64,000 nt of DNA, from contig NZ_JAQZAJ010000008.1 in NCBI RefSeq assembly GCF_028737195.1, forward strand, positions 1-64,000, read 5' to 3'. How positions within the stretch are numbered: position 1 is the first letter of the stretch; each line of letters opens with the position of its first letter. The DNA is from Pseudovibrio exalbescens (lineage in GTDB: Bacteria > Pseudomonadota > Alphaproteobacteria > Rhizobiales > Stappiaceae). Positions 1 through 64,000 of the stretch are shown one piece after another. The position numbers were made by a program, and so were the translations under genes. The notes beneath the pieces are model-generated. The model ran no database searches and had not been told where the DNA came from. It saw nothing but the letters and a program-made list of their open reading frames with translations.

Positions 1-3000
1 TATTGCAGGGGTAGCACTAAAGTAGTTTGCGATGCGTACAGAGCCTTCTTTCGGCGTGCCGACAGCGATCCTGAGGATAAGATCGTCACCACTCTGTTCA
101 GCTGCGACGTCAGCTAGTGTGATGCCCTCCTCGAACACCAACTTGTCGAGAGAGCCTGAGGTATCAACAACGTGATCATGGCCATCTCCCAGCCGGTAGA
201 TGTAGGTGTCATTGCCTGCGCCACCTTCAAGGCGGTCATCACCTTCGCCGCCAATCAAGGTGTCGTCCCCGGCACCAGCCTTTAGAACATCATCGCCCTG
301 CGCTCCAGAGATCAGATCATTCCCATTAAGACCCCAAAGTGCGTCATCAGATGCACTTCCGGTCATCCAATCAGCCTGTGCAGTTCCTTGAAGAGCCAAG
401 TTTTCCGTTACTTCAGAAGTAGACTGGGCGAATTGAAAACTCTTGTAGGAAGTTCCGCCATCATCGGAATAAGTTAGAGAATAATTGCCGCCATGACGGT
501 TGTTCCAAGCATAGAACGCAAAACTGACATAGCCACTATGGCTGACACTATAAGTGCCAGTCGACGCATCATTCCAGACTTTGCTATTCAGAACCTCATC
601 TTCGTTGATCATTAGCAAAGAGTAGTCGTCAACGACCTCCCGGAATGTATACTGTTTGTCGGCCTCAAGGTAGATTTCACCGCTGAACTTCCGAAGTTGG
701 CCTTCCGCCGTATGTCCCCGTAGGGTCTCTTCTGTCCACGTGCTGTTTGGCTCTCGGTCAGCGGCTATGTCGATCAATGACCGCGGATTTTTGCCCCAAA
801 TCCAAACGCCATTATGGGCTTCTGCCACAACATCTTTTACGTGTATGCTGCCGACATCCTCCGCGCGGATTACGCTGTCGAAGGTCCCAAGATCGATGTT
901 CTGGCCATCCTCAAACTGTAGCTTGTCGATGCGGTTTGCAGCCGCATGCCAGTTCTTGATACGGATTGATCCTTCAAGCTCCTCGAGTGGCGTCTTCGGA
1001 TTATCTGAATCCAGAATGTAGATGAGAAGGTCGTTGCCCACTCTGCGCAGGCTGACGTCATCAAGCGAAAGATCTGACAAATAAATTTGATCCTCGCTAC
1101 CGCCGCCGTCGCTTATCGTGTCGTGGCCATCACCGCGAGAATAGGTGTAGATGTCATCGCCGGTACCGCCATTCAACGTGTCGTCGCCGATACCACCCAC
1201 CAACCGATCATTGTGATTGCCGCCATTGAGTGTGTCATTGCCCTCACCGCCGACCAGAGTGTCATGCCAATCGCCCCCGTTGAGAGTGTCGTTGCCTTCC
1301 GCACCAATGAGCAGATCCGCACCTCTGGTGCCGGTGAAGGTATCATCGCCATCGCCAAGGTTTTGGAAACGCGCATCGTTGTTCCCTCCTTGGAAAGCAT
1401 TTAGATGGCCTATCCAAAAGCTGTCACCATCTTCAAAAGCGATACGTTCGATGCGATTGCCCCCGGTGTTCCCTCCTTGGAAAGCATCTAGATTGCCTAT
1501 CCAATGGCTACCGATAATCTGGATGGGATTGCTCGCGGTGTTCCATCCTTTGATTGTAATTGACCCATCCAGAGCTGGAAGGCCAAGTTCTGCTGCTTGT
1601 GATGCATCTACACCGTTTTCCAGAAAGAAACCGATTTTCAGGTCAGTTCCCTGAAGGGTGATGTTCAGATCTTCAATCCGAATACCCTTGCCGAAACGCA
1701 GTGTATCACCGCCATCGGCGGAACTACCACTGTCCGTGATGATATCGTGGCCATCGCCGCGGCTGTAGACATATGTATCATCGCCTTTTCCGCCTTTGAG
1801 GGTGTCTTTCCCCTGGCCGCCGACAAGCGTGTCATCTTTGGTGCCGGCTGTAAGAACATCATCCCCTTTGCCTCCGAACACAGCCGTATTGTCGCCAGCT
1901 GCCAATACATCGTTACCTTCACTGCCGACAACGACTTCTGCCGTGTTTGTTGTGAGATCAAAACCATGAGCCCCGAAAGACATACGCAAATCGTCTTCTT
2001 TGACAATTGGCATGACAGAGACATCATGATTGTTGGTATGGCCGTGGCTGTTGCCAACCGCGCGATGTTCTGCAGACTGAGAAAGCTCGGCGACAAGGTT
2101 TGCTCGGCTGTTGGGTTTCTCCGAGAGTTCATTGAGATGTTCTTGGAGTTCTGCGAGTGTTGGCTCACGTCCAAACGCATTTTGGTATGCGCGCGCCACA
2201 AAGCCCGCATCGGTCAAGGTACCATAACGTACAGAAAACTCTGTCGACGACAGCAAATCCCTGGCGAGCTCCACCAAGTTAAGTTCTCCCGACGTCGTAT
2301 ATTGCACCAAGGTTTCGACTTCTACACGCTCCATGTCACGGTCAAAAACGCTGTCATATAGTTTCGCCGCTTCCGCGAGAAGGCGTGCACGCCCGGCTTC
2401 ATCAAATTGCTGAATGAAATGAGAAGACGACCCGTCCCTCACGCTAGTCATCTCCCAGGTCTCAATACCCTGAGCGTTAACCTTGTGCTCAACCGTGATG
2501 CGAGGTTGTGTAAGCGAACCGCTCACACCATTATCCCATGAGTAACTGCCATTGCCCGTTACTGAGCGTGTCAGTGTTTCCGTAAGGCCTCCTCGTTCGA
2601 CAGTTGTTACAAGGCCGTCTGCGGAAGTTGTAGTGACGCTGCTTCCTCCACCTCGCGCGGTCTCTGTTACAATACGCTGACCGTCGGCCGCCATTTCAGT
2701 GACACGAACCAGATCAGCGCGACCGTCTCCGTCGAAGTCAAAGACTTCTTCTAGCTTGCGTTCGTCACCGCTCACGGTGTCGACAAAGCGCGATGTCAAC
2801 TCACCTAAGTCATCAAAGCGCGCTGTGGTTGTTGTGGCGCTGCCATCCTCATTGAAGGAACGATCAATCTTCGTGATGCTATCAATCTCGCCGTCCCCAT
2901 TGCTATCCGTTTGGGTGGTCGACGTGTATCCATTGACCGAAGTGGTTGTCGTACTTTTTAAAACCAGCTCACCTGTGGTGGTGCGTTCTTCAAAAACACT

Positions 3001-6000
3001 GACTTCTTGACCAGCGTCGTCATAGGAAACGCTTGTGGTGCGGAAGATATCAACGGAACCATCTCCATCCACGTCCAGATGTTCGGTTTCTTTGGTTCCA
3101 TTCGCGGTGCGGGCCAGCGTAATGATGGCCTTCGCTTCTCCGTGTGCAGAAAGGTCTTTGTAAGTGGTCGTTTCCGTACCGTTGAGATCGGTTACTGAGC
3201 GAAGCTCAAGGTCAGCCTGACCATCACCATCCATGTCAATGCGAGTGACTTGCTCACGCCCGTCTGCGCTGGTAGTGGTAGTGGTTTCCTGCCTCAGGAC
3301 TCCTTCGGACATTTCCCTCAAGGTTTCCGTCGCCCCGCCAGAAGTGCCCGTTTTGACAAGAGACTCGCGGTCAACTTTCCCATCGCCGTCAAGATCAACC
3401 GCGCTTGTAACGACCAGGCCATCGCCACTGGTTGTTTGAGTTGCTGACGCCTTTCCTCCGGAGCCGGATGTGGTCCAAGTTTCTACTGTTGCACCGTCAT
3501 TGGAGAAAGCTGTGGTCTTGAGGGTGACACTTTCAAACTTTCCATCTCCGTCAAGATCAAGAGATGCTCGCGTTGTCAGACCATTATCGGAGCTGCGGTA
3601 TTCTTCCTGGGCCAGTAAGCTATTATTACCTGCTTTGTGGGTGATGGTTTTGACCTTGCTGCCATCTGTGCCAAGCGTGGTCTCGTTGAGCACGGTCCGG
3701 TCTGTCTTGCCGTCGCCATTGAGGTCATGCTCAACTTTGAAAGCAAGGCCATTGCCGTGTTCTGTTGATGTGGTCTTGGACAGAAGCTGTCCCGCCTCAT
3801 CATAATAGGCAGAAGTCTGAATTGTAGAACCATCAGCGCGGACCTTCGTGGTGGCTACATGGTCGTTTTTGCCATTGCCATCTGCATCAAATTGCCGTGT
3901 GCTGGTAGTTCCTGATCCGTTGACGGTATCGATGGCTTTGGAGATCAGCTTGCCGCTTCCAGAGGATACCATTGATGTGGTTGTAACGCTGCCATCAGAC
4001 GCGATGGTTTTGTTCAGGGTTTCCTGCTGATCAATCTTGCCATCACCGTCCAAGTCGGCTCTGCGCGTTTCATAGAGTCCATTGTCACTTACGGTGGTGA
4101 TGGTCTTCTTGCTCAAAGAGCCGTTTCTGCCCGTTTGCACCTCAATGGTGGTTTGTGAGCCATCTGAATTTAAATGGCGCGTGGTTTCAGAACTTGTCTC
4201 AAATACACCGTTGCCATCCCGATCGCTGTACGAAACCGAGGAAAGCTCATCAGCGCTCACTTCTGTCCGGTTCTGGCTGAGTGTTATGCCAGCCGTGTTG
4301 AGAGACTGGACCGTTCTCTTGGTGGCGCCATCCTCCCCAACAACCTCTGTGATGCTGAGATCTGTTCGGCCATCCCCGTTCAAATCTGAATGGGTTACGG
4401 TGCGCCTTTCATTTGCGCTCAGGGTTTGCGTGGTTTTCTCGCGCAAGGCCCCTTCTGCATCCCGAAGTTCGGTGGAGGTTACAATTGAACCATCGGCGCG
4501 TAGCTCTTTTCGCGTGCTCTCTACGAGGTCAAAAGTGCCATCTCCGTCGGTGTCACGTTTGATCGTGGTTTCAAGACCATCATCAGACGTCGTTGTGCGA
4601 CTCCGGCTTAAGAGGGAGCCATCTGTGCTATGGCTCTCAACGGTTCTGGTTACCCCACCATCTGTGTCCAGTGTGCTCTTGTCGGAGATGACCCGTTCAA
4701 AAACACCGTCGCCATCCGCGTCGCTTTTGGTGGTCACCTCAAGGCCGTCGTCACTCACGGTCACTTCGGTAGCGCTGCGCACAGAGCCATTTCCGTTCTT
4801 GACCTCTGACTTTGTTGTTTTGCTTCCATCGGCATTCAGCACCACTTCGGTATCGGCCACCTGATCGTCCTGGCCATCTCCATCAAGGTCTCTGGCGGTC
4901 GAGATCATCAGCCCATTGGCGCTGGTGGTTGTGGTGGTCTTGCTCAGTACCGTCCCGATGGCTGTGGTTGCGGTTTGTGTGACAGTCTTTGTGCCATCTG
5001 CCTGCTCTTCGGACACTGTGACCAGATCTGCATGCCCGTCCCCATCCACATCAGATGTCACTGTACTGGTGCGCCGGTCGGCGGAAACCTCGGTCACAAC
5101 TCGAGACAGCAAGCTGCCTGCCTTTTCTGCGAAAACGGACAGCTCACGGGTTGTGGCCCCATCCGCGTCTTTTACCAGATGGTCGACGGTGCGTTTTTCA
5201 AACCGGCCATCCCCATCCCGATCCGTCTGGGTAGTTGTTGTCAGTCCGTCAGAACTTGTTGAGGTGACAACGTTGCTCCGAAGCGAACCATCCTGATTGC
5301 GGGCGGTCACCGTACGTGTTGAAATGCCATCTGCCCCACCTTCCGTAACATCGGTAATGGACACATCAATGTCCCCATCTCCATCAATGTCCCGGTTCGT
5401 AACGGTTTTGAGACCATCTTTAGAGGTCGTGGAAACACTCTTGGATTGGACAGATCCATCCGCATTTCGTGTCCATGCCGTCTCAACTCGCTCCTGAGTT
5501 GTAGAGTTGGTCACGACTGAAGACACAAGCTCGTTTGCCTCAAGGCTCCCGTTCAGGTCGAGGTCCACAAAGCGCTCGTGGGTGACCTTGTCTGCGCCAA
5601 GAACTTGCTTTTCGTAGCTGCGCAAAGAGCCATCACCGTTTTCTGAGCGCATTACCGTTTCGCGAGTGCCATCTGCAAGGAGGGTAACCTGCTCGGTTTC
5701 GCGCAGGTCCACGTCCCCATCCCCATCAAGATCGCTCTCAGCCGTTTTGCTTAAGGTATCTGCGGATTGTGTGGTGGTCACGCTGGAGCGCAGGGATCCG
5801 TCAGCGTTCTTCACCTCGAGCGTGGAGGTCGAGCTGCCGTCAGCTGCCACTACTATGCTGAGTTCTTCTTGGACATCTGCTCGACCGTCTCCATCAAGAT
5901 CACGAGAGATCGTCTTCTGCCGCCCATCAGCACTCACCTCCTGCAGGACATGATCGCGTATTGAGCCGTCCCGATTGGTTGTCGTCATGCTCTCTGTGCG

Positions 6001-8574
6001 CGACTGATCATTTGCCACCGTCACACGATGGGTCACCGTTTCATCAGCATGCCCGTCTCCATCAAGGTCAGCGGCGTCAATGCGCAAAGACCCATCTGCA
6101 GAAACTGTTTCAAAACGGCTTCGGATCACCGAGCCATCTTGCGTCAGATCGCTTACCGTGATGGTCAGGGTGCCATCGTCTGCCGTCTCACGTGCCTCAC
6201 GTTGGCTAAACCAGCCACCGCCTGTAAGATCACGCTCAATAATCACAGTGCTTCCATCGGCGCTGCGCTCGGTTACAACCGTCCGTCGCAACACTGCGGT
6301 ATCTGCATCGCTGCCCAGGGACAGGGTTTCGGTTTCAACCTGACTGCCGTCAGCCCGACGGGTTGTATTGATGGTCTGGATGCGATCAATGACCCCGTCG
6401 CCGTCGTCGTCATAACGCAGAAGTTTGGACAAGCCATCTTCAGAGGTTTGTGAGAAGATGCGATACGCAATTTCGCCACCAAGTGCATAGGCGGTAATCG
6501 TCAGCAGCCGCGTTCCGTTGGCCTCAATCCGCTCCTCTTGCTCCACCCGGTGCCCCAGATTCTCCGAGGCCAGCGTCAAATCCCCCAATGTGCCTGTTGT
6601 TCCGTCTGTGCGGGTAAAGACAGCGCGCCCGCTGATTGACGACCCGTCGGCGAGTTCCGTATGGCTGGCATCCGCTGTCAGGCCTATGGACTTGATACCA
6701 AGGTCTGCTAGGGTTTTCGAGGTATGAGAGCCATCCGCATTGGTCACCAGCACTTTGAACTTGTCGAACTGCGCATCCGCCGCGCTCAAGACCCCGTCCC
6801 CATTGCTGTCGAATACAGCGGCGAGCGCCTCAAGATCGCTCGTTGACGTGGGATCCCATTCGGTGAAGATGAATTGACGCTTTTCTGTAATGGCGTCCCG
6901 TCCATCTGGGTCAAAAAACAGGATGCCATCTCCTGCACCAGCCCAAGCGGTGCGGTGCAAGAAACCATCGCCACCGGTATCCATGAAAACGTCAGATTTG
7001 GTGAGCTCGGTCACTTCCAGACCATTGCCGTTGAGATCCAGTAACACTGGCTTTATGTTGTGAACGCGCAGTCCGGCGGCCACATAGGTGTGCAACCCTT
7101 CAACAGTAAAGTTGTAGACGGTGTGGAGCCCCGGCTCTTCTGCAATGCGTTCAATGGCTTTCAAGGAACCATCAGCCTGCACCACCATATCCCCGGAAGA
7201 GAGCTCACCGATCGGCCGGAAGCTGCCATCTGCCATTAGATATGGGTGCTCTGGTGTCACCAGCGTGCCATCCACATTCAAAACGCGGCGCTTACCATGA
7301 ACAAAAAGGTCTGTTACCTCGCGCGGCTCAAGCACCCCAAGGCCGTCGAACGCCATAACCTTGTCTTCAAGGGCAATTTCGGAGATTGGTTTTTCAGTCC
7401 CATCTGCCAGCAGGATCAATGTATTGCTGGCAAAACAGCTCATATTGTCCCTAAAGCTGGTTTCACGAGAACCTATATCGGGCTTGGAGCGAGGAGTTGT
7501 CCCGATGTAAGAATCGTTATCATCAGGTCTTGAGCGGTCAGGTGTAGTGTTGTCCCCGTCTTTATTCTTGTTTCGGTTGGGCTTTGGAGTCGGAACCGGC
7601 GGGTCGTGTCGACCCGGATCGCTTCTATCAGATGGATCAGGTTTGGGAACTGGAGTTCTGACGTGGTCACGACCAGTGTCTTTTGAGGGTGTCTTGGAAA
7701 AGTTATCCTTAGTGTCCCCAACGTCGGGCCAAGAGATGTCGCCAAGCGGCTTGTTCCATACTGGATCGAGAGGATCGTCAAGCTTGTCTAAAGTGCCCGG
7801 AAGTCTCGCATCGCGGGCGTTGAAATCATCTTCCAATACAGAGAAAGCGTCTGAAACCCGATCATTTGCACGCCGTGCATCTTCCAAGACAGAAAAAGCG
7901 TCTGCAATCCGATCATTCACAGGCTTCGCATCACGGGAGTTGAGACCATTGGAAACATTATCCACACCGGTCTTGGTGTGTGTTCGGCCATCAGCTTGCC
8001 TGCCTTCGTGGTCCAGGCCTGTCAGGGGGTAGTTATTGCCCGTATTGGGGGAGTTCTTGGCACCATAGTAGCCGGTAGTGTACGGGTTGAAGCCTTTCGG
8101 CGGCGGAGGCACCCGATCTGGATCGACCATCCAGTCAAACCCTGCTTCAACGTATATCTCTCCATACTGTCCACCAACGTAAGCACCAATAGCGACCGCT
8201 CCCACAACCGCGACCGTAGTGAGCGCTACAGGAGCACCTAGAGCTACTGCACCCGCACCAACTACCCATGCAGCAGCACTTCCACCCAGCTCTGCGCCCA
8301 CAATAGCGCCGCCTGCCCCAGCGACTTCTCTGGCAAACGCTTCGCCACCCTTGTTGTAACCGTCTACGAGTTCCCCCGCTTCTGAGACGACAGTAACCGC
8401 ACGTCCCGTAACTTTTAGGGCAGTTTTACCGACTGTCCCGGGATTCAGGTAGGTGTTGATTGCATATTCTTTACCAGCCATGTAAGCGCCGACCCCGGCA
8501 AAGTAGTCGAATGAACTAGAGGCGCTTGAGGCTGCAGGATAACCATTGGTGTAACTATAGGAATAATTATTCAT
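1..8574 (-). CDS. Giant RTX-type protein with embedded Hint domain (partial, C terminus off window)
   Basis: An uninterrupted frame runs from ATG at 8574 to the window edge (at least 2858 codons). Order seen: no classical signal peptide; a Gly/Ala-rich hydrophobic stretch around residues 85-135; a linker with a duplicated DAFSVLED segment and Pro-rich tract; a Hint domain (380-506); an LDLNGNG...D-x-x-G-D-G calcium-type segment; about twenty DxDGDG repeats (roughly 715-1980); a DUF4214-like helical domain (around 2050-2170, motif NAFGREPTLAEL); then RTX blocks (GGxGxD nonapeptides, NDTYIYRLGDG) alternating with beta-rich segments. Known: C-terminal RTX with no N-terminal signal fits type I secretion, with calcium-driven folding outside the cell. 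The start overlaps the stop of the upstream membrane gene (8567-9127). Inferred role: large adhesin or processed exoprotein; no enzymatic toxin domain was seen. No T1SS genes lie in the window. Confidence 0.9.
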   Translation of the reverse strand, partial: MNNYSYSYTNGYPAASSASSSFDYFAGVGAYMAGKEYAINTYLNPGTVGKTALKVTGRAVTVVSEAGELVDGYNKGGEAFAREVAGAGGAIVGAELGGSAAAWVVGAGAVALGAPVALTTVAVVGAVAIGAYVGGQYGEIYVEAGFDWMVDPDRVPPPPKGFNPYTTGYYGAKNSPNTGNNYPLTGLDHEGRQADGRTHTKTGVDNVSNGLNSRDAKPVNDRIADAFSVLEDARRANDRVSDAFSVLEDDFNARDARLPGTLDKLDDPLDPVWNKPLGDISWPDVGDTKDNFSKTPSKDTGRDHVRTPVPKPDPSDRSDPGRHDPPVPTPKPNRNKNKDGDNTTPDRSRPDDNDSYIGTTPRSKPDIGSRETSFRDNMSCFASNTLILLADGTEKPISEIALEDKVMAFDGLGVLEPREVTDLFVHGKRRVLNVDGTLVTPEHPYLMADGSFRPIGELSSGDMVVQADGSLKAIERIAEEPGLHTVYNFTVEGLHTYVAAGLRVHNIKPVLLDLNGNGLEVTELTKSDVFMDTGGDGFLHRTAWAGAGDGILFFDPDGRDAITEKRQFIFTEWDPTSTSDLEALAAVFDSNGDGVLSAADAQFDKFKVLVTNADGSHTSKTLADLGIKSIGLTADASHTELADGSSISGRAVFTRTDGTTGTLGDLTLASENLGHRVEQEERIEANGTRLLTITAYALGGEIAYRIFSQTSEDGLSKLLRYDDDGDGVIDRIQTINTTRRADGSQVETETLSLGSDADTAVLRRTVVTERSADGSTVIIERDLTGGGWFSQREARETADDGTLTITVSDLTQDGSVIRSRFETVSADGSLRIDAADLDGDGHADETVTHRVTVANDQSRTESMTTTNRDGSIRDHVLQEVSADGRQKTISRDLDGDGRADVQEELSIVVAADGSSTSTLEVKNADGSLRSSVTTTQSADTLSKTAESDLDGDGDVDLRETEQVTLLADGTRETVMRSENGDGSLRSYEKQVLGADKVTHERFVDLDLNGSLEANELVSSVVTNSTTQERVETAWTRNADGSVQSKSVSTTSKDGLKTVTNRDIDGDGDIDVSITDVTEGGADGISTRTVTARNQDGSLRSNVVTSTSSDGLTTTTQTDRDGDGRFEKRTVDHLVKDADGATTRELSVFAEKAGSLLSRVVTEVSADRRTSTVTSDVDGDGHADLVTVSEEQADGTKTVTQTATTAIGTVLSKTTTTTSANGLMISTARDLDGDGQDDQVADTEVVLNADGSKTTKSEVKNGNGSVRSATEVTVSDDGLEVTTKSDADGDGVFERVISDKSTLDTDGGVTRTVESHSTDGSLLSRSRTTTSDDGLETTIKRDTDGDGTFDLVESTRKELRADGSIVTSTELRDAEGALREKTTQTLSANERRTVTHSDLNGDGRTDLSITEVVGEDGATKRTVQSLNTAGITLSQNRTEVSADELSSVSYSDRDGNGVFETSSETTRHLNSDGSQTTIEVQTGRNGSLSKKTITTVSDNGLYETRRADLDGDGKIDQQETLNKTIASDGSVTTTSMVSSGSGKLISKAIDTVNGSGTTSTRQFDADGNGKNDHVATTKVRADGSTIQTSAYYDEAGQLLSKTTSTEHGNGLAFKVEHDLNGDGKTDRTVLNETTLGTDGSKVKTITHKAGNNSLLAQEEYRSSDNGLTTRASLDLDGDGKFESVTLKTTAFSNDGATVETWTTSGSGGKASATQTTSGDGLVVTSAVDLDGDGKVDRESLVKTGTSGGATETLREMSEGVLRQETTTTTSADGREQVTRIDMDGDGQADLELRSVTDLNGTETTTYKDLSAHGEAKAIITLARTANGTKETEHLDVDGDGSVDIFRTTSVSYDDAGQEVSVFEERTTTGELVLKSTTTTSVNGYTSTTQTDSNGDGEIDSITKIDRSFNEDGSATTTTARFDDLGELTSRFVDTVSGDERKLEEVFDFDGDGRADLVRVTEMAADGQRIVTETARGGGSSVTTTSADGLVTTVERGGLTETLTRSVTGNGSYSWDNGVSGSLTQPRITVEHKVNAQGIETWEMTSVRDGSSSHFIQQFDEAGRARLLAEAAKLYDSVFDRDMERVEVETLVQYTTSGELNLVELARDLLSSTEFSVRYGTLTDAGFVARAYQNAFGREPTLAELQEHLNELSEKPNSRANLVAELSQSAEHRAVGNSHGHTNNHDVSVMPIVKEDDLRMSFGAHGFDLTTNTAEVVVGSEGNDVLAAGDNTAVFGGKGDDVLTAGTKDDTLVGGQGKDTLKGGKGDDTYVYSRGDGHDIITDSGSSADGGDTLRFGKGIRIEDLNITLQGTDLKIGFFLENGVDASQAAELGLPALDGSITIKGWNTASNPIQIIGSHWIGNLDAFQGGNTGGNRIERIAFEDGDSFWIGHLNAFQGGNNDARFQNLGDGDDTFTGTRGADLLIGAEGNDTLNGGDWHDTLVGGEGNDTLNGGNHNDRLVGGIGDDTLNGGTGDDIYTYSRGDGHDTISDGGGSEDQIYLSDLSLDDVSLRRVGNDLLIYILDSDNPKTPLEELEGSIRIKNWHAAANRIDKLQFEDGQNIDLGTFDSVIRAEDVGSIHVKDVVAEAHNGVWIWGKNPRSLIDIAADREPNSTWTEETLRGHTAEGQLRKFSGEIYLEADKQYTFREVVDDYSLLMINEDEVLNSKVWNDASTGTYSVSHSGYVSFAFYAWNNRHGGNYSLTYSDDGGTSYKSFQFAQSTSEVTENLALQGTAQADWMTGSASDDALWGLNGNDLISGAQGDDVLKAGAGDDTLIGGEGDDRLEGGAGNDTYIYRLGDGHDHVVDTSGSLDKLVFEEGITLADVAAEQSGDDLILRIAVGTPKEGSVRIANYFSATPAI
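2640..6430 (-). repeat. Tandem DxDGDG protein repeats, period about 55-57 codons
   Basis: The translated minus strand shows about twenty degenerate units of the form ADGS-(T/V-rich)-L-S-TTTSADGL-...-D-x-D-G-D-G-x-x-D, for example DLDGDGKIDQ, DTDGDGTFDL, DVDGDGHADL and DFDGDGRADL. The acidic loop resembles EF-hand or thrombospondin type 3 calcium loops. The rest is Thr/Ser-rich and probably beta-stranded, giving an extended calcium-stiffened stalk between the Hint and DUF4214/RTX parts. One unit has lost the loop (GGGWFSQ near 6215) and another has DLNGSLEAN near 5550. Confidence 0.85.
7057..7437 (-). other. Hint (bacterial intein-like) domain inside the RTX protein
   Basis: Residues 380-506 of the giant protein. 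The block A start is Cys380 (CFASNTLILLADG), block B is TPEHPYLM with the conserved T-x-x-H, and the end is NFTVEGLHTYVAAGLRVHN with terminal His-Asn. No endonuclease insertion is present (about 127 residues). The residue after Asn506 is Ile, not Cys/Ser/Thr, so normal protein splicing is unlikely. This resembles type-B bacterial intein-like (BIL) domains, which cleave their flanks. Inference: autocleavage could separate the N-terminal 379 residues, or the Hint itself, from the repeat and RTX region. Confidence 0.85.
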
Positions 8575-9127
8575 TATCGCCGCCCGCTATTTTCTTCAAA
8601 TTCCAAACAATCAAACCAAACATCACCGAAGAAAGGAAAAAAAGCATATAAGTTATTAGAGAAAAAAAATAAAAATGCATCCATCCAACTCTTGGCCCTG
8701 GCGTGGTTATCATTCCATTCTCGCAATAAAAAGTCCCACAGCAAACAATGAAAGATCCAATAAATATCATGAAAAGTGCAAGATAAAATGGATATGAACG
8801 GTTGAGTTTGTCGAAGTGATGAAAAGATCGATATAAGAATGTAAGCAAAAACAAAAATGGAAGTAAGCCAAAGAATATCAACCAAGAGAAGTTCGTCGCA
8901 TACTTAAACTTCCATGCGTGCTCAGGTAAGCCGCAGGCCTGAAGTGCCGCGACATTTTTTTCTATTGCAGGAAACCCAAAGTCAAGACTCATGATAAAAT
9001 CATGGAATACATTGAGTCCAAAAAGATCAACTGCCAAGAACAGAGACACAAACAGAACGCCGGTGAAAACAAAAAAGTAGTTTAGAAGGTTTATTCGTTT
9101 TGTTTTCATGCTTACTTTACCATACAT
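8567..9127 (-). CDS. Small polytopic membrane protein, coupled to the RTX giant
   Basis: The 186-residue product is not recognised as a named family. It has about four hydrophobic segments: around 16-36, 78-98, 112-132 and 150-172. Between the first two lies a soluble loop with a Cys-Gly-Leu-Pro motif, and a CCGTFYC cluster follows the third segment. The C terminus is short and acidic (GGDNE). ATG at 9127 or the internal ATG at 9109 (MKTKRINLL) could start it. The stop overlaps the ATG of the RTX gene by 8 nt, so the two are probably co-translated. The DNA is clearly more AT-rich than its neighbours, suggesting separate ancestry. Possible roles, all inference: membrane partner, export aid or protective protein for the giant. 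Confidence 0.75.
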   Translation of the reverse strand: MYGKVSMKTKRINLLNYFFVFTGVLFVSLFLAVDLFGLNVFHDFIMSLDFGFPAIEKNVAALQACGLPEHAWKFKYATNFSWLIFFGLLPFLFLLTFLYRSFHHFDKLNRSYPFYLALFMIFIGSFIVCCGTFYCENGMITTPGPRVGWMHFYFFSLITYMLFFLSSVMFGLIVWNLKKIAGGDNE

Positions 9128-9676
9128 TCGTGGGGCATCCTCGTGCCCAAACCTGCTATCTTGCCCTTAGAGCGCTGTTGTTGGGCCTGCATTGCAACAG
9201 GCATCCCTACATACTCATTTCGCTGCTTAAACCAATAGAGGACGACAGCCAATCCCAAACAAACCCACCGTGAGCTTTACAAGGTATTGGTTTGAGCTGC
9301 AAACTTGAAATTGAGTGCATCCAAAACCAACTGGTTGCATCCAGGCCCGACGCAAAGCCCTCGCATCTCCATTGCCGATCGCTTTGAGAAGAGAGTCGGC
9401 TCTCTCCCCGATTCCCGCCGTAAATTCACTTCACGAGAAACGTTATCTCCTGTTATTTTTCGGTGCATGGGCTGTTGAAGAGCGGGCGAGCGCCAGTTAA
9501 AAAAACGTTAAATATCAACGGACTAAAGACCCCTGCCCTGCTGCCTGAGGCGGTTCGTTAAGAGGCGGGGCGGCGGGTTAAGGTTTCGTTAACCAAAGCG
9601 CCGTTGACTTCAAAGCCAGAAGTGCTGATTATTTCTTGAATTCCTGTTTATTCAAAAAATTCGGATCATTTGAGAA
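9128..9676. promoter_or_regulatory. Upstream region of repABC with promoter and inverted repeat
   Basis: This is a non-coding stretch of about 550 bp. A good sigma70-type promoter lies just upstream of repA: TTGACT at 9604-9609, a 17-bp spacer, and GATTAT at 9627-9632. At 9576-9594 is the inverted repeat GGTTAA-N7-TTAACC. CGTTAA recurs near 9508 and 9556. In repABC plasmids RepA with RepB represses this promoter, so these repeats are candidate autoregulatory operators or ParB sites. No convincing gene was seen between 9128 and 9600. Confidence 0.5.
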
Positions 9677-11029
9677 ATGGCAGTCAGCGCATCAGAACAC
9701 GGCCTCATGCTTTCACAGATGAAGGCAGACCACAAGGCGTTGTCCAGCACGCTGGCCGCCCTTGCCCAGTCTCAGTTCCCGCCTAAAGCGCAGAAGATAC
9801 TGCGCAAGTTTCCGGCGTCTGAAGCGGCAAGCTATCTGGGTATCACCCCGCGCTATCTGGCGCTTTCTGCCGACGAAATGGGCCTTGAGATTGCCAAGAT
9901 CGGCCGCGGCGAACGCCGGTTCTACTCTTTGGAGCAGATGAACCAGATCCGCCGCTATCTTGCGGAAAAGGCGGGAGATGATGCGGCCAAGGCGCTGAAC
10001 TACGACCCGCGCCGCCGGGAAGGCGATGATCTGCAGATCTTCGCCTGCTCCAACTTCAAGGGCGGCTCCGCCAAGACCTGCACTTCCGTGCATCTGGCCC
10101 AGTATCTGGCCCTGCAAGGCTATCGTATCTTGCTGGTGGATCTGGACCCGCAGGGCTCTGCCTCCTCCATGCTGGGTGTGGTGCCAGAGCTGGTGGCCGA
10201 AGACGAGAGCCTTTACGCCGCCATTCGCTATCAGGACCCGCGGCCGCTGCGGGAGGTGGTGCAAAAAACCTATTTTGACAATCTGGACCTTGCGGTGGGC
10301 AGCCCGTTCCTGACCGAGTGGGAGTTTTTTGCCCCGCACTACGCCACCCTCGCCGGCCAGGAAGAGCCCGGCATTCGCAACCGCATTGCCGACATTGAAG
10401 ACGAGCGCAAGCAAAAGGGCATTTCCAACGCCCGCCTGCGCGAGCTGGAGGATGAGCTGGCCCGTGAAAACGCGGCGCTTTCTGACTGTTTGCAGCGCAA
10501 GCTGTATTTCACCCGCTTGCAGCTGGCCTTTGAAAATGTGGAGCCGGATTACGACGTCATCATCTGTGACACGCCGCCCAGCCTTGGGTATCTGTCCAAT
10601 GCCGCTTCGTTTGCCGCGGACCACCTTTTGGTGACCATCCACCCGCAATGGATCGACTGCGAGTCCATGGCCCAGTATCTGGCCACCTCCATTGCCCATA
10701 ACGAGTTTTTTGAGGAAACGGTTGCCAAGCAGCTGGGCCCGGAATATCTGGCGCCCAAGAGCCTGCAGTATCTCATCACCCGCCATGACAACACCAGCCG
10801 GCCGGAAACGGATGTGGTGACCATGCTGCGCAGTCAGCTGCAGAACGTGCTGACCAACACCATGTTGCGCAGCTCGGCCATTGCAGAGGCAGGCAACGTG
10901 CAGCAGACCCTTTATGAAGCCGACCGGACCAACTTTAACGGCAAGACCTATGACCGGGCGCTGGACTCGGTGAACAAGGTAAACGGCGAGATTGAAGACC
11001 TGCTCAAGGCCTATTGGGGACGCTCATGA
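9677..11029 (+). CDS. repA: RepA, ParA-type partition ATPase of a repABC replicon
   Basis: The 450-residue Walker-type ATPase segregates the plasmid together with RepB and autorepresses repABC. Residues 1-115 form the N-terminal winged-helix/MerR-like region (ASYLGITPRYLAL). The deviant Walker A is KGGSAKT at 128-134, Walker A' is LLVDLDPQGS, and Walker B is VIICDTPPSLGY. Length matches alphaproteobacterial RepA proteins. It ends in TCATGA, overlapping the repB start by 4 nt. A promoter with a 17-bp spacer lies 45 bp upstream. The gene order repA-repB-repC on one strand makes the assignment secure. Confidence 0.95.
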   Translation: MAVSASEHGLMLSQMKADHKALSSTLAALAQSQFPPKAQKILRKFPASEAASYLGITPRYLALSADEMGLEIAKIGRGERRFYSLEQMNQIRRYLAEKAGDDAAKALNYDPRRREGDDLQIFACSNFKGGSAKTCTSVHLAQYLALQGYRILLVDLDPQGSASSMLGVVPELVAEDESLYAAIRYQDPRPLREVVQKTYFDNLDLAVGSPFLTEWEFFAPHYATLAGQEEPGIRNRIADIEDERKQKGISNARLRELEDELARENAALSDCLQRKLYFTRLQLAFENVEPDYDVIICDTPPSLGYLSNAASFAADHLLVTIHPQWIDCESMAQYLATSIAHNEFFEETVAKQLGPEYLAPKSLQYLITRHDNTSRPETDVVTMLRSQLQNVLTNTMLRSSAIAEAGNVQQTLYEADRTNFNGKTYDRALDSVNKVNGEIEDLLKAYWGRS

Positions 11030-12126
11030 ACGACAAGCGCAAACAGAACAAGAGCAAGCTCAGCGCCATCATGACCGGCAACAACGCCGCCATGGCGCGC
11101 TCCGGCCCCGCCGTGGAGCCGGAAGACGTGCGCCCGAAGCCACGGGAGAAAAGCGCCGTTGGCCGGTTGGGGGCCGCGCTTCATTCCCTCACCGAGCAGC
11201 GCACGGAGCCGGTGGACCCGAGCCTTGTAATCAAGAACCTGGACGCCAAGCTGCTGCTGCCGTCGCTGGCGCTGGACCGCGCTTTTGAGCTGGTGGACGA
11301 GGAGCTGGACACCTTGGTGGAGAGCATTCGCCAGAACGGCCAGCAGGTGCCGGTGCTGGTGCGCCCTCACCCGGACCGCGCCGGGTACTATCAGATTGCC
11401 TATGGCCACCGCCGGGTGAAGGCCTGCCAGCAGTTGGACATTGCCGTGCGGGCCGTCGTGGAAGAGATGAGCGATGAGCAACTTGTTATCGCTCAAGGCA
11501 AGGAAAACGAAGAACGCAAAAACCTGACCTACATTCAGCAATGCTTCTTTGCCGCCGAGCTTTCCAAGACGTTTACCCGCGATGTGGTGGCCGCCGCCGT
11601 GGGCGCAGGCGACAAGACGCGGGTGTCTAAACTCACCAGCATCATCCGCCGGGTTCCGGTGGATCTTATTGAATCCATTGGCTCTGCGCCGGGCATTGGC
11701 CGGGTGAAGTGGGAAGCGCTCGCCAAGGCTTGTGAGGAGGAAAAACTCCCTGCCCGCTTGCGCAAGAGCGTGGCCAGCCTGAAGGCCTCCGGCAAGTGGG
11801 AGGCCATGGCGAGTGCCGATCGGTTCGCGTGGTTGCACGATCTGGCTCTCTCTACAGAGGTCACTGACGGGGAGTTATCCCCCTCCCCCAATGAGGAAGT
11901 AAACTCACGCCTGAAGGCTGGCTCTGGCAAGGCCGTGGTGTTGAAGGCAGCGGACGGCAAGCCGCTGGTGGAAGCGCGCGGCACGCGCACCTTCAAGATT
12001 GTTTGGCAGGATGAAGCCCGCGCGGCGGCGTTCTCCAGCTTCTTGAGTGGCAAGATGGAAGCGCTCTTGAAAGAGTTTGAGAAAGAACACACGAACGCCG
12101 GTAAGACCGAAAGGGACACGCCATGA
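11026..12126 (+). CDS. repB: RepB, ParB-type centromere-binding protein
   Basis: The protein binds parS sites and is moved by RepA. I chose ATG 11026 because it overlaps the repA stop (ATGA); an in-frame ATG at 11014 also exists. The N-terminal ParB/Srx domain contains the conserved GHRRVKAC box (CTP-binding arginine patch) near residues 126-133 and ENEERKNLTYIQQ about 40 residues later. A central HTH region follows, and then a C-terminal dimerisation part. The product is 366 residues, within the usual size range. repC follows after a 256-bp gap that holds the expected regulatory RNA region. Confidence 0.94.
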   Translation: MNDKRKQNKSKLSAIMTGNNAAMARSGPAVEPEDVRPKPREKSAVGRLGAALHSLTEQRTEPVDPSLVIKNLDAKLLLPSLALDRAFELVDEELDTLVESIRQNGQQVPVLVRPHPDRAGYYQIAYGHRRVKACQQLDIAVRAVVEEMSDEQLVIAQGKENEERKNLTYIQQCFFAAELSKTFTRDVVAAAVGAGDKTRVSKLTSIIRRVPVDLIESIGSAPGIGRVKWEALAKACEEEKLPARLRKSVASLKASGKWEAMASADRFAWLHDLALSTEVTDGELSPSPNEEVNSRLKAGSGKAVVLKAADGKPLVEARGTRTFKIVWQDEARAAAFSSFLSGKMEALLKEFEKEHTNAGKTERDTP

Positions 12127-12382
12127 GGTAGGCTGGAAAAAATTAGGCCCTGCAGACGGCAATCTGCAAGGCCTGAATTCAAGAGGCATTCAGAGCCGCA
12201 ACTCCGAAGTACCCGACTAGCACTCTCACCGTACTTCGATGCGCCGACAAAATCAATCGCCTTCACGCGGAGGCGAATCGATTTATTGCGCCCTGCCCTC
12301 TGAACCGCTGGAAACATGTGGAGCACGTCATCAAACGTGCGTTTTAAACGCGTCTTCGAACGGGACGTGGGAGGGTTTTGCT
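12127..12382. ncRNA. repB-repC intergenic region, likely site of the antisense ctRNA
   Basis: In repABC plasmids this gap encodes a small counter-transcribed RNA that controls repC; here its presence is inferred from position. What is visible: a hairpin GCACG (12323-12327) / CGTGC (12336-12340) followed by GTTTT, and a competing pairing of CACGTC (12324-12329) with GACGTG (12364-12369), which abuts the repC Shine-Dalgarno GGGAGGG. The two pairings are mutually exclusive, as expected for attenuator control. I could not place the exact ends or strand promoter of the RNA. Confidence 0.5.
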
Positions 12383-13660
12383 ATGCAAAATTCAACGGGT
12401 GTGGCTTCATTCCGCAAGCTGACCCCTGCCATGATGCGCGCACAGCAGTTGGCGCTGGCCAATGACATTGTTGAAACCAGCAAGGGCGAAGTGGCCATGG
12501 CTTTGAAGAAGGCCGCCCCTGCCCTGGGCATCGACGGCACTTGCTATCACATCCTGGACATTCTCATTGGCTTGACGGTGGCAGACGACTGGCGCCCGAA
12601 CCGCAAGCCCATTGTGGCCATTTCCAATGAGAAGCTCGCTGAATATGTGTGCCGCTCCAAGCGCACCGTCATGCGCTGTCTCAAGCGGCTGGTTGAAGCG
12701 GGTGTGATGGCCTATCGCGACAGCCCAACAGGGCGGCGCTATGTTCACCGCGGCGAGTTTCACAAGGGCAAGCTGGGGGAGATTGAGCGCGGCTTCGGGT
12801 TTGACTTTTCACCGGCGCGCCAGCGTGTTGCCGAGTTGAAGGAGCTGGGCGAAGCGTTTGCGCGGCGCTTAAAGCAGGAAAAAGACGCCCGCCGTACGGT
12901 GAACCGGTTGCTGCGTTCCATTGAAGACATGGCCGTTCTGGCGGCAAACGAAGGCTTGGACTTTTCTGAGGTGTTGCACGCGGTCAATCAGGCCAAGGAT
13001 GCGCCCATGCCCATTGTTCAAAAAGCAGACGTAATGCAGGGCCTCTATGAAATGGCACTGGGCGCGTTTGCAGCTCAAGAGGCTGAGTGTGATGCGAATG
13101 CCTGTTCTTCTTTTGAAGAAACGCCACCCGCGGGTGACATTTGCGACACCCCTTATAATAATACAAACCCTCAATCTCTTGAAAATATTAGTATGAAACG
13201 GAGATCGGCTCACGCCGATCAATCAAATCATGAAGATCCCGACAAAGCCGGGATCAAACGGGCTTTTGAAAAAGCGCCTAGCCGCAAGGTTTGGGCCAAG
13301 CCCTCTGAGCCTTCCCAGGAAGACAAGCTGCAAAACATTTCAGTTGGACTTCTCAAAACGGCGCTAACAGAACTTCAGGTGACGCTTGGGGTGGAGTTCA
13401 ATCGCTGGCAGGATGTGACGGCTCACACCACGGAGATGGCGCTGCTCATTGGCTTGTCTCAAGCCGGACTGGCTGAAGCTGAAAAGCGGGCAGGGGGCTA
13501 TGTGGCGGCCGCGGTGTTGGCAACCACCGCCGAAAAGGCGCTGCGCGATCCGGAGTTGATCTCCAGCCCAGGCGGGTACTTCCGCGCCTGTATTGACCGG
13601 GCGATGGATGGTGAGCTGGCCTTGCACAAATCTCTGTTTGGCCTGGCAAACGGCGCTTGA
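12383..13660 (+). CDS. repC: RepC, replication initiator
   Basis: RepC is the essential initiator protein of repABC replicons, and the origin usually lies inside its own gene. I chose ATG 12383 (MQNSTGVASFRKLTP) because GGGAGGG sits 8 bp upstream; the frame stays open further upstream through the regulatory RNA region, which is not coding. The product is 425 residues. The N-terminal domain has the typical FRKLTP start, DDWRPNRKPIVAISN and a winged helix (EYVCRSKRTVMRCLKRLVEAGV). A variable linker follows, then a conserved C-terminal domain with GGYFRACIDRA. An AT-rich patch near 13150-13200 inside the gene could be the unwinding region of the origin. Confidence 0.94.
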   Translation: MQNSTGVASFRKLTPAMMRAQQLALANDIVETSKGEVAMALKKAAPALGIDGTCYHILDILIGLTVADDWRPNRKPIVAISNEKLAEYVCRSKRTVMRCLKRLVEAGVMAYRDSPTGRRYVHRGEFHKGKLGEIERGFGFDFSPARQRVAELKELGEAFARRLKQEKDARRTVNRLLRSIEDMAVLAANEGLDFSEVLHAVNQAKDAPMPIVQKADVMQGLYEMALGAFAAQEAECDANACSSFEETPPAGDICDTPYNNTNPQSLENISMKRRSAHADQSNHEDPDKAGIKRAFEKAPSRKVWAKPSEPSQEDKLQNISVGLLKTALTELQVTLGVEFNRWQDVTAHTTEMALLIGLSQAGLAEAEKRAGGYVAAAVLATTAEKALRDPELISSPGGYFRACIDRAMDGELALHKSLFGLANGA

Positions 13661-13827
13661 ACGCGTGCATCAAAACCGGCGAGGGGTGCACGCGTGCACC
13701 ATTCCGCAAAAAGACCATATAAAACAATGGGATAGGTTTTTTACCCCGCCGCAATCCGCCGTTCTGCGTTGAAATTGCACGCGTTCAGCGTTGGTTTGAA
13801 CGAAACGCGGATGTTGAGCGTTCAAAC
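13657..13827. promoter_or_regulatory. Palindrome cluster after repC, candidate parS sites
   Basis: A perfect 16-bp palindrome GGTGCACGCGTGCACC lies at 13685-13700, 24 bp after the repC stop. It is flanked by TGAACGCGTGCA at 13658 and its exact inverse TGCACGCGTTCA near 13775. Further along, GTTTGAACG (13794-13802) and CGTTCAAAC (13819-13827) form a second inverted repeat. RepB/ParB sites are 16-bp palindromes, and in some repABC plasmids they lie downstream of repC. The sequence differs from the GTTNNNNGCNNNNAAC consensus I know for other repABC plasmids. Confidence 0.5.
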
Positions 13828-13951
13828 GGGTAGGGAGGTGTGTCTGCGTTTCATGCCGGCATTTGGGTGCCGGATCTCCAATAGGTTGTAGCGCGTCTGG
13901 TCAGGCGCTATCATTGCGGGATAATCCTGTTATTTATCCAGCGAGCAGCCC

Positions 13952-14929
13952 ATGCGATTTCTTATTCCCCTTGTTCTCGTTGTTGCTAGCCTTGTTGGTT
14001 CGGCACGAGCAGAACCTTTTGTTGAGACCTATCTTCGAGCTCAAGCAGGGGATGTGGAGGCTGCGTTCCGTCTGGCGCAATACTTCGAACAACAGAAGGA
14101 ACAGGTTCATCACGAAGCGGATGCCTTGCATTGGTACAAAATGGCCGCCAGGCAAGGACAGGTTGAAGCCCAGGTTTTGCTCGCTAAAAAGTATGCTGAA
14201 GGCGAGGGGGTCGTTAAGAGCTCTGTCCGCACGTTCAGGTGGTATCGAATGGCGGCAGAACAAGGTCACGTTGGGGCTCAATACGCGCTCGGTGAGATGT
14301 ACTATCTAGGCAAGGGCGTTCGCCAGAATTTTCCACGCGCGGCAAAATGGATGCGGGCTGCGGCTTTGCAAGGGGATTTGGAGGCGCAAGTGATGACGGC
14401 GTTTTTTTATGCCAGGGGCAGGGGCGTTTTACAGGATAGCGAAAAATCGTTTCAGCTTTATCGCCTTGCAGCATGGAGGGGGCACCATGAGGCGCAGGTC
14501 CGCCTCATGAATTTGCTGCTGGATGGGAACGGCGTAGAGAAAGATGAGCGTGCAGCATTCCGATGGGCCCTAAAAATTGCGCGAAGGGGGTCTGACGAAG
14601 GCCAGTATCAAGTCGGTGCCGGCTATCTGTTCGGCAGGGGTGGGGTGGCACGCGACCCTCAAAAAGCAATGGAATGGTTCATGAAGGCCGCGGAACAGGG
14701 AAACTATAAAGCGAAGCACAACATCGGCGTGATGTACGAGCATGGCGATGGCGTCAAACAAAATTTGCAAATGGCCTGCATGTGGTACACCATCGCCGCT
14801 TTTTGGGGCTCGCACAGATCCGACCACCATCTTCGAAAATTGAGACAGGTTCTGACCGAAGAACAATATGTAGAGGCCAGGCGTTGGGCCTTTCAATACA
14901 TGGAAGCAAAGGGGGAAGCTGCGCGTTGA
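13952..14929 (+). CDS. Secreted Sel1-repeat protein
   Basis: The 325-residue product has a signal peptide (MRFLIPLVLVVASLVGSARA) and about seven Sel1-like repeats of 36 residues with the usual pattern: W-(Y/F)-x-x-A-A-x-x-G-x-x-x-A-Q, then G-x-G-V. Known: Sel1 repeats form alpha-solenoids that mediate protein-protein contacts, often periplasmic and linked to envelope stress or exopolysaccharide regulation. The start fits the signal peptide. It stands alone between repC and a HEPN protein; the partner is unknown. Confidence 0.85.
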   Translation: MRFLIPLVLVVASLVGSARAEPFVETYLRAQAGDVEAAFRLAQYFEQQKEQVHHEADALHWYKMAARQGQVEAQVLLAKKYAEGEGVVKSSVRTFRWYRMAAEQGHVGAQYALGEMYYLGKGVRQNFPRAAKWMRAAALQGDLEAQVMTAFFYARGRGVLQDSEKSFQLYRLAAWRGHHEAQVRLMNLLLDGNGVEKDERAAFRWALKIARRGSDEGQYQVGAGYLFGRGGVARDPQKAMEWFMKAAEQGNYKAKHNIGVMYEHGDGVKQNLQMACMWYTIAAFWGSHRSDHHLRKLRQVLTEEQYVEARRWAFQYMEAKGEAAR

Positions 14930-15138
14930 TGATCCAACCCGATGTGAGATCCGTGAAGACCACGGTGCATGGTCCATTGAACAAACCGTTCCGCAAAGAG
15001 TTAGAGCCAGCCTTCAAGTTTCAATAGGGCAAGAAAAAGCAGGTACTGAAGCCTCAGTCCAAGTGTGCTGCCCGAGAGCAAAGAGTTTCGCGCCAAGTTG
15101 GCTCTGGAATGATATACGGGCCCATGACAGGGGGAAGA

Positions 15139-15660
15139 ATGGTAGAGATACCGAAACACGCCTTCGAATATGAAACTGTTCGCCGTCTTGGTGACATGCT
15201 GAGAACCACAAAAGAAGACTACGAGACCACCGAGTCCTATGCGCTTTTCGCCACTATCGTATGCTGGGTGATGCAACGAGCACGTACGCGGGACGACGAG
15301 AATGGCCCCAATAATGTGCAGGCGCGTGAAGTTGGGATTGCCTTGCAGGGAGTTCGGATCAGTGATGAACCATGGGAAGTAAAGCGCTTTCCAGAAATGT
15401 CGGCATTTGATTTTTTCGTTGAGGTCCGCAATGCCGTCGCCCACGGTGATGCACGCAATATCACGCCGTTGAATGAGGGGAACGTTTTAACTGGTCAGAG
15501 CATTCGAATTAAAGGAGAGTCGCTACTACTAAGGCGCGCCGACATGCAGCGGCTTGGAGGCGAACTTGCAAAGCTGTTTTGCGACACGATGGCTCAATAT
15601 GAGGAAGAAGGCGACCTGAGAGCACGTGCTGCAAAGATTGAGCGTGAGGAACCTGGTTGA
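15139..15660 (+). CDS. Hypothetical protein with HEPN-type RNAVAH motif
   Basis: The product is about 173 residues from ATG 15139, chosen because AGGGGGAAGA lies just upstream; in-frame ATGs at 15109 and 15124 would add 10 or 5 residues. It is mostly helical. Within FFVEVRNAVAHGDARNI it carries R-N-x-x-x-H, the conserved R-x4-6-H signature of HEPN domains, which often act as RNases in toxin-antitoxin and defence systems. No nucleotidyltransferase (MNT) partner is adjacent, so a stand-alone HEPN protein is the best description. Function is unproven. Confidence 0.6.
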   Translation: MVEIPKHAFEYETVRRLGDMLRTTKEDYETTESYALFATIVCWVMQRARTRDDENGPNNVQAREVGIALQGVRISDEPWEVKRFPEMSAFDFFVEVRNAVAHGDARNITPLNEGNVLTGQSIRIKGESLLLRRADMQRLGGELAKLFCDTMAQYEEEGDLRARAAKIEREEPG

Positions 15661-16057
15661 GCGACGTTTCCCAACTGTAAGTTTGTTCCTGCATCCAATC
15701 TCGCGAGACGGTGCATCGGCACAACCGCCCTAAGATCCTAGGGGTTCAAGCCTTATCGAGGCTCTGCTCTATTCTCGTTTGATGAACGAGGTAGACCGCC
15801 CTGATGTTGCTGAGGGCCGGGCCAACACCCTGACCATGAGGGGTGGAGTAGGGCAAGGCCAGTCGTACGCTAGCCGCGTTGCAGAAATCGCCGTTGATTG
15901 TACTCATGCAATTGTGCGAGGATCGGGATCTATTTCATCCACTCTTCATTTTCGGGCAGAACCATCACATTGGGCTCGCACAACTAATTGACATTTTGAG
16001 CATCTTGGGCACATAGGATCCAACAGACCCGCCACGCCTCTCAACGAGGCGCAACAG
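15661..16057. other. Intergenic stretch without recognised feature
   Basis: This is about 400 bp between the HEPN gene and the broken Abi gene. It contains one 70-codon open frame (15779-15991) with no recognisable motif or clear ribosome site. No terminator, tRNA or repeat was seen. Confidence 0.4.
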
Positions 16058-16420
16058 GTGGGTTTTTTATTGTCTACAATACCCTATCAAAAACCAGCTC
16101 TTGATATCGATGCGCAGCTCAACCTGTTGGAGCAGCGCGGCATGATCCTAGAGGACCGTGCCCGGGCGGAGCACTATCTGCGCTTCATTGGCTATTATCG
16201 GCTTTCGGGTTATTGGTTTCCCTTCCAGTATCGCGATGATGGTCCAGATCATGACAATTTCCGCCCAGGAACAGAATTTGAGAGGGTTCTCGACCGCTAT
16301 GTGTTCGATCGCCGTCTACGCCTGCTCATCATGGATGCTGCCGTTGCGACGAGGTTTTCCGGCACGCCCAACCACAGGACGCATCAACAGCACCAGCGAC
16401 TGCCACTTCATCACCTTTAG
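16058..16420 (+). pseudogene. Truncated Abi_2-family (AbiD/AbiF-like) abortive infection gene
   Basis: The N-terminal third of an Abi_2 protein is recognisable: L-N-L-L-E-x-R-G-M...A-x-x-Y-L-R-F-I-G-Y-Y-R-L-S-G-Y, then PGTEFERVLDRYVFDRRLRLLIMDA. These are signature blocks of AbiD/AbiF proteins, known in phage abortive infection and normally around 300 residues. After about 105 residues similarity stops at RFSG, and the sequence runs into a Tn3 transposase fragment on the other strand. The catalytic or C-terminal part is missing, so the gene is inactive. The start is unclear (GTG 16058 or a nearby TTG). Confidence 0.7.
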
Positions 16421-16422
16421 CC

Positions 16423-16840
16423 AATAACAATGTCGCACCCAGTGTCTCGCACCCGGCCAAGGTTGCAGCAATCTTTGATTGCGCCTCGGCAACACGGGCG
16501 TCGAAGATCTTCTGTGCCTCCCCGCCAGACCGACCGATCCCACGATCCGGTCATGGGTTTCGACAACGGTGTCAGCGATGGCGACCGACCACTCCACAAC
16601 ACAGATCGCAAGAATGGCCAAACGGCGATCACTCGTGATGTCTCGCAGCCCATCTGTGAAGTACCTTTCGCCCTCGCGACTAAATTGTGTGACCCGGTGT
16701 GCAGGAACATCGTCCAGGATTGCGGGAGATAGTGCAATCCGTTGCAGAAATTCCAACCGGTCGAGTTGGCGGTTGATGTCGGCAGAGTTCTTACCCACCT
16801 CGAATTGCCGCAACCAGATGAACCGGCTGCCCCGGGCACT
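16423..16840 (-). mobile_element. Tn3-family transposase (TnpA) N-terminal fragment, frameshifted
   Basis: The minus strand encodes ADINRQLDRLEFLQRIAL, ILDDVPAHRVTQFSREGERY, LRDITSDRRLAILAICVVEW and TVVETHDRIVGS, classic blocks of the N-terminal half of Tn3-family transposases. After DRIVGSV the reading shifts by one base near 16535 and continues as GEAQKIFDARVAEAQSKI. The DDE catalytic half, resolvase and inverted repeats are absent. This is a dead remnant separating the Abi_2 and DUF2336 fragments and marks an old insertion or deletion event. Confidence 0.75.
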
Positions 16841-16849
16841 GGCCAATGA

Positions 16850-17225
16850 GGTCAGTCAGGATCCGGGCGGCGATGCGCTGGCCATTGCTCTGAAGGCGCT
16901 CAATATCAGCGAAGCCGTGGCCGGAAACATCTTTGTCCGCCGGCTCGGAAGCCGCATGGGACTGGAGCAAATCCGCGGCTTGATGCGCCTGCACGCCCGC
17001 CTCAGCTTGTCGGCCGCGCAAATGCTGGTGAGAAGCTGGAGCCAGGCCGCACCGGCCAGCACACAGCCCGCGCATCATGAAGCGCTCACCACCGAGACCG
17101 ACGGCAACGCCCGGCTGCGCGGCACGTCCGATCCGAACCGCACCCAAACAACAGCGCCCCGGCCGCAAACCGGTACGGGCCTCACCGTCCAGCGGCAGAC
17201 CGAAACCGGCAAGCGCAGCGCTTGA
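16850..17225 (+). pseudogene. 3' fragment of a DUF2336-type gene
   Basis: The open frame here starts inside the Tn3 remnant. From about 16850 it reads DALAIALKALNISEAVAGNI, GSRMGLEQIRGLMRLHARLS, AAQMLVRSW and a low-complexity Thr/Gln-rich tail. This matches the C-terminal helices of alphaproteobacterial DUF2336 proteins as I know them (usually 350 residues or more), so the 5' part was lost where Tn3 sequence joined. No own start or ribosome site was seen. Confidence 0.5.
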
Positions 17226-17312
17226 GGCTGTGTAGCGAGCGCCGCTCCATCTGTTTCGTTTTGGGCGGTTTCCCATTAGCCTCCAGCGGGTCGTCAAACA
17301 GGAAACACGGTC

Positions 17313-18689
17313 ATGAAGCCTCTGTCGGATGAAAACCGGAGCTTGTGGATCATCTGCTCCATGGGGACTTTGTCCGGCCTGGTCTTGCTCGACGAAACCG
17401 TGCTCGGTGTCGCGATCCCGTCCATTCAGACGGCCCTCGGTCTGTCTCATGGCACGACGCACTGGATCGTGAATGCCTATTTCCTCACCTTGACCTGCCT
17501 GGCCGCGCTGGGTGGAAAGTGTGTCGACCTGTTTGGCTTGCGGCCCGTCCTGATTGCTGGCGGAACTGTTTTTGCCCTTGCAAGCCTTTTAGCGGGATTG
17601 GCCGAGAGCGGACCCATGCTGATCGCCATGCGGGCGCTTCAAGGGGGCGGGGCGGCCCTGTTGTTTGCTTTGTCACAGGCCGGCGCCAACATGGCGTTCC
17701 CGCCGGAAAAGCGTGGTCTGGGCATCGGAATTTATGCCGCCATTGCAACAACATCCCTTGCCATCGGTCCACTCATCGGCGGCGTTATCACACATTACGT
17801 CTCATGGAACTGGGTCTTCTGGCTGAACATTCCCATTGTCGCACTTGCCGGGGCGATTGCCTACAGTGTCTGGAAAGAACCGGACCACCCGCCAGAAAAA
17901 ACAGGTCTTGACTGGGTAGGCGGACTCTTGATGCTCATCGGCTTGTGCGGGCTCGTGTTTGCACTGATGGAGGGCTCCAGCCTCGGGTGGCTGAACATCA
18001 TCGTGCTTGCGAGTGCTGCCGCTGGCCTCCTAGGCTTGTTCTTGTTCGACCGATTTGAACTGCGCCAGCGCAACCCCCTGATTGACGTCCACCTGTTTCG
18101 GGTGCCCGCGTTCACATCGGCCTGCTTCGTTTTCATGTGCTGCCAATACGTCATGATCGTGATGGCGGTCTTTTTGCCGATCTTCCTGCAATCCGAAATG
18201 GGCTACACGGCAGCCCAGGCCGGCTTGGCGGTGGTCCTCGCCGTGGTACCAATCCCCCTCATCTCTGCCCAAGTCGGACGGCTTGCCGACAAGATCGGCT
18301 CGAGGCCGATCGTGATAACCGGAACCGTTCTGGGAGCGCTGGCCACTGTCTGCCTGGCTGTCCTGATGCCGCTGAAGTCCTATTGGCTGTTTGCGGGCGC
18401 GCTGGTCCCCTGGGGCATTGCGATGGTGTGCATCGCCGGACCTTCGCGCCGGATCGCGGTCAACTCTGCACCGGCCAACGAGCAGGGCCAGCTGAGCGGA
18501 ACGGTTGTTACCATCAGGTTGCTCGGGTCGACCATCGGCGTGGCCGCCTCAAGTGCGATGCTGACAGCCGGTTTCAGCATCCCCTTCGTGTTTGGCGTAT
18601 GTGCCGCGCTGCTGGTGGCGGCATTTGCCACCGCCATGTTCTTACTGTCCGAGGCTCCGGCGCAGCCTAGGGAGCCCGGCGCGGCCTAG
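17313..18689 (+). CDS. MFS drug efflux transporter, DHA2 (EmrB/QacA) type
   Basis: The 458-residue inner-membrane protein has about 14 hydrophobic helices. Motif A-like GGKCVDLFGLRP follows helix 2. Motif C-like LAIGPLIGGVITHYVSWNWVF marks proton antiporters of the DHA2 group, and a D-E-T in helix 1 (LDETVLGVAIPSI) is the typical D1 motif of this group. It probably exports toxic small molecules; the substrate cannot be told. A convergent hydrolase gene follows after 22 bp. Confidence 0.87.
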   Translation: MKPLSDENRSLWIICSMGTLSGLVLLDETVLGVAIPSIQTALGLSHGTTHWIVNAYFLTLTCLAALGGKCVDLFGLRPVLIAGGTVFALASLLAGLAESGPMLIAMRALQGGGAALLFALSQAGANMAFPPEKRGLGIGIYAAIATTSLAIGPLIGGVITHYVSWNWVFWLNIPIVALAGAIAYSVWKEPDHPPEKTGLDWVGGLLMLIGLCGLVFALMEGSSLGWLNIIVLASAAAGLLGLFLFDRFELRQRNPLIDVHLFRVPAFTSACFVFMCCQYVMIVMAVFLPIFLQSEMGYTAAQAGLAVVLAVVPIPLISAQVGRLADKIGSRPIVITGTVLGALATVCLAVLMPLKSYWLFAGALVPWGIAMVCIAGPSRRIAVNSAPANEQGQLSGTVVTIRLLGSTIGVAASSAMLTAGFSIPFVFGVCAALLVAAFATAMFLLSEAPAQPREPGAA

Positions 18690-18711
18690 GCTGCCAGGTG
18701 CAGGTTTGGCC

Positions 18712-19902
18712 TCACTGCTTGGCAGAGACCGTTGCGACGGCCGCCTCTATATCGGAAATGAGATTGGCGGCCCGCAAACGCAGCATGTCGAGCTGTTGAA
18801 CGGTTTCACGTGCACCGACTTCGCCGTACCAGAAGAAATGGTTTCCCGGAACACGCGCATTCAATGCCCCGGAAGTCGCATAATTCATCCGGTCCATCAG
18901 GCTTTGCCAGTTCGCCGGATCAATATCCTCCGACTTTGACAGGACCGGCAGCACAATGTTCCGGTAAAGATGCTGGATCTGGTAAATGCCCCAGTTTCCG
19001 CGATCAGTGAGCGCGTGATCGTTGTCCAGAACCTTGTTTCCCGAGATTGTCACCACGAACGGAAAATCAGTCACTTTCAACCCGCCGGTGTCGGCCAAGG
19101 ACCAATCCAGATCTTCGACAAACTCGCCATTCTCATAGCGCGATGCCATCATGATCGCATTCATCGCCACTGGAATGTCGCCCAGCACCTGGCTCTCGAA
19201 CGTGTCCCAGGGCATGATCGTATGGCCGTTCATCGCGTCCTGCGCCAGAACATATTTCTTGAACAGGTCGTAGAATTGCGGTGCGGCAGACAGCCCATTT
19301 TCCGCCTTGGATATTGCGCCGGGCGCGGCCAGAAGCAACGGGATCGGCGGGGTCGAGGCGATGGACACATAAAGGCTCATGTCGAGGCCGGCCGCCTGAG
19401 ACGCCTCATAGACTGATTGTGCAATTTGTCCGCCGGCACTCCAGCCGAGCACAATGATCTCGCCTGAAAGATCATTCTCATCGGAATAATGCTTGGCGAC
19501 TGCGGCAACCTGCTTGCCCCAATCACGGATCGAAAACGCCGGATAGACGTTGGAATAGACCTTGTTGCCCGTCGGATAGGACGCGCCGAGGAACGAATAG
19601 CCCTCTTGAGCAAGCCAGTAGGCCAAAAAATCCCGCTCATTTCCGCCCGGATAGCCATAGGCGACGCGTGCCAGATGAAATCCGCCTGGCACAAAAACGA
19701 CCAGAGGTTTGTCCGGATCGCCTTTCTTGAAATAAGACAGTGTCTCAATGCCGTTGGTGGTCAGCATTTCCTCGCCCGGGTATAGGCCCTGAGCATCCGG
19801 AAGCTTCTCCACTGTCCAGGCGCCAGTTGCATGGCCAGGCGAAGAAAACGCCAGAACACCAACAACAATAAACAGAAACAAAGTGCTCTTGATTCCCTGC
19901 AT
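18712..19902 (-). CDS. Exported alpha/beta-hydrolase
   Basis: The product is 396 residues from ATG 19902, chosen because AAGGAG lies 6 bp upstream; an ATG at 19974 would add 24 residues without signal. A signal peptide is visible (KSTLFLFIVVGVLAFSSPGHA). Alpha/beta-hydrolase features: KPLVVFVPGG (oxyanion strand), GWSAGG nucleophile elbow (Ser), a possible acid in the following segment, and a C-terminal His in PGNHFFWYGE. Similar exported serine hydrolases act on esters or short lipids; the substrate is unknown. It is convergent with the MFS gene. Confidence 0.8.
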   Translation of the reverse strand: MQGIKSTLFLFIVVGVLAFSSPGHATGAWTVEKLPDAQGLYPGEEMLTTNGIETLSYFKKGDPDKPLVVFVPGGFHLARVAYGYPGGNERDFLAYWLAQEGYSFLGASYPTGNKVYSNVYPAFSIRDWGKQVAAVAKHYSDENDLSGEIIVLGWSAGGQIAQSVYEASQAAGLDMSLYVSIASTPPIPLLLAAPGAISKAENGLSAAPQFYDLFKKYVLAQDAMNGHTIMPWDTFESQVLGDIPVAMNAIMMASRYENGEFVEDLDWSLADTGGLKVTDFPFVVTISGNKVLDNDHALTDRGNWGIYQIQHLYRNIVLPVLSKSEDIDPANWQSLMDRMNYATSGALNARVPGNHFFWYGEVGARETVQQLDMLRLRAANLISDIEAAVATVSAKQ

Positions 19903-20493
19903 GCCGTGCTCCTTGCCGGTGGCAGACCGCGCAAATGCATCCTCTGAAAGGTGCAGTTCGTTCAGGCCCGACATTCTCCAAGTGGCCTGCGGTCTGACGT
20001 GAAGATCGCCGGATTTTGCCAGCTGATCAAGCGTTTTCCGCCTCCAAGGAGACGCTGAGAGAACTGTTCGGGCGGATTTCCATGTGACGAAAGAAGCAGC
20101 CGCAGCGCTGATTGTAGGCGGAGTGACCTTGCCTGATTTATAGGGCGGTCAGGCTGGATCGAGCCCCTTGAACCCAAGCGGGAGAGGAGCATGTGCCCTG
20201 CGCCGTTCGTGGCTTGAGCGACTCAGTTGTATCGGGTTTGCCCCTTCAAGGGGCGGGCCGCACCTTCATTATGACTGTTTCTGCGGGAGATGAGGGGCGG
20301 TTTTTTAAACAAAGCAACCTGTTCTCCATGCACCGAAACCTTGTTTCGTAGAAATGCTGAAAACAACAAAAATACCGCGCCGAAACCGATTTTGTTGACT
20401 TCCAAAACCGATTTTGTAGTCTTTTATTGGGAGATCCGAACAGCATGAAGCGGAAAAAGCTGCAGCGTTTGGAGGTAGACGGGGAGAAGGCGG
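19903..20493. promoter_or_regulatory. Divergent intergenic region; LacI-type operators at 20382-20417
   Basis: This is about 590 bp. Just upstream of the lacI-type gene, GAAACCGATTTTGT (from 20382) and AAAACCGATTTTGT (from 20404) repeat about 22 bp apart. AAAACCGATTTT is a near-palindrome with central CG, the hallmark of LacI-family operators. Between and around them a promoter can be drawn: TTGACT at 20395-20400, 16 bp, TAGTCT. The second operator lies in the spacer, which suggests repression. A compact hairpin GCCCCTT-C-AAGGGGC sits at 20240-20254. The rest shows nothing. Confidence 0.55.
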
Positions 20494-21567
20494 GTGAAAG
20501 CCGAGACACGAGCAGTGACCATTGCCGATGTTGCGCGCCATGTGGGCGTAGCCAAGGGCACGGTGTCCCGCGTTCTGAACAACTACAGCGATATTTCCGA
20601 GGCCACCCGGCAACAGGTGCTCAAGGCCATTGAGGAGCTTGGTTATCGTCCCAGTTCGCTCGCCCGAAACCTGAAACGGGGCCGTGTTGATACGGTCGGC
20701 ATGGTGCTGCCGATCGCCGGAGCAAATGCCACCAATCCGTTCCTCTCCGAATTTCTGAACGGTATTTCCTACGCCTTCAGCAAACTGGACAAGGACCTTC
20801 TGGTGTCTACTGCCGCAACGGCCGAGGATGCCCTGGCGGCCTATGGCCGTATGCTTGCGGCACGCAAGGTGGACGGCATCATCATCACTCGGACGCTCTA
20901 TGAGGACCCGCGGGTGGATTATCTGCTGGAGCGCGGCGTGCCATTTGTCACCCACGGTCGGGACAGCAGGTGTAGCGAACACGCCTGGTTTGATGTCGAC
21001 AATGAGGGCGCGATGCATCAGGCCGTTGCCCATGCCTTCGAGTTGGGCCATCGGCGTATCGGTTTCATTGGGGGCTCATTGAAGTGGAACTTTGCGCGCC
21101 AGCGCGATGAAGGCTACCGCGCTGGTCTTGAAGACTGCGGCTTGGTTTTTGATCCGGAGCTGACTTGCACCAGCGAACTGAGTGAACAGGGCGGTGAAGA
21201 AGCTGCCAAGGCGCTGTTGATGCAGGAAGCTCCGCCAACAGCGCTGTTATGCATGACCGATGAACTTGGCATTGGCGCCATCAACTGCGCTCGAAAGCTG
21301 GGCCTTGAGGTGGGTGTCGATCTGACAGTCATTGGGTATGACGCCTTGCCGGTGGGTGCTCATCTGGACACCCCGCTTACCACTTTTGCCCAGCATATGG
21401 AGGATGCGGGCAAAAACATTGCGCGGAGCCTCGACGCCATTTTGCGCGGCGATGATCCGCAAAACCATCAAAGGCTGGTCCCGGCCGCAATGGTTCGGCG
21501 TAACTCGGACGGGCCACCCCGTCTGAGCTCGCAAGACCTTGCGGGGAAGATCAGAAAAGCAATTTAG
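20494..21567 (+). CDS. LacI-family transcriptional regulator of the sugar cluster
   Basis: The product is 357 residues from GTG 20494 with GGAGAAGG upstream. The N-terminal HTH (VTIADVARHVGVAKGTVSRVL) and hinge helix (PSSLARNLKRGR) are typical. A periplasmic-binding-like effector domain follows (residues about 65-340). It heads a co-directional set of importer and glycosidase genes (binding protein starts 26 bp later), so it probably senses the imported sugar or a derivative. The tandem operator-like AAAACCGATTTT repeats upstream of its own start point to autoregulation. Confidence 0.9.
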   Translation: MKAETRAVTIADVARHVGVAKGTVSRVLNNYSDISEATRQQVLKAIEELGYRPSSLARNLKRGRVDTVGMVLPIAGANATNPFLSEFLNGISYAFSKLDKDLLVSTAATAEDALAAYGRMLAARKVDGIIITRTLYEDPRVDYLLERGVPFVTHGRDSRCSEHAWFDVDNEGAMHQAVAHAFELGHRRIGFIGGSLKWNFARQRDEGYRAGLEDCGLVFDPELTCTSELSEQGGEEAAKALLMQEAPPTALLCMTDELGIGAINCARKLGLEVGVDLTVIGYDALPVGAHLDTPLTTFAQHMEDAGKNIARSLDAILRGDDPQNHQRLVPAAMVRRNSDGPPRLSSQDLAGKIRKAI

Positions 21568-21593
21568 ATCCTGTAACGTAAAGGGAGGAAGTT

Positions 21594-22943
21594 ATGTTCA
21601 GGAAACAGAAGCTATTAATGGGAACACTTGCCGGTTTCATGGCAATGGGCATGAGCTCGGTGCAGGCGGAGGACCTGCGGTTCTGGACCACGGAAGAACA
21701 GCCGGAGCGCCTGGCAAAACAGGCGCAGATTGCCGCTGATTTTGAGAAGGCAACTGGCATTTCCGTCGAGATCATTCCGGTGACCGAAAAGGATCTGGGC
21801 ACCCGTGCAACCGCGGCCTACGCCGCTGGCGACCTGCCGGACGTGATCTACCACCCGCTGCAATATGTTCTGCCGTGGTCGGAAGCTGGTATTCTGGACA
21901 TTGAAGCCGCATCAGAAGTGATTGACATGCTCGGCGCTTCGACATTCGCGCCCGGCGCCCTGCAAATGGCCTCCTCTGAGGGTATTTACGCCGCTGTGCC
22001 CGTGGATGGGTGGACGCAGATGATCGTTTATCGCAAGGACCTGTTTGATGCAGCCGGCCTTGAAGCGCCCACCACCTACAAAGCCATTCTGGCAGCGATC
22101 GAAAAACTGCACAATCCGCCGGAGCAGTTCGGCTTTGTCGCTGCAACCAAGATCGACGAGAACTTCATGAGCCAGGTGTTGGAGCACGTGCTGCTAGCCA
22201 ATGGCGCAACGCCGGTTGGTGAAGAAGGGTTCACCGGCTTTGACGAGAAGAAGCTGACTGAGGCACTGGAGTTTTACAAGGCCATCGCCAAGGCGTCTCC
22301 TCCGGGCGATCTGTACTGGAAGCAATCGCGCGAACTTTACTTCGCAGGCAAGGCAGCCATGATCATCTGGTCGCCCTTTATTCTTGATGAACTGGCCGGC
22401 CTGCGCGACAGCGCCCCGCCCACCATCAATGACGACCCGACATCTGGCGAACTGGCGTCCAAAACAGATGTCGTGACCACATTCTCCGGCCCGTCCAACC
22501 CGGCTGGTGCCGCGTGGGCGGACATTCGCTACTTCGGCATCACCAACGATGCAGACACGCAAGCAGCTCAGGAATTCGTGGAGTATTCCATGAATGAAGG
22601 CTACATGACCACGCTGTCCATCGCACCGGAGGGCAAGTTCCCCATTCGCCGGGGCACCCCGGAAAACCCGAAGGAGTTCGTGGAAGGTTGGGCCACGTTG
22701 CCCGTGGGAGTTGACCGCAAGGCGCCTCTCGCAGAGCTGTATCCAGAAGAAACCGTTGCCGCGATCACTACCGGTCTCGACACGGCGAGCCGTTGGGGAG
22801 TGGACGTCGGCCAGCTGGCCCTTGCCTCCAAGATTGTCAACTCGCAGGTGATCAACCGGTATACCCGCCAGTTCATCGATGACGAAATCGACGTGGCAAC
22901 CGCTGTTGCGAAAATCAACGAAGAACTTGCCAAGGTCGACTGA
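21594..22943 (+). CDS. Carbohydrate ABC transporter substrate-binding protein
   Basis: The 449-residue periplasmic protein has a signal peptide ending MSSVQAED and a GGGAGGAAG ribosome site before the ATG. It belongs to the family 1 extracellular solute-binding (MalE-like) group: LRFWTTEEQPERL start, LPDVIYHPLQ, GWTQMIVYRKDLFDAAGL and a late tail typical of sugar binders. It delivers its ligand to the two permeases encoded next. The ligand is probably an alpha-glycoside given the GH63-like enzyme downstream, but this is inference. Confidence 0.9.
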   Translation: MFRKQKLLMGTLAGFMAMGMSSVQAEDLRFWTTEEQPERLAKQAQIAADFEKATGISVEIIPVTEKDLGTRATAAYAAGDLPDVIYHPLQYVLPWSEAGILDIEAASEVIDMLGASTFAPGALQMASSEGIYAAVPVDGWTQMIVYRKDLFDAAGLEAPTTYKAILAAIEKLHNPPEQFGFVAATKIDENFMSQVLEHVLLANGATPVGEEGFTGFDEKKLTEALEFYKAIAKASPPGDLYWKQSRELYFAGKAAMIIWSPFILDELAGLRDSAPPTINDDPTSGELASKTDVVTTFSGPSNPAGAAWADIRYFGITNDADTQAAQEFVEYSMNEGYMTTLSIAPEGKFPIRRGTPENPKEFVEGWATLPVGVDRKAPLAELYPEETVAAITTGLDTASRWGVDVGQLALASKIVNSQVINRYTRQFIDDEIDVATAVAKINEELAKVD

Positions 22944-23016
22944 TGAAGCGGCCCGGATGCGCCCTTGAGTGGGCGCATCGCCCGCCAGTCAGCGACAACT
23001 CAGGAGAACGAAGGTT

Positions 23017-24348
23017 ATGAGCGTGAGCGCAGAACCGTCGGGCAATGGAGCAGCCATGTCTGCTCCCAACTCTGCAGCCCCTCCCCAGACTACCGGCCCC
23101 ATGCAGAAGCGCGAGGCGCGGCTTGCCTTTTCTATGCTGGCGCCCACGTTCCTGATCATTTTCTTGATTGTTCTGGGGCCGTTGCTGGCCAACTTCTGGA
23201 TCAGTGTAAAGCCTGTTGAACTGGGCGACCTGCGCGCACCAACGCTGCTGGTCAATGAGCGCGTGCGCGGCAAGCCGCAAGCCGCCGGCGATCCCGTTAC
23301 CCTGCAATATCGTTTGCGTAATTCGTCACAGGACTATTCCATTTTCGAGGTGTCATTTACCGACACATTGCCCTCTGATTTCAAGCCCACCGCCTGGCCT
23401 GAGGCCTGCTCGGTAGATGGCACGCGCTTGAGCTGCACACTGGGCGATATTCCCGGCAAATGGCGCGAACGGCTGGATATTGAGGGCGTGGCTGGTGCCG
23501 CCTTTGCCGAGTACCGCAGCCAGATCAAGGACACAGAACTTGTTTACACAGGGGAAGCGGACAATGTGCTGACTAACCTCGATTTCACGTTGGACAACTT
23601 CAGGCGCATTTTTGATGCTGACGAGTTCTGGAGCGTGTTGCGGGTTTCGTTCTACTACACCGTGTTTGGCACGGCCGGGGCGCTGGTGCTTGGCCTGTTT
23701 GCCGCACAGTTGCTCAACACGTCCTTCAAGGGTCGCGGGTTCTTGCGCGGGCTATTCCTGTTTCCCTATGTGTCGCCGGTGATCGCCGTGGCGTTTACCT
23801 GGTTGGTGCTGCTTGATCCGTTCTCCGGCACCGTCAATGCCCTTTTGACCAAGATGGGCGTGGTTTCTGAGCCGATCAACTTTTTCGGTCAGCGCGCCAT
23901 CGAGTTTTCGCTCTTCGGCCTGCCGCTGGAGTTTCCGCTGGCGCTGTCCACGGTGATCGCGTTTGAAGCGTGGCGCTATTTCCCGCTGTCATTCCTGTTC
24001 ATTCTGGCGCGGATGCAGTCCATCTCCTCGGATATGTACGAGGCCGCCGAAATGGACGGGGCCACGCCGCTTCAGCAGTTCCGGTGGATTTCGCTGCCCC
24101 AGCTTTTGGGCATCCTCTCGGTGCTGTTCCTGCTGCGTTTCATTTGGACCTTCAACAAGTTCGACGACATCTTTCTGCTGACCGGCGGCAATGCCGGAAC
24201 CCGCACACTGACCGTGGATGTGTATGAGCAGGGCTTTGCCCTATCCAATCTGGGTGCTGGGGCGGCGGTGGCCGTAGTGGTGTTTGTTGTCCTTGTCACC
24301 TTTGCAACGCTTTTCATCAAGTTTTCGGCCAAGGAGGAAGGACTATGA
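23017..24348 (+). CDS. ABC sugar permease (MalF-like) with DUF11-like periplasmic insertion
   Basis: The product is 443 residues from ATG 23017 (GAAGGTT upstream; the frame is open to 22969). Helix 1 (MLAPTFLIIFLIVLGPLLANFWISV) is followed by about 130 residues outside the membrane with a DUF11-like signature: VTLQYRLRNSS, VSFTDTLPSDFKP, CSVDGTRLSCTLGDIPG. The usual permease core follows: NFRRIFDADEFWSVLRVSF, five more helices, and the EAA loop EAAEMDGATPLQQFRWISLP that contacts the ATPase. E. coli MalF also has a large loop here, but with a different fold. The insertion could help dock the binding protein or touch the cell wall. The stop overlaps the next start (ATGA). Confidence 0.88.
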   Translation: MSVSAEPSGNGAAMSAPNSAAPPQTTGPMQKREARLAFSMLAPTFLIIFLIVLGPLLANFWISVKPVELGDLRAPTLLVNERVRGKPQAAGDPVTLQYRLRNSSQDYSIFEVSFTDTLPSDFKPTAWPEACSVDGTRLSCTLGDIPGKWRERLDIEGVAGAAFAEYRSQIKDTELVYTGEADNVLTNLDFTLDNFRRIFDADEFWSVLRVSFYYTVFGTAGALVLGLFAAQLLNTSFKGRGFLRGLFLFPYVSPVIAVAFTWLVLLDPFSGTVNALLTKMGVVSEPINFFGQRAIEFSLFGLPLEFPLALSTVIAFEAWRYFPLSFLFILARMQSISSDMYEAAEMDGATPLQQFRWISLPQLLGILSVLFLLRFIWTFNKFDDIFLLTGGNAGTRTLTVDVYEQGFALSNLGAGAAVAVVVFVVLVTFATLFIKFSAKEEGL

Positions 24349-25574
24349 GGCTGCTGAACGGCTTTACGCTTTCCGCTATTGCAGGGGCCATCTGGGGTGC
24401 CATCGCCATGTTGGTCATTGGCGTTACGCTCACTTTGATTACCGGTAATGTGGCCAGTCCTCAGGTCAGCATGGCCGCCATTGTGGGGGGCTTGACCGGG
24501 CTGGTTGCCTACTGGTTCCAAACCCCAAACCTGTCTCTTGGCCAAAGGGCGGCCGCGCCGCTGGTGTGTTTGTTCACTTTGATCCTGTTGACCTTCGCTC
24601 ATCCCTTCACGCTGTCGCTGGAGGTTTCGACCCTATGGCAGCTTGGCGGCATTGCCGCGTTTGTGGTGGCGGTGGTCTGGAGCTGCCGGGCCACCACCTA
24701 TGGCCTGCCAAGGGGTGAGTTGACCCGCTACGAACGCGAAATGCTGTATCTGCGAGTGGCCAAAGGCATCGGCTTTGTGGTGTTCACCATTATGGTGGCC
24801 CTGCCGTTTTACGTGATGGTGATGACCAGCTTGAAGAGCCAGCAATCGTTGCTCGCCAACCCGCTGGATCTTTCCATCGATTTTGCCGGCGGTTTTTATG
24901 GGCTGTTTCGCTCCTACATCGAGCTGTTTACTCTGTTCAATTTTGGTGACTACCTTTTGACCTCCGCCATCGTGTCTGTGGCGACGGTATGCCTGACGCT
25001 ACTGTTTTCCGTGCCAGGAGCCTATGCGGTATCGCGGCTGAAGTTTCCGGGGCGCGACTGGTTTTCCCGCTCTGTACTGTTGATTTACATGGTGCCCGCC
25101 ATCGTGTTGGTGATCCCGCTGTATGCCGTGTTCTCTCAGCTCGGCCTGCGCAATTCTCTAGTGGGGCTGTTGATCGTCTATCCGGCGACAACCATTCCGG
25201 TAGCGCTTTACATGCTGCAGGGCTACTTCAAGGGTCTTCCCGCCGAGCTTGAGGAAGCGGGGCTGATGGATGGGCTGTCCCGAATTGGCGTGATCTTGAA
25301 GATTACGCTGCCGCTGTCCTTGCCCGCGCTGGCGTCGGTCTCACTGTACGTGTTCATGATCGCTTGGAACGAGTTTTTGTTCGCCTTCATGTTTCTGGAC
25401 GACCCGGAGATCTTCACCCTGTCGCGCGGGGTTGTGGCCCTGAACTCCTCCGAGGTTCCCCGTCAACACCTGATGGCAGGCGCGGTGATCGCCACATTGC
25501 CGGTTCTGGTCATCTTTCTCTGGTTCGAACGCTTCTTGGTTCAAGGGCTTACGGCGGGCAGCGTGAAAGGCTGA
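24345..25574 (+). CDS. ABC sugar permease (MalG-like) with extra N-terminal helices
   Basis: The product is 409 residues; MalG-type permeases usually have about 280. The extra N-terminal 120 residues hold about four hydrophobic segments (LSAIAGAIWGAIAMLVIGV, AAIVGGLTGLVAYWF, APLVCLFTLILLTF, GGIAAFVVAVVWS). The core follows: a helix 1 near residue 150 (FTIMVALPFYVMVMTSLKS), the EAA loop EEAGLMDGLSRIGVILKITLP, and C-terminal GLTAGSVKG. It starts within the stop of the preceding permease, indicating coupled translation. It pairs with that permease and the ATPase at 26910. Confidence 0.9.
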   Translation: MRLLNGFTLSAIAGAIWGAIAMLVIGVTLTLITGNVASPQVSMAAIVGGLTGLVAYWFQTPNLSLGQRAAAPLVCLFTLILLTFAHPFTLSLEVSTLWQLGGIAAFVVAVVWSCRATTYGLPRGELTRYEREMLYLRVAKGIGFVVFTIMVALPFYVMVMTSLKSQQSLLANPLDLSIDFAGGFYGLFRSYIELFTLFNFGDYLLTSAIVSVATVCLTLLFSVPGAYAVSRLKFPGRDWFSRSVLLIYMVPAIVLVIPLYAVFSQLGLRNSLVGLLIVYPATTIPVALYMLQGYFKGLPAELEEAGLMDGLSRIGVILKITLPLSLPALASVSLYVFMIAWNEFLFAFMFLDDPEIFTLSRGVVALNSSEVPRQHLMAGAVIATLPVLVIFLWFERFLVQGLTAGSVKG

Positions 25575-25610
25575 GACCGTTGGGGCCCACATGTAATATG
25601 GAGATACAGT

Positions 25611-26897
25611 ATGTCTGCTGATCTGGACAAAATCGCCATCGACATCCTGCAGGCCAACGATCTGGGTGGCTACACCATTCCAACCAAGGGGCTTTATCCC
25701 TATCAGTGGAACTGGGACAGTGCCTTTGTGGCGCAAGGGTTTGCCACCTTTGACGTCAACCGGGGCTGGGAGGAGATCGAAACACTGCTGCAAGGCCAGT
25801 GGGATGACGGCATGGTGCCACACATTCTGTTTCGCAAGGACGACCCGACCTACTTCCCTGGACCAAGCGTTTGGGGTACGCAGAACCGGGCACTGCCGTC
25901 TTCCGGGCATTCGCAGCCGCCTGTGGCCGCCAGCACGGTGCGTCTCCTTTTCGAAAAGGATCAATCCGCCACTTCCGTGGAGCGCCTGCGCGTCGTGTTT
26001 CCCAAGCTGCTTGCGTGGCACCGCTGGTATCACACCGCGCGTGATTTTGATGGCCGGGGCGTGATCGCCGTGATGCACCCTTGGGAGTCCGGCCGAGACA
26101 ACCTGCCGGACTGGGATGGCCCGGCGGCCCGCGTGGACACCAGCGGTGTTGGCGACTACGTGCGCAAGGATACCTCGTTCGTTAATGCGGACATGCGGCC
26201 GCGCAAGACGGACTATGACCGCTATCTGGCGATCCTTCAGTTTGGCCGGGAGTGCAACTGGGATGCGGAAAAGATTGCGCGCGATGCGCCGTTTTATGTG
26301 GCTGATCCAGGTGTGACATTCATTCAGTTGCGTGCGGATCGGGACCTTCTGGCGCTCGCCCACGCACTGGGGGAAACCGCGGCACTGCCTGAAATTGAAG
26401 AGTGGATTGCCCGCGCGGAACAGGGCATTGAGTTGCTCTGGAACCCTGATCTGGGTGCCTTTACCACGCTGGATCTGCGCAGCGGGGTTCACGGTGAAGG
26501 TGTTTCCAGCGCCTCCTTCCTGGCTCCTTATGCCGGCATTTGCAAGGCCAGATACCTGGAGCCTACGCTGGCGCACTTTGATCGCATGATGTCCAAGGTA
26601 ACCTACGGCGTACCAAGCTACGATCCGGACCATCCGGCCTTTGAAAGTATGCGGTATTGGCGCGGACCGGTCTGGGGCATCTTGAACTACATGATCGCCA
26701 CCGGCTTTGCCGAGATTGACGAGACCGAGCGGGCAGAGCGCATTCGCAAGGACACGGTTGCCCTGATCGAAAAAAGCGGTTTTGCCGAATACTTCGACCC
26801 GATTTCCGGGCAAGGGGCGGGTGGGAACTCCTTTTCCTGGACTTCTGCCATCTGGCTGAACTGGGCGTCTCCCAGCCGCCACCAACAAGCCGCGTAA
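25611..26897 (+). CDS. GH63-like glycoside hydrolase
   Basis: The 428-residue cytoplasmic enzyme (no signal peptide) has an (alpha/alpha)6-barrel family look: YPYQWNWDSAFVAQGF near residues 30-44, WDDGMVPHI, HPWESGRDNLPDWD (candidate general acid Asp163 region), and C-terminal YWRGPVWGILNYM and GGNSFSWTSA. These blocks match GH63-type enzymes including bacterial mannosylglycerate/glucosylglycerate hydrolases. It lies between the permease and ATPase genes of one importer, so it probably hydrolyses the imported glycoside inside the cell. A GH37-type trehalase is less likely. Confidence 0.8.
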   Translation: MSADLDKIAIDILQANDLGGYTIPTKGLYPYQWNWDSAFVAQGFATFDVNRGWEEIETLLQGQWDDGMVPHILFRKDDPTYFPGPSVWGTQNRALPSSGHSQPPVAASTVRLLFEKDQSATSVERLRVVFPKLLAWHRWYHTARDFDGRGVIAVMHPWESGRDNLPDWDGPAARVDTSGVGDYVRKDTSFVNADMRPRKTDYDRYLAILQFGRECNWDAEKIARDAPFYVADPGVTFIQLRADRDLLALAHALGETAALPEIEEWIARAEQGIELLWNPDLGAFTTLDLRSGVHGEGVSSASFLAPYAGICKARYLEPTLAHFDRMMSKVTYGVPSYDPDHPAFESMRYWRGPVWGILNYMIATGFAEIDETERAERIRKDTVALIEKSGFAEYFDPISGQGAGGNSFSWTSAIWLNWASPSRHQQAA

Positions 26898-26909
26898 GGA
26901 GGACGCACC

Positions 26910-27998
26910 ATGGGTACCATCCGCCTCAACAACGTGGAGAAATGGTTTGGCGATCTTCAGGTGATCAAGGGGGTTGATCTGGAGATCGAGGACGGCGAAC
27001 TGGTGATTTTTGTTGGGCCGTCTGGCTGTGGCAAGTCCACCTTGCTGCGCCTGATTGCCGGTCTGGAGGAAACCAGTCGAGGCTCCATCTTCATAGACGG
27101 CAAGGACGTGACGCCGCTGCCTCCCTCGGGCCGCGGGCTGGCTATGGTGTTTCAAAGCTATGCGCTTTACCCGCACATGACGGTGCGCGAGAACATGGGG
27201 TTCCCGCTGAAGACGGCCGGCGTGCCAAAGGCCGAAATCGACAACAAGGTCAATGATGCGGCGGCCATTCTGAAACTGGAAGAGCATCTCGACCGACGAC
27301 CCAAGGCGCTGTCCGGCGGCCAGCGTCAGCGGGTGGCCATTGGTCGATCCATCGTTCGAGAACCCAGCGCGTTTCTCTTTGATGAGCCGCTGTCCAATCT
27401 GGACGCCGCGTTGCGCGTAGAGATGCGTTTTGAAATCGCCAAACTGCACGAGCAACTGGATGCCACCATGATCTATGTGACACATGATCAGGTGGAGGCC
27501 ATGACGCTTGCCGACAAGATTGTGGTGTTGCAGGCGGGCCGCATCGAGCAGGTGGGGTCCTCTCGGGAGCTTTATGAACGCCCGCAAAACCTGTTTGTTG
27601 CCCAGTTCATTGGATCGCCGAAAATGAACGTGATGCCGGTTGGCTACGAGGACGGCACGTTCGTACTGCCGGGACAGGGGCGTGGGGCGTACCCGGTTGA
27701 TCTAGCCAAGGGAACGCCGGTGAAGCTTGGCATTCGGCCCGAGCATATTGACGTGTGTGCGGTCGGTGAGGGACACGTGACGGGCACAATCGACGTGGTG
27801 GAGTATCTGGGCGCGGACCAGTTTCTTTACGTGGATGCGGGGGAGCTTGGCACATTGTTGGTGCGTCTGTCCGGTCTCAAGGTCGCCAAGGTGGGCGAGC
27901 GCATTGGACTGCGGTTCGATGAAAACCTGCTGCACTTTTTCGACGCCAATGGCAGCGCTTTGCGCAACGATCGCTTGAAGGTTGCAGAGCCTGCTTGA
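26910..27998 (+). CDS. ABC transporter ATPase, MalK/UgpC type
   Basis: The 362-residue ATPase energises the permease pair upstream. Walker A is GPSGCGKST (about 36-44), the Q loop is [14 protein letters not shown], the signature is [15 protein letters not shown], Walker B is [11 protein letters not shown] and the switch His is THDQVEAM. The C-terminal regulatory TOBE/OB domain spans about 240-360 (GIRPEHIDV). It starts 12 bp after the glycosidase with AAGGAGG upstream, and is the last gene of the run. MalK-like ATPases can serve several importers, but the position makes this one dedicated. Confidence 0.93.
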
Positions 27999-28017
27999 GC
28001 CAGACCATGACCGACAA

Positions 28018-28057
28018 TCAAGGCCTCCGGTAGCCCTAAAAAAGGTGGAAGGGGCCT
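28018..28057. terminator. Weak terminator-like inverted repeat after the sugar operon
   Basis: CAAGGCC near 28018 pairs with GGCCTTG ending near 28057, with a loop of about 26 nt and a short GTT after it. It is positioned 20 bp after the ATPase stop. The long loop and poor T-run make it a weak candidate. Confidence 0.25.
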
Positions 28058-28196
28058 TGTTCGTCTGTATGCCGCATCTGCTCCTCTCGATAAACGGCTA
28101 GAGACAGATAGATCAACGCTGAGCGAGCCAGTTTGAGAACGCGTAGGGTCTTAACCTCGAATTCATTTTGCGAGATGTGATAGCCGGGACAGCCTT

Positions 28197-28450
28197 CTAA
28201 GCGATCTTGTCGAACAGCCAATATTCCATTCGGTAGGCAAGTCGGACCTTCTCAACAGCCAGGGCATAGGACGGATAGTCTAGTGTGTTGTAGAGCGCGA
28301 CATCCTTGTCGGAAAAATGCGCGGTGTCGAATCCCGAACCCAATTCCAGCTTTGCTTTTTGCCGTTTTCACGAAGTTTGTTTGCCCAGGCATTAGAACGG
28401 AAATAATGGAGCAATACCGTCTGCTTCGGTGTCAGGTCGCGCTTTTCAAT
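28197..28450 (-). pseudogene. Relic of a LA2681-like HEPN protein gene
   Basis: The minus strand reads EKRDLTPKQTVLLHYFRSN in one frame and, after a frameshift near 28340, FSDKDVALYNTLDYPSYAL, VEKVRLAYRMEYWLFDKIA and a stop. The second block resembles the LA2681-like HEPN domain C terminus (LDYPSY...K-x-x-x-A-Y-R...L-F-D-K-I-A). The start is missing, the frame is broken and the end is premature, so this is a decayed fragment. Family assignment is from memory. Confidence 0.35.
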
Positions 28451-29083
28451 TGCGCCAATCTAATTAAAGTTGGCGACTGCAATTAGATGACGGAAAATAC
28501 TCAAATATTCCAATTTTGATTGCAATGCGATTTCAAATCCAAATACTGCCCGAAATAAGGTCTTCTTGAGTTTTAGGTTCACCCCATTAATGGGAGCGGG
28601 CTGTCGTGAACCGAGCCTGTAGTCTCGGCCATACGGCGTCCATCCCCGGCGCGTTAGGGGCATGGTGGCGATAGGCGTCGGCCTTATGCCGAGTGTGTGA
28701 TACACGCAAATGGGACCTATGGTTTTCAGCTTAAACCGTCCGATCCCGCTTGGACTTGGTAGGTCCTTGGTGCAGGGCAGGGCAGGCGAGTGTTCTTTTT
28801 GGGCGGCTTTCGGGCCCACGACCGGCAGCTCGGCTTCGCCGTCGCACCGCGCAAAAAGGCCGGGTTGGACGCACCGGATTATCTCCTGTCACACATCCCC
28901 CCCCTTTACTGGGCATATGTCATTCTCACTGGCGAATACAGGTGGCGGCAGAGGGCCACGGAAAACCCATGAAGTTTCACGTGTCAAAAGAGCCCATTGC
29001 CATCGTAGAACTAGCATTGCTGCACTTGCAAGTTCACTATATGTTCTCATGATTACAGCTCGAGATAAAAAGTAGAAATCACG
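28451..29083. other. Intergenic stretch, nothing convincing
   Basis: About 630 bp between the HEPN relic and a small gene. Several short frames exist on both strands, but none has a ribosome site or recognisable motif. The first 110 bp are AT-rich. It probably holds decayed accessory DNA. Confidence 0.35.
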
Positions 29084-29302
29084 ATGAGACAAACATTGAG
29101 AGACAAAGCCGTTGCCGTCTGCAACGAAAAGATTGCCAAAAAGGGCGAAGCGGTCGGCCTTTCATTCTACGCATTTTTTGCCAATCGGAATGATGATCCG
29201 GACCTTCTCATGGAAGCGGCGGAATGGTGGATAAAAACGCATGAGCTTGATCACTTCGAAAAAGCCGTGAAAATCCGAGATATGATCAGCTCTGGCGTTT
29301 GA
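29084..29302 (+). CDS. Small hypothetical protein
   Basis: A 72-residue, mixed-charge, helical product: MRQTLRDKAVAVCNEKIAKK at the start, NDDPDLLMEAAEWWIKTHEL in the middle. No family is recognised. Base and codon usage look coding and the frame is clean, but the ribosome site is weak. It lies 200 bp before a hipBA module and on the same strand. It could be a small accessory or antitoxin-like protein, without evidence. Confidence 0.45.
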   Translation: MRQTLRDKAVAVCNEKIAKKGEAVGLSFYAFFANRNDDPDLLMEAAEWWIKTHELDHFEKAVKIRDMISSGV

Positions 29303-29358
29303 GCAAGGGCACTTCTGCACTCAGCCGGTGTCAAGCCCAATTGACGTTTCTTCATGGC

Positions 29359-29395
29359 AACATTAACGAGCTTAATGTTATGTTGAGATAACATT
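29359..29395. promoter_or_regulatory. Overlapping palindromic operators of the first hipBA module
   Basis: A perfect palindrome AACATTAA-CGAGC-TTAATGTT spans 29359-29379. A second one, AATGTTAT-GTTGAG-ATAACATT, spans 29374-29395. They share TAATGTTAT-like arms, and a half-site TAACATTAT lies at 29465-29473, nearer the hipB start. HipB-type antitoxins repress their own operon through such repeats, so these are likely operators. Confidence 0.6.
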
Positions 29396-29503
29396 AAAAG
29401 ACGTGAGCGTGGGCGTGGAGGCGTCGTTCTCAGCGACAAGCATTGAAAATAATGGTTTCTCAGTGTAACATTATAGGGCTTTGTGTTGCGTGGAGGTGTC
29501 ATT

Positions 29504-29806
29504 ATGGCTGTTGCGATCAAAATGCCCAGGGCGGCGCGTAAGGAGCTTGTGACACTCGGGGAAAACATCCGCATTGCCCGACTGCGTCGCAAACTGACCG
29601 CCGAGATTGTTGCGCAGCGCGCAGGGACAACGCGGCAGACCATCGCCAAGATCGAAAGCGGGAACCCCGCCGTTAAGATCGGCACTTACGTGGCCGTTCT
29701 GCAGGCGCTTGGCCTTTTGAAAGGCTGGGGGGATCTCGATGACCCGGTTGGCAAGCAGATGGCCCTGGATGACCTTCCGCAGCGTGCGAGGCTGAAAAAT
29801 GGTTGA
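29504..29806 (+). CDS. hipB: HipB-like XRE-family antitoxin
   Basis: The product is 100 residues from ATG 29504, chosen because GGAGGTG lies 7 bp upstream; an earlier frame start at 29483 lacks one. The XRE helix-turn-helix is LGENIRIARLRRKLTAEIVA and QRAGTTRQTIAKIESGNPAV. It overlaps hipA by 8 nt. Known role: it binds the operon operators and neutralises the HipA kinase. Palindromes at 29359-29395 are its probable binding sites. Confidence 0.85.
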   Translation: MAVAIKMPRAARKELVTLGENIRIARLRRKLTAEIVAQRAGTTRQTIAKIESGNPAVKIGTYVAVLQALGLLKGWGDLDDPVGKQMALDDLPQRARLKNG

Positions 29807-31019
29807 AGTCTGGATCGACTGGAAGGGGCTGAAACGGGTTGGCACGCTTCACCGCACAGCGGGGCGCGGCCGAGAGCGGGTGTCCTTTACCTATCATGAG
29901 GATTGGCTTGCCGACGAAAATGCCTTTGGACTTTCGCCCGGCATGCCTCTGGGTAAAGGCCAGTTCGTGCCTGAGGCGGGGCAGGACATGCTTGCACCGC
30001 TTGGGGATTCCGCCCCTGATACCTGGGGCAGAACGGTGATGCGGCGTTTTGAGGGGCGCATGGCAGAGGCCGAGGGGCGACGCCCGACAACGCTGCAAGA
30101 AACAGACTACCTGCTTGGCGTGAATGACGAGACCCGGCTGGGGGCGCTGCGCTTCAAGGTTGATGGCGCGTTTCAAGCGCCCGAGGGCATCGGTGTGCCT
30201 GCGCTCGTGAGCCTGGGGGATTTGCTGGATGCCTCGCAACGGGTTCTGCGCGGGGACGAGACGGCTGAGGATCTTCAAATGCTGTTTGCGCCGGGAAGTT
30301 CTCTGGGCGGCGCTCGGCCGAAGGCCAGCATCTTAGACCAACACGGCCGCCTTTCTGTTGCGAAGTTCCCGAAAGAGACCGACACCTATTGTGTGGAACG
30401 GTGGGAAGCCATTGCATTGGAGCTGGCAAGGCGCGCAGGCATTGCGGTTTCGGATCACACGCTTGAGATGGCGGGCGACAAGCCGGTTTTCTTGTCCCAT
30501 CGGTTTGACCGGACCGACGACGGCCGGATCCCGTTCCTCTCAGCCATGGCGATGCTGGGCGGCAAGGATGGTGAAAGCTACAGCTATTTGGACCTGGCGG
30601 ACATCATCACCTCAGAAAGCGTCACGCCCGACCAAGACCGAGAGGAACTCTACCGGCGGGTCGCCTTTTCCATTCTCGTGACGAACCTTGATGACCACAT
30701 GCGCAATCACGGATTTCTGCGGGGGCAGGGCGGCTGGCACCTCTCACCGGCCTATGACATCAACCCGGTGCCGAACCAACCGCGTGTGCTCAAAAGCTAT
30801 GTGGACGATGACAATCCGGATGCCAGCATCACCCTGCACCGCGCGCAACATGCAGCCTATCTTCTGGAACGCGGGGAGGCTGATCGCATCATTGCAGAGG
30901 TGGCTGAGGCGACTAAGGCTTGGCGCGATGTTGCCCGTGCCTTGGGCGCGCCAGAAAGGGAGATCCGGGAGATGGTGACCGCCTTCGAGCACGAGGAAGC
31001 GGATCTGGCGCGCGCGTGA
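29799..31019 (+). CDS. hipA: HipA-like Ser/Thr kinase toxin
   Basis: The 406-residue product comprises a HipA N-terminal subdomain, then a kinase core: Gly-rich loop GSSLGGARPKAS (near 167-178), ATP-site Lys in VAKFPKETD, FDR box (SHRFDRTDD), catalytic NLDDHMRNHG (Asp298 as base) and metal-binding AYDINP. Known HipA proteins phosphorylate glutamyl-tRNA synthetase or other synthetases and stop growth when not held by HipB. The overlap with hipB argues for a working pair. It may act as plasmid addiction or in phage defence. Confidence 0.88.
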   Translation: MVEVWIDWKGLKRVGTLHRTAGRGRERVSFTYHEDWLADENAFGLSPGMPLGKGQFVPEAGQDMLAPLGDSAPDTWGRTVMRRFEGRMAEAEGRRPTTLQETDYLLGVNDETRLGALRFKVDGAFQAPEGIGVPALVSLGDLLDASQRVLRGDETAEDLQMLFAPGSSLGGARPKASILDQHGRLSVAKFPKETDTYCVERWEAIALELARRAGIAVSDHTLEMAGDKPVFLSHRFDRTDDGRIPFLSAMAMLGGKDGESYSYLDLADIITSESVTPDQDREELYRRVAFSILVTNLDDHMRNHGFLRGQGGWHLSPAYDINPVPNQPRVLKSYVDDDNPDASITLHRAQHAAYLLERGEADRIIAEVAEATKAWRDVARALGAPEREIREMVTAFEHEEADLARA

Positions 31020-31405
31020 TCTGGGGCAGTCCACGCGTTGGTTTAGAGGCGTTACGCACGAACGCACCGACAGGGAGGGCCAGGTGGCGCGCAAAGCGAC
31101 TTCGCTGGATTTGAACTTCGCCTGGCCGGAATTATCAGCGCCGTGGACCTTAAAACCTGCTTCGCCAAACCTGTTCCGGGGATGGTGACCGCCATCAGAA
31201 CCTCTCTTCACGGCTTTTTACGGCATGCGAGATCAAATCAGGCAAATCGTCGATCATCTGGTCTTGTTGTGAAAAGGATAATTTTTGAGGTCAAAAAATT
31301 ATTCAGTCCTATCAATGGGTTGCGGAGGGGGGCAAAAAAGATCCTTTGACAACGCCTGGGGTTTCAGGTCATTGATATCATGAAGGTTTCCGCGCTCGAG
31401 GAACT
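31020..31405. promoter_or_regulatory. Intergenic region and putative CRISPR leader
   Basis: About 390 bp between hipA and the CRISPR array. The first half shows nothing. At 31278-31302 is an AT-rich inverted repeat, ATAATTTTTGA-GG-TCAAAAAATTAT, about 100 bp ahead of the first repeat. An AT-rich leader with a protein-binding hairpin upstream of the first GTTC repeat would fit a type I-F leader on this side, with transcription rightwards. Confidence 0.4.
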
Positions 31406-31673
31406 GTTCGCCGCCGGGTAGGCGGCTGAGAGATCACCGATCTGCCAGACGACCGCCTAGAATTTGTTCGCCGCCGGGTAGGCGGCTGAGAGACTCGTAT
31501 TTCTTGCTGAGTGGCAACCGGCGATGTTCGCCGCCGGGTAGGCGGCTGAGAGAGGCAAGAACCGTCTGCCACTCCGGTCCGACAAGTTCGCCGCCGGGTA
31601 GGCGGCTGAGAGAAGCAAGAGGAAGTCGCGCGCATTTTCGGAGTGGTTCGCCGCCGGGTAGGCGGCTGAGAGA
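31406..31673 (+). CRISPR. Orphan type I-F-like CRISPR array, 5 repeats, 4 spacers
   Basis: Five identical 28-bp repeats start at 31406, 31466, 31526, 31586 and 31646, separated by four 32-bp unique spacers (exact 60-bp period). The repeat begins GTTCGCCGCC and ends GGCTGAGAGA, with an internal stem GCCGCC/GGCGGC around GGGTA. This matches the type I-F repeat shape (GTTCACTGCCG...AGGCAGCT.AGAAA) in length, stem and ends. No cas gene occurs in the window. The repeats are perfect, so the array has been kept or built recently; it may depend on Cas proteins encoded elsewhere. Confidence 0.95.
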
Positions 31674-31810
31674 GGCTTCGCCCGATTTGGCGGGCAGTAT
31701 TGATGTTTTATTAAGGGAACTGAAACGCATTATTTTGCGGATCGCACTTTCTCACATCGTCTCCTATTTTCTCATATTTTTTGGAGCAAAGCGGGCCGAG
31801 ACTTCTCTGT

Positions 31811-31901
31811 GTCTCACATATTCTCATATCGTCTCATATCGTCTCATATCGTCTCATATCGTCTCGTATTGTCTCACGAATTCTCATATGGTCTCACATC
31901 G
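31811..31901 (+). repeat. Nine 10-bp tandem repeats (GTCTCATATC), module 1
   Basis: Contiguous 10-bp units run from 31811: GTCTCACATA, TTCTCATATC, GTCTCATATC three times, GTCTCGTATT, GTCTCACGAA, TTCTCATATG, GTCTCACATC. Decayed similar units precede them (31750-31779). The exact 10-bp phase puts each unit on the same face of the helix, as for cooperative protein-binding iterons. The array ends 6 bp before the nick-like box at 31907. Confidence 0.85.
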
Positions 31902-31906
31902 AGGAC

Positions 31907-31937
31907 TGGCAGGATAGGCAAAGTGATATCACTTTGC
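31907..31937 (-). other. oriT/T-border-like box plus 20-bp palindrome, module 1
   Basis: TGGCAGGATA at 31907-31916, one base, then the perfect palindrome GCAAAGTGAT/ATCACTTTGC at 31918-31937, then CGGCGG. On the minus strand this reads palindrome, then TATCCTG|CCA. That is the MOB_P and T-DNA border nick consensus YATCCTG|Y preceded by an inverted repeat, as in IncP oriT. A second copy with the same spacing lies at 33088-33118. No relaxase gene is in the window, so transfer function is inference. Confidence 0.5.
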
Positions 31938-32156
31938 GGCGGCGGCGGCTGAGCGCTGAAGCTTGCTTGATGTCTATTCGCGGCTGCGGCGCTCAAGGGG
32001 CCAGTGTGGTGGCGGTGGGGCAGGCGGGCGCAGCGGCGCGCGGATGGAGATTCGACGTCCCATCGCGGTTGCCAGACAGAGACGAAATCTTCTTCTGTCT
32101 CGCCGCTTGAAGAACCCTAGCACGAGTTTTTTATGCGGAACAACCAGCTGAGGGGC

Positions 32157-32177
32157 AGGCGGGCGACCCGCCTTTGT
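32157..32177 (+). terminator. Hairpin terminator candidate
   Basis: AGGCGGG (32157-32163), loop CGA, CCCGCCT (32167-32173) followed by TTGTG: a strong 7-bp stem with a short T-rich tail in the plus direction. It lies between module 1 and the convergent nuclease pseudogene. The T-run is short. Confidence 0.4.
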
Positions 32178-32220
32178 GTTCCAACCTCAGCCGTGTTGCC
32201 AACCCGGCGGCGCGTGCCGT

Positions 32221-32938
32221 TCACGCTGCTGCCTGGACGCTGCCCTCGGAAGCGCTACGGAGCGAGAAGTTGACCTCGTACCGCATAAAGGAAATCTGCG
32301 GCACCATACTGGCGGCATATTCCAGCTTCTTGTCACCCGCGAGCGCGATGATGAGACCCTCAACCTGTTCGCCTTGTGCCAGATCGGACTTCACCCAGCC
32401 CATGTAGCGCAGGGCCTGACCCACTGCTTCATCGGAGGTTTGGCCTTTTTTCAACTCGATAACCAGCCAGCGCGGATCTGTTTTGTGCTTGGCCAAGAAG
32501 TCAATTCTGCCCGCAGGACAGTGGTACTGGCTGCCTGCCTCTGGGTTTTCAGGCGTTTCCAGAAGGTCCCACTCTTGGCCAATCTGGGTTCGAGCCCAGT
32601 TGTCCAACAGGAAAATCTGAAGTTGCTTTTCCAGCGAAAAGCCCCTGCGCTCGATTGCTGCTTCCTCGGTGACAGGCGGTTCATCGAGATCTAACCCGTC
32701 GTCTAGAACACTCCACCAAAGCACATCGAGGGTCCACAGGTCGGTCTCCAGTGCCTCGGCAAGGTTCAGCAAAATGTCATTGATGGCTTTGTATTTCTGG
32801 CCAGTTTGAGTGCCACGGTCGAACTGGGGCGCGCTAATTTTGTTGAGGCATTCTCAGCCTTCACAAAGCGCGCACACACGTCTTGCGACACTCCTTGGTT
32901 CCCATTTAGCGAAGTTCAATAGAGGTGATTTTGTTCAT
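32221..32938 (-). pseudogene. PD-(D/E)XK (NucS-like) nuclease gene, frameshifted
   Basis: The long open part (32221-32772) encodes GRIDFLAKHKTDPRWLVIEL then KKGQTSDEAVGQALRYMGWV: the D...E-L-K...Q core of PD-(D/E)XK nucleases, close to the NucS C-terminal pattern. Upstream, coherent protein continues in other frames: FDRGTQTGQKYKAINDILLN and CLNKISAPQ in the same frame, GNQGVSQDVCARFVKAE after a shift near 32848, and MNKITSIEL from ATG 32938 after another near 32905. So the gene is broken by two frameshifts, or the sequence has errors. It lies between the two transfer-like modules. It probably once acted on DNA. Confidence 0.7.
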
Positions 32939-32990
32939 TCGGAGCAGTTGTTTCGCACTGTCCTGGAAGGTGCGAGGAACTTCATCGGCC

Positions 32991-33077
32991 TCTTGCAGAC
33001 TTTTGCAGACTTTTGCGGACTTTTGCGGACTTTTGCGGACTTTTGCGGACTTTTGCAGACTTTTGCAGACTTTTGCA
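32991..33077 (+). repeat. Nearly nine 10-bp tandem repeats (TTTTGCGGAC), module 2
   Basis: The 10-bp units run from 32991: TCTTGCAGAC, TTTTGCAGAC, TTTTGCGGAC four times, TTTTGCAGAC twice, then TTTTGCA. The sequence is unrelated to the module 1 units, but unit length, copy number and position relative to the following TGGCAGGATA box are the same. Open frames across it are only repeat artefacts. Confidence 0.88.
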
Positions 33078-33087
33078 AAGGGGGGTG

Positions 33088-33118
33088 TGGCAGGATATGT
33101 AAAGTGTTAGCACTTCAC
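33088..33118 (-). other. oriT/T-border-like box plus 20-bp inverted repeat, module 2
   Basis: TGGCAGGATA at 33088-33097, one base, then GTAAAGTGTT/AGCACTTCAC at 33099-33118 (imperfect palindrome, arms GTAAAGTG and CACTTCAC), then GGCGA. It has the same order, spacing and orientation as 31907-31937. The first eleven bases TGGCAGGATAT equal the start of the Ti plasmid left border as I remember it. The minus strand reads inverted repeat then ATATCCTG|CCA. Confidence 0.5.
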
Positions 33119-33256
33119 GGCGACTGGGGCTTGAGGTTCAAACCTGCCAGCGCCCATTGGCACACTCCAATCCTGCTTGCTGGGCAGGGAGGTGCGATAC
33201 GTCTACTTTGCAGGTGTGGACATTTTATTTTTGCGCGCACGCCCTGCAACACGGAA

Positions 33257-33284
33257 TTGCCCCATAATCCATATTATGGAACGT
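33257..33284. other. dif-like XerCD recombination site
   Basis: TTGCCCCATAA, spacer TCCATA, TTATGGAACGT: 28 bp with the 11-6-11 layout of dif. It has the inner CATAA/TTATG palindrome that is most conserved across dif sites (E. coli arms GGTGCGCATAA and TTATGTTAAAT). Secondary replicons need such a site to resolve dimers. It is a single candidate found by eye; the outer arms differ from E. coli. Confidence 0.5.
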
Positions 33285-33698
33285 TGATGGGCAGCGCTGC
33301 ACTATTCTGCATTGAGCTTGTCATATACCAAGATCCACCAACTTAGTTATGATTTCGAAATATTCACCAAAGGAAGGCATCGCAAAAACAAATAATTTGC
33401 AGTTTTCAACTATTAGGATTTCCGTGAATTCTCCGATCGATCCTGTCAAGGCAGGAATAGGCTAATTTTTTGTTTGTAGTTTTGTGAAAACTACCAATTA
33501 ATCTTAGAAGTATAAAGATCCTATGGGTTTACTTAGGGTAGGTGCAACTGACTGCCTGATTAGTTTATAAAAACCAAGTCTACTAGCGTAACTCTTGTTG
33601 CGCCAACGATGATTAGATTGCGGCATATTGTGGTGTGGTTCCGGCAGATGTAGGACGCGGCCGCTCGTTGTCCGAAAAGAAGCTTCAAAGGAATTGAT
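33285..33698. other. AT-rich intergenic region upstream of the YfcC-like gene
   Basis: About 410 AT-rich bases. It holds a perfect hairpin GTAGTTTT-GTG-AAAACTAC at 33476-33494 and a small stem CCTG-TCAAGG-CAGG near 33453. It probably contains the promoter of the transporter gene at 33699, but no clear -35/-10 pair could be fixed. Confidence 0.4.
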
Positions 33699-35255
33699 AT
33701 GCATCAGTCAAATTCCCCAAACCCAGTGAAAAGAAACGGGTTTTTAAATGGGTGGATGCGAGAGTTCCCGCCCCCGCTTACAATCCTTGTTTCAGTGCTG
33801 TGCGTTGTGTGGATCGCAACGTTTTTTATCCCCTCAGGGGCATATATCCTTGATGAGACTGGATCACCAATACCCGGAAGCTTTCGTACTGTTCCCAAGC
33901 CACTCAGCTTTCCAGAACACCTTGGTGAGTTGCCACTCGCGCCCGTAAACGGTCTCTACGGGGCGGTTGATCCAGAAACGGGGCAAGTTGCTCCGTTTAA
34001 TATTGGCCCGTTGTTTGGGTCCGCGCCCGTTTTCTTTTATGTGCTCGCAATTGGTGGCTTCATGACTGTTGTCTTTGCTACCGGCGCTTTGGATCGCGGC
34101 ATTCACCATCTTGCATGGTCGTTTCGATCGCAAGGGGAATGGCTGATCGTTGTTCTGTGTTTGCTATTTGGGGTTTTGGGATCGGTCATGTTTTGGAGTG
34201 ACGAATCTCTCGGCCTGTACGCTCTTATGATCCCGCTCATTATCGCCCTTGGATACGATCGTATGACAACCGTGGCTGTGGTCACTGTTGCACCCTTCGC
34301 TGGACGATTGGCGTCAACAATCAATCCATTTGTGATTGGCATCGGATCAGATAAAGCGGGAATAACGTTGGTGGACGGCTTGCCTCTTCGGTTGGTCATG
34401 TTTTGTTGTGTAATGGCCGTCTTGATCCTTTATGTTTTAAGGTATGCCAAGAGAGTAAAAAACAATCCTCAAACCTCAATCTCTGGCATCAGCGAGGAAG
34501 ATAAAGCCTTGGCGGAAGCAGACGCGCTCCCTCCGCCCAAGCTATCGCGAACAGACAAGATAATTGTCTCCCTCGTGGCAGGAACATTCAGTCTCATGAC
34601 ATTCTCCATTGTTCCCTGGGGGGCTATTTTGGGTAATGCCAAGATAGACGCCTATGAGCATGAAAGCATTAACAGCCCGTTCGCATGGGAACTGGGTTGG
34701 TGGCTACCGGAACTGACAGCTCTTTTTTGTGTCATGGCAATCGTGGTTGGTGCTGTCGGACGACTGGGGCAAGCTGAAACGGCTCGTGCGTTTCTAAGAG
34801 GTGTTGGTAGCTTCGTCGGCCCTGCGTTCCTAATAGTGGTCGCACGGGGAATATCAGTCCTTATGACAAACACGAAAACAATTGATACCGTCCTGCATAC
34901 CATGGAGGGGCTGACTGCAGGAGCATCTTCAAGTGTGTTTACCCTCGTCATTTTCTTAGTGTCTATGCCCCTCGCATTTCTTGTTGGAGGCGGCTCTGCG
35001 GGCACGGCGTTGGTGATCCCAGTCTTGGCCCCACTTGCTGATTTCGCTGGCATCGAAAGATCTCTTGTCCTCACTGCGTGGTCCACCGCGGGAGGAGTGA
35101 TGAGCCTTATATTGCCAACAAATGCTATCCTCATGGCAGGATTGGCATTGGCGAAGGTTGGATATGATCAATATATCCGGTTTATCCTGCCATTGGTCAT
35201 TGTTTTTATCGGTATTGCTGTTTTTTCTTTGCTAATTGGTAGCCTGCTTCTGTAG
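33699..35255 (+). CDS. YfcC/ArcD2-family amino acid antiporter-like protein
   Basis: The 518-residue inner-membrane protein has about 12 helices. It fits the YfcC family: MREFPPPLTILVSVLCVVWI, IPSGAY, GGFMTVVFATGALDRGI, VVTVAPFAGRLASTINPF and the C-terminal GGGSAGTALVIPVLAPLADF and STAGGVMSLILPTNAILMAG. Members are basic amino acid or dipeptide-linked carriers often found with arginine deiminase genes. arcA and a second antiporter gene lie 12-16 kb downstream on the other strand, which supports an arginine/ornithine-type role. The exact substrate is inference. Confidence 0.82.
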   Translation: MHQSNSPNPVKRNGFLNGWMREFPPPLTILVSVLCVVWIATFFIPSGAYILDETGSPIPGSFRTVPKPLSFPEHLGELPLAPVNGLYGAVDPETGQVAPFNIGPLFGSAPVFFYVLAIGGFMTVVFATGALDRGIHHLAWSFRSQGEWLIVVLCLLFGVLGSVMFWSDESLGLYALMIPLIIALGYDRMTTVAVVTVAPFAGRLASTINPFVIGIGSDKAGITLVDGLPLRLVMFCCVMAVLILYVLRYAKRVKNNPQTSISGISEEDKALAEADALPPPKLSRTDKIIVSLVAGTFSLMTFSIVPWGAILGNAKIDAYEHESINSPFAWELGWWLPELTALFCVMAIVVGAVGRLGQAETARAFLRGVGSFVGPAFLIVVARGISVLMTNTKTIDTVLHTMEGLTAGASSSVFTLVIFLVSMPLAFLVGGGSAGTALVIPVLAPLADFAGIERSLVLTAWSTAGGVMSLILPTNAILMAGLALAKVGYDQYIRFILPLVIVFIGIAVFSLLIGSLLL

Positions 35256-35441
35256 GTGTCATGTCAATTGATTTTAACTAGTAGTTCCGAGAGGTTGATA
35301 AAGAACTTTTTGCCGATTAAAGCTATTAGATTATTTGGAAAATTGTCGCTTTTATTGATCTTTAATTTTTCGGTTATGCCTGTTTATTGTCATAAAGTGT
35401 TTGCATTTACCTAAAACAACACAAGAAGCCGGAGAGGCCTA

Positions 35442-36563
35442 ATGCAGTACAACGACATACCCAGTATCGCCGATATCAAGAGCTTGGCTCATAATCGTCA
35501 TCCGGCGAGCATCAGCCTATTCTTGCGCACCACGCCCCTCACCCAGAAGGCCCAACAGGATCGGGTGCGCCTGTCAAACCTTGCTCATGATGCCATGCAG
35601 CAGGTAGATAGGGGCCAGTTGTCAAAGGCCGAGTATGCTGACTTAGAAGCAAATCTGGCAGATGTCGTTGAGGATGATGAGTTCTGGGCCCATCAAGCAG
35701 AAAGCCTTGCTGTGTTTGCAACGCCGAAAAAAGTGAGAACTTTTCGGTTGCCAAACCACCTTGTGGATGGGTTTGAGGTATCGGACCGGTTTCACCTGAC
35801 ACCGCTCATGCGAGCCCTGACGTTTCCTCATCACGCAATCGTTTTGGTTTTGGGGCAAAATGCCGTGCGAGTGATTGAAATGACTGGTGATACTCCTGCT
35901 GGCGAAGTCCATGTGCCCCGCATGCCAGAGGATGCGGCCAGTGTGGCTCGAAAAGCCAGTATTCTAGGGCGCTCACCCAAAGGGCGCTTGCATGGCAGTG
36001 AAGGCCAAAAGGTGCATTTGGTTGCTTATGCCCGTGCGGTGGATGCGGCGTTGCGCCCCTTTCTGGCGGGCAGTGAAGAACCACTTGTTCTTGTGGCAAA
36101 TGAACCGCTGCGCTCAATATTTTTGAAGATTTGCAGCTATCACCATATACTGCCCAACCAACCCAGTGGGGTCGCAGAAGAAAGCCCGAACCATGAAATA
36201 ACAGCCGCTGCTCGGGCTTTGGTTGATGCCTCTCATGAAGATTATCTGCGCGAGCTCCATGCGACCTACGCGGCTCGAGCCGGATCGCGCCGCGCAACTG
36301 ACAGCGTCAGCGAGATTTCCCGCAAAGCAACCTTCGGTGCGGTCGAGATGCTGATGGTCGATATGGATGCAACACTGCATGGTACCGTCGATAAAGACAC
36401 CGGTGATGTGGTTCTGGCCGATGCTGCCGGGCCTGAAACATATGATATCCTATCGGAAATTGCCTGCAGGACGTTGGAACGGGGTGGCAGGGTGTACAGT
36501 GTTCGTCAGGAGGACTTGCCTGGGTCTTCGCCCATGGCTGCTATCCTGCGCGTGCCCATCTAA
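35442..36563 (+). CDS. baeRF-like protein (bacterial eRF1-domain family)
   Basis: The product is 373 residues, with GGAGAGG 10 bp upstream of the ATG. Residues about 70-170 contain SLAVFATPKKVRTFRLPNHL, VSDRFHLTPLMRALTFPHHA and VLVLGQNAVRVIEM, the pattern I associate with baeRF families (eRF1 domain-like proteins predicted to act at the ribosome). The C-terminal part (AAARALVDASHEDYLRELHA; late GGRVYSV) resembles the eRF1 domain 3/L7Ae-like end. Proposed role: ribosome rescue or protection in stress. It is placed in a stress and arginine island; no experimental function is known to me. Confidence 0.65.
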   Translation: MQYNDIPSIADIKSLAHNRHPASISLFLRTTPLTQKAQQDRVRLSNLAHDAMQQVDRGQLSKAEYADLEANLADVVEDDEFWAHQAESLAVFATPKKVRTFRLPNHLVDGFEVSDRFHLTPLMRALTFPHHAIVLVLGQNAVRVIEMTGDTPAGEVHVPRMPEDAASVARKASILGRSPKGRLHGSEGQKVHLVAYARAVDAALRPFLAGSEEPLVLVANEPLRSIFLKICSYHHILPNQPSGVAEESPNHEITAAARALVDASHEDYLRELHATYAARAGSRRATDSVSEISRKATFGAVEMLMVDMDATLHGTVDKDTGDVVLADAAGPETYDILSEIACRTLERGGRVYSVRQEDLPGSSPMAAILRVPI

Positions 36564-36740
36564 CATCAGCAGGATTCAGCAACTCAGTTTGCTATCTGGA
36601 TACTGACGGTTCATCGAAAAGATGGCGTGGGCCTTGCTTAGCATATCTTGCAAAACGAAATAGTTGACGTAAGGGCATTGTGCGGTGCAGTTTAAGCGTT
36701 CTGGAGATCGTCTCCAGCTCTTTTGGAGGGCTTAGTCTCC

Positions 36741-37940
36741 ATGCCCAGCAACCCCCAATATGTGAGGCTTTTTCAATCCAAAGTGCTCACGGTTTTAGCT
36801 ACGGGATTGGCGACGGTTGAGTTGTCGGTTGTTGCCATTGAGTTGGCGGGTGAGGATTCAAGCGCGATGCTTGGGACAGCGCTATCGCTCAAGTCACTGA
36901 CTTTTGTTGTTGCCCCGCTTGTCTTGTCTTTGGTTGTTGTTCAACTGAAGCGTGGACGTTTGTTGGTCGTACTGGATTTGGTACGTGCCCTTGCCGTTTT
37001 ATCTTTGATTTTCGTTGAAACAAGAGCCGGTTTCCTCTTGGCGGTGGGTATATTTCTTGCGGCAACAGCTTCATTTAAAGTGATTTATCTTGAGTATGTC
37101 GCCTATATGCTACCCGACAAAGCGACCTTTTCTCGGGCGATCTCGAAGAGCCGCATTCTTGATGAACTAGAAAGCCTCATTAGTCCTCTTATGGCGGGTG
37201 TGCTGCTGTTCATCTTTCCCATGACACTGTTTTTGGCGGCAACCGCCTTAGCCTTCTTACTCTCCGCGTTGCGTATTCTCACAGCTCAACTTCCTGCAAT
37301 CGCGGTCAAGACTACCAGATCTGATGCGCAGCGAAGCTTTGCGGGACTGAAGCTCTTTTACAGGGAGGCTAATCTCAGGCCGCTACCTTGGCTCATGGTT
37401 CCAATCGCATTGGGGATCGCAATGGTTATGACGACCACGCCGGTGTTGGTCGGCCTTGATGAAAGTCGTCAAGGCGCCGACATTGCATTTGCTTTTGGTG
37501 CATTTGGAGCTGGTGTGGTTGTTGGCGCCACAGCGGGCATTTGGCTTGGTTCACTTGCTACGGAGCGCCACATCATGAACGCAGGCGCGGTGTTGATTGT
37601 GGCAGGGCTCTTTGGAGGGCCCTTTCACGAGGCCTATTACAGCTTGTTGGTGCTCTGGTTCGCGATTGGGGTTGGTGTTGCCTTGATACAGACTCTCGCC
37701 GCCAGCGTTATCAGGCGGGCGGCGCAAGATGTGAGCCTGATGCAGGTCTATGGTGCGGGCCTTGCCATTCAAAATGCCGTGTTAGTGGTCGCCTACTCGC
37801 TGGCTGGGTGGTTGGCAAGTGAATGGGGTACGCAACCCACCTTTGGGATACTGTCAGTTTTGTCGGCTCTTGGGATGGGCATGGCATGGTACCTCAACCG
37901 ATCTCAAGGCTCCCTGAAATCTACCAGTCAAACGGAATAG
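36741..37940 (+). CDS. MFS transporter
   Basis: The product is 399 residues from ATG 36741 (GGAGGG about 11 bp upstream; a TTG at 36723 would overlap that ribosome site). About 11-12 hydrophobic segments. It resembles MFS_3-type enterobactin/multidrug exporters: LFQSKVLTVLATGLATVELS, then a long loop after helix 6 (AVKTTRSDAQRSFAGLKLFY). Motif A is weak. Substrate unknown. It sits between the baeRF-like and patatin genes on the same strand. Confidence 0.75.
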   Translation: MPSNPQYVRLFQSKVLTVLATGLATVELSVVAIELAGEDSSAMLGTALSLKSLTFVVAPLVLSLVVVQLKRGRLLVVLDLVRALAVLSLIFVETRAGFLLAVGIFLAATASFKVIYLEYVAYMLPDKATFSRAISKSRILDELESLISPLMAGVLLFIFPMTLFLAATALAFLLSALRILTAQLPAIAVKTTRSDAQRSFAGLKLFYREANLRPLPWLMVPIALGIAMVMTTTPVLVGLDESRQGADIAFAFGAFGAGVVVGATAGIWLGSLATERHIMNAGAVLIVAGLFGGPFHEAYYSLLVLWFAIGVGVALIQTLAASVIRRAAQDVSLMQVYGAGLAIQNAVLVVAYSLAGWLASEWGTQPTFGILSVLSALGMGMAWYLNRSQGSLKSTSQTE

Positions 37941-38005
37941 TGACACTTTTAGCCTAGCAATAGGCTGACGACGCTAGGTTAATGCAATCAAGATGGATCC
38001 TGCAG

Positions 38006-39058
38006 ATGAGCGAAGAAGGCAACACAGACCAAAGCGAACGTGAGCCGTTGCTTGTAGATCTTGCCCTACAAGGGGGAGGCTCACATGGAGCTTTCGCTTG
38101 GGGAGTGCTCGACCGGCTGCTGGATTACCCCTGGTTGAAAGTGGAGGCCATATCCGGAACTTCAGCAGGCGCCATGAATGCAGCGGTGTTTGCCTATGGC
38201 ATGACAGAGGGCGGGCCAGAAGGGGCCAGGAAGGCTTTGGAAACCTTTTGGCGGAGTGTGTCGCAGGCAGCCCGGTTCAGTCCGTTTCAGCGTACGCCAT
38301 TGGACTGGATGATGGGCAACTGGACCTTGGACTACTCGCCGGCATACATCATGGCAGACACAATGGCGCGGTTCGTTTCACCCTATGCTTTTGGCCCGTT
38401 TGCGTCCGAGACAAACCCATTGCGCCGGATCCTCGAAGAAACGATTGATTTCCGGGTGCTCGCCGAGGGCCCCATCAAGTTATTCATCACGGCGACAAAC
38501 GTGCGCACGGGGCGAGGAAGGGTGTTCCGCCGTGATGAAGTGACGCCAGATGTACTGCTGGCGTCGGCATGCTTGCCTACCTTGTATCAACCGGTTGTCA
38601 TAGACGGGGAGGCCTATTGGGACGGTGGATATTCCGGCAATCCGACGATTGCTCCTTTGGTGCGAGAATGCGAGTCCTTCGACACGTTTTTGGTGCAAAT
38701 CAACCCGGTCAACCGCCCAGACGTGCCCATAACTGCCCGAGATATTCTCAATAGAGTGAATGAAGTGTCCTTTAATGCCACGCTTTTGAAGGAACTGAAG
38801 ATGGTTGCCCTGATGCGCAAAGTGGCAGACCCGGGCAATTCCGAAGGCCGCTTATGGGGTGAAATGCGCCTTCACCGGATTTCGAGCGAGGCGATGGTGG
38901 AGCTGAGCGCTTCCTCCAAGCTGAATGCCGAATGGGCCTTCCTGAAAATGCTCAAGCAAGAAGGCCAGCGTGCTGCCGACAATTTTGCGCGTGATCACGG
39001 CAAAGATGTGGGCGTCCGGTCTTCGTTTGATTTCGACGCGTTGCTGGAAGGAGTGTAA
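38006..39058 (+). CDS. Patatin-like phospholipase
   Basis: The product is 350 residues from ATG 38006; an in-frame ATG at 37982 is possible. The patatin Ser-Asp dyad is clear: oxyanion loop LQGGGSHGAF (21-30), nucleophile GTSAG with Ser53, and DGG(Y) with Asp206. No signal peptide, so it is cytoplasmic or membrane-associated; similar bacterial patatins hydrolyse phospholipid acyl chains. It is coupled to the next permease gene (1-bp gap). Inferred role: membrane lipid turnover under stress. Confidence 0.9.
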   Translation: MSEEGNTDQSEREPLLVDLALQGGGSHGAFAWGVLDRLLDYPWLKVEAISGTSAGAMNAAVFAYGMTEGGPEGARKALETFWRSVSQAARFSPFQRTPLDWMMGNWTLDYSPAYIMADTMARFVSPYAFGPFASETNPLRRILEETIDFRVLAEGPIKLFITATNVRTGRGRVFRRDEVTPDVLLASACLPTLYQPVVIDGEAYWDGGYSGNPTIAPLVRECESFDTFLVQINPVNRPDVPITARDILNRVNEVSFNATLLKELKMVALMRKVADPGNSEGRLWGEMRLHRISSEAMVELSASSKLNAEWAFLKMLKQEGQRAADNFARDHGKDVGVRSSFDFDALLEGV

Positions 39059-39059
39059 A

Positions 39060-40526
39060 ATGGGACTTCTGGGCATCCTTGTTGGATTAGTCCTGTTGAT
39101 GGCGCTTGCCTATCGTGGTTGGTCCATCTTGCTGCTTGCCCCTCTCGCTGCACTTATCGCCGCAGCATTCTCAGCCGAGCCTTTACTCGCTCACTGGACA
39201 CAGACTTTCATGGGCGCAGCGGCCGGGTTTGTCGCGCAGTTCTTTCCCCTCTTTCTGCTTGGTGCCCTTTTTGGCAAACTCATGGACGACAGCGGTTCAG
39301 TCAATGCCATTGCCGATTACATGACGTACAAACTCGGGCCGGAACGTGCCGTACTTGCGGTTATTCTGGCTGGTGCGCTTGTCACCTATGGCGGCGTAAG
39401 CCTGTTCGTGGCGTTTTTCGTGATTGCGCCCATGGGCCTTGCCCTGTTCCGTGCCAGCAATGTTCCTCGCAGGCTGCTGCCCGCGGCTATCGCTCTTGGC
39501 ACCTCAACCTTCACCATGTCTGCTCTGCCTGGAACACCTGCCATCCAGAATGCCATCCCCATGCCTTTCTTCGGGACAACGGCGTTTGCTGCGCCGGGCT
39601 TGGGGGTCATTGCGGCTGCTATCATGTTTGGCTTTGGTTTCTGGTGGCTCCGTTTGCGCCAGGGTCGAGCCGAGGCAGCGGGCGAAGGCTTCGGTTCCGA
39701 CACTGCAGCAGACACCCAGGAAGGCAAGTCAAATATCGTTCAGGATGTAACCTTGCGCGAACTTGCCACGACGGCGCGGGAGTTTGATCCAATAGAGGTG
39801 CAAGCTGGAAAAAAGGCAGATACCACGCCGGGTATCGTGTTTGCGGTTTTACCTCTCGGTGTAGTGGTTCTCGTCAACTTGGTTGCGTCGCAGTTCGTGC
39901 TGCCGAGAATGGACTTTGCCTTTCTCGCACTTCCTGAATGGGGCTCTACCAGCCTTGGCGCCATCGGCGGGGTCTGGGCGGTGGCATTGGCCCTTCTTGC
40001 AGGCATCATAGTGCTATTGGCAACCTCGTTCTCTCGCTTGCCAAGTCTGCGCGAGAGTGTTGATGCGGGTTGCAATGCCTCAGTCCTGCCTATCATGAGC
40101 GTGGCTAGCCTTGTTGGCTTTGGCGCTGTGGTTGCAGCCCTCCCCGCCTTTTCTGTGGTGAAGGAATGGGTGTTGGGAATTGAGGGCGGGCCTCTCGTCT
40201 CGTTGGCCGTAGCCACAAACATTCTCGCGGCTCTCACGGGATCGGCCTCAGGTGGCATGACCATCGCGCTTGACGCGCTGGGACCCACCTTTATGCAGAT
40301 TTCTGCGCAAACGGGCCTCGATCCGGCCATCATGCACCGTGTTGCGGTAATTTCCTCCGGTACGTTGGACAGTTTGCCTCACAATGGTGCTGTGGTCACC
40401 ATGCTTGCCGTGTGCGGATGCAGCCACAAGGAGAGTTATGCGGATATCGTTGTCGTCGCTGTGCTCGGCGCCATGCTGGCTCTGGTTGCAGTCATTCTAT
40501 TGGGCAGTCTTCTCGGCTCATTCTAG
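39060..40526 (+). CDS. GntP-type (gluconate/organic acid) permease
   Basis: The product is 488 residues from ATG 39060, with GGAAGGAG 7 bp upstream and the previous stop just before it; the open frame to 38970 lies inside the patatin gene and is not used. It is polytopic, with GntP features: FFPLFLLGALFGKLMDDSGS near the N terminus, ALVTYGGVSLFVAFFVIAPM, SALPGTPAIQNAIPMPFFGT, and GSASGGMTIALDALG plus GTLDSLPHNGAVVTMLAVCG at the C terminus. It is probably a proton symporter for a small organic acid (gluconate, hydroxybutyrate or similar). Substrate is open. Confidence 0.8.
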   Translation: MGLLGILVGLVLLMALAYRGWSILLLAPLAALIAAAFSAEPLLAHWTQTFMGAAAGFVAQFFPLFLLGALFGKLMDDSGSVNAIADYMTYKLGPERAVLAVILAGALVTYGGVSLFVAFFVIAPMGLALFRASNVPRRLLPAAIALGTSTFTMSALPGTPAIQNAIPMPFFGTTAFAAPGLGVIAAAIMFGFGFWWLRLRQGRAEAAGEGFGSDTAADTQEGKSNIVQDVTLRELATTAREFDPIEVQAGKKADTTPGIVFAVLPLGVVVLVNLVASQFVLPRMDFAFLALPEWGSTSLGAIGGVWAVALALLAGIIVLLATSFSRLPSLRESVDAGCNASVLPIMSVASLVGFGAVVAALPAFSVVKEWVLGIEGGPLVSLAVATNILAALTGSASGGMTIALDALGPTFMQISAQTGLDPAIMHRVAVISSGTLDSLPHNGAVVTMLAVCGCSHKESYADIVVVAVLGAMLALVAVILLGSLLGSF

Positions 40527-40678
40527 GGATTGGCATGTGACACAAGGTGACAGAGCCGTGGCATACGTGGAAGCATCAGCTAATTGGTCCAGCATTCAGG
40601 GGAAACGTTTCCCTGCAATAACAATAACAATAACAACCGCCGGATGGCCCAGGTCCTCCGGACACCCGGGACGGCCTC

Positions 40679-41767
40679 ATGTTCGATCTTAAAACTCGTC
40701 GCGTAACCCAAAAATTGTCATTTCTGTTGCTGCTGATTTTGGTGGCTTGTGAGGGCGAAGTAGCCCCTCAATCCGAGCCAGTGCGGCCGGTTCGAGTGAT
40801 ATTGGCCCAGAGCATGGCCAGCGGTGAAACCTTGCGCTTGACGGGCGATATTCGTGCGGAGGATCTGGCAGTCCTTAGCTTTCGCACAGGTGGTCGCCTC
40901 GTCACACGATCCGTTGGTGTAGGGGAGAGCGTGGAGGCTGGCGATCTTATTGGTCGTCTTGAGGATGTGACGCAACTGAATAACGTTCGCAGCGCAGAGG
41001 CCGAACTGTTTGCGGCTGAAGGCGATGTAGATCGCACGAGCGTGGACTATTCGCGGCAGTCTGAGTTGCTAGAACGCGGTTTCACGACCCGCCAACGCTA
41101 TGACACGGCCCTTCAGGTCTACCGCCAGGCACAGGCCCGCGCAAACGCCGCGCGAGCGCAGCTTGAGAACGCACGGGAGACCCTGGCTTTCACTGCCCTT
41201 TACGCGGATGCACCCGGCGTCGTTACCGCTGTGGGGGCTGAACCGGGGGAGGTAGTTGGTGCCGGCACAATGGTAGTGCAACTTGCAAGGGAAGAAGGTC
41301 GGGATGCAGTATTCGATGTACCCGAACGCGTACTCCGTGCGGTTCCGTATAACGCGGATATTCGCGTGGCGTTGGTCAGTGACCCCTCCATCACCACAAC
41401 GGGACGTGTGCGAGAGGTCTCCCCTCAAGCAGATCCCATTACTCGTACGTTTCAGGTGCGGGTGGGGCTGGCTCCCGTACCTGAAGAATTTCGACTGGGA
41501 TCCGCAGTTACGGGCAACGTAACGCTTCAGGGCTCATCCGCGATCCCCTTGCCCGCTTCCGCGCTCACAACTGTGGAAGGCAGACCCGCCGTATTTGTCG
41601 TTAATTCAGAGACCGAAAGTGTGGAACTGCGTCCCGTCGAAATAGGCACATTTGACTTGTCACAAGTTATGGTGATTTCTGGCCTAGTTGAGGGTGAAGT
41701 TGTCGTGACTGCGGGTACGCAAGCCTTGCGAAACGGACAAGCTGTTCGCGTTGGTGGAGGGATCTAG
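40679..41767 (+). CDS. RND efflux periplasmic adaptor lipoprotein
   Basis: The 362-residue adaptor (MFP) protein joins the RND pump to an outer-membrane channel. The N terminus KLSFLLLLILVAC is a lipobox (Cys24), giving a lipid anchor. The barrel-sandwich halves flank a coiled coil (residues about 100-160: NNVRSAEAELFAAEGDV and VYRQAQARANAARAQLENAR). C-terminal beta-barrel and membrane-proximal domains follow. The pump gene starts 1 bp after its stop. No TolC-type gene is nearby. Confidence 0.9.
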   Translation: MFDLKTRRVTQKLSFLLLLILVACEGEVAPQSEPVRPVRVILAQSMASGETLRLTGDIRAEDLAVLSFRTGGRLVTRSVGVGESVEAGDLIGRLEDVTQLNNVRSAEAELFAAEGDVDRTSVDYSRQSELLERGFTTRQRYDTALQVYRQAQARANAARAQLENARETLAFTALYADAPGVVTAVGAEPGEVVGAGTMVVQLAREEGRDAVFDVPERVLRAVPYNADIRVALVSDPSITTTGRVREVSPQADPITRTFQVRVGLAPVPEEFRLGSAVTGNVTLQGSSAIPLPASALTTVEGRPAVFVVNSETESVELRPVEIGTFDLSQVMVISGLVEGEVVVTAGTQALRNGQAVRVGGGI

Positions 41768-41768
41768 C

Positions 41769-44700
41769 ATGAAGGGCAACTTGTCTGCATGGTCCCTGAG
41801 CAACAAGAAGGTAGCGCTCTACTTCATGGTACTGGTGATTTTGGCGGGTGTGACAGCCTTTGTGAACCTTGGCCGCGATGAAGACCCCCCTTTTACCATC
41901 AGAACCATGCTCGTACAGGCTGCCTGGCCTGGAGCTGCAACCGATGAGACCCTGCTTCAGGTAACCGAGCGGCTTGAGAGAGCTTTGCAGGAAACGCCTG
42001 GGCTTGATCGAATAGACAGCCAGACCCGACCGGGTCACAGCGTGCTGTTTGTCCATTTGCTCGACAGCACCCCGAAAGCTGATGTGCCAATGGTCTGGCA
42101 GAATGTGCGCAACCGGGTGGCAGATATGGCGCATACCTTGCCTCAAGGTGTCATCGGCCCGGCCTTTAACGATGAATTTGGCGACACATTCGGCGTAATC
42201 TATGGCTTTACCGCAGATGGTTTTTCTCAGAGGGAACTGCGGGATTATGTCGAGCATATCCGCTCTGAACTGCTGAGGGTGGAAGATGTTTCCAAGATCG
42301 AGCTCCTCGGCATCCAGGAAGAAACCATATTCGTGGAGTTCGATCCCTCAGAGATCGCAGCTTTAGGGTTGCCGCCTGGTGCGGTGCGCGATGCCTTGCG
42401 AGCGCAAAATCTGGTTGCCCCAGCAGGAACCTTGAGAACAGGAACGGATGCCATAACCGTCACTGTTTCTGGGGCCTTCAATGATGAAAATGATCTTCGC
42501 GAAATTGTTCTGACTGCAGGAGACGCCCGGTTGCGACTGGGGGATGTGGCCCGTATCAGCCGCGGCTATGCCGACCCACCTCAACCCCTCTTTCGGGTTA
42601 ACGGCAAGGACGCCCTCGGGATCGCCATTTCTATGCGGGACGGCGGTGATGTGATTGCGTTGGGCGAAAACCTCGAAGCCCGAATAACTGAACTCCGTAG
42701 GGACCTACCCATCGGTATCGAGAGTTTTCTCGTAGCAAACCAGCCGGAGATTGTGGACACGGCGATTGCCGAGTTCACGGAGTCATTGTGGCAGGCCATC
42801 GCCATTGTTTTGGTCATAAGCTTTATCGCGCTTGGCGTGCGGGCTGGCATCGTGGTTGCGGTGGCCATTCCATTGACCATGGCTGCGGTGTTCGTGACCA
42901 TGCAACTGGTTGGTATTGACCTGCAACGCATTTCGCTTGGAGCACTCATCATTGCACTCGGTCTTCTGGTGGATGATGCCATGACAACGGTAGACAGCAT
43001 GACGCGGCGCTTAGCTGCGGGTGATGATGCCTTTCGTGCCGGGTCTTATGCTTATGACAAGCTGGCTTTTGCGATGCTCACAGGCGCATTCGTCACAATT
43101 GCCGGGTTTGTTCCCATTGGTTTTGCTGAGAGTTCGGCGGGCGAATATACGTTTTCCATCTTTGCCGTAGTAGCCATCGCCTTGATTGCATCATGGTTGA
43201 TCGCCGTCTTGTTTGTCCCGGTCGTAGGGGTGGCCGTTCTGCGCCCTCCCAAACCGGATGCGAAAACCCGTGAGAGCGCCTTGATGCTAGGGTATCGCGC
43301 ACTGCTGGCCCTTGCCATGCGAGCCAGAATTTTGGTTGTGGTTGCTACGATTGGCCTGTTTGTCTTGTCTGTGCTCGGGCTGTCGTTGGTTCCTCGTCAG
43401 TTCTTTCCACCTTCCGACCGGGTGGAGCTTCTTGTGGACTTGACCCTGCCCCAAGGAGCTTCGATCCATACCACCCGAGTGGCAGTTGATCGGTTCGAGG
43501 CCAAGCTGGAACAACTTGAGGGCATCTCACACTGGAGCAGTTATATTGGTCGCGGTGCCATCAGGTTTTATTTGCCGCTCGATGTACAGACGCCCAACCC
43601 ATTCTTCGCCCAGTTCGTGGTGGTGACCAACAGCATTGAGGATCGCCTTCGCCTTCAACCTTTGTTGGAGGAAACCCTAATCGAAGAATTTCCGGAGGCG
43701 ATCTCCCGTGTCTATGCGTTGGAGCTCGGCCCGCCAGTTGGATGGCCGATCCAGTATCGAGTTACGGGGAGCAACCTTGAAGAGGTCCGAACCATTGCGC
43801 GTGATGTAGCAGAGATCATCGCCGGTGTGGGCGATGTCCGGTCCTTGAGCTTTAACTGGATGGAGCCTTCACGAGATATCCGGGTCGTGCTGGACCAGGA
43901 CGAAGCTCGCCGGCTTGGGATCAGTGCGGCGGCGGTCTCGAATGCGTTAAACCTGTATCTCTCCGGAACGCCGGTCACCCAAATCCGTGATGACATCTAC
44001 CTTATCCCTGTAGTCACTCGTGCTGAAGGAGGACAAACCCTCTCACCTGAGCGGCTCGCCAATCTGCAAATCGCGATTGGCGGTGGCCGTACGGTACCGT
44101 TGTCCCAGATTACGCGGCTGGATTACGACCTCACAGATCCGCTGGTTCACCGGCGGGATCGGGTCGCCGCATTGACGGTGCAGGCGGATATCCAGCCCGG
44201 TCTGCAGGCTGCCACAGTGGTTGATCGGATCGAGCCAGAACTCGCAGAGCTACGGGCTGACTTGCCCAAAGGATATACTATAGACACCGGCGGGCTAGTG
44301 GAGGAAAGCGCAGAGTCGCAAGCCTCGGTATTCGCAGTCGTACCGTTCATGCTCCTATTGGTCCTAACCATCCTTATGGTCCAGCTTCGCGATTTTCGTC
44401 TGGTAGGAATGGTGCTGTTCATGGCACCGCTTGGCATGATTGGCGTAGTAGGTGCGCTATTGCTTTCCGGACAACCCCTTGGCTTTGTGGCCATCCTTGG
44501 GGTACTTGCTCTTGTGGGTATGATTTCCAAGAATGCCGTGATCCTTATCGAGCAGATCGAGGATGAGCGTCGTTCCGGAAAGCCCGTGCGGGCGGCGGTA
44601 ATCGAGGCTGCCGCAAGCCGCCTCCGCCCCATCTTGTTGACAGCACTCTCCACCGTTCTGGGTCTCGTTCCCATTGCCTTTACTGTGTTCTGGGGAGCCA

Positions 44701-44852
44701 TGGCCTTTGCCATCATGGGCGGGCTGGCAGTGGCTTCTTTCCTCACGCTTCTCGTTTTGCCTGTGCTTTACGATCTCGTCTTCAATCGCGGTGAGTTAGC
44801 CGAAGAGCCTTCTGGGAGCGACCGCAGCAACTCCCCTTCCCCACTCGTATAA
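41769..44852 (+). CDS. RND-family efflux pump (AcrB-like, HAE1-type)
   Basis: The product is 1027 residues from ATG 41769 with GGTGGAGGG upstream. The usual RND plan is present: helix 1 (VALYFMVLVILAGVTAFVNL), first porter domain (about 40-330), helices 2-6 with the proton-relay pair Asp402-Asp403 in ALGLLVDDAMTTVDSM, second porter domain (about 560-860) and final helices with GMISKNAVILIEQIE. Helix 1 carries RDEDPPF, typical of the proteobacterial VexF/MexK-like branch. It works with the adaptor encoded just upstream. Drug or metabolite export; substrate unknown. Confidence 0.93.
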   Translation: MKGNLSAWSLSNKKVALYFMVLVILAGVTAFVNLGRDEDPPFTIRTMLVQAAWPGAATDETLLQVTERLERALQETPGLDRIDSQTRPGHSVLFVHLLDSTPKADVPMVWQNVRNRVADMAHTLPQGVIGPAFNDEFGDTFGVIYGFTADGFSQRELRDYVEHIRSELLRVEDVSKIELLGIQEETIFVEFDPSEIAALGLPPGAVRDALRAQNLVAPAGTLRTGTDAITVTVSGAFNDENDLREIVLTAGDARLRLGDVARISRGYADPPQPLFRVNGKDALGIAISMRDGGDVIALGENLEARITELRRDLPIGIESFLVANQPEIVDTAIAEFTESLWQAIAIVLVISFIALGVRAGIVVAVAIPLTMAAVFVTMQLVGIDLQRISLGALIIALGLLVDDAMTTVDSMTRRLAAGDDAFRAGSYAYDKLAFAMLTGAFVTIAGFVPIGFAESSAGEYTFSIFAVVAIALIASWLIAVLFVPVVGVAVLRPPKPDAKTRESALMLGYRALLALAMRARILVVVATIGLFVLSVLGLSLVPRQFFPPSDRVELLVDLTLPQGASIHTTRVAVDRFEAKLEQLEGISHWSSYIGRGAIRFYLPLDVQTPNPFFAQFVVVTNSIEDRLRLQPLLEETLIEEFPEAISRVYALELGPPVGWPIQYRVTGSNLEEVRTIARDVAEIIAGVGDVRSLSFNWMEPSRDIRVVLDQDEARRLGISAAAVSNALNLYLSGTPVTQIRDDIYLIPVVTRAEGGQTLSPERLANLQIAIGGGRTVPLSQITRLDYDLTDPLVHRRDRVAALTVQADIQPGLQAATVVDRIEPELAELRADLPKGYTIDTGGLVEESAESQASVFAVVPFMLLLVLTILMVQLRDFRLVGMVLFMAPLGMIGVVGALLLSGQPLGFVAILGVLALVGMISKNAVILIEQIEDERRSGKPVRAAVIEAAASRLRPILLTALSTVLGLVPIAFTVFWGAMAFAIMGGLAVASFLTLLVLPVLYDLVFNRGELAEEPSGSDRSNSPSPLV

Positions 44853-44858
44853 GGACAT

Positions 44859-46865
44859 TTACTTTCGCTCATCTTCTGTTGGATCAGAATTCAGTGACTG
44901 CTGTTCGGCGTTTGACAAGGGTTCCATGTTAGCGCTGGTTTCAGCCTCGCGGTGGCCCGCCTCCACACTTCCCGTGGGCGGGTAGTCAAGCGTGCCCTGC
45001 AACTGGTCTACTTCTTCACGTGCGGGATTGGGGAATGGCAGCTTGCCGGATTTGCGCCAGCTGGCTACAGCTGCTTCTGCTGCTTCGCTTTCAGCCGTGT
45101 TCACCCCCTTATCACGAGCAACATAAAGGGTTTGTGATGGGAATGCGAAGCCTGTGCCCGCTTGCCCTACGACATCATAAACTCTGAGTAGGACGTCTTC
45201 ACGAATGGCAAAGAAATCGTTCCACTCTCGCGTTTGGGCATAAACGCGAATGCTGATGTTCAAAGAGCTGTCACCATAGCCAGAAAAGCGAACGCGTACA
45301 GTTTCTCTGTCTATTCGAGGGTGGGAAAGGCACATTTTCCGCAGCTGAGCGAGGAGGTACCGCAGCTGATCTGGGGTGGTTTCGTATCGTACGCCAATTG
45401 AAACATCAATCAGCATTTGATCGCATTCTGCCCAGTTGATGATCTGCATGTCAGCAAATTGCGCATTGGGCATGGAGATGAGCGTGCGATCCAATGTTCT
45501 GAGTTTTGTGGAGCGGATGCCAACTCGTTCTACTGTTCCTGTATGGTCGCCGAAGCTGCAGAAGTCGCCGATTTTTACCGGACGATCAATGTACAAGATA
45601 ACCCCACCGATGAGGTTCTCCAGTGTCGGACGAACGGCCAAGGCGACTGCGATGCCGCCAATGCCGAGCCCCGCCATTATGCTCAAAATGGGGATGCCAA
45701 TGGCTTGTCCTCCGAAGGCCATCACGGTCATGACGCCAATAATGCCGAGGGTTGCGGAGAGCAAGCGCAGCATATCCGCATCTAGACTTTCATCTGGGAT
45801 GCGAGGCGAGCGAATAATCAACTCGAATACCATCCTGATGGCCAGCCACAAGAGCCATGCGTATCCAATGTAGGCGAGGATAGTCTCCGCAGTTTGAACA
45901 ATCGCGGCGAAACGTCCTGAAATATTGATTTGTCCGGTTAAGTAAGGAAGTAGGATCTCGCCCGCGAATAGTAGGCTCAAGGGCAGCAAACTTTGCAGGA
46001 TGAGCGCCAGCATACGCTTTTGCGGGTCAACGGCCCATATGATGCTATTCAGAGAAAAGATCAGCACGATTAGAGCCGCGAAAACAATAAACAGAACCAG
46101 CGTTTTCCAAATGGGAGTGTCCAGCCAAAGAAGTGTCAGGGGTTTGGGAATACTCGAAACCACAAACGAAGGAACAAGTGGGCCGGTGAGTTGTTTTCCG
46201 AATATGGCGATTGAGTTGGTCGGCAAGCGGGTTTGGAGTGGTAGGTGGCTTATTGCACGTGCAAACCGCGGCGCATCTCGCACTGTCCGGCCGGAGAACA
46301 AAAATTCTCCTTTTCTTTCTCCTTCCGCTATCTCAACGATCCGTATTGGGGTTTCTGGAACTCTGAAGCTTTGTATACCGCTTGCTTCAACTTCCTCAGC
46401 ATTCGGGAAATCCAGAGCGGATGACGAGGTTAAACGTCCGAGAATATCCATCACATGACTTGCGGTCAAAATGCCTACTTCCCTGCGTGAGGTCGGAGAA
46501 ACCTCCTGCAAATCGAACAAAGCAATAAGCTGGTCGGACACCAATGCGATCCGTGTGGCCCCAGAGAATGTTGGGTTTTCTAAATACTCCAAAATTTCTG
46601 TTTCCATTATTCGGGAAAGCCAACGAAAGGACTCGAAGGTTGCTCTTGGGCTGTCGGTGCGGATCGGCAGCACCTCGCGTTCAGCCTCAATAGTGGTAGC
46701 TGGAAGTTGAGACTGTGCCGGGTTCACGGAAAGAGTGAATGAGGTAATAAGCACGCATACGATGACTGCTCGAAAACACCAAAATTGTTTCAAGGTCTGA
46801 CACGGTCTCGACTGCCGGAGATTTATCGTGTGGAGAAAAGGCTCGAGCACACTCCAAAGCAGCAT
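44859..46865 (-). CDS. MscS-family mechanosensitive channel with large periplasmic N-terminal domain
   Basis: The 668-residue product has a probable signal peptide (FRAVIVCVLITSFTLSVNPAQS), an about 200-residue exported domain, and several helices from about residue 245. The MscS pore helix and beta domain follow: SIMAGLGIGGIAVALAVRPT, LENLIGGVILYIDRPVKIGD, VGIRSTKLRTLDRTLISMPN. The C-terminal alpha/beta domain precedes an acidic low-complexity tail. It acts as an osmotic safety valve. The stop lies 6 bp from the convergent RND gene end, so the two strands meet here. Confidence 0.9.
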   Translation of the reverse strand: MLLWSVLEPFLHTINLRQSRPCQTLKQFWCFRAVIVCVLITSFTLSVNPAQSQLPATTIEAEREVLPIRTDSPRATFESFRWLSRIMETEILEYLENPTFSGATRIALVSDQLIALFDLQEVSPTSRREVGILTASHVMDILGRLTSSSALDFPNAEEVEASGIQSFRVPETPIRIVEIAEGERKGEFLFSGRTVRDAPRFARAISHLPLQTRLPTNSIAIFGKQLTGPLVPSFVVSSIPKPLTLLWLDTPIWKTLVLFIVFAALIVLIFSLNSIIWAVDPQKRMLALILQSLLPLSLLFAGEILLPYLTGQINISGRFAAIVQTAETILAYIGYAWLLWLAIRMVFELIIRSPRIPDESLDADMLRLLSATLGIIGVMTVMAFGGQAIGIPILSIMAGLGIGGIAVALAVRPTLENLIGGVILYIDRPVKIGDFCSFGDHTGTVERVGIRSTKLRTLDRTLISMPNAQFADMQIINWAECDQMLIDVSIGVRYETTPDQLRYLLAQLRKMCLSHPRIDRETVRVRFSGYGDSSLNISIRVYAQTREWNDFFAIREDVLLRVYDVVGQAGTGFAFPSQTLYVARDKGVNTAESEAAEAAVASWRKSGKLPFPNPAREEVDQLQGTLDYPPTGSVEAGHREAETSANMEPLSNAEQQSLNSDPTEDERK

Positions 46866-46998
46866 TCACAGAACTCCGGGTTTATGCGGGGAGACTTCTC
46901 GCAAACTCCTAACTTTCGCGCTTCCTTCATTTTGAATGAAGTAGTAAAACGCCAAGAAGGTCACTTAACTGCGTCTCTCCCCGCCAGTGACGTGTAAA

Positions 46999-47511
46999 TT
47001 ATGTATCGTTCTCTAGTGCCGTGCGAAGTTTTTCTTCTTGGGATGACGATAAGGAGGTCTTCAGAATGCGGGGCGAATGCTCTTTTATTTCGGCAATAAC
47101 CTTGTCGGGAGTTGCCTTCGCAACGAGGACAAAAAGAGCAGAAGTGCCGGGTTTGATGGTTTTTCCGAGGTCTCGAATGAAGTCATCATTAATACCGAAA
47201 TCAGAAAGGCGGCCTGTAAGTGCACCGACAGCCGCGCCAGCCGCTCCGCCGACAGCGAAACCCGCCAGAGGATTTAAAAGCAACAGTCCGACCAGTCCTC
47301 CGAGCAATGCGCCTGTGCTCAATCCGTGACTTGCTCCCAATGCCGTAAGGTTTACCGATTGCTTAATCTGGACATCGCCTTGTTCCGGGCGGATGACCAC
47401 GACGGCGTCGGTTAGGTCGATCAGATGAGCCTTGCCGAGGGCGCGTAGCTTGCTCAATACGATGTCCGCGGTCTCAATGCCGTCAAAGTCCATTACAATC
47501 AGATCTGACAT
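46999..47511 (-). CDS. DUF1269-family membrane protein
   Basis: The product is 170 residues from ATG 47511 (AGAGGACGG upstream); the frame extends to 47607 without need. N-terminal alpha/beta part is SDLIVMDFDGIETADIVLSK. A Gly/Ala-rich hairpin membrane segment follows (ALLGGLVGLLLLNPLAGFAV, GGAAGAAVGALTG), then a C-terminal part with FVLVAKATPDKVIAEI. This is the DUF1269 layout, known from stress or anaerobic gene sets, with unclear function. It follows arcA on the same strand after 122 bp. Confidence 0.85.
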   Translation of the reverse strand: MSDLIVMDFDGIETADIVLSKLRALGKAHLIDLTDAVVVIRPEQGDVQIKQSVNLTALGASHGLSTGALLGGLVGLLLLNPLAGFAVGGAAGAAVGALTGRLSDFGINDDFIRDLGKTIKPGTSALFVLVAKATPDKVIAEIKEHSPRILKTSLSSSQEEKLRTALENDT

Positions 47512-47633
47512 ATTTATCCGTCCTCTTCTTATTCTTTTGGATCTTCGGATTTCGCTGCTGTTGTTTGCCAGCATAGGCGCTTGGCTGTCGAAGTGATCGA
47601 CAGCCAAGCTATTGGATCATGGTGACGCGAAGC

Positions 47634-48878
47634 TCAAAAATCGACAGGGTCGCGACTGATCGGACAGGTCATGCAATGCCCGCCGCCCCGCCCGCGCCCA
47701 AGCTCGGAACCAGAGATAGTGATCACTTCAATACCTTGTTTGCGGAGCAACGTATTCGTGTAGGTATTGCGATCGTAAGCAAAAACGACTCCGGGTGAAA
47801 CACAAACGAGGTTTGCGCCAGAATCCCACTGTGTTCGCTCTCGAACGTACGCATTGCCACCAGTTTCTACGACCCGCATTTTCTTGACACCGAGTGCTTT
47901 TGAAACCGCGCCCACCCAGTCTGTGTTTTCTCTTCTGACATCAAGTTCGCCGTTTTCCTTCGGGCGAATGGAGTAGGGCGTAATTGTGTTAACGATATCT
48001 GGATACAAAAGGACGCAATCGCGATCTGCGAAGGTGAACACGGTATCGAGATGCATTGCAGCACGCAGCTTCGGCATGGCTGCCACAAGCACAACATCAA
48101 CGACATCCTGCTCGAACAAAGATTTCGCTAGCAGCCCGATCCCTTGTCGAGACGTGCGTTCTGACATTCCTATGAGGAGGGTACGGTTTCCCGCAGGCAT
48201 CACATCCCCTCCTTCGACAGTAGCCAATCCGAAGTTCTTTTGCGGATCTCCCCACCAGATATTCGTCTTGTCACGGAAGTCTGGATGAAAACGATAGATT
48301 GCCGTAGTAAGGAGCGTCTCGTCCTTTCGTGGTGGCCAGTAGAGCGGATTGACGCTACACCCACCATATATCCAACAAGTTGTGTCTCGTGTGTAGAGTG
48401 TGTTTGGAAGTGGGGAGATCAGGTATTGAGTTAAATCACCGCTGTGCCGGATCAAATCCATAAACTGCCCAGACAGATTTTGGGGGAATTCTTCAACCGA
48501 CAAGCCGCCGATCAGGATCTCGGCCAGAGTCCGATCATTTAGCTCCTCCAAATAGCTGCGCACATCCTCAACAAGCCCAATGCCAACCTCATATTCCGTT
48601 ACGCGGGTGTTCAGGATCCAATCCTTGGCCTCCGGAATTGCAAGTGTTTGAGTTAACAGGTCGTGCATTTCCACCACGTCGACTCCTCGGTCACGCAGTT
48701 TCTGCTGGAAATCAAGATGATCTCTTTTTGCAACATCAACCCAGATTACATCATCAAACAAAAGGTTGTCGCAGTTGGATGGGGTAAGCCGTTCGTGCGC
48801 CTTACCCGGCGAACACACCATTACTTTATTCAGTTTACCAACTTCGGAATGGACTCCAAATGCGGCCTGTGCGGTCAT
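47634..48878 (-). CDS. arcA: Arginine deiminase
   Basis: The 414-residue product converts arginine to citrulline and ammonia. Conserved blocks: [73 protein letters not shown] (catalytic His/Asp) and [11 protein letters not shown] with nucleophile Cys402. AGGAGGG lies 6 bp before the ATG. It is downstream of arcD (22-bp gap), forming arcDA. Genes for ornithine carbamoyltransferase and carbamate kinase are not in the window, so either the rest of the pathway is elsewhere or ammonia release (acid protection) is the point. Confidence 0.97.
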
Positions 48879-48900
48879 CTGACCCTCCTGCTTTTTTGTT

Positions 48901-50337
48901 TTATGGTGTTATTCGGCCAGTTATCAGCCCGGCCATGCCCAGGATGGCTCCAATGGCAATAGCGGCAAATATCATTGTTTCCCGCTTGTTAAAGAGAGAT
49001 GCATTGTTCTCGCGACGAGACCAAACATAAAGAAGCGTTCCAGGTGCGAACAACACGGTTACGAGGATCACGTATTTCAGACCTGCGGCGATAAACATGA
49101 AGACCACATACAGGATAGCAATCCAGCTGACGATCATATCGGAACGGCGGGCTTTGGGTGTGCCTGCATATAGTGCGTCATCCCTTACCAACAACGCGCC
49201 AAAGCCTGCCACAAGGAGATAGGGTAACAAGGTGGTGACGCTTGTCATGTTGAGCATGAAATTGAAGGCATCTGCTGACCAATAGGTGGAGATTATGAAT
49301 GCTGAGATCACGATGTTGGTTGCCCACAAGGCTGCGGCAGGCACCTTATTGGCGTTTTCATTAGCAAAGATACGTGGCATGTCTCCAGACTTGGCTGCAG
49401 CAAACATGACTTCTGCGCAGATGAGACACCAGGCTAAGTAGGCTCCCAGCACCGAGACGAGTACGCCAATGGAAATGAACCAACGTCCCCATGGACCGGC
49501 TGCTGCTTCAAGCGCCCCGGCTAGTGAGGGCTGACGAAGGGCCGCTATCTCGGCGCGCGGCTCAATCGCATAAGGCAGCAGGGTGATCGCCACCATCAAC
49601 CCGGTTACAGCAACGAACCCCAGAATGGTCGCAGTGCCAACATCGGAGCGCTTCTTGGCAAAGCGTGAATAAACACTTGCTCCTTCAATGCCTATAAAAA
49701 CGAACACGGTAATCAACATGGTGTCGCGCACCTGAAAGATCAGGGGTTTTTCGGGCATTCCAACACCACCCCAAAAGTTCTCCCGGAAAGTGTCAAAGTT
49801 GAAGGCAATTATCATGGCAATGATGGCGACCAGGATAGGCACAATCTTGGCGATAGTCACAATGAAGTTGACGGCAGCGGCCTGCTCCACACCGCGCAGG
49901 ATTAAGGTATGAAACAGCCAGACCCCGGCGAGTGAAACCAAAATGGAGATGAGTGTATTGCCCTCTCCAAACATCGGAAAAAACTTGCCAAGCGTTGAGC
50001 CGATCAAAACCCAATAGAATACATTCCCAAGGCATGATCCCAACCAATAGCCAAAGGCTGAGAGGAAGCCCATGTAGTCCCCAAAACCCGCTTTCGCGTA
50101 GGCAAAGACCCCGGCGTCAATCTCCGGTTTACGCTCCGCTAGAAATTGGAAGACTCGTGCGAGCATGTACATACCCGTACCTGCAATCAACCAGGCAATG
50201 ATTGCGCCAAATGGACCTGTCGCCATGCCGAAGCGCCCAGGAAGATTGAATATTCCGGCACCTACCATGGAGCCAATGACCATTGCAGTCAGCGCGAAAA
50301 GTGAAATCTTACTTGCTTGTTGATGTTCTGGCTGCAC
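48901..50337 (-). CDS. arcD: Arginine/ornithine antiporter, APC family
   Basis: The product is 478 residues from GTG 50337 with AGGAG 8 bp upstream. It is a 12-13 helix APC-superfamily transporter. The signature [18 protein letters not shown] lies in helix 1. [20 protein letters not shown] and a C-terminal [14 protein letters not shown] follow the ArcD pattern. It precedes arcA on the same strand and probably exchanges external arginine for ornithine or citrulline. The promoter is expected in 50338-50520. Confidence 0.93.
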
Positions 50338-51098
50338 TGTTCACTCCTGTCTTTTGACGACAGTTCTTTTTTATTTTTACTTTAGATCAACCGGAGAGTT
50401 GCTGAGTTTGCGATGTATTTCAGGGACCTTGTATTATACTAGTGAAATTAGTTTTATACCCCATTAATACTTTGAATAGGATTTGGTGACTTAAGGTAAT
50501 CTCATGTTAAAATGAAATCAAGCGCAAATTTCTAGGAAAGGGTTACTTGCCGCCGCCCGTTTTAATACGATGCCCGGCGTCAGGTAAATAGGTGCGGCGA
50601 ACGGATGGAGTTGAGGTTTTTGCTGTAAAGCGCTGGCAAGCCATGTAGAAGGATATATCTTTCTAGAGCATTTCCCGCTTATTCTGGCTCATATCCCGTC
50701 GCAGTGAAGTTCTGTCATACATTTGCCCCTCCCGATGCTGGAGTCGATGAGCTTCTGGAGACAGTGAACTTGCTGAGAACCAGGTGTCAGCCAGCCCGCG
50801 ATCAGTGGAGGAGCATGATGTGCCCCTGTCCTGCACCCCATCCGCGCCGGATCCTTAATTCCCTGCAAGATAGTGAGACTAGATCCCCTTTTCTTCGGAA
50901 AAAAGAGTGCCGCTTCAAGTGTCTACGGCAAAAGTTGCGAGAACATCGGCAGCTTTTCTAGCCGGTGCATGGTAGGTGCTGAACCCAAGGAAATTCGCAT
51001 TCGTAAAAGTTTAGCAATCTTTGCTTTTTCCCGTAAAGCGTGTATTCAACCTAACTCAATTTTATAGTGACTAAAAACACTAGTGTTACAGGTGTCAG
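50338..51098. promoter_or_regulatory. Divergent intergenic region between arcD and the autotransporter
   Basis: About 760 bp, AT-rich near arcD. It holds the 18-bp motif TGACTTAAGGTAATCTCA at 50487-50504, which is nearly repeated at 53433-53450 before the second surface protein. A perfect palindrome AACACTAGTGTT at 51076-51087 lies just before the autotransporter start. A lone TTGAT half-site about 50 bp upstream of arcD resembles half an FNR box but lacks the second arm. No gene is convincing in 50520-51098. Confidence 0.45.
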
Positions 51099-53267
51099 GT
51101 GAGTACAGGTTTTTTTAAGAAGCACTTTTTGTTGACGACAACTGCCATCAGCATGGCTGTCTTGAGCCCGGCGACCGCTATCGAACAGGTGGATCACCCA
51201 TGGTTTGATAGTTCTCATATCGGAATTCGGATCGATGCGCCGGTGTTGCCTCAGGTCAATCGATCCGGCACCCGATTGCTGGTGTTTTCCAATGCTGATC
51301 CGATTGATGACTGGGTGTTCGCAGAGGAGCCCTCTTGGGCTTCCGGGCTCTTGCCTTTTCGGATCCAGATTTTCTTCACGGAAGCTTACAGTAACAAGAA
51401 TCTGATCATTGGCAATACGGGGAACTCTTCGTGGTCATCCTTGTTAGGAAGGCCGACGCGTCTCAGCCGGGTAGATCCGAATAGCAGCTCAACATGGACA
51501 CTTACAGAATACGATAGTCTGTCCACTTCAGCAGAAGATTTGATCATCGGTCAGGTGAGTGCCGATGACATGGCCCTGACCGGGTCCATGCAGTTCAATT
51601 CAGGGGAAGGGTACACGGCCGTTTACTGGTCCACCAATGATCTGGCGGACCAGGGTCAGATGATCGATATCGGCGGTCTGTTCTCCTCTGGCTCACCGCT
51701 TGCTTCAAGTTATGGCCGGGCGATCAGCAGCGATGGTCTCACGGTTGTTGGCGATAGCGCGCCGGACATCTCTCAGCTGTCGTCCATGGCGCCAACGCTG
51801 TTTCCTTATGAGTGGCAACCCTACACGTTGGCCGGATCGCAAGCTTTTGTTTGGAGTGCGGGCACCATGTCGGCGCTGGACAACCTGTCTGCGGGCGCTG
51901 GCGCGGAAAGTTCTGCTCAGGCGGTCAATTCAGACGGCACCGTCATTGTCGGCCTTGCGTCCAATGACAGCAACGAGCTGCGCGCCGTGCGTTGGGATGG
52001 CACCGGCATTACGGATCTGGGCACGCTGCGGGCCGACCAGAGCGGCCAGTCTCTTGCCCGGGCGGTGAGCGCTGATGGACAGCACATTGTTGGCGCCGCA
52101 CAGGCGGATGACGGGGCCTTCAAGGCAACCGTTTGGAACTACGGTGTGGCAACCAATCTGGGCACGCTGAAGGCTGATAACAGCGGCACCAGCTATGCCA
52201 CCAGCATCAGCGAGGATGGCAAGACAATTGTGGGTTTGTCGGATACGGACAATGGTTTTGGTCCCGACAGCTCCGGGGAAATCGATGCATCCATCCGGCC
52301 GTTCATCTATCGCAATTCCTTGCAAGACACCTACAACGTGGCTGCTTCCATGCAGGACGTGGCCACCGATATGGGGCTTGCCACCAACCGCATGGCCGAG
52401 GTGACCAGATGGATGGCGCGCAGCGGTGCCCTGCCCGCGCAAGCTGGCAAACGGCAGATCGGCATCGGCACCTACGGTCTTCTGGATGATGGCTCGCGGT
52501 CAAACAGCTTCATGGCTTCTGCCAGCATGCGCTTGTCAGAGCGGTTCGGCTTTGGTGGTGCGGTTGGAGTATCCAGCCGGGGCGGCATTGGCGACACGGT
52601 TTCCGCTGATCTTGGCTACAGCCTGGCCGCCTTTGCCAGCTATCGCCCGGCCATGGGGGAAAACTGGACGTGGGACGTGCGTGCCTCCGGTGCCTATTCG
52701 GCGCTTGATGGCACCATTTCGCGGGGTGATGGCTATGCAAATGTGCAGGCCACCAAAGCAGATGCGTCTTTCAACTCTGTTTATGTGGGGTTGGACACCC
52801 GCCTGACCTATCAAGCCCTCGACAGGTTGACGATCAGTCCCCACGCGTCGTTGGGTCTGGCCCATCACCATCGCGGGGCCTATGACGAAAGCATGGAGCT
52901 GGATACGTCAGCCCACTATGACGCGCTGGACCTGACGGAATTTTACGGCGGTTTGGGCGTTGAGGTGGCGCACCAACTGACCGACAGCGTCCGCCTGCGC
53001 ATTGACACAGGTTTCGACGTGGACTTGGCGTCGGACGACCACACCTTGACAGGCACCACCACCTTGCCGGGGTTCGAAACGGTCGATATCGACTTCTCCG
53101 GGGATCGCAACGCCTTGCGCGGTTATCTGGAGACGGGACTAAGCTATGCGGTGACGCAGGCGGGGTCGCTGGACCTGTCGGCGCGTATGTTCACGCCCCA
53201 CTATCAAGAGAGCGGCAAGAACAATGTGGACTTTGCCTACTCCGTGCGCCTCAACATGGAGTTTTAA
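51099..53267 (+). CDS. Autotransporter (type Va) with HAF-type repeats
   Basis: The product is 722 residues from GTG 51099. Signal region HFLLTTTAISMAVLSPATAI. The passenger (about 30-420) contains several HAF-like repeats: GRAISSDGLTVVGDSA, AQAVNSDGTVIVGLAS, ARAVSADGQHIVGAAQ, ATSISEDGKTIVGLSD. The C-terminal beta-barrel (about 440-722) ends in YSVRLNMEF with the terminal Phe needed by the Bam machinery. It is a surface protein with a small beta-propeller-like passenger; a role in adhesion is likely but unproven. A 7-T run directly follows the start codon region. A strong terminator follows. Confidence 0.88.
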   Translation: MSTGFFKKHFLLTTTAISMAVLSPATAIEQVDHPWFDSSHIGIRIDAPVLPQVNRSGTRLLVFSNADPIDDWVFAEEPSWASGLLPFRIQIFFTEAYSNKNLIIGNTGNSSWSSLLGRPTRLSRVDPNSSSTWTLTEYDSLSTSAEDLIIGQVSADDMALTGSMQFNSGEGYTAVYWSTNDLADQGQMIDIGGLFSSGSPLASSYGRAISSDGLTVVGDSAPDISQLSSMAPTLFPYEWQPYTLAGSQAFVWSAGTMSALDNLSAGAGAESSAQAVNSDGTVIVGLASNDSNELRAVRWDGTGITDLGTLRADQSGQSLARAVSADGQHIVGAAQADDGAFKATVWNYGVATNLGTLKADNSGTSYATSISEDGKTIVGLSDTDNGFGPDSSGEIDASIRPFIYRNSLQDTYNVAASMQDVATDMGLATNRMAEVTRWMARSGALPAQAGKRQIGIGTYGLLDDGSRSNSFMASASMRLSERFGFGGAVGVSSRGGIGDTVSADLGYSLAAFASYRPAMGENWTWDVRASGAYSALDGTISRGDGYANVQATKADASFNSVYVGLDTRLTYQALDRLTISPHASLGLAHHHRGAYDESMELDTSAHYDALDLTEFYGGLGVEVAHQLTDSVRLRIDTGFDVDLASDDHTLTGTTTLPGFETVDIDFSGDRNALRGYLETGLSYAVTQAGSLDLSARMFTPHYQESGKNNVDFAYSVRLNMEF

Positions 53268-53325
53268 ACGGCGGCCACCCTGCCCGCCCCAACCACGTGG
53301 GGCTAGTCGCGCGTTGCAACGGTTC

Positions 53326-53355
53326 AACCCGGTTCCGAAAGGAGCCGGGTTTTTT
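53326..53355 (+). terminator. Rho-independent terminator of the autotransporter
   Basis: AACCCGGTTCC, loop GAAA, GGAGCCGGGTT followed by TTTT: a long GC stem with a stable tetraloop and T-run, 59 bp after the stop. Confidence 0.9.
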
Positions 53356-53432
53356 GTGCCATGCCCTCATCTGGACATCAAATCAACCGGCTTTTCCGGG
53401 TATCCAGACTGTTTAATATAATTATGAATTAT

Positions 53433-53450
53433 TGACTCAAGTTAATCTTA
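53433..53450 (+). promoter_or_regulatory. 18-bp motif shared with 50487-50504
   Basis: TGACTCAAGTTAATCTTA matches TGACTTAAGGTAATCTCA at 50487-50504 at 15 of 18 positions. Both lie upstream of outer-membrane surface protein genes on the same strand (about 610 and 175 bp ahead). It could be a common regulator site or a promoter element (TTGACT is embedded here at 53432). Too few copies to be certain. Confidence 0.35.
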
Positions 53451-53609
53451 GCGGTAAGCGAAAGCACCGCCACCCAATACGTGTTTTTCCACGCATCAGG
53501 CAGCTCCCTCCCAGATCACCCGAGGCCCCGATCCCAGGCGGTCGCGTCCTTTATCGCCCGCGTCAACGGAAGGCGCGCTGGCGACGTCATGCGTAATCGA
53601 AAGCCAACC

Positions 53610-55787
53610 ATGCAACTCAGAGATTTTTCAAAAGCTCATTTCCTCGTACCATCCTCCCTCGCCATCTCCCTGAGCCTGCTGGCCAGCACGGCACTGGCAG
53701 GCGATGCTCATAAATGGCATCCCCATCTGGAAGTCGGCGGCAAATTCAGCAATAGCCGGAATATTGGCGAGACGACGGTGTTCGTGCCGCTCTTCCAAAA
53801 CGAAACAACGCTGTTGTTTGGTGACGTGAGAGGTCGGTTCGATAACAATAGCTCTGAAGAAATCAACGTCGGTGCAGGCCTGCGAAAACTGTTCAATGGT
53901 CAATTCATCATCGGCGGCTACGGTTTTTACGATCTTCGCAACTCAGAGTATGGGCACCGATTTCAACAAATCACGCTCGGAGCTGAAGTCCTAACTGAGG
54001 CCTTTGAGCTGCGCGGAAATGTGTATCTACCCATTGGCACAACCGAATACAGCAGTGCTGCAGGCGATACGGTTGCCCTTTCCGGATCAAGTATACTGTT
54101 TACAGAGGGGCAGGAACGCGCCCTTCAGGGATTTGATGCCGAAATAGGCGTGAAAGTTCCATGGACCAGTCTTACCGAGGACGGAACCGATGCCCTGCGC
54201 CTTTACGCGGGCGGCTACCATTTTGACGACACCGGCGTTGACGCCATTTCCGGTCCGCGCTTTCGTGCTGAATACACTTTGGCTGACCTTGTAACGCCTG
54301 GCAGCCGCCTCTCGATCAATGCGGAATATCAACACGACAGTCCACGCGGTAGCCAGACATTCTTTGGTGCCAAACTGCGCCTGCCTCTTTACGGAACAGC
54401 CCAACCGGCAGGTACACTCAGCCCGCTTGAGCAGCGCATGACCGATACGATTCAACGAGACGTTGATATCGTTTCAAGCGTTGGTGCTTATGGACGCACA
54501 TCAGTTGGCGTAGATGCCGCAACGGGCCGCGAGCTGTCAGAAGTCAAGGTTGTTGCGGCCAGCGACGAGACCACCTTGCGCGCTGGCATAGAAGGCGCAG
54601 AAACCGGAGACATCATTTTCGTTCAGGGGCCTGCAGGCGGCATCGATTTGACCTCCCCGATTTCACTGCGAACAGGCCAATCCGTCGGATCGGGTTTTAA
54701 TGTCATCCATCCACAAACCCAGCGCACAGCGTCTTTTGGGGGCGCTTTGCAGCTTCATGGTTTGAATGACGATCAAAACATGGTTCACATGGCCAGCGAC
54801 ACCAGCTTGAGCGGTTTTGAAATCACGGGCGGACGACACGCTGTGTTCGCCGACGGCGCAGACAACGTGCATATATCGAACCTGCACATCCATGATATCT
54901 CGGGCTCTGCCATCAACGTGATGAACAGCGATGAGGTTTCCATCTCGCACATTGCCATGCGGGAAGTTGCTTATGACGATGACTCCAAGTTCCAGAACAG
55001 CAACCCCAATGGCAAGGAAAATGGCGTTGGTCTGCGGCTTTACAACGTCACCGATGTGAATGTCGCGCAGGTAGATATGAACCGAGTGGCCATGGGCACA
55101 CTGTTCCACAAGGTCAGAAACGCCAACATAGATGGTCTTTCAATCACTTCCACGCAGAATGAGGGTTTCGTGTTCCACAATGTGCAGAACGCAGTGATTG
55201 AAAATGTCGCCATTGAAACTCTCGGGCAGGATGCGATGGCGTTTGTCGTTTCCGGCAACATCACAGTGCGCAACGCATCCACCAAGCACCTTCCGAACCC
55301 GGAATATGGCTGGTCCAGTGGCATCAACATTACTGATTACACGGGGGACCCGGAAGTTGATGAGGCAACACGCGCGAGCGCCAACAAGAACTACAGTTTT
55401 GAAAACATCAGCATTGATGGCGCCGAAGGTCATGGCTTGTATATTCAAGGCATCGATGACCTTGCGCTCAAAGACGTAACCATTACCAATATCGGGCAGA
55501 ACGGCATGTTCCTGAACATGTGGGAGGGCATGTCCAACGTCTCTTTGGAGAATGTTGTCATTGATGGGACCGGCACGACCGGGATCTATCATGCCATGGG
55601 CCAGATGAAGAATATCAGCGGGGATCTCACGATCAGAAACACCCCCACGCTCTGTCAAACCATGGCCTTTTCGGGAGAAGACTTCCTGACGCAAGAACCA
55701 GGAAACGAACTTCGAGTGAACGGCAAGCTCATCACCCCTGAAATGATGGCGACACGCGAGGCGTTCAATCAGCTTTGTGCGCAGTAA
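53610..55787 (+). CDS. Inverse autotransporter (type Ve) with beta-helix passenger
   Basis: The product is about 725 residues from ATG 53610 (signal MQLRDFSKAHFLVPSSLAIS...ALA); ATG 53589 and an open frame back to 53481 also exist. The beta-barrel is N-terminal (about 30-290), with intimin/invasin-type blocks: HPHLEVGGKFSNSRNIGETT, INVGAGLRKLFNGQFIIGGY, GFYDLRNSEYGHRFQQITLG. The passenger (about 310-700) is not Ig-like but a right-handed parallel beta-helix: repeated 'NAVIENVAIETLG'-type turns and HISNLHIHDISGSAINVM. Such helices often bind or cut polysaccharide. Probably an adhesin or surface polysaccharide-active protein. Confidence 0.85.
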   Translation: MQLRDFSKAHFLVPSSLAISLSLLASTALAGDAHKWHPHLEVGGKFSNSRNIGETTVFVPLFQNETTLLFGDVRGRFDNNSSEEINVGAGLRKLFNGQFIIGGYGFYDLRNSEYGHRFQQITLGAEVLTEAFELRGNVYLPIGTTEYSSAAGDTVALSGSSILFTEGQERALQGFDAEIGVKVPWTSLTEDGTDALRLYAGGYHFDDTGVDAISGPRFRAEYTLADLVTPGSRLSINAEYQHDSPRGSQTFFGAKLRLPLYGTAQPAGTLSPLEQRMTDTIQRDVDIVSSVGAYGRTSVGVDAATGRELSEVKVVAASDETTLRAGIEGAETGDIIFVQGPAGGIDLTSPISLRTGQSVGSGFNVIHPQTQRTASFGGALQLHGLNDDQNMVHMASDTSLSGFEITGGRHAVFADGADNVHISNLHIHDISGSAINVMNSDEVSISHIAMREVAYDDDSKFQNSNPNGKENGVGLRLYNVTDVNVAQVDMNRVAMGTLFHKVRNANIDGLSITSTQNEGFVFHNVQNAVIENVAIETLGQDAMAFVVSGNITVRNASTKHLPNPEYGWSSGINITDYTGDPEVDEATRASANKNYSFENISIDGAEGHGLYIQGIDDLALKDVTITNIGQNGMFLNMWEGMSNVSLENVVIDGTGTTGIYHAMGQMKNISGDLTIRNTPTLCQTMAFSGEDFLTQEPGNELRVNGKLITPEMMATREAFNQLCAQ

Positions 55788-55794
55788 AAACAAT

Positions 55795-55816
55795 GAGCCC
55801 GGGACGGCCCGGGCTC
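55795..55816 (+). terminator. Hairpin after the inverse autotransporter
   Basis: GAGCCCGGG, loop ACGG, CCCGGGCTC: a perfect 9-bp GC stem starting 8 bp after the stop. The following CATCTT is only mildly T-rich. Between 55817 and 56137 nothing else was recognised. Confidence 0.65.
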
Positions 55817-56137
55817 CATCTTGCATTGCCCTTAAGTAAAACCAAAAGAACCATCTCTCATGGTTGGCATGGTCGTTCATTCCGCCGATGTGCTTGACCG
55901 GAACCGCGCTCCCGCCTTGCTTGCCTCCCTGCCGATACTGTCCCCCGTTGTCGCGCCTAGTGGCTGAGGTGACGATCAAGCGTCGAAAACACACGCTGCG
56001 TTCGAGCGGACTGGCCAGGCTGGAGAACGCGCCTTTTCCGCGATCTCTGCTGTATTTGGCACTGAAGCCAGTAACTGGCTGGTGTCTCTGGCTTCCAATC
56101 ACCGTGACATGGAGGCGGCGACTTAGGCCGCGTCCTT

Positions 56138-57373
56138 TCACTCTTTGCCAGTGACAATTGGCAAAGTCGGGAGATGCTTGTCGATGGTCTCGACAACATT
56201 TTTATGCATGGGGAGGTTGGCCTTTTCGCTCTCCCATCGCTCCATGAAGAGCGCGACGGTTTCCTCGGCGGTGTCGAGCACGAGCTTGCGTGGCAGTTTG
56301 GCCTTTGCCGATAGATGCGCCAGCTCGTCCGCTGTGAATCCGGTGAACTCCTTCGTCCGGCTGAACGTCAGCGCAGACTTGTCATTCGCGATATAGGGGA
56401 TCGTGGAGACGAAATCATAGGCTGGAGCGAGGCGCGCGTTGCGGCGATCAGGGTAAATGAGCGACCAGTTTTTCAGGTGCATGTCGCCATTACCGATCAG
56501 GACATTGAACGTCAGGCGGCGGATGAATTCGGCCACATCATCTTGATCGGATTCCGAGGCGATCACCGATACCAGTTTGCGGTAGCTGGCTCTTTTGTAC
56601 TTGTCTTCAGGGTAGACGTTAAAGACCTGCGCGAAATCCTCGATATGGGTGGCGCTGCCATCCTCATTGCGATCGAAGCGTTCGATGACGAAGGCCTGTT
56701 GCCCGATCTTCTCAATAGCGTCCGGCAGGTTGCCGATCGATTGCACATCGATCAGCTCGATTGCTGGCACGTTGATCCCGACCATTCTGGCGAGGCTCAT
56801 CATCGAGAACTCGTTTTCCGGAACGTTGGCAAACTCGCGAGAGGGGAGCTTGACGATCCGGTTGCCGCCGACGCCGCTCGCCGGAATGGTCAGGCCGCCG
56901 CGAGCACTTTGCACTGCCGAAAATTTGAGCTGAACACCCGCCAATGAAAACCGCATGGCGTCTTCGGCTGCTTCCCTTGCCGCTTCGCCTTCCAGGACGT
57001 TGTGCGCTACGTCCGGCCATTGTTCGCCGTCCGCTGGGACGACGGTGATCGCGCCAGGCAGGTCTTGCCCGAGCACCCACAACAGGAAGAACTCGCGGTC
57101 GATATGAATGCCGGCCTTCTCAGCCAGGTATCGGCGCAGATGTCCTTCCGGCAGGAGGTTCGAGAAGAAAGGCATCAGCTTGATCTTGTATGGCCGAAAA
57201 TCCGTGATCAGGTCGCCGAACTCATCCTTGAACTGGAGGCCGAGGGTCGGCCTTTCATGGTTTTCGACATAGGCATCGTTGAGCGCAAAAAGCGTCTTTT
57301 CGGCTCCCACATGGGTGATCGTGCCGATTTCTTCCCCATAGAGGCGCACACTCAAAACGGATACATCAGGCAT
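56138..57373 (-). CDS. hipA: HipA-like kinase toxin, second module
   Basis: The product is 411 residues from ATG 57373, which overlaps the antitoxin stop; the frame extends to 57388. N-terminal subdomain (RLYGEEIGTITH; LPEGHLRRYLAEKAGI) and kinase core are visible: SLAGVQLKFSA (Gly-rich/ATP region), IVKLPSREFANVPENEFSMM, FDRNEDG, catalytic GNGDMHLKNWSL and metal site APAYDFVSTIPY. This matches full-length E. coli-type HipA more closely than the 29799 gene does. It is paired with the HTH gene upstream and its operators. Confidence 0.9.
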   Translation of the reverse strand: MPDVSVLSVRLYGEEIGTITHVGAEKTLFALNDAYVENHERPTLGLQFKDEFGDLITDFRPYKIKLMPFFSNLLPEGHLRRYLAEKAGIHIDREFFLLWVLGQDLPGAITVVPADGEQWPDVAHNVLEGEAAREAAEDAMRFSLAGVQLKFSAVQSARGGLTIPASGVGGNRIVKLPSREFANVPENEFSMMSLARMVGINVPAIELIDVQSIGNLPDAIEKIGQQAFVIERFDRNEDGSATHIEDFAQVFNVYPEDKYKRASYRKLVSVIASESDQDDVAEFIRRLTFNVLIGNGDMHLKNWSLIYPDRRNARLAPAYDFVSTIPYIANDKSALTFSRTKEFTGFTADELAHLSAKAKLPRKLVLDTAEETVALFMERWESEKANLPMHKNVVETIDKHLPTLPIVTGKE

Positions 57374-57962
57374 CGTCATCCTCCTCATCTAATGAGTAGG
57401 CTGGACGGTTGGCATTGCGTTGTTCGCTCGCCGGTTCGAAATGGGCGATCTGGTTGCGGAGCGCCCTCATGCTGTTGGCTGCCTCAAAGATGCCCCTCCA
57501 CTGCTCTGTGCTTCTGGCGCGTTCAATGGTGTGCCGCAGCGAGCGCAGATGGCTCAAATACCGCGTGTCTATCTGGAGACGCTGGAGTGATGCCGCAGCT
57601 TTGCGCAGCTCATCCAGTTCCGGCAAGGTCGGGGCCTCAATCTGAAGGGCGCGGATCGCCTTTTGCAGCTGTTGCATTTCCTTGCCGATTGCAGGCGGTT
57701 GGATCACAGTGCGATCCGTCGTTTGACGTGTGATCGATTTGACCGCAGGCACCGCCTTGCGCGGGACCAAGGCGATCTCCAAATCCAATGCGCTGGCGAG
57801 CGCGACGAGGCTCGACAGGCGCAGATCAACGCTGTTGGACTCGATGCGCGAAATCTGCGCTTGGGGAACGCCAGCCAACCGGCTCAACTCGCGTTGGCTG
57901 AGCTGTTTGGCTTCTCTGGCTTCGCGTAAGCGATCCGCGATCTCTCGGGTTTCATAGCTCAT
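57366..57962 (-). CDS. hipB: HipB-like antitoxin with long C-terminal extension
   Basis: The product is 198 residues. N-terminal XRE helix-turn-helix (REAKQLSQRELSRLAGVPQA, QISRIESNSVDLRLSSLVAL) is followed by an unusual 110-residue helical extension (MQQLQKAIRALQIEAPTLPE...) and an acidic tail (SLDEEDDDA). Typical HipB is under 110 residues. Its stop overlaps the hipA start by 8 nt. Four 20-bp operators begin directly at its start codon, so strong autorepression is expected. Confidence 0.85.
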   Translation of the reverse strand: MSYETREIADRLREAREAKQLSQRELSRLAGVPQAQISRIESNSVDLRLSSLVALASALDLEIALVPRKAVPAVKSITRQTTDRTVIQPPAIGKEMQQLQKAIRALQIEAPTLPELDELRKAAASLQRLQIDTRYLSHLRSLRHTIERARSTEQWRGIFEAANSMRALRNQIAHFEPASEQRNANRPAYSLDEEDDDA

Positions 57963-58086
57963 CGATGTTTATTTCTGCATCGTATCTTAACTTTGATGTT
58001 TTTTACGATATCACAGAACCACTGTTTTCTCAAAGTGATGTTTTAAAAAGCATCAAAGCGAAAATATGATGTCTAATCGTGCATCA
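57963..58086. promoter_or_regulatory. Four phased operators of the second hipBA module
   Basis: Four 20-bp sites of the form TGATG-N10-CATCA: CGATG/CATCG at 57963-57982, TGATG/TATCA at 57994-58013, TGATG/CATCA at 58036-58055 and TGATG/CATCA at 58067-58086. Their starts are 31, 42 and 31 bp apart, about 3, 4 and 3 helical turns, so all lie on one DNA face. E. coli HipB also uses four sites (TATCC-N8-GGATA). The first abuts the hipB start codon. Confidence 0.8.
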
Positions 58087-58190
58087 AATATGCGCTGCAA
58101 GATGTAGGGATTGGGTCATATCACGGGAAGAAAAAGAGTGATTGCCACCTTAAAGCGAATACTCCATCATTTTAGCGTGGAGGGTTCTCA

Positions 58191-58736
58191 ATGAAAAATA
58201 CGAGCTCATTTAAAACAGGGACATCATTCAAGGTGGCAATGCATTGGGTCGCGTTTTTCTAGTTGCTGAACCCAGCCGCCGCCGAAGTGAGAACAGCTCC
58301 GAGCGGTGCCGCGCCATTGTCATTTGAAAGCTTTGAGAAAGAAGCTTCTGCAGTTGGTGATCTTATCAAATGCCCCAAAGAGGGTGTGACAAAAACTCCA
58401 GGATTTCCGGATTTGTGGGGCTGTATCTGGCCCGGTGCTGAAGTTGTCAAAGTGTTCATCAATGAAGACGGCAGTGGCGCCGTCAAGAACGTCAGGGTTA
58501 TGTGGAACGATTGGACACGGGATGTCGGATACGGTGTCCACACAGATGCTGAAATGGCGCGGGCGTGGCTCTCAGCACTCGCCACGCGATATGCTCCTGA
58601 AGCCGTGGAGGACGTCCTCCTTGCATTCAACGGTGCAAGCAACAAGACAATTGAGAGCGATACCTAAAGGCTGGTCTATACCTATGAAAAAGGCCCGGCG
58701 ATCGATGAACGCCTGTTTACGATCTCGGCAAAATGA
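58191..58736 (+). pseudogene. Small exported protein gene with two in-frame stop codons
   Basis: One frame runs from ATG 58191 to TGA 58736: a signal-like start MKNTSSFKTGTSFKVAMHWV, then TAG at 58260-58262 inside the hydrophobic region, LLNPAAAEVRTAP and about 120 coherent residues (SFESFEKEASAVGDLIKCPK; FPDLWGCIWPGAEVVKVFIN; TRDVGYGVHTDAEMARAWLS), TAA at 58665-58667, then RLVYTYEKGPAIDERLFTIS. Protein-like sequence on both sides of each stop in the same frame indicates nonsense mutations. Alternatively, initiation occurs at TTG 58263 and only the tail is lost. No family is recognised. Confidence 0.6.
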
Positions 58737-59040
58737 AATTAAAACCCAATTTCTATGTCCATTGTACTTTCAACAGTGCTGGTGATTTCCTCCCTCTCGC
58801 ACTCATTCCCCATACAAATCAGCGCTTGTTGTCGAGCTTTTGCAAGGCAAGACGACAGTGGCTGGGGCCAGTCATTCTTTTGGTTCGGCTCTTCCGGTGA
58901 TCGAAGGCTGGGTAGAGGATGCGCTGCCCTGCCCGGTCGATTTTTGCGCGGAAGCAGCCGCCCTGGGATTGGTGGCACAAAGGTGTTCGCCCATGATGCG
59001 GGAGTGGGCCAACACATCTTTAAGGCGTACAGCAGGCCGG
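58737..59040. other. Intergenic stretch, nothing recognised
   Basis: About 300 bp between the broken exported protein gene and the SIP gene, which ends here from the other strand. Short frames on both strands lack motifs. No terminator was seen. Confidence 0.35.
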
Positions 59041-60108
59041 TTATCTGGCGTCCAGTTTTTGTCCTTGGCGCCAATAGGTGAAGGCGTATTTGCTGCCCTT
59101 GGAGAGGCCGAAGGTCTGTTTGAATAGCTTTCGAAACGCCAGCGCACTGCGGTATTCACCAGCAAACCAGGCAAAGTCCGGCGCGGCCACCGCGCCGAGT
59201 TGCCGCGCCAGTCCTTCCACCTCGTCTGCAAACGATTTTGGCGGAATTGAATGGATCGCCAGTGCGCTCTTCGGCAGATAGCCCGCCAGTTCAGCAGGGC
59301 TGCCCGCGGCAGCAATGACATGACCAATCACCCGTGGGGGCAAGTCTTCAAGCATACGGTAAAGCGCTGGAAGGGCGGTCTGGTCCCCGATCAACATGAC
59401 ACGGGCCCCTTCGGGAGGCGTTTCACCACCACCCGGGCCTATCAGGCCGATCCGGTCACCCGGCGATGCCGTTTGCGCCCAATCGGACACCGCCCCGCCC
59501 GAATGGCGCACCACATCAATCTCAATCTGTTGGAATTCTGGAATGGTCCGCCGGATCGTATAGTATCGGACGATCAAGGCATCGTCGCCCTTCGGCCATG
59601 TGGTCATGCCGTTTGGCGCAAGGGACGGCCAGACCGGGGCTCGGCCGACGGTTTTCGGCACCATCAGCTTGACATGAATACCGCCCTGACAGAGCTGATC
59701 GAAACGGTCGGTGCATTTCAGCCGAAGACGGACCAGGCCGTCCATCACCTCCGTCCGGCTGACAAATTCGGCAATGAGAAAGTTCTCCGGCCGGGACGCA
59801 AGCGGCACTGAGGCCCCTGCCGCTCCCAACCAGCGCAGTGCCTCAGCCGCAGGCGCATCAAGCGCGGCCAGGTGCCGGACCGCAGCCTCTTTCAGGAGAT
59901 GGAGGTTGCTGCTGGAAACCGCTGTGATCTGAATATCGAGGTTGCGGTTCTGCCAGGCGATATCTATGCGGTTGTCACCCGTATGGATGGTAAAGGCCTG
60001 ATCCGATGTCTGGTCCAAGACCACGTCATGGCCGCGCATATGCGACAGAAGCGCTTCAAACACGCCGCGCGCATTTTCGAGAGGAACCGAAGACGAAGCG
60101 GTAAACAT
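59041..60108 (-). CDS. Siderophore-interacting protein (ferric reductase) with DUF2218 domain
   Basis: The product is 355 residues. The N-terminal 90 residues form a DUF2218 domain (FEALLSHMRGHDVV; IDIAWQNRNLDIQI). The FAD-binding SIP domain follows, with RYYTIRR as the FAD contact, then the NAD(P)H-binding C-terminal part: LIGDQTALPALYRMLEDLPP, WFAGEYRSALAFRKLF, YWRQGQ. Known SIP enzymes reduce ferric siderophores in the cytoplasm to free iron. It is the last gene of a minus-strand uptake set with the receptor and MFS genes. Confidence 0.92.
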   Translation of the reverse strand: MFTASSSVPLENARGVFEALLSHMRGHDVVLDQTSDQAFTIHTGDNRIDIAWQNRNLDIQITAVSSSNLHLLKEAAVRHLAALDAPAAEALRWLGAAGASVPLASRPENFLIAEFVSRTEVMDGLVRLRLKCTDRFDQLCQGGIHVKLMVPKTVGRAPVWPSLAPNGMTTWPKGDDALIVRYYTIRRTIPEFQQIEIDVVRHSGGAVSDWAQTASPGDRIGLIGPGGGETPPEGARVMLIGDQTALPALYRMLEDLPPRVIGHVIAAAGSPAELAGYLPKSALAIHSIPPKSFADEVEGLARQLGAVAAPDFAWFAGEYRSALAFRKLFKQTFGLSKGSKYAFTYWRQGQKLDAR

Positions 60109-60228
60109 CTAAATCACTCTCCAACTAGCGGGGTCTTGCCAAAGACGCGGGAAGGCCGGGACCAGGCACAAGACCGGCTGCAAAACGGCACCAAAAGTCC
60201 GGAGCCCTGCCTCAAAGACCGCGGTCAT
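60109..60228 (-). CDS. Candidate 39-residue coupled small protein
   Basis: ATG 60228 lies inside the end of the MFS gene with AAAGAGG 6 bp upstream, and its TAG is directly followed by the SIP start (TAGATG). The peptide MTAVFEAGLRTFGAVLQPVL...WRVI is moderately hydrophobic. It fills the gap between two genes exactly, overlapping one and touching the other, which suggests translational relay. It may be only a coupling leader. Coding status is unproven. Confidence 0.35.
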   Translation of the reverse strand: MTAVFEAGLRTFGAVLQPVLCLVPAFPRLWQDPASWRVI

Positions 60229-61576
60229 GGTTGCCTCTTTGCGTTTTTGTTGCGGACTGCAAAGCTTCCGGCATTTCGGGGTTGCCCGGCTGGCCAATCG
60301 ACATGGTGAAGACCCTTGCCGTCAGGAGCACCGCCAAGGCAGACAGGGCGGTTGCAATGACAAACAAGAGGTCATACCCGGCAGCATCGGCAATCAGTCC
60401 GGAAAGACTGGACCCGAGCAAATAGACAATCAGCTGGGCACAGGCCAGAATGGTGAAGTCGGTGCCGGGCTGGTTCTTGGAGGCCACAGACATGAACAGC
60501 GAGTACAGGACCACGATTTCCATGTAGCGAATAAAGGTCTGGAACCCGGCGGCCGACATGACCGGAAGATAGCCGTCCACCCAGCCGATTGCATGAAGCG
60601 CGAACAACGCAAAACAGACAGTGCGAAGCGCGCCCAGTGTCAACAGAGCTTTCTCCGTGCCCTGCCACTTGATCAGCGCGATGGCAAGGATCGAGCCAAT
60701 GATGCCCGCGGTGGCTGCAGAGGCTCCGGACAGATAGCCGATCCACGAAAGCGGCAATCCCGCATCCACGAGATACGGCCCTTCCATGGCTTTGACGAGG
60801 CCCTCGCTTGCCCGGAAGACAAGCGCCACGATCAGGATCCGGACGGCCTCCCGCCGCATGAAAAAAGCGCGCAGTGAGGGCCTGTTGGGCAATGCGCGGC
60901 CCCCACAGGGGCTAGCCACCTGCGGCGGCTGCTGTTCTGGTTCCCGCATCCACAAGGTGACTAAAAGCGGAAGCAAACTAATCGCCGCCACAGTCAAAAG
61001 CGTTGCCGTCCAGCCCACCGTCTCGAATAAAACCAAAGACCCAGTTCCGCCGATTACGACGCCAAAGGCCACCGCGCCGCCTTGGCAGGCATTGCCAACG
61101 CCGCGGTTTTGCTCGGAGAGCGTTCGGGTCGCATATCCGTCGGTCGCAATATCCTGGGTCGACATGGCGATGGCGAGGACCGTGCAGATGGCAAACAGGC
61201 CCACAACATTGGTTGGCTCGATGAGCGCCATGCAGGCGATTGCGGTTGCTGTCACCAGCTGCATGGGCACGATCCAGCCCCGGCGATGGCCAATGGGCAG
61301 GAACCGGAAACGGTCGATCAACGGCGCCCAGAGAAACTTCAAAACCAGCGGCAGCATCAAGAGCGATAACAAACCGATCGAACTTCGCGACACCCCATGT
61401 TCGCGCAGGACCGGTGGCAGCGCTGCTGCGATCAAATAGGTCGGAATGCCTTGCGCCAGATAAAGGCCTGACAAGGTTGCGAACAGTTTGATCTGACTGA
61501 GCCCAGAAGGCGCGGCTGCCGGTGCGCTACTCGGTGCAGATGTGTCGCTTGCACAGTTCAGACGGTTTGCGGTCAT
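60212..61576 (-). CDS. MFS transporter, probable siderophore importer (RhtX/FptX-like)
   Basis: The product is 454 residues from ATG 61576, chosen because helix 1 (LFATLSGLYLAQGIPTYLIA) follows about 30 residues later; the frame is open to 61771 but overlaps the receptor gene. It has 12 helices with AmpG/RhtX-type features: LYLAQGIPTYLIAAALPPVL, DRFRFLPIGHRRGWIVPMQL, STQDIATDGYATRTLS. Members move intact ferric siderophores or muropeptides across the inner membrane. The position between a TonB receptor and a ferric reductase favours the siderophore role. Confidence 0.85.
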   Translation of the reverse strand: MTANRLNCASDTSAPSSAPAAAPSGLSQIKLFATLSGLYLAQGIPTYLIAAALPPVLREHGVSRSSIGLLSLLMLPLVLKFLWAPLIDRFRFLPIGHRRGWIVPMQLVTATAIACMALIEPTNVVGLFAICTVLAIAMSTQDIATDGYATRTLSEQNRGVGNACQGGAVAFGVVIGGTGSLVLFETVGWTATLLTVAAISLLPLLVTLWMREPEQQPPQVASPCGGRALPNRPSLRAFFMRREAVRILIVALVFRASEGLVKAMEGPYLVDAGLPLSWIGYLSGASAATAGIIGSILAIALIKWQGTEKALLTLGALRTVCFALFALHAIGWVDGYLPVMSAAGFQTFIRYMEIVVLYSLFMSVASKNQPGTDFTILACAQLIVYLLGSSLSGLIADAAGYDLLFVIATALSALAVLLTARVFTMSIGQPGNPEMPEALQSATKTQRGNHDRGL

Positions 61577-61640
61577 GGATCGGTCCGGAAGGAGCGCGCC
61601 AAAGCACATGAGGTGTGCCTTGGCGGCTGGAATGACAGGA

Positions 61641-63869
61641 TCAGAAACGGATTTTGTGGGTGAGTACGACGGTCCGGCCCTGACCCGCAACGTCATAGCC
61701 GCGCACGGCGGATGCGGTTGGATTGTTGTAGCCGGTGTCAAAAACGTTGCGAACCGACAGCGCGAAGGCACCGGCTTTACCGAAGTCCCGGGTTAGGCCA
61801 AGGTTGACAAGGGTTGCTCCCTTGAGCTCGGCGCTGTCGGAGGTGGCTTTGCGCCCGGACAGGTACTCGATTTCACCGCGAGCGACAAAGTCGTGAGGCA
61901 AGGATAAGGTGCCGTAAAGGTTCCCCTTGTAGGTATTGGGAACGCGGCTGAAGGCGATACGTGAGTTTAGGTCACCGGTACCATCGCCGTCATAAAGACC
62001 GTCGGTATAGGCAAACACGCCACCAACTGTCAGGGTATCCGACACATCAACCTCGGCTGTGACCTCGGCACCCCAGATCATTTCTTCCTGCTGCGACACT
62101 TGGTTCGCGACCGGATCGAAGACAGTCCCGTTCTCGGAGGTCGAGATATAGCCCGACGCCATGCCGCGGAACCGTCCCCAGTCACCGCGCAGCCCGATCT
62201 CATAGTTGTTCACGATTTGAGGATCGGGGGCGATGTCGCTGTAATCCAAGGAGGTCACCCCGCCAAGAATGACGCCCAAGGCTTCAGCTGTGGTGTTTGT
62301 ACCGGCACGCCGCGTGTAGGCGCCAATATCTGTGAGTGAATACCCTTGGGAGAAATTGGCGAAAGCCTGCATGTCGTCTGTCACGTCGACAACAACTCCA
62401 GCATTGAATGTCGGCGAGTTATAAGTGAAAGAGCCGCCCGTTACATCGACCGCTGGAATAATGCCCACATAGCCCAGACTGCTGTAGGCGGACGAAAAGT
62501 AGGTCGGCCGTGTAAAGTCATCGACGTTCAGGAAGAACTGATCAAAACGCACCCCACCCTGGAGCCGGACGCGGTCGTGGACGGGCACTTCAAGTTGCGC
62601 AAACGCCGCAAGCTGGTTTTGCGTCATCGGTGCAATCGCCTCCGCCCCATCGACAAACGCCTGTGTCGTATGGTCGAAGACATACTCTGCTCCCCAGGTC
62701 AGGGCGGCACCTTCAAAGAGCTGGTCTAATGTGGAATGAACGGTCGTGCTTACACCCGCACGATCAGAAACAAGCTTGGACTGGTTAAAGTCCGCCGACC
62801 CGTTGGTGACATAGACCGTGTTGTTTGCAAGCGGGTCGTACTGCTGAAACGGCGATGTTTTCTCGATGTGATTGTAAAACGTTCTGAGTTCCAGCTCGCC
62901 CAAGGGAAACGCAGACTCGCTGAACACTGCGCTGAAGTACTGGGAGTTTTCTTCCACTGGTTTGCCGTCGTAATCAGTCGTGAAATCCGGCGAAACGGGG
63001 CTTGTTGAATAATCGGTCAGATGGTCCGGATCTTGCCGGAAATAGGTCCAGTCTGCCGTGACATCAATCCGACGGGTCCCGTCTTCAAAACCAAAGCCGC
63101 CGAACAGGTTGAACTGTTTTGCACGGTCGCCCCCGCCCTGACCCAGCAATGCGTCAGACGGCATTTCATCCCCGTTGCCGTCATAGGTCTTCTGCGTGAG
63201 TTGCCCGGAGGCGCTGACGAAGTAGTCAAACCTTTCTTTTCGGCCCTGAATGCTGACATTTGCACTTGGTGACAGGGAGCTGCCCGGGTTTTCGGTAAAG
63301 GCGCTCAGTTCAGTGCGCAGAGAAACCTCGGGTTTGTCGCTCACCCCGCGCTTGGTGATGATGTTGATCGTCCCGCCTGTCGCGTCGGCGCCATAAAGGC
63401 TGGAGGCCCCATTGACGACCTCGATACGCTCAATCGTATCAATGTCAATGAGTGACAAAATCCGGCTGTTGTTGCGCAGCGGGGTATTGCGCGGCACGCC
63501 GTCCACCATGATCAGAACACTGCGTCCGCGGAAGGTTTCGGAGCCACCAGAAATAGTTTGGTTCGATGGCTGAAAGCCGGGGACCAAGGAGGTAATCACA
63601 TCGGTCAGGTCGTTCGAGCCGTTGCGGACCTCCTCAATTTGCTGGTCGTCTATCACGATGACGGATTGGGCAACGCCTGCAATGTCGCTGCTCTTGCGGT
63701 TCGCCGTCACCAGAATTGTGTCCAGCAGATAGCTGCCGTCATCGGCCTGCGCCCCTTCGGTGGGCTCAATTTCCTGTGCGTGTGCGGGCAGCACTGCAAT
63801 GCCCACCATCAACGACAACCAGATGCTTCTTGCAGCCACTTTAAGCTCCATTCTCATATAAAAACACAA
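61641..63869 (-). CDS. TonB-dependent siderophore receptor
   Basis: The 742-residue outer-membrane protein has a signal peptide (SIWLSLMVGIAVLPAHAQ); ATG 63851 (MELKVAARS) is an alternative start. TonB-box-like region near DTILVTANRK, plug domain (VIVIDDQQIEEVRNGSNDLT; RGRSVLIMVDGVPRNTPLRN; IERIEVVNGASSLYGADATG) and a 22-strand barrel follow, ending in VVLTHKIRF with the aromatic C terminus. It brings a ferric siderophore into the periplasm using TonB energy. First gene of the operon; the ligand is not deducible. Confidence 0.93.
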   Translation of the reverse strand: MCFYMRMELKVAARSIWLSLMVGIAVLPAHAQEIEPTEGAQADDGSYLLDTILVTANRKSSDIAGVAQSVIVIDDQQIEEVRNGSNDLTDVITSLVPGFQPSNQTISGGSETFRGRSVLIMVDGVPRNTPLRNNSRILSLIDIDTIERIEVVNGASSLYGADATGGTINIITKRGVSDKPEVSLRTELSAFTENPGSSLSPSANVSIQGRKERFDYFVSASGQLTQKTYDGNGDEMPSDALLGQGGGDRAKQFNLFGGFGFEDGTRRIDVTADWTYFRQDPDHLTDYSTSPVSPDFTTDYDGKPVEENSQYFSAVFSESAFPLGELELRTFYNHIEKTSPFQQYDPLANNTVYVTNGSADFNQSKLVSDRAGVSTTVHSTLDQLFEGAALTWGAEYVFDHTTQAFVDGAEAIAPMTQNQLAAFAQLEVPVHDRVRLQGGVRFDQFFLNVDDFTRPTYFSSAYSSLGYVGIIPAVDVTGGSFTYNSPTFNAGVVVDVTDDMQAFANFSQGYSLTDIGAYTRRAGTNTTAEALGVILGGVTSLDYSDIAPDPQIVNNYEIGLRGDWGRFRGMASGYISTSENGTVFDPVANQVSQQEEMIWGAEVTAEVDVSDTLTVGGVFAYTDGLYDGDGTGDLNSRIAFSRVPNTYKGNLYGTLSLPHDFVARGEIEYLSGRKATSDSAELKGATLVNLGLTRDFGKAGAFALSVRNVFDTGYNNPTASAVRGYDVAGQGRTVVLTHKIRF

Positions 63870-64000
63870 AGTTCAGGCATAACGGCACAGGCCCCAATCC
63901 CCCGTTCGGAGCGCGCACCTCAACATACTTGAGTTTTAGATTCAAGTTATCAGATAGGTAATTTCAACAAGCGTGACGAGCTTTGCATTATTGTTACAAC
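63870..64000. promoter_or_regulatory. Upstream region of the siderophore operon
   Basis: About 130 bp at the window end. At 63929-63945 is TTGAG-TTTTAGA-TTCAA, an imperfect palindrome that could be an iron-regulator site (RirA, Irr or Fur type). It does not match any consensus well. Confidence 0.3.

Follow-up and report, generated by a model that had tools for sequence, protein, structure and literature searches.

Replicon and layout of the two modules

The window, the whole stretch of 64,000 nucleotides that was analysed, forms part of a contig of 90,849 bases (C25). C25 is a large repABC plasmid of a marine Pseudovibrio bacterium, and its repABC genes lie about 18 kb from two modules that each combine an array of 10-bp units, a nick element and an inverted repeat. 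In window coordinates, the features are:

9677-11029, + strand: ParA-like RepA
11014-12126, + strand: ORF in the RepB position, assigned by position
12239-13660, + strand: RepC (Pfam RP-C)
31750-31779, + strand: module 1 distal block of three TCTC units at 10-bp spacing, assigned from sequence
31807-31896, + strand: module 1 array of nine 10-bp units, consensus TATCGTCTCA, putative TraK-type accessory sites on the leading side
31907-31916, + strand: module 1 nick element TGGCAGGATA, predicted nick on the - strand at 31910/31909 (TATCCTG|CC)
31918-31937, + strand: module 1 perfect palindrome of 20 bp, proposed TraJ/relaxase recognition side
31975-31996, + strand: module 1 RP4-type right-hand block TATTCGC...GCTCAA, TATTCGCGGCTGCGGCGCTCAA
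32221-32772, - strand: ORF in the stretch separating the modules, NucS C-terminal-like nuclease domain (E 6e-6)
32988-33077, + strand: module 2 array of nine 10-bp units, consensus GACTTTTGCA
33088-33097, + strand: module 2 nick element TGGCAGGATA, predicted nick on the - strand at 33091/33090
33099-33118, + strand: module 2 inverted repeat of 20 bp with one mismatched pair

The original prediction described two co-oriented modules with nine phased 10-bp repeats each, and this layout was confirmed by Tandem Repeats Finder, by the positions of the cores, which lie 1181 bp apart and both on the + strand, and by the inverted repeats. Tandem Repeats Finder returned 31811-31901 for module 1 (period 10, 9.1 copies) and 32993-33077 for module 2 (period 10, 8.5 copies). 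Counted back from the core in tens, both modules have nine units, followed by a 10-bp linker before TGGCAGGATA. The repeat sequences of the two modules had been called unrelated, a description that did not fully hold: T at unit position 6 and C at position 9 occur in nine of nine units of both arrays, position 10 is mostly A, and these three positions stand in equal register to TGGCAGGATA in the two modules.

Module 1 keeps the complete set of oriT parts. Its right-hand block is the single exact match to TATTCGC-N9-GCTCAA within the window, and distal blocks resembling its own were seen at the oriTs of contig C23 of the same genome, of P. exalbescens and of P. hongkongensis. A pattern search of the window revealed no TATTCGC block beyond the inverted repeat of module 2, which, without this block, could be a mere fragment. 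The exact pattern TGGCAGGATA-NNN-AAAGTG occurs at three places in the 4.39-Mb genome, namely the two modules and C23:123372. The rarity is a property of this combined pattern and not of TGGCAGGATA by itself, which, with one mismatch allowed, was found seven times in the window against 3.2 expected and is near chance outside the modules. A third exact copy of TGGCAGGATA lies at 35183-35192 on the - strand, within a C4-dicarboxylate carrier ORF.

Several further elements were observed on the plasmid. A CRISPR array (31406-31673), made up of five identical repeats of 28 bp and four spacers of 32 bp, sits where the leading region of module 1 is predicted; neither Cas1 nor Csy3 was found in searches of the window's genome, and the spacers had no other match among the matches listed against the other fetched loci. 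Similar CRISPR arrays adjoin type I-F cas genes on Pararhizobium gei and Neokomagataea plasmids. A HipA-like gene (Pfam HipA_C, 29799-31019) lies upstream of module 1, and an orphan oriT elsewhere (L033, oriT at 10053) is likewise preceded by an ORF of that cluster (8254-9510). An abiF RNA was detected at 16028-16063 (Rfam RF03085, 39 bits, gathering 37). Beyond the window, C25 72745-73044 and 77765-78102 are 92-96% identical to a stretch of C23; the ORF around the latter segment has 3,043 codons, and C23 carries one of 2,925.

Kinship with IncP origins and the placement of transfer genes

MOB_P relaxases have the nick consensus YATCCTG|Y beside an inverted repeat. Both modules show this consensus adjoining an inverted repeat, and the predicted nick sites were placed by the MOB_P/RP4 consensus, which we take to apply here. 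Past the inverted repeat, the TTATTCGC...GCTCAA block is present in module 1 and absent from module 2. The IncP plasmids pC1-1, pMATVIM-7, R751 and PB11 carry GGCAGGAT, an inverted repeat and CTTATTCG...CTCAA in equal order, one IncP plasmid compared carries the RP4-type sequence, and an IncP-type oriT was located in nine of the 14 plasmid and genome loci searched. Searching plasmids by blastn with module 1 returned 31 records; none covered 80%, and all had E of at least 2. The link to IncP was made after it, by reading the matched places. Judged by these sequence features, both modules are oriTs of the RP4/IncP (MOB_P) kind.

Nineteen RP4-like transfer protein queries gave zero matches on the whole of C25. 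Relaxases of PF03432, VirB4 proteins of PF03135 and coupling proteins of PF02534 were not found in the window's genome, and proteins of these types were present in all eight other genomes searched alongside. Since the genome lacks any detected relaxase, VirB4 or coupling protein, both oriTs are orphans; a plasmid may have been lost from the assembly, which is in 26 contigs.

The core was then considered in 87 genomes of the family. Allowing up to 3 mismatches, the search returned 19 places in 12 of them, five of which were dropped as chance matches (G014:C47, G041:C2, G049:C24, G066:C352 and G068:C5), having no TATTCG block or lying in coding-like sequence. The remaining 14 places in nine genomes, the window's own included, are a lower bound, because this search missed the oriT of the BW2 helper. 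Transfer genes adjoin five of the 14 (G020:C8, G041:C21, G049:C32, G055:C83 and G061:C334). The C23 oriT adjoins a decayed set consisting of a TraK-like ORF of 65 aa, a broken traL and a TraM-like gene (6e-5 against NF010470, under the curated cut-off). The other eight are orphans: the two window modules, G018:C8, G018:C11, G020:C13, G031:C61, G054:C12 and G055:C84. On the whole contigs of six of the orphans the 19 tra queries had no match; for the two G018 orphans there was no tra match in 20-kb stretches, and the relaxase matches of that genome lie on other contigs.

The linked gene set comprises TrbC/VirB2, CagE_TrbE_VirB, TrbL, VirB8, CagX, TrbI, T2SSE, T4SS-DNA_transf and a Toprim protein, together with a relaxase with a TraI_middle domain and a weak NikA-like (NikA/TraJ-like) protein; it covers TraG and VirB2/B4/B6/B8/B9/B10/B11-like proteins. 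Beside the core, the Roseibium relatives and P. hongkongensis carry traK-traL-traM, genes for type IV secretion and traJ-traI (P. hongkongensis TraL against NF010461, E=1e-58, under the curated cut-off). A complete Roseibium aggregatum plasmid repeats this gene order; its annotation names a TraI/MobA(P) relaxase and TraL, and the core recurs upstream. The proposed MOB_P-type identity is upheld by these relatives, where the core is linked to type IV secretion genes and a relaxase of the TraI/MobA(P) type. The outcome that had been named as refuting, a lack of relaxase from every replicon with the module, was not encountered, although none was found in the window's own genome.

In wider scans, the core pattern hit six of 397 genomes at the order level, where the G296 place looks like chance, two of 387 at the class level, and nothing in viral contigs. 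A scan of genome contigs gave 20 stretches, of which 17 were read; L064, L067, L070 and L077 were judged by eye to be chance, and L078, having no TATTCG block, is doubtful. In Pacificispira spongiicola, two oriTs (L068 and L079) have a common core and different arrays; their scaffolds of 901,950 and 121,696 bases suggest that one may sit on a chromosome-sized replicon.

Three other genomes pair an orphan oriT with a similar transfer-linked one, the array being included in each case: P. hongkongensis C13 and C8 (487 bp, 94.8%), BW5 C84 and C83 (780 bp, 89.3%) and BW2 C12 and C10 (653 bp, 88.6%). Such copying is as expected for oriT mimics that would be moved in trans. The same contig pairs share further shorter or separate patches, one of 1,041 bp in P. 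hongkongensis, which means that exchange between the plasmids went beyond their oriTs. At L032 19091 (G020:C8), the transfer-linked oriT of P. hongkongensis reads TGGCAGGGTA, one base off the nick consensus, unlike the orphan copy on C13, which keeps it. For modules 1 and 2, no matching full oriT beside tra genes was found, only a core at the decayed C23 oriT that is identical to module 1 over 36 bp (31903-31938), after which the two diverge into different arrays. The units of module 2 resemble those of C23 and P. exalbescens, but its inverted repeat is different. Taken together, the core shared by module 1 and C23 and the unit pattern shared by module 2 and C23 show that core type and array type are not tied together.

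Phasing of the arrays and the proposed role of a TraK-type protein

In 21 oriTs, the stretch of 130 bp upstream of the core gave a mean z of 3.55 for matches at lag 10 (2.96 without the window). Lags 20, 30 and 40 were raised too, and the remaining lags lay between about -1 and 0.6. Among 7,430 background windows, 0.05% reached the leading-side 10-bp periodicity of module 1 and 0% reached that of module 2. Leading-side 10-bp contrast exceeded 99% of this background, which is slightly strict because it includes the arrays of the fetched loci, in 19 of 27 oriTs: Pseudovibrio 6/6, Rhodospirillales-type 4/5, Hyph_83 1/1, Roseibium-type 7/8, IncP-like 1/4 and other oriTs 0/3. On the lagging side none of ten oriTs did so.

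The register of the window was shared by eight of ten outside arrays from Pseudovibrio (4/4), Rhodospirillales-type loci (3/5) and Hyph_83 (1/1), scored as the best of ten registers. These ten are not independent, because several, the P. exalbescens loci and C23 among them, are related by descent; the reference was the two window modules alone, and the TnnC unit motif was picked after the arrays had been viewed. The register was found in none of the eight Roseibium-type oriTs, although these are phased, in none of four IncP-like oriTs and in one of three from other alphaproteobacteria. Over nine arrays outside the window the unit approximates RAnTTTnnCR, with C at position 9 in 78%. The inner unit bases read CT (module 1), TG (module 2), GT/TG (both P. 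exalbescens and C23), CC (P. hongkongensis) and GC (one Rhodospirillales assembly).

No 10-bp period was found in RhodspMAG78 and Ros_ECS, despite their having the core of phased relatives, and among nine IncP-type oriTs the lag-10 z exceeded 2 in one, on an AT-rich Methylomonas plasmid. The lack of a period in most IncP oriTs and in these two relatives indicates that a phased array is dispensable for some RP4-type oriTs.

The original prediction regarded the repeats as binding sites of an accessory protein, and their position beside the nick agrees with such putative sites. One paper places the TraK site of RP4 downstream of nic (PMC5789077), the side that the arrays occupy here; another names the stem-loop itself as the TraK site (PMC3522642). 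A TraK profile built from three Roseibium-type proteins matched the TraK genes of P. hongkongensis, C23, Hyph_83 (Hyphomicrobiales) and Methylococcaceae at E 2e-7 to 9e-5, compared with 0.36 for the best of 2000 shuffles, and alignment of Roseibium with IncP TraK gave E=7e-5 at a probability of 63%. A TraK cognate to module 1 was not found in these searches. An AlphaFold2 model from 3 sequences placed helices at residues 12-68, a block with pLDDT mostly 71-88 (overall pLDDT 70.9, pTM 0.51). Foldseek with this model gave nothing at E<=0.001 and sequence searches found no related solved structure; given the lack of a Foldseek match, we claim no TraK fold.

Interpretation and comparison with known systems

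We consider it probable, at roughly 0.7, that the two modules are RP4/IncP oriTs on a repABC plasmid devoid of tra genes, which would be moved by helper plasmids through phased TraK-type sites, with two kinds of helper served. TraK binding and transfer for modules 1 and 2 are proposed here from sequence. The type IV secretion system, TraJ, TraK and the relaxase (TraI) would come from a helper plasmid. If transfer follows the RP4 scheme, the relaxase would nick the - strand in TATCCTG|CC and the departing strand would be led by the array, so that for module 1 the array, then the CRISPR array and then the hipA-like gene would enter the recipient. The phased units may be sites for a TraK-type protein aligned on one face of the DNA, and the differing inner unit bases may decide which helper is accepted. 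The differing rows of 10-base repeats suggest that the plasmid could ride on two different helpers, with modules 1 and 2 serving two helper kinds by analogy with staphylococcal SmpO. Were one relaxase to accept both modules, transfer would be expected to delete the intervening 1181 bp. The pair may have originated in the fusion of two plasmids.

A broader generalization, which we hold tentatively and at a little under even odds, is that alphaproteobacterial RP4-type oriTs are modular, with a constant nick core, read by relaxase and TraJ, and a leading-side row of units read by a TraK-type protein. The units would be of about RAnTTTnnCR, one per helical turn, in fixed register to the nick, and their inner bases would make up a swappable address for the helper. 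Two such addresses would stand in tandem here, and two kinds of conjugative plasmid could then move this one.

That the modules are non-working remnants left by the fusion or decay of former conjugative plasmids is unlikely, even though no transfer genes were found in the window's genome, module 2 lacks the right-hand block and C23 exemplifies such decay. Module 1 is complete, T and C at positions 6 and 9 are kept in nine of nine units of both arrays, and an orphan oriT is paired with a matching transfer-linked oriT in three other genomes. We regard it as improbable that the arrays act through DNA curvature or an HU/IHF-like host protein and that their unit differences are drift. The units are T-rich and helically phased, and phasing is often weak in RP4-type relatives, which would suit this; the inner bases, however, are constant within an oriT (nine of nine in module 2) and C recurs at position 9 from one oriT to the next (78%, nine arrays), and these count against curvature because curvature alone needs neither.

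Two further readings carry very little weight. T-DNA-border-like ends that mark a 1.2-kb mobile segment would fit the equal orientation, the T-DNA border nick consensus and the nuclease-like ORF between the modules. The relatives examined, however, carry single oriTs, the right-hand parts of the two cores differ, the genome has no detected PF03432 (VirD2 family) relaxase, VirB4 or coupling protein, and the modules are built like RP4-type oriTs. The border-like ends around a 1.2-kb cargo that had been envisaged were not borne out, given the single oriTs of the relatives and a right-hand block in module 1 and not in module 2. Least plausible of all is a partition or replication locus, for which phased repeats are typical as centromere-like elements and which would suit a repABC plasmid: the same core and arrays adjoin tra genes, occur on varied replicons and match IncP oriTs, and the repABC genes are some 18 kb away. 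Transfer of the plasmid by helpers, through RP4/IncP-type oriTs, remains the preferred reading.

RP4-type oriTs, orphan oriTs and multiple oriT mimics are already known. The open-access literature, as far as its available text goes, gave no example of 10-bp arrays that are phased, register-locked and built of differing units in RP4-type oriTs of Alphaproteobacteria. If the preferred reading is true, oriT subtypes set by accessory proteins, and multiple mimics, would extend from staphylococci to RP4-type systems of marine Alphaproteobacteria, one could tell from the oriT sequence which helper plasmids serve large repABC plasmids that seem non-transmissible, and the phased units would be a simple, testable DNA code for TraK.

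The IncP oriTs of RP4 and R751 resemble the relatives and both modules in the GGCAGGAT nick element with its inverted repeat, and the relatives and module 1 in the TTATTCG...CTCAA block; the traK-traL-traM leader and traJ-traI of IncP plasmids also occur in the relatives. The modules differ from IncP oriTs in the regular 10-bp units on the leading side and in a shorter inverted repeat, and the window plasmid differs from RP4/R751-type IncP plasmids in having no tra genes. The traK gene is found on the inverted-repeat side of nic in Roseibium and P. hongkongensis and on the opposite side in IncP plasmids. Overdrive and T-DNA borders, the latter 25-bp pairs that go with vir genes, likewise have repeats beside a related nick consensus, but the window has neither a border pair nor vir genes.

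The TcpK boxes of the pCW3 oriT are also short tandem repeats, bound by a winged-helix accessory protein; as described in PMC6137059, they are 9-nt boxes with a 3-nt linker and act with a different relaxase, and we liken them to the arrays by layout, not by protein kinship. The staphylococcal pWBG749 system is unrelated and Gram-positive, and its SmpO has two GNNNNC sites as against the nine phased units here (PMC8136818). According to the same paper, SmpO sets which oriT is accepted while the core is common, and some plasmids hold 2-3 mimics, mostly of different subtypes. The pWBG749-family mimics there described are like the modules in being oriTs with a common core on plasmids without transfer genes, around which the sites of the accessory protein diverge (PMC8136818).
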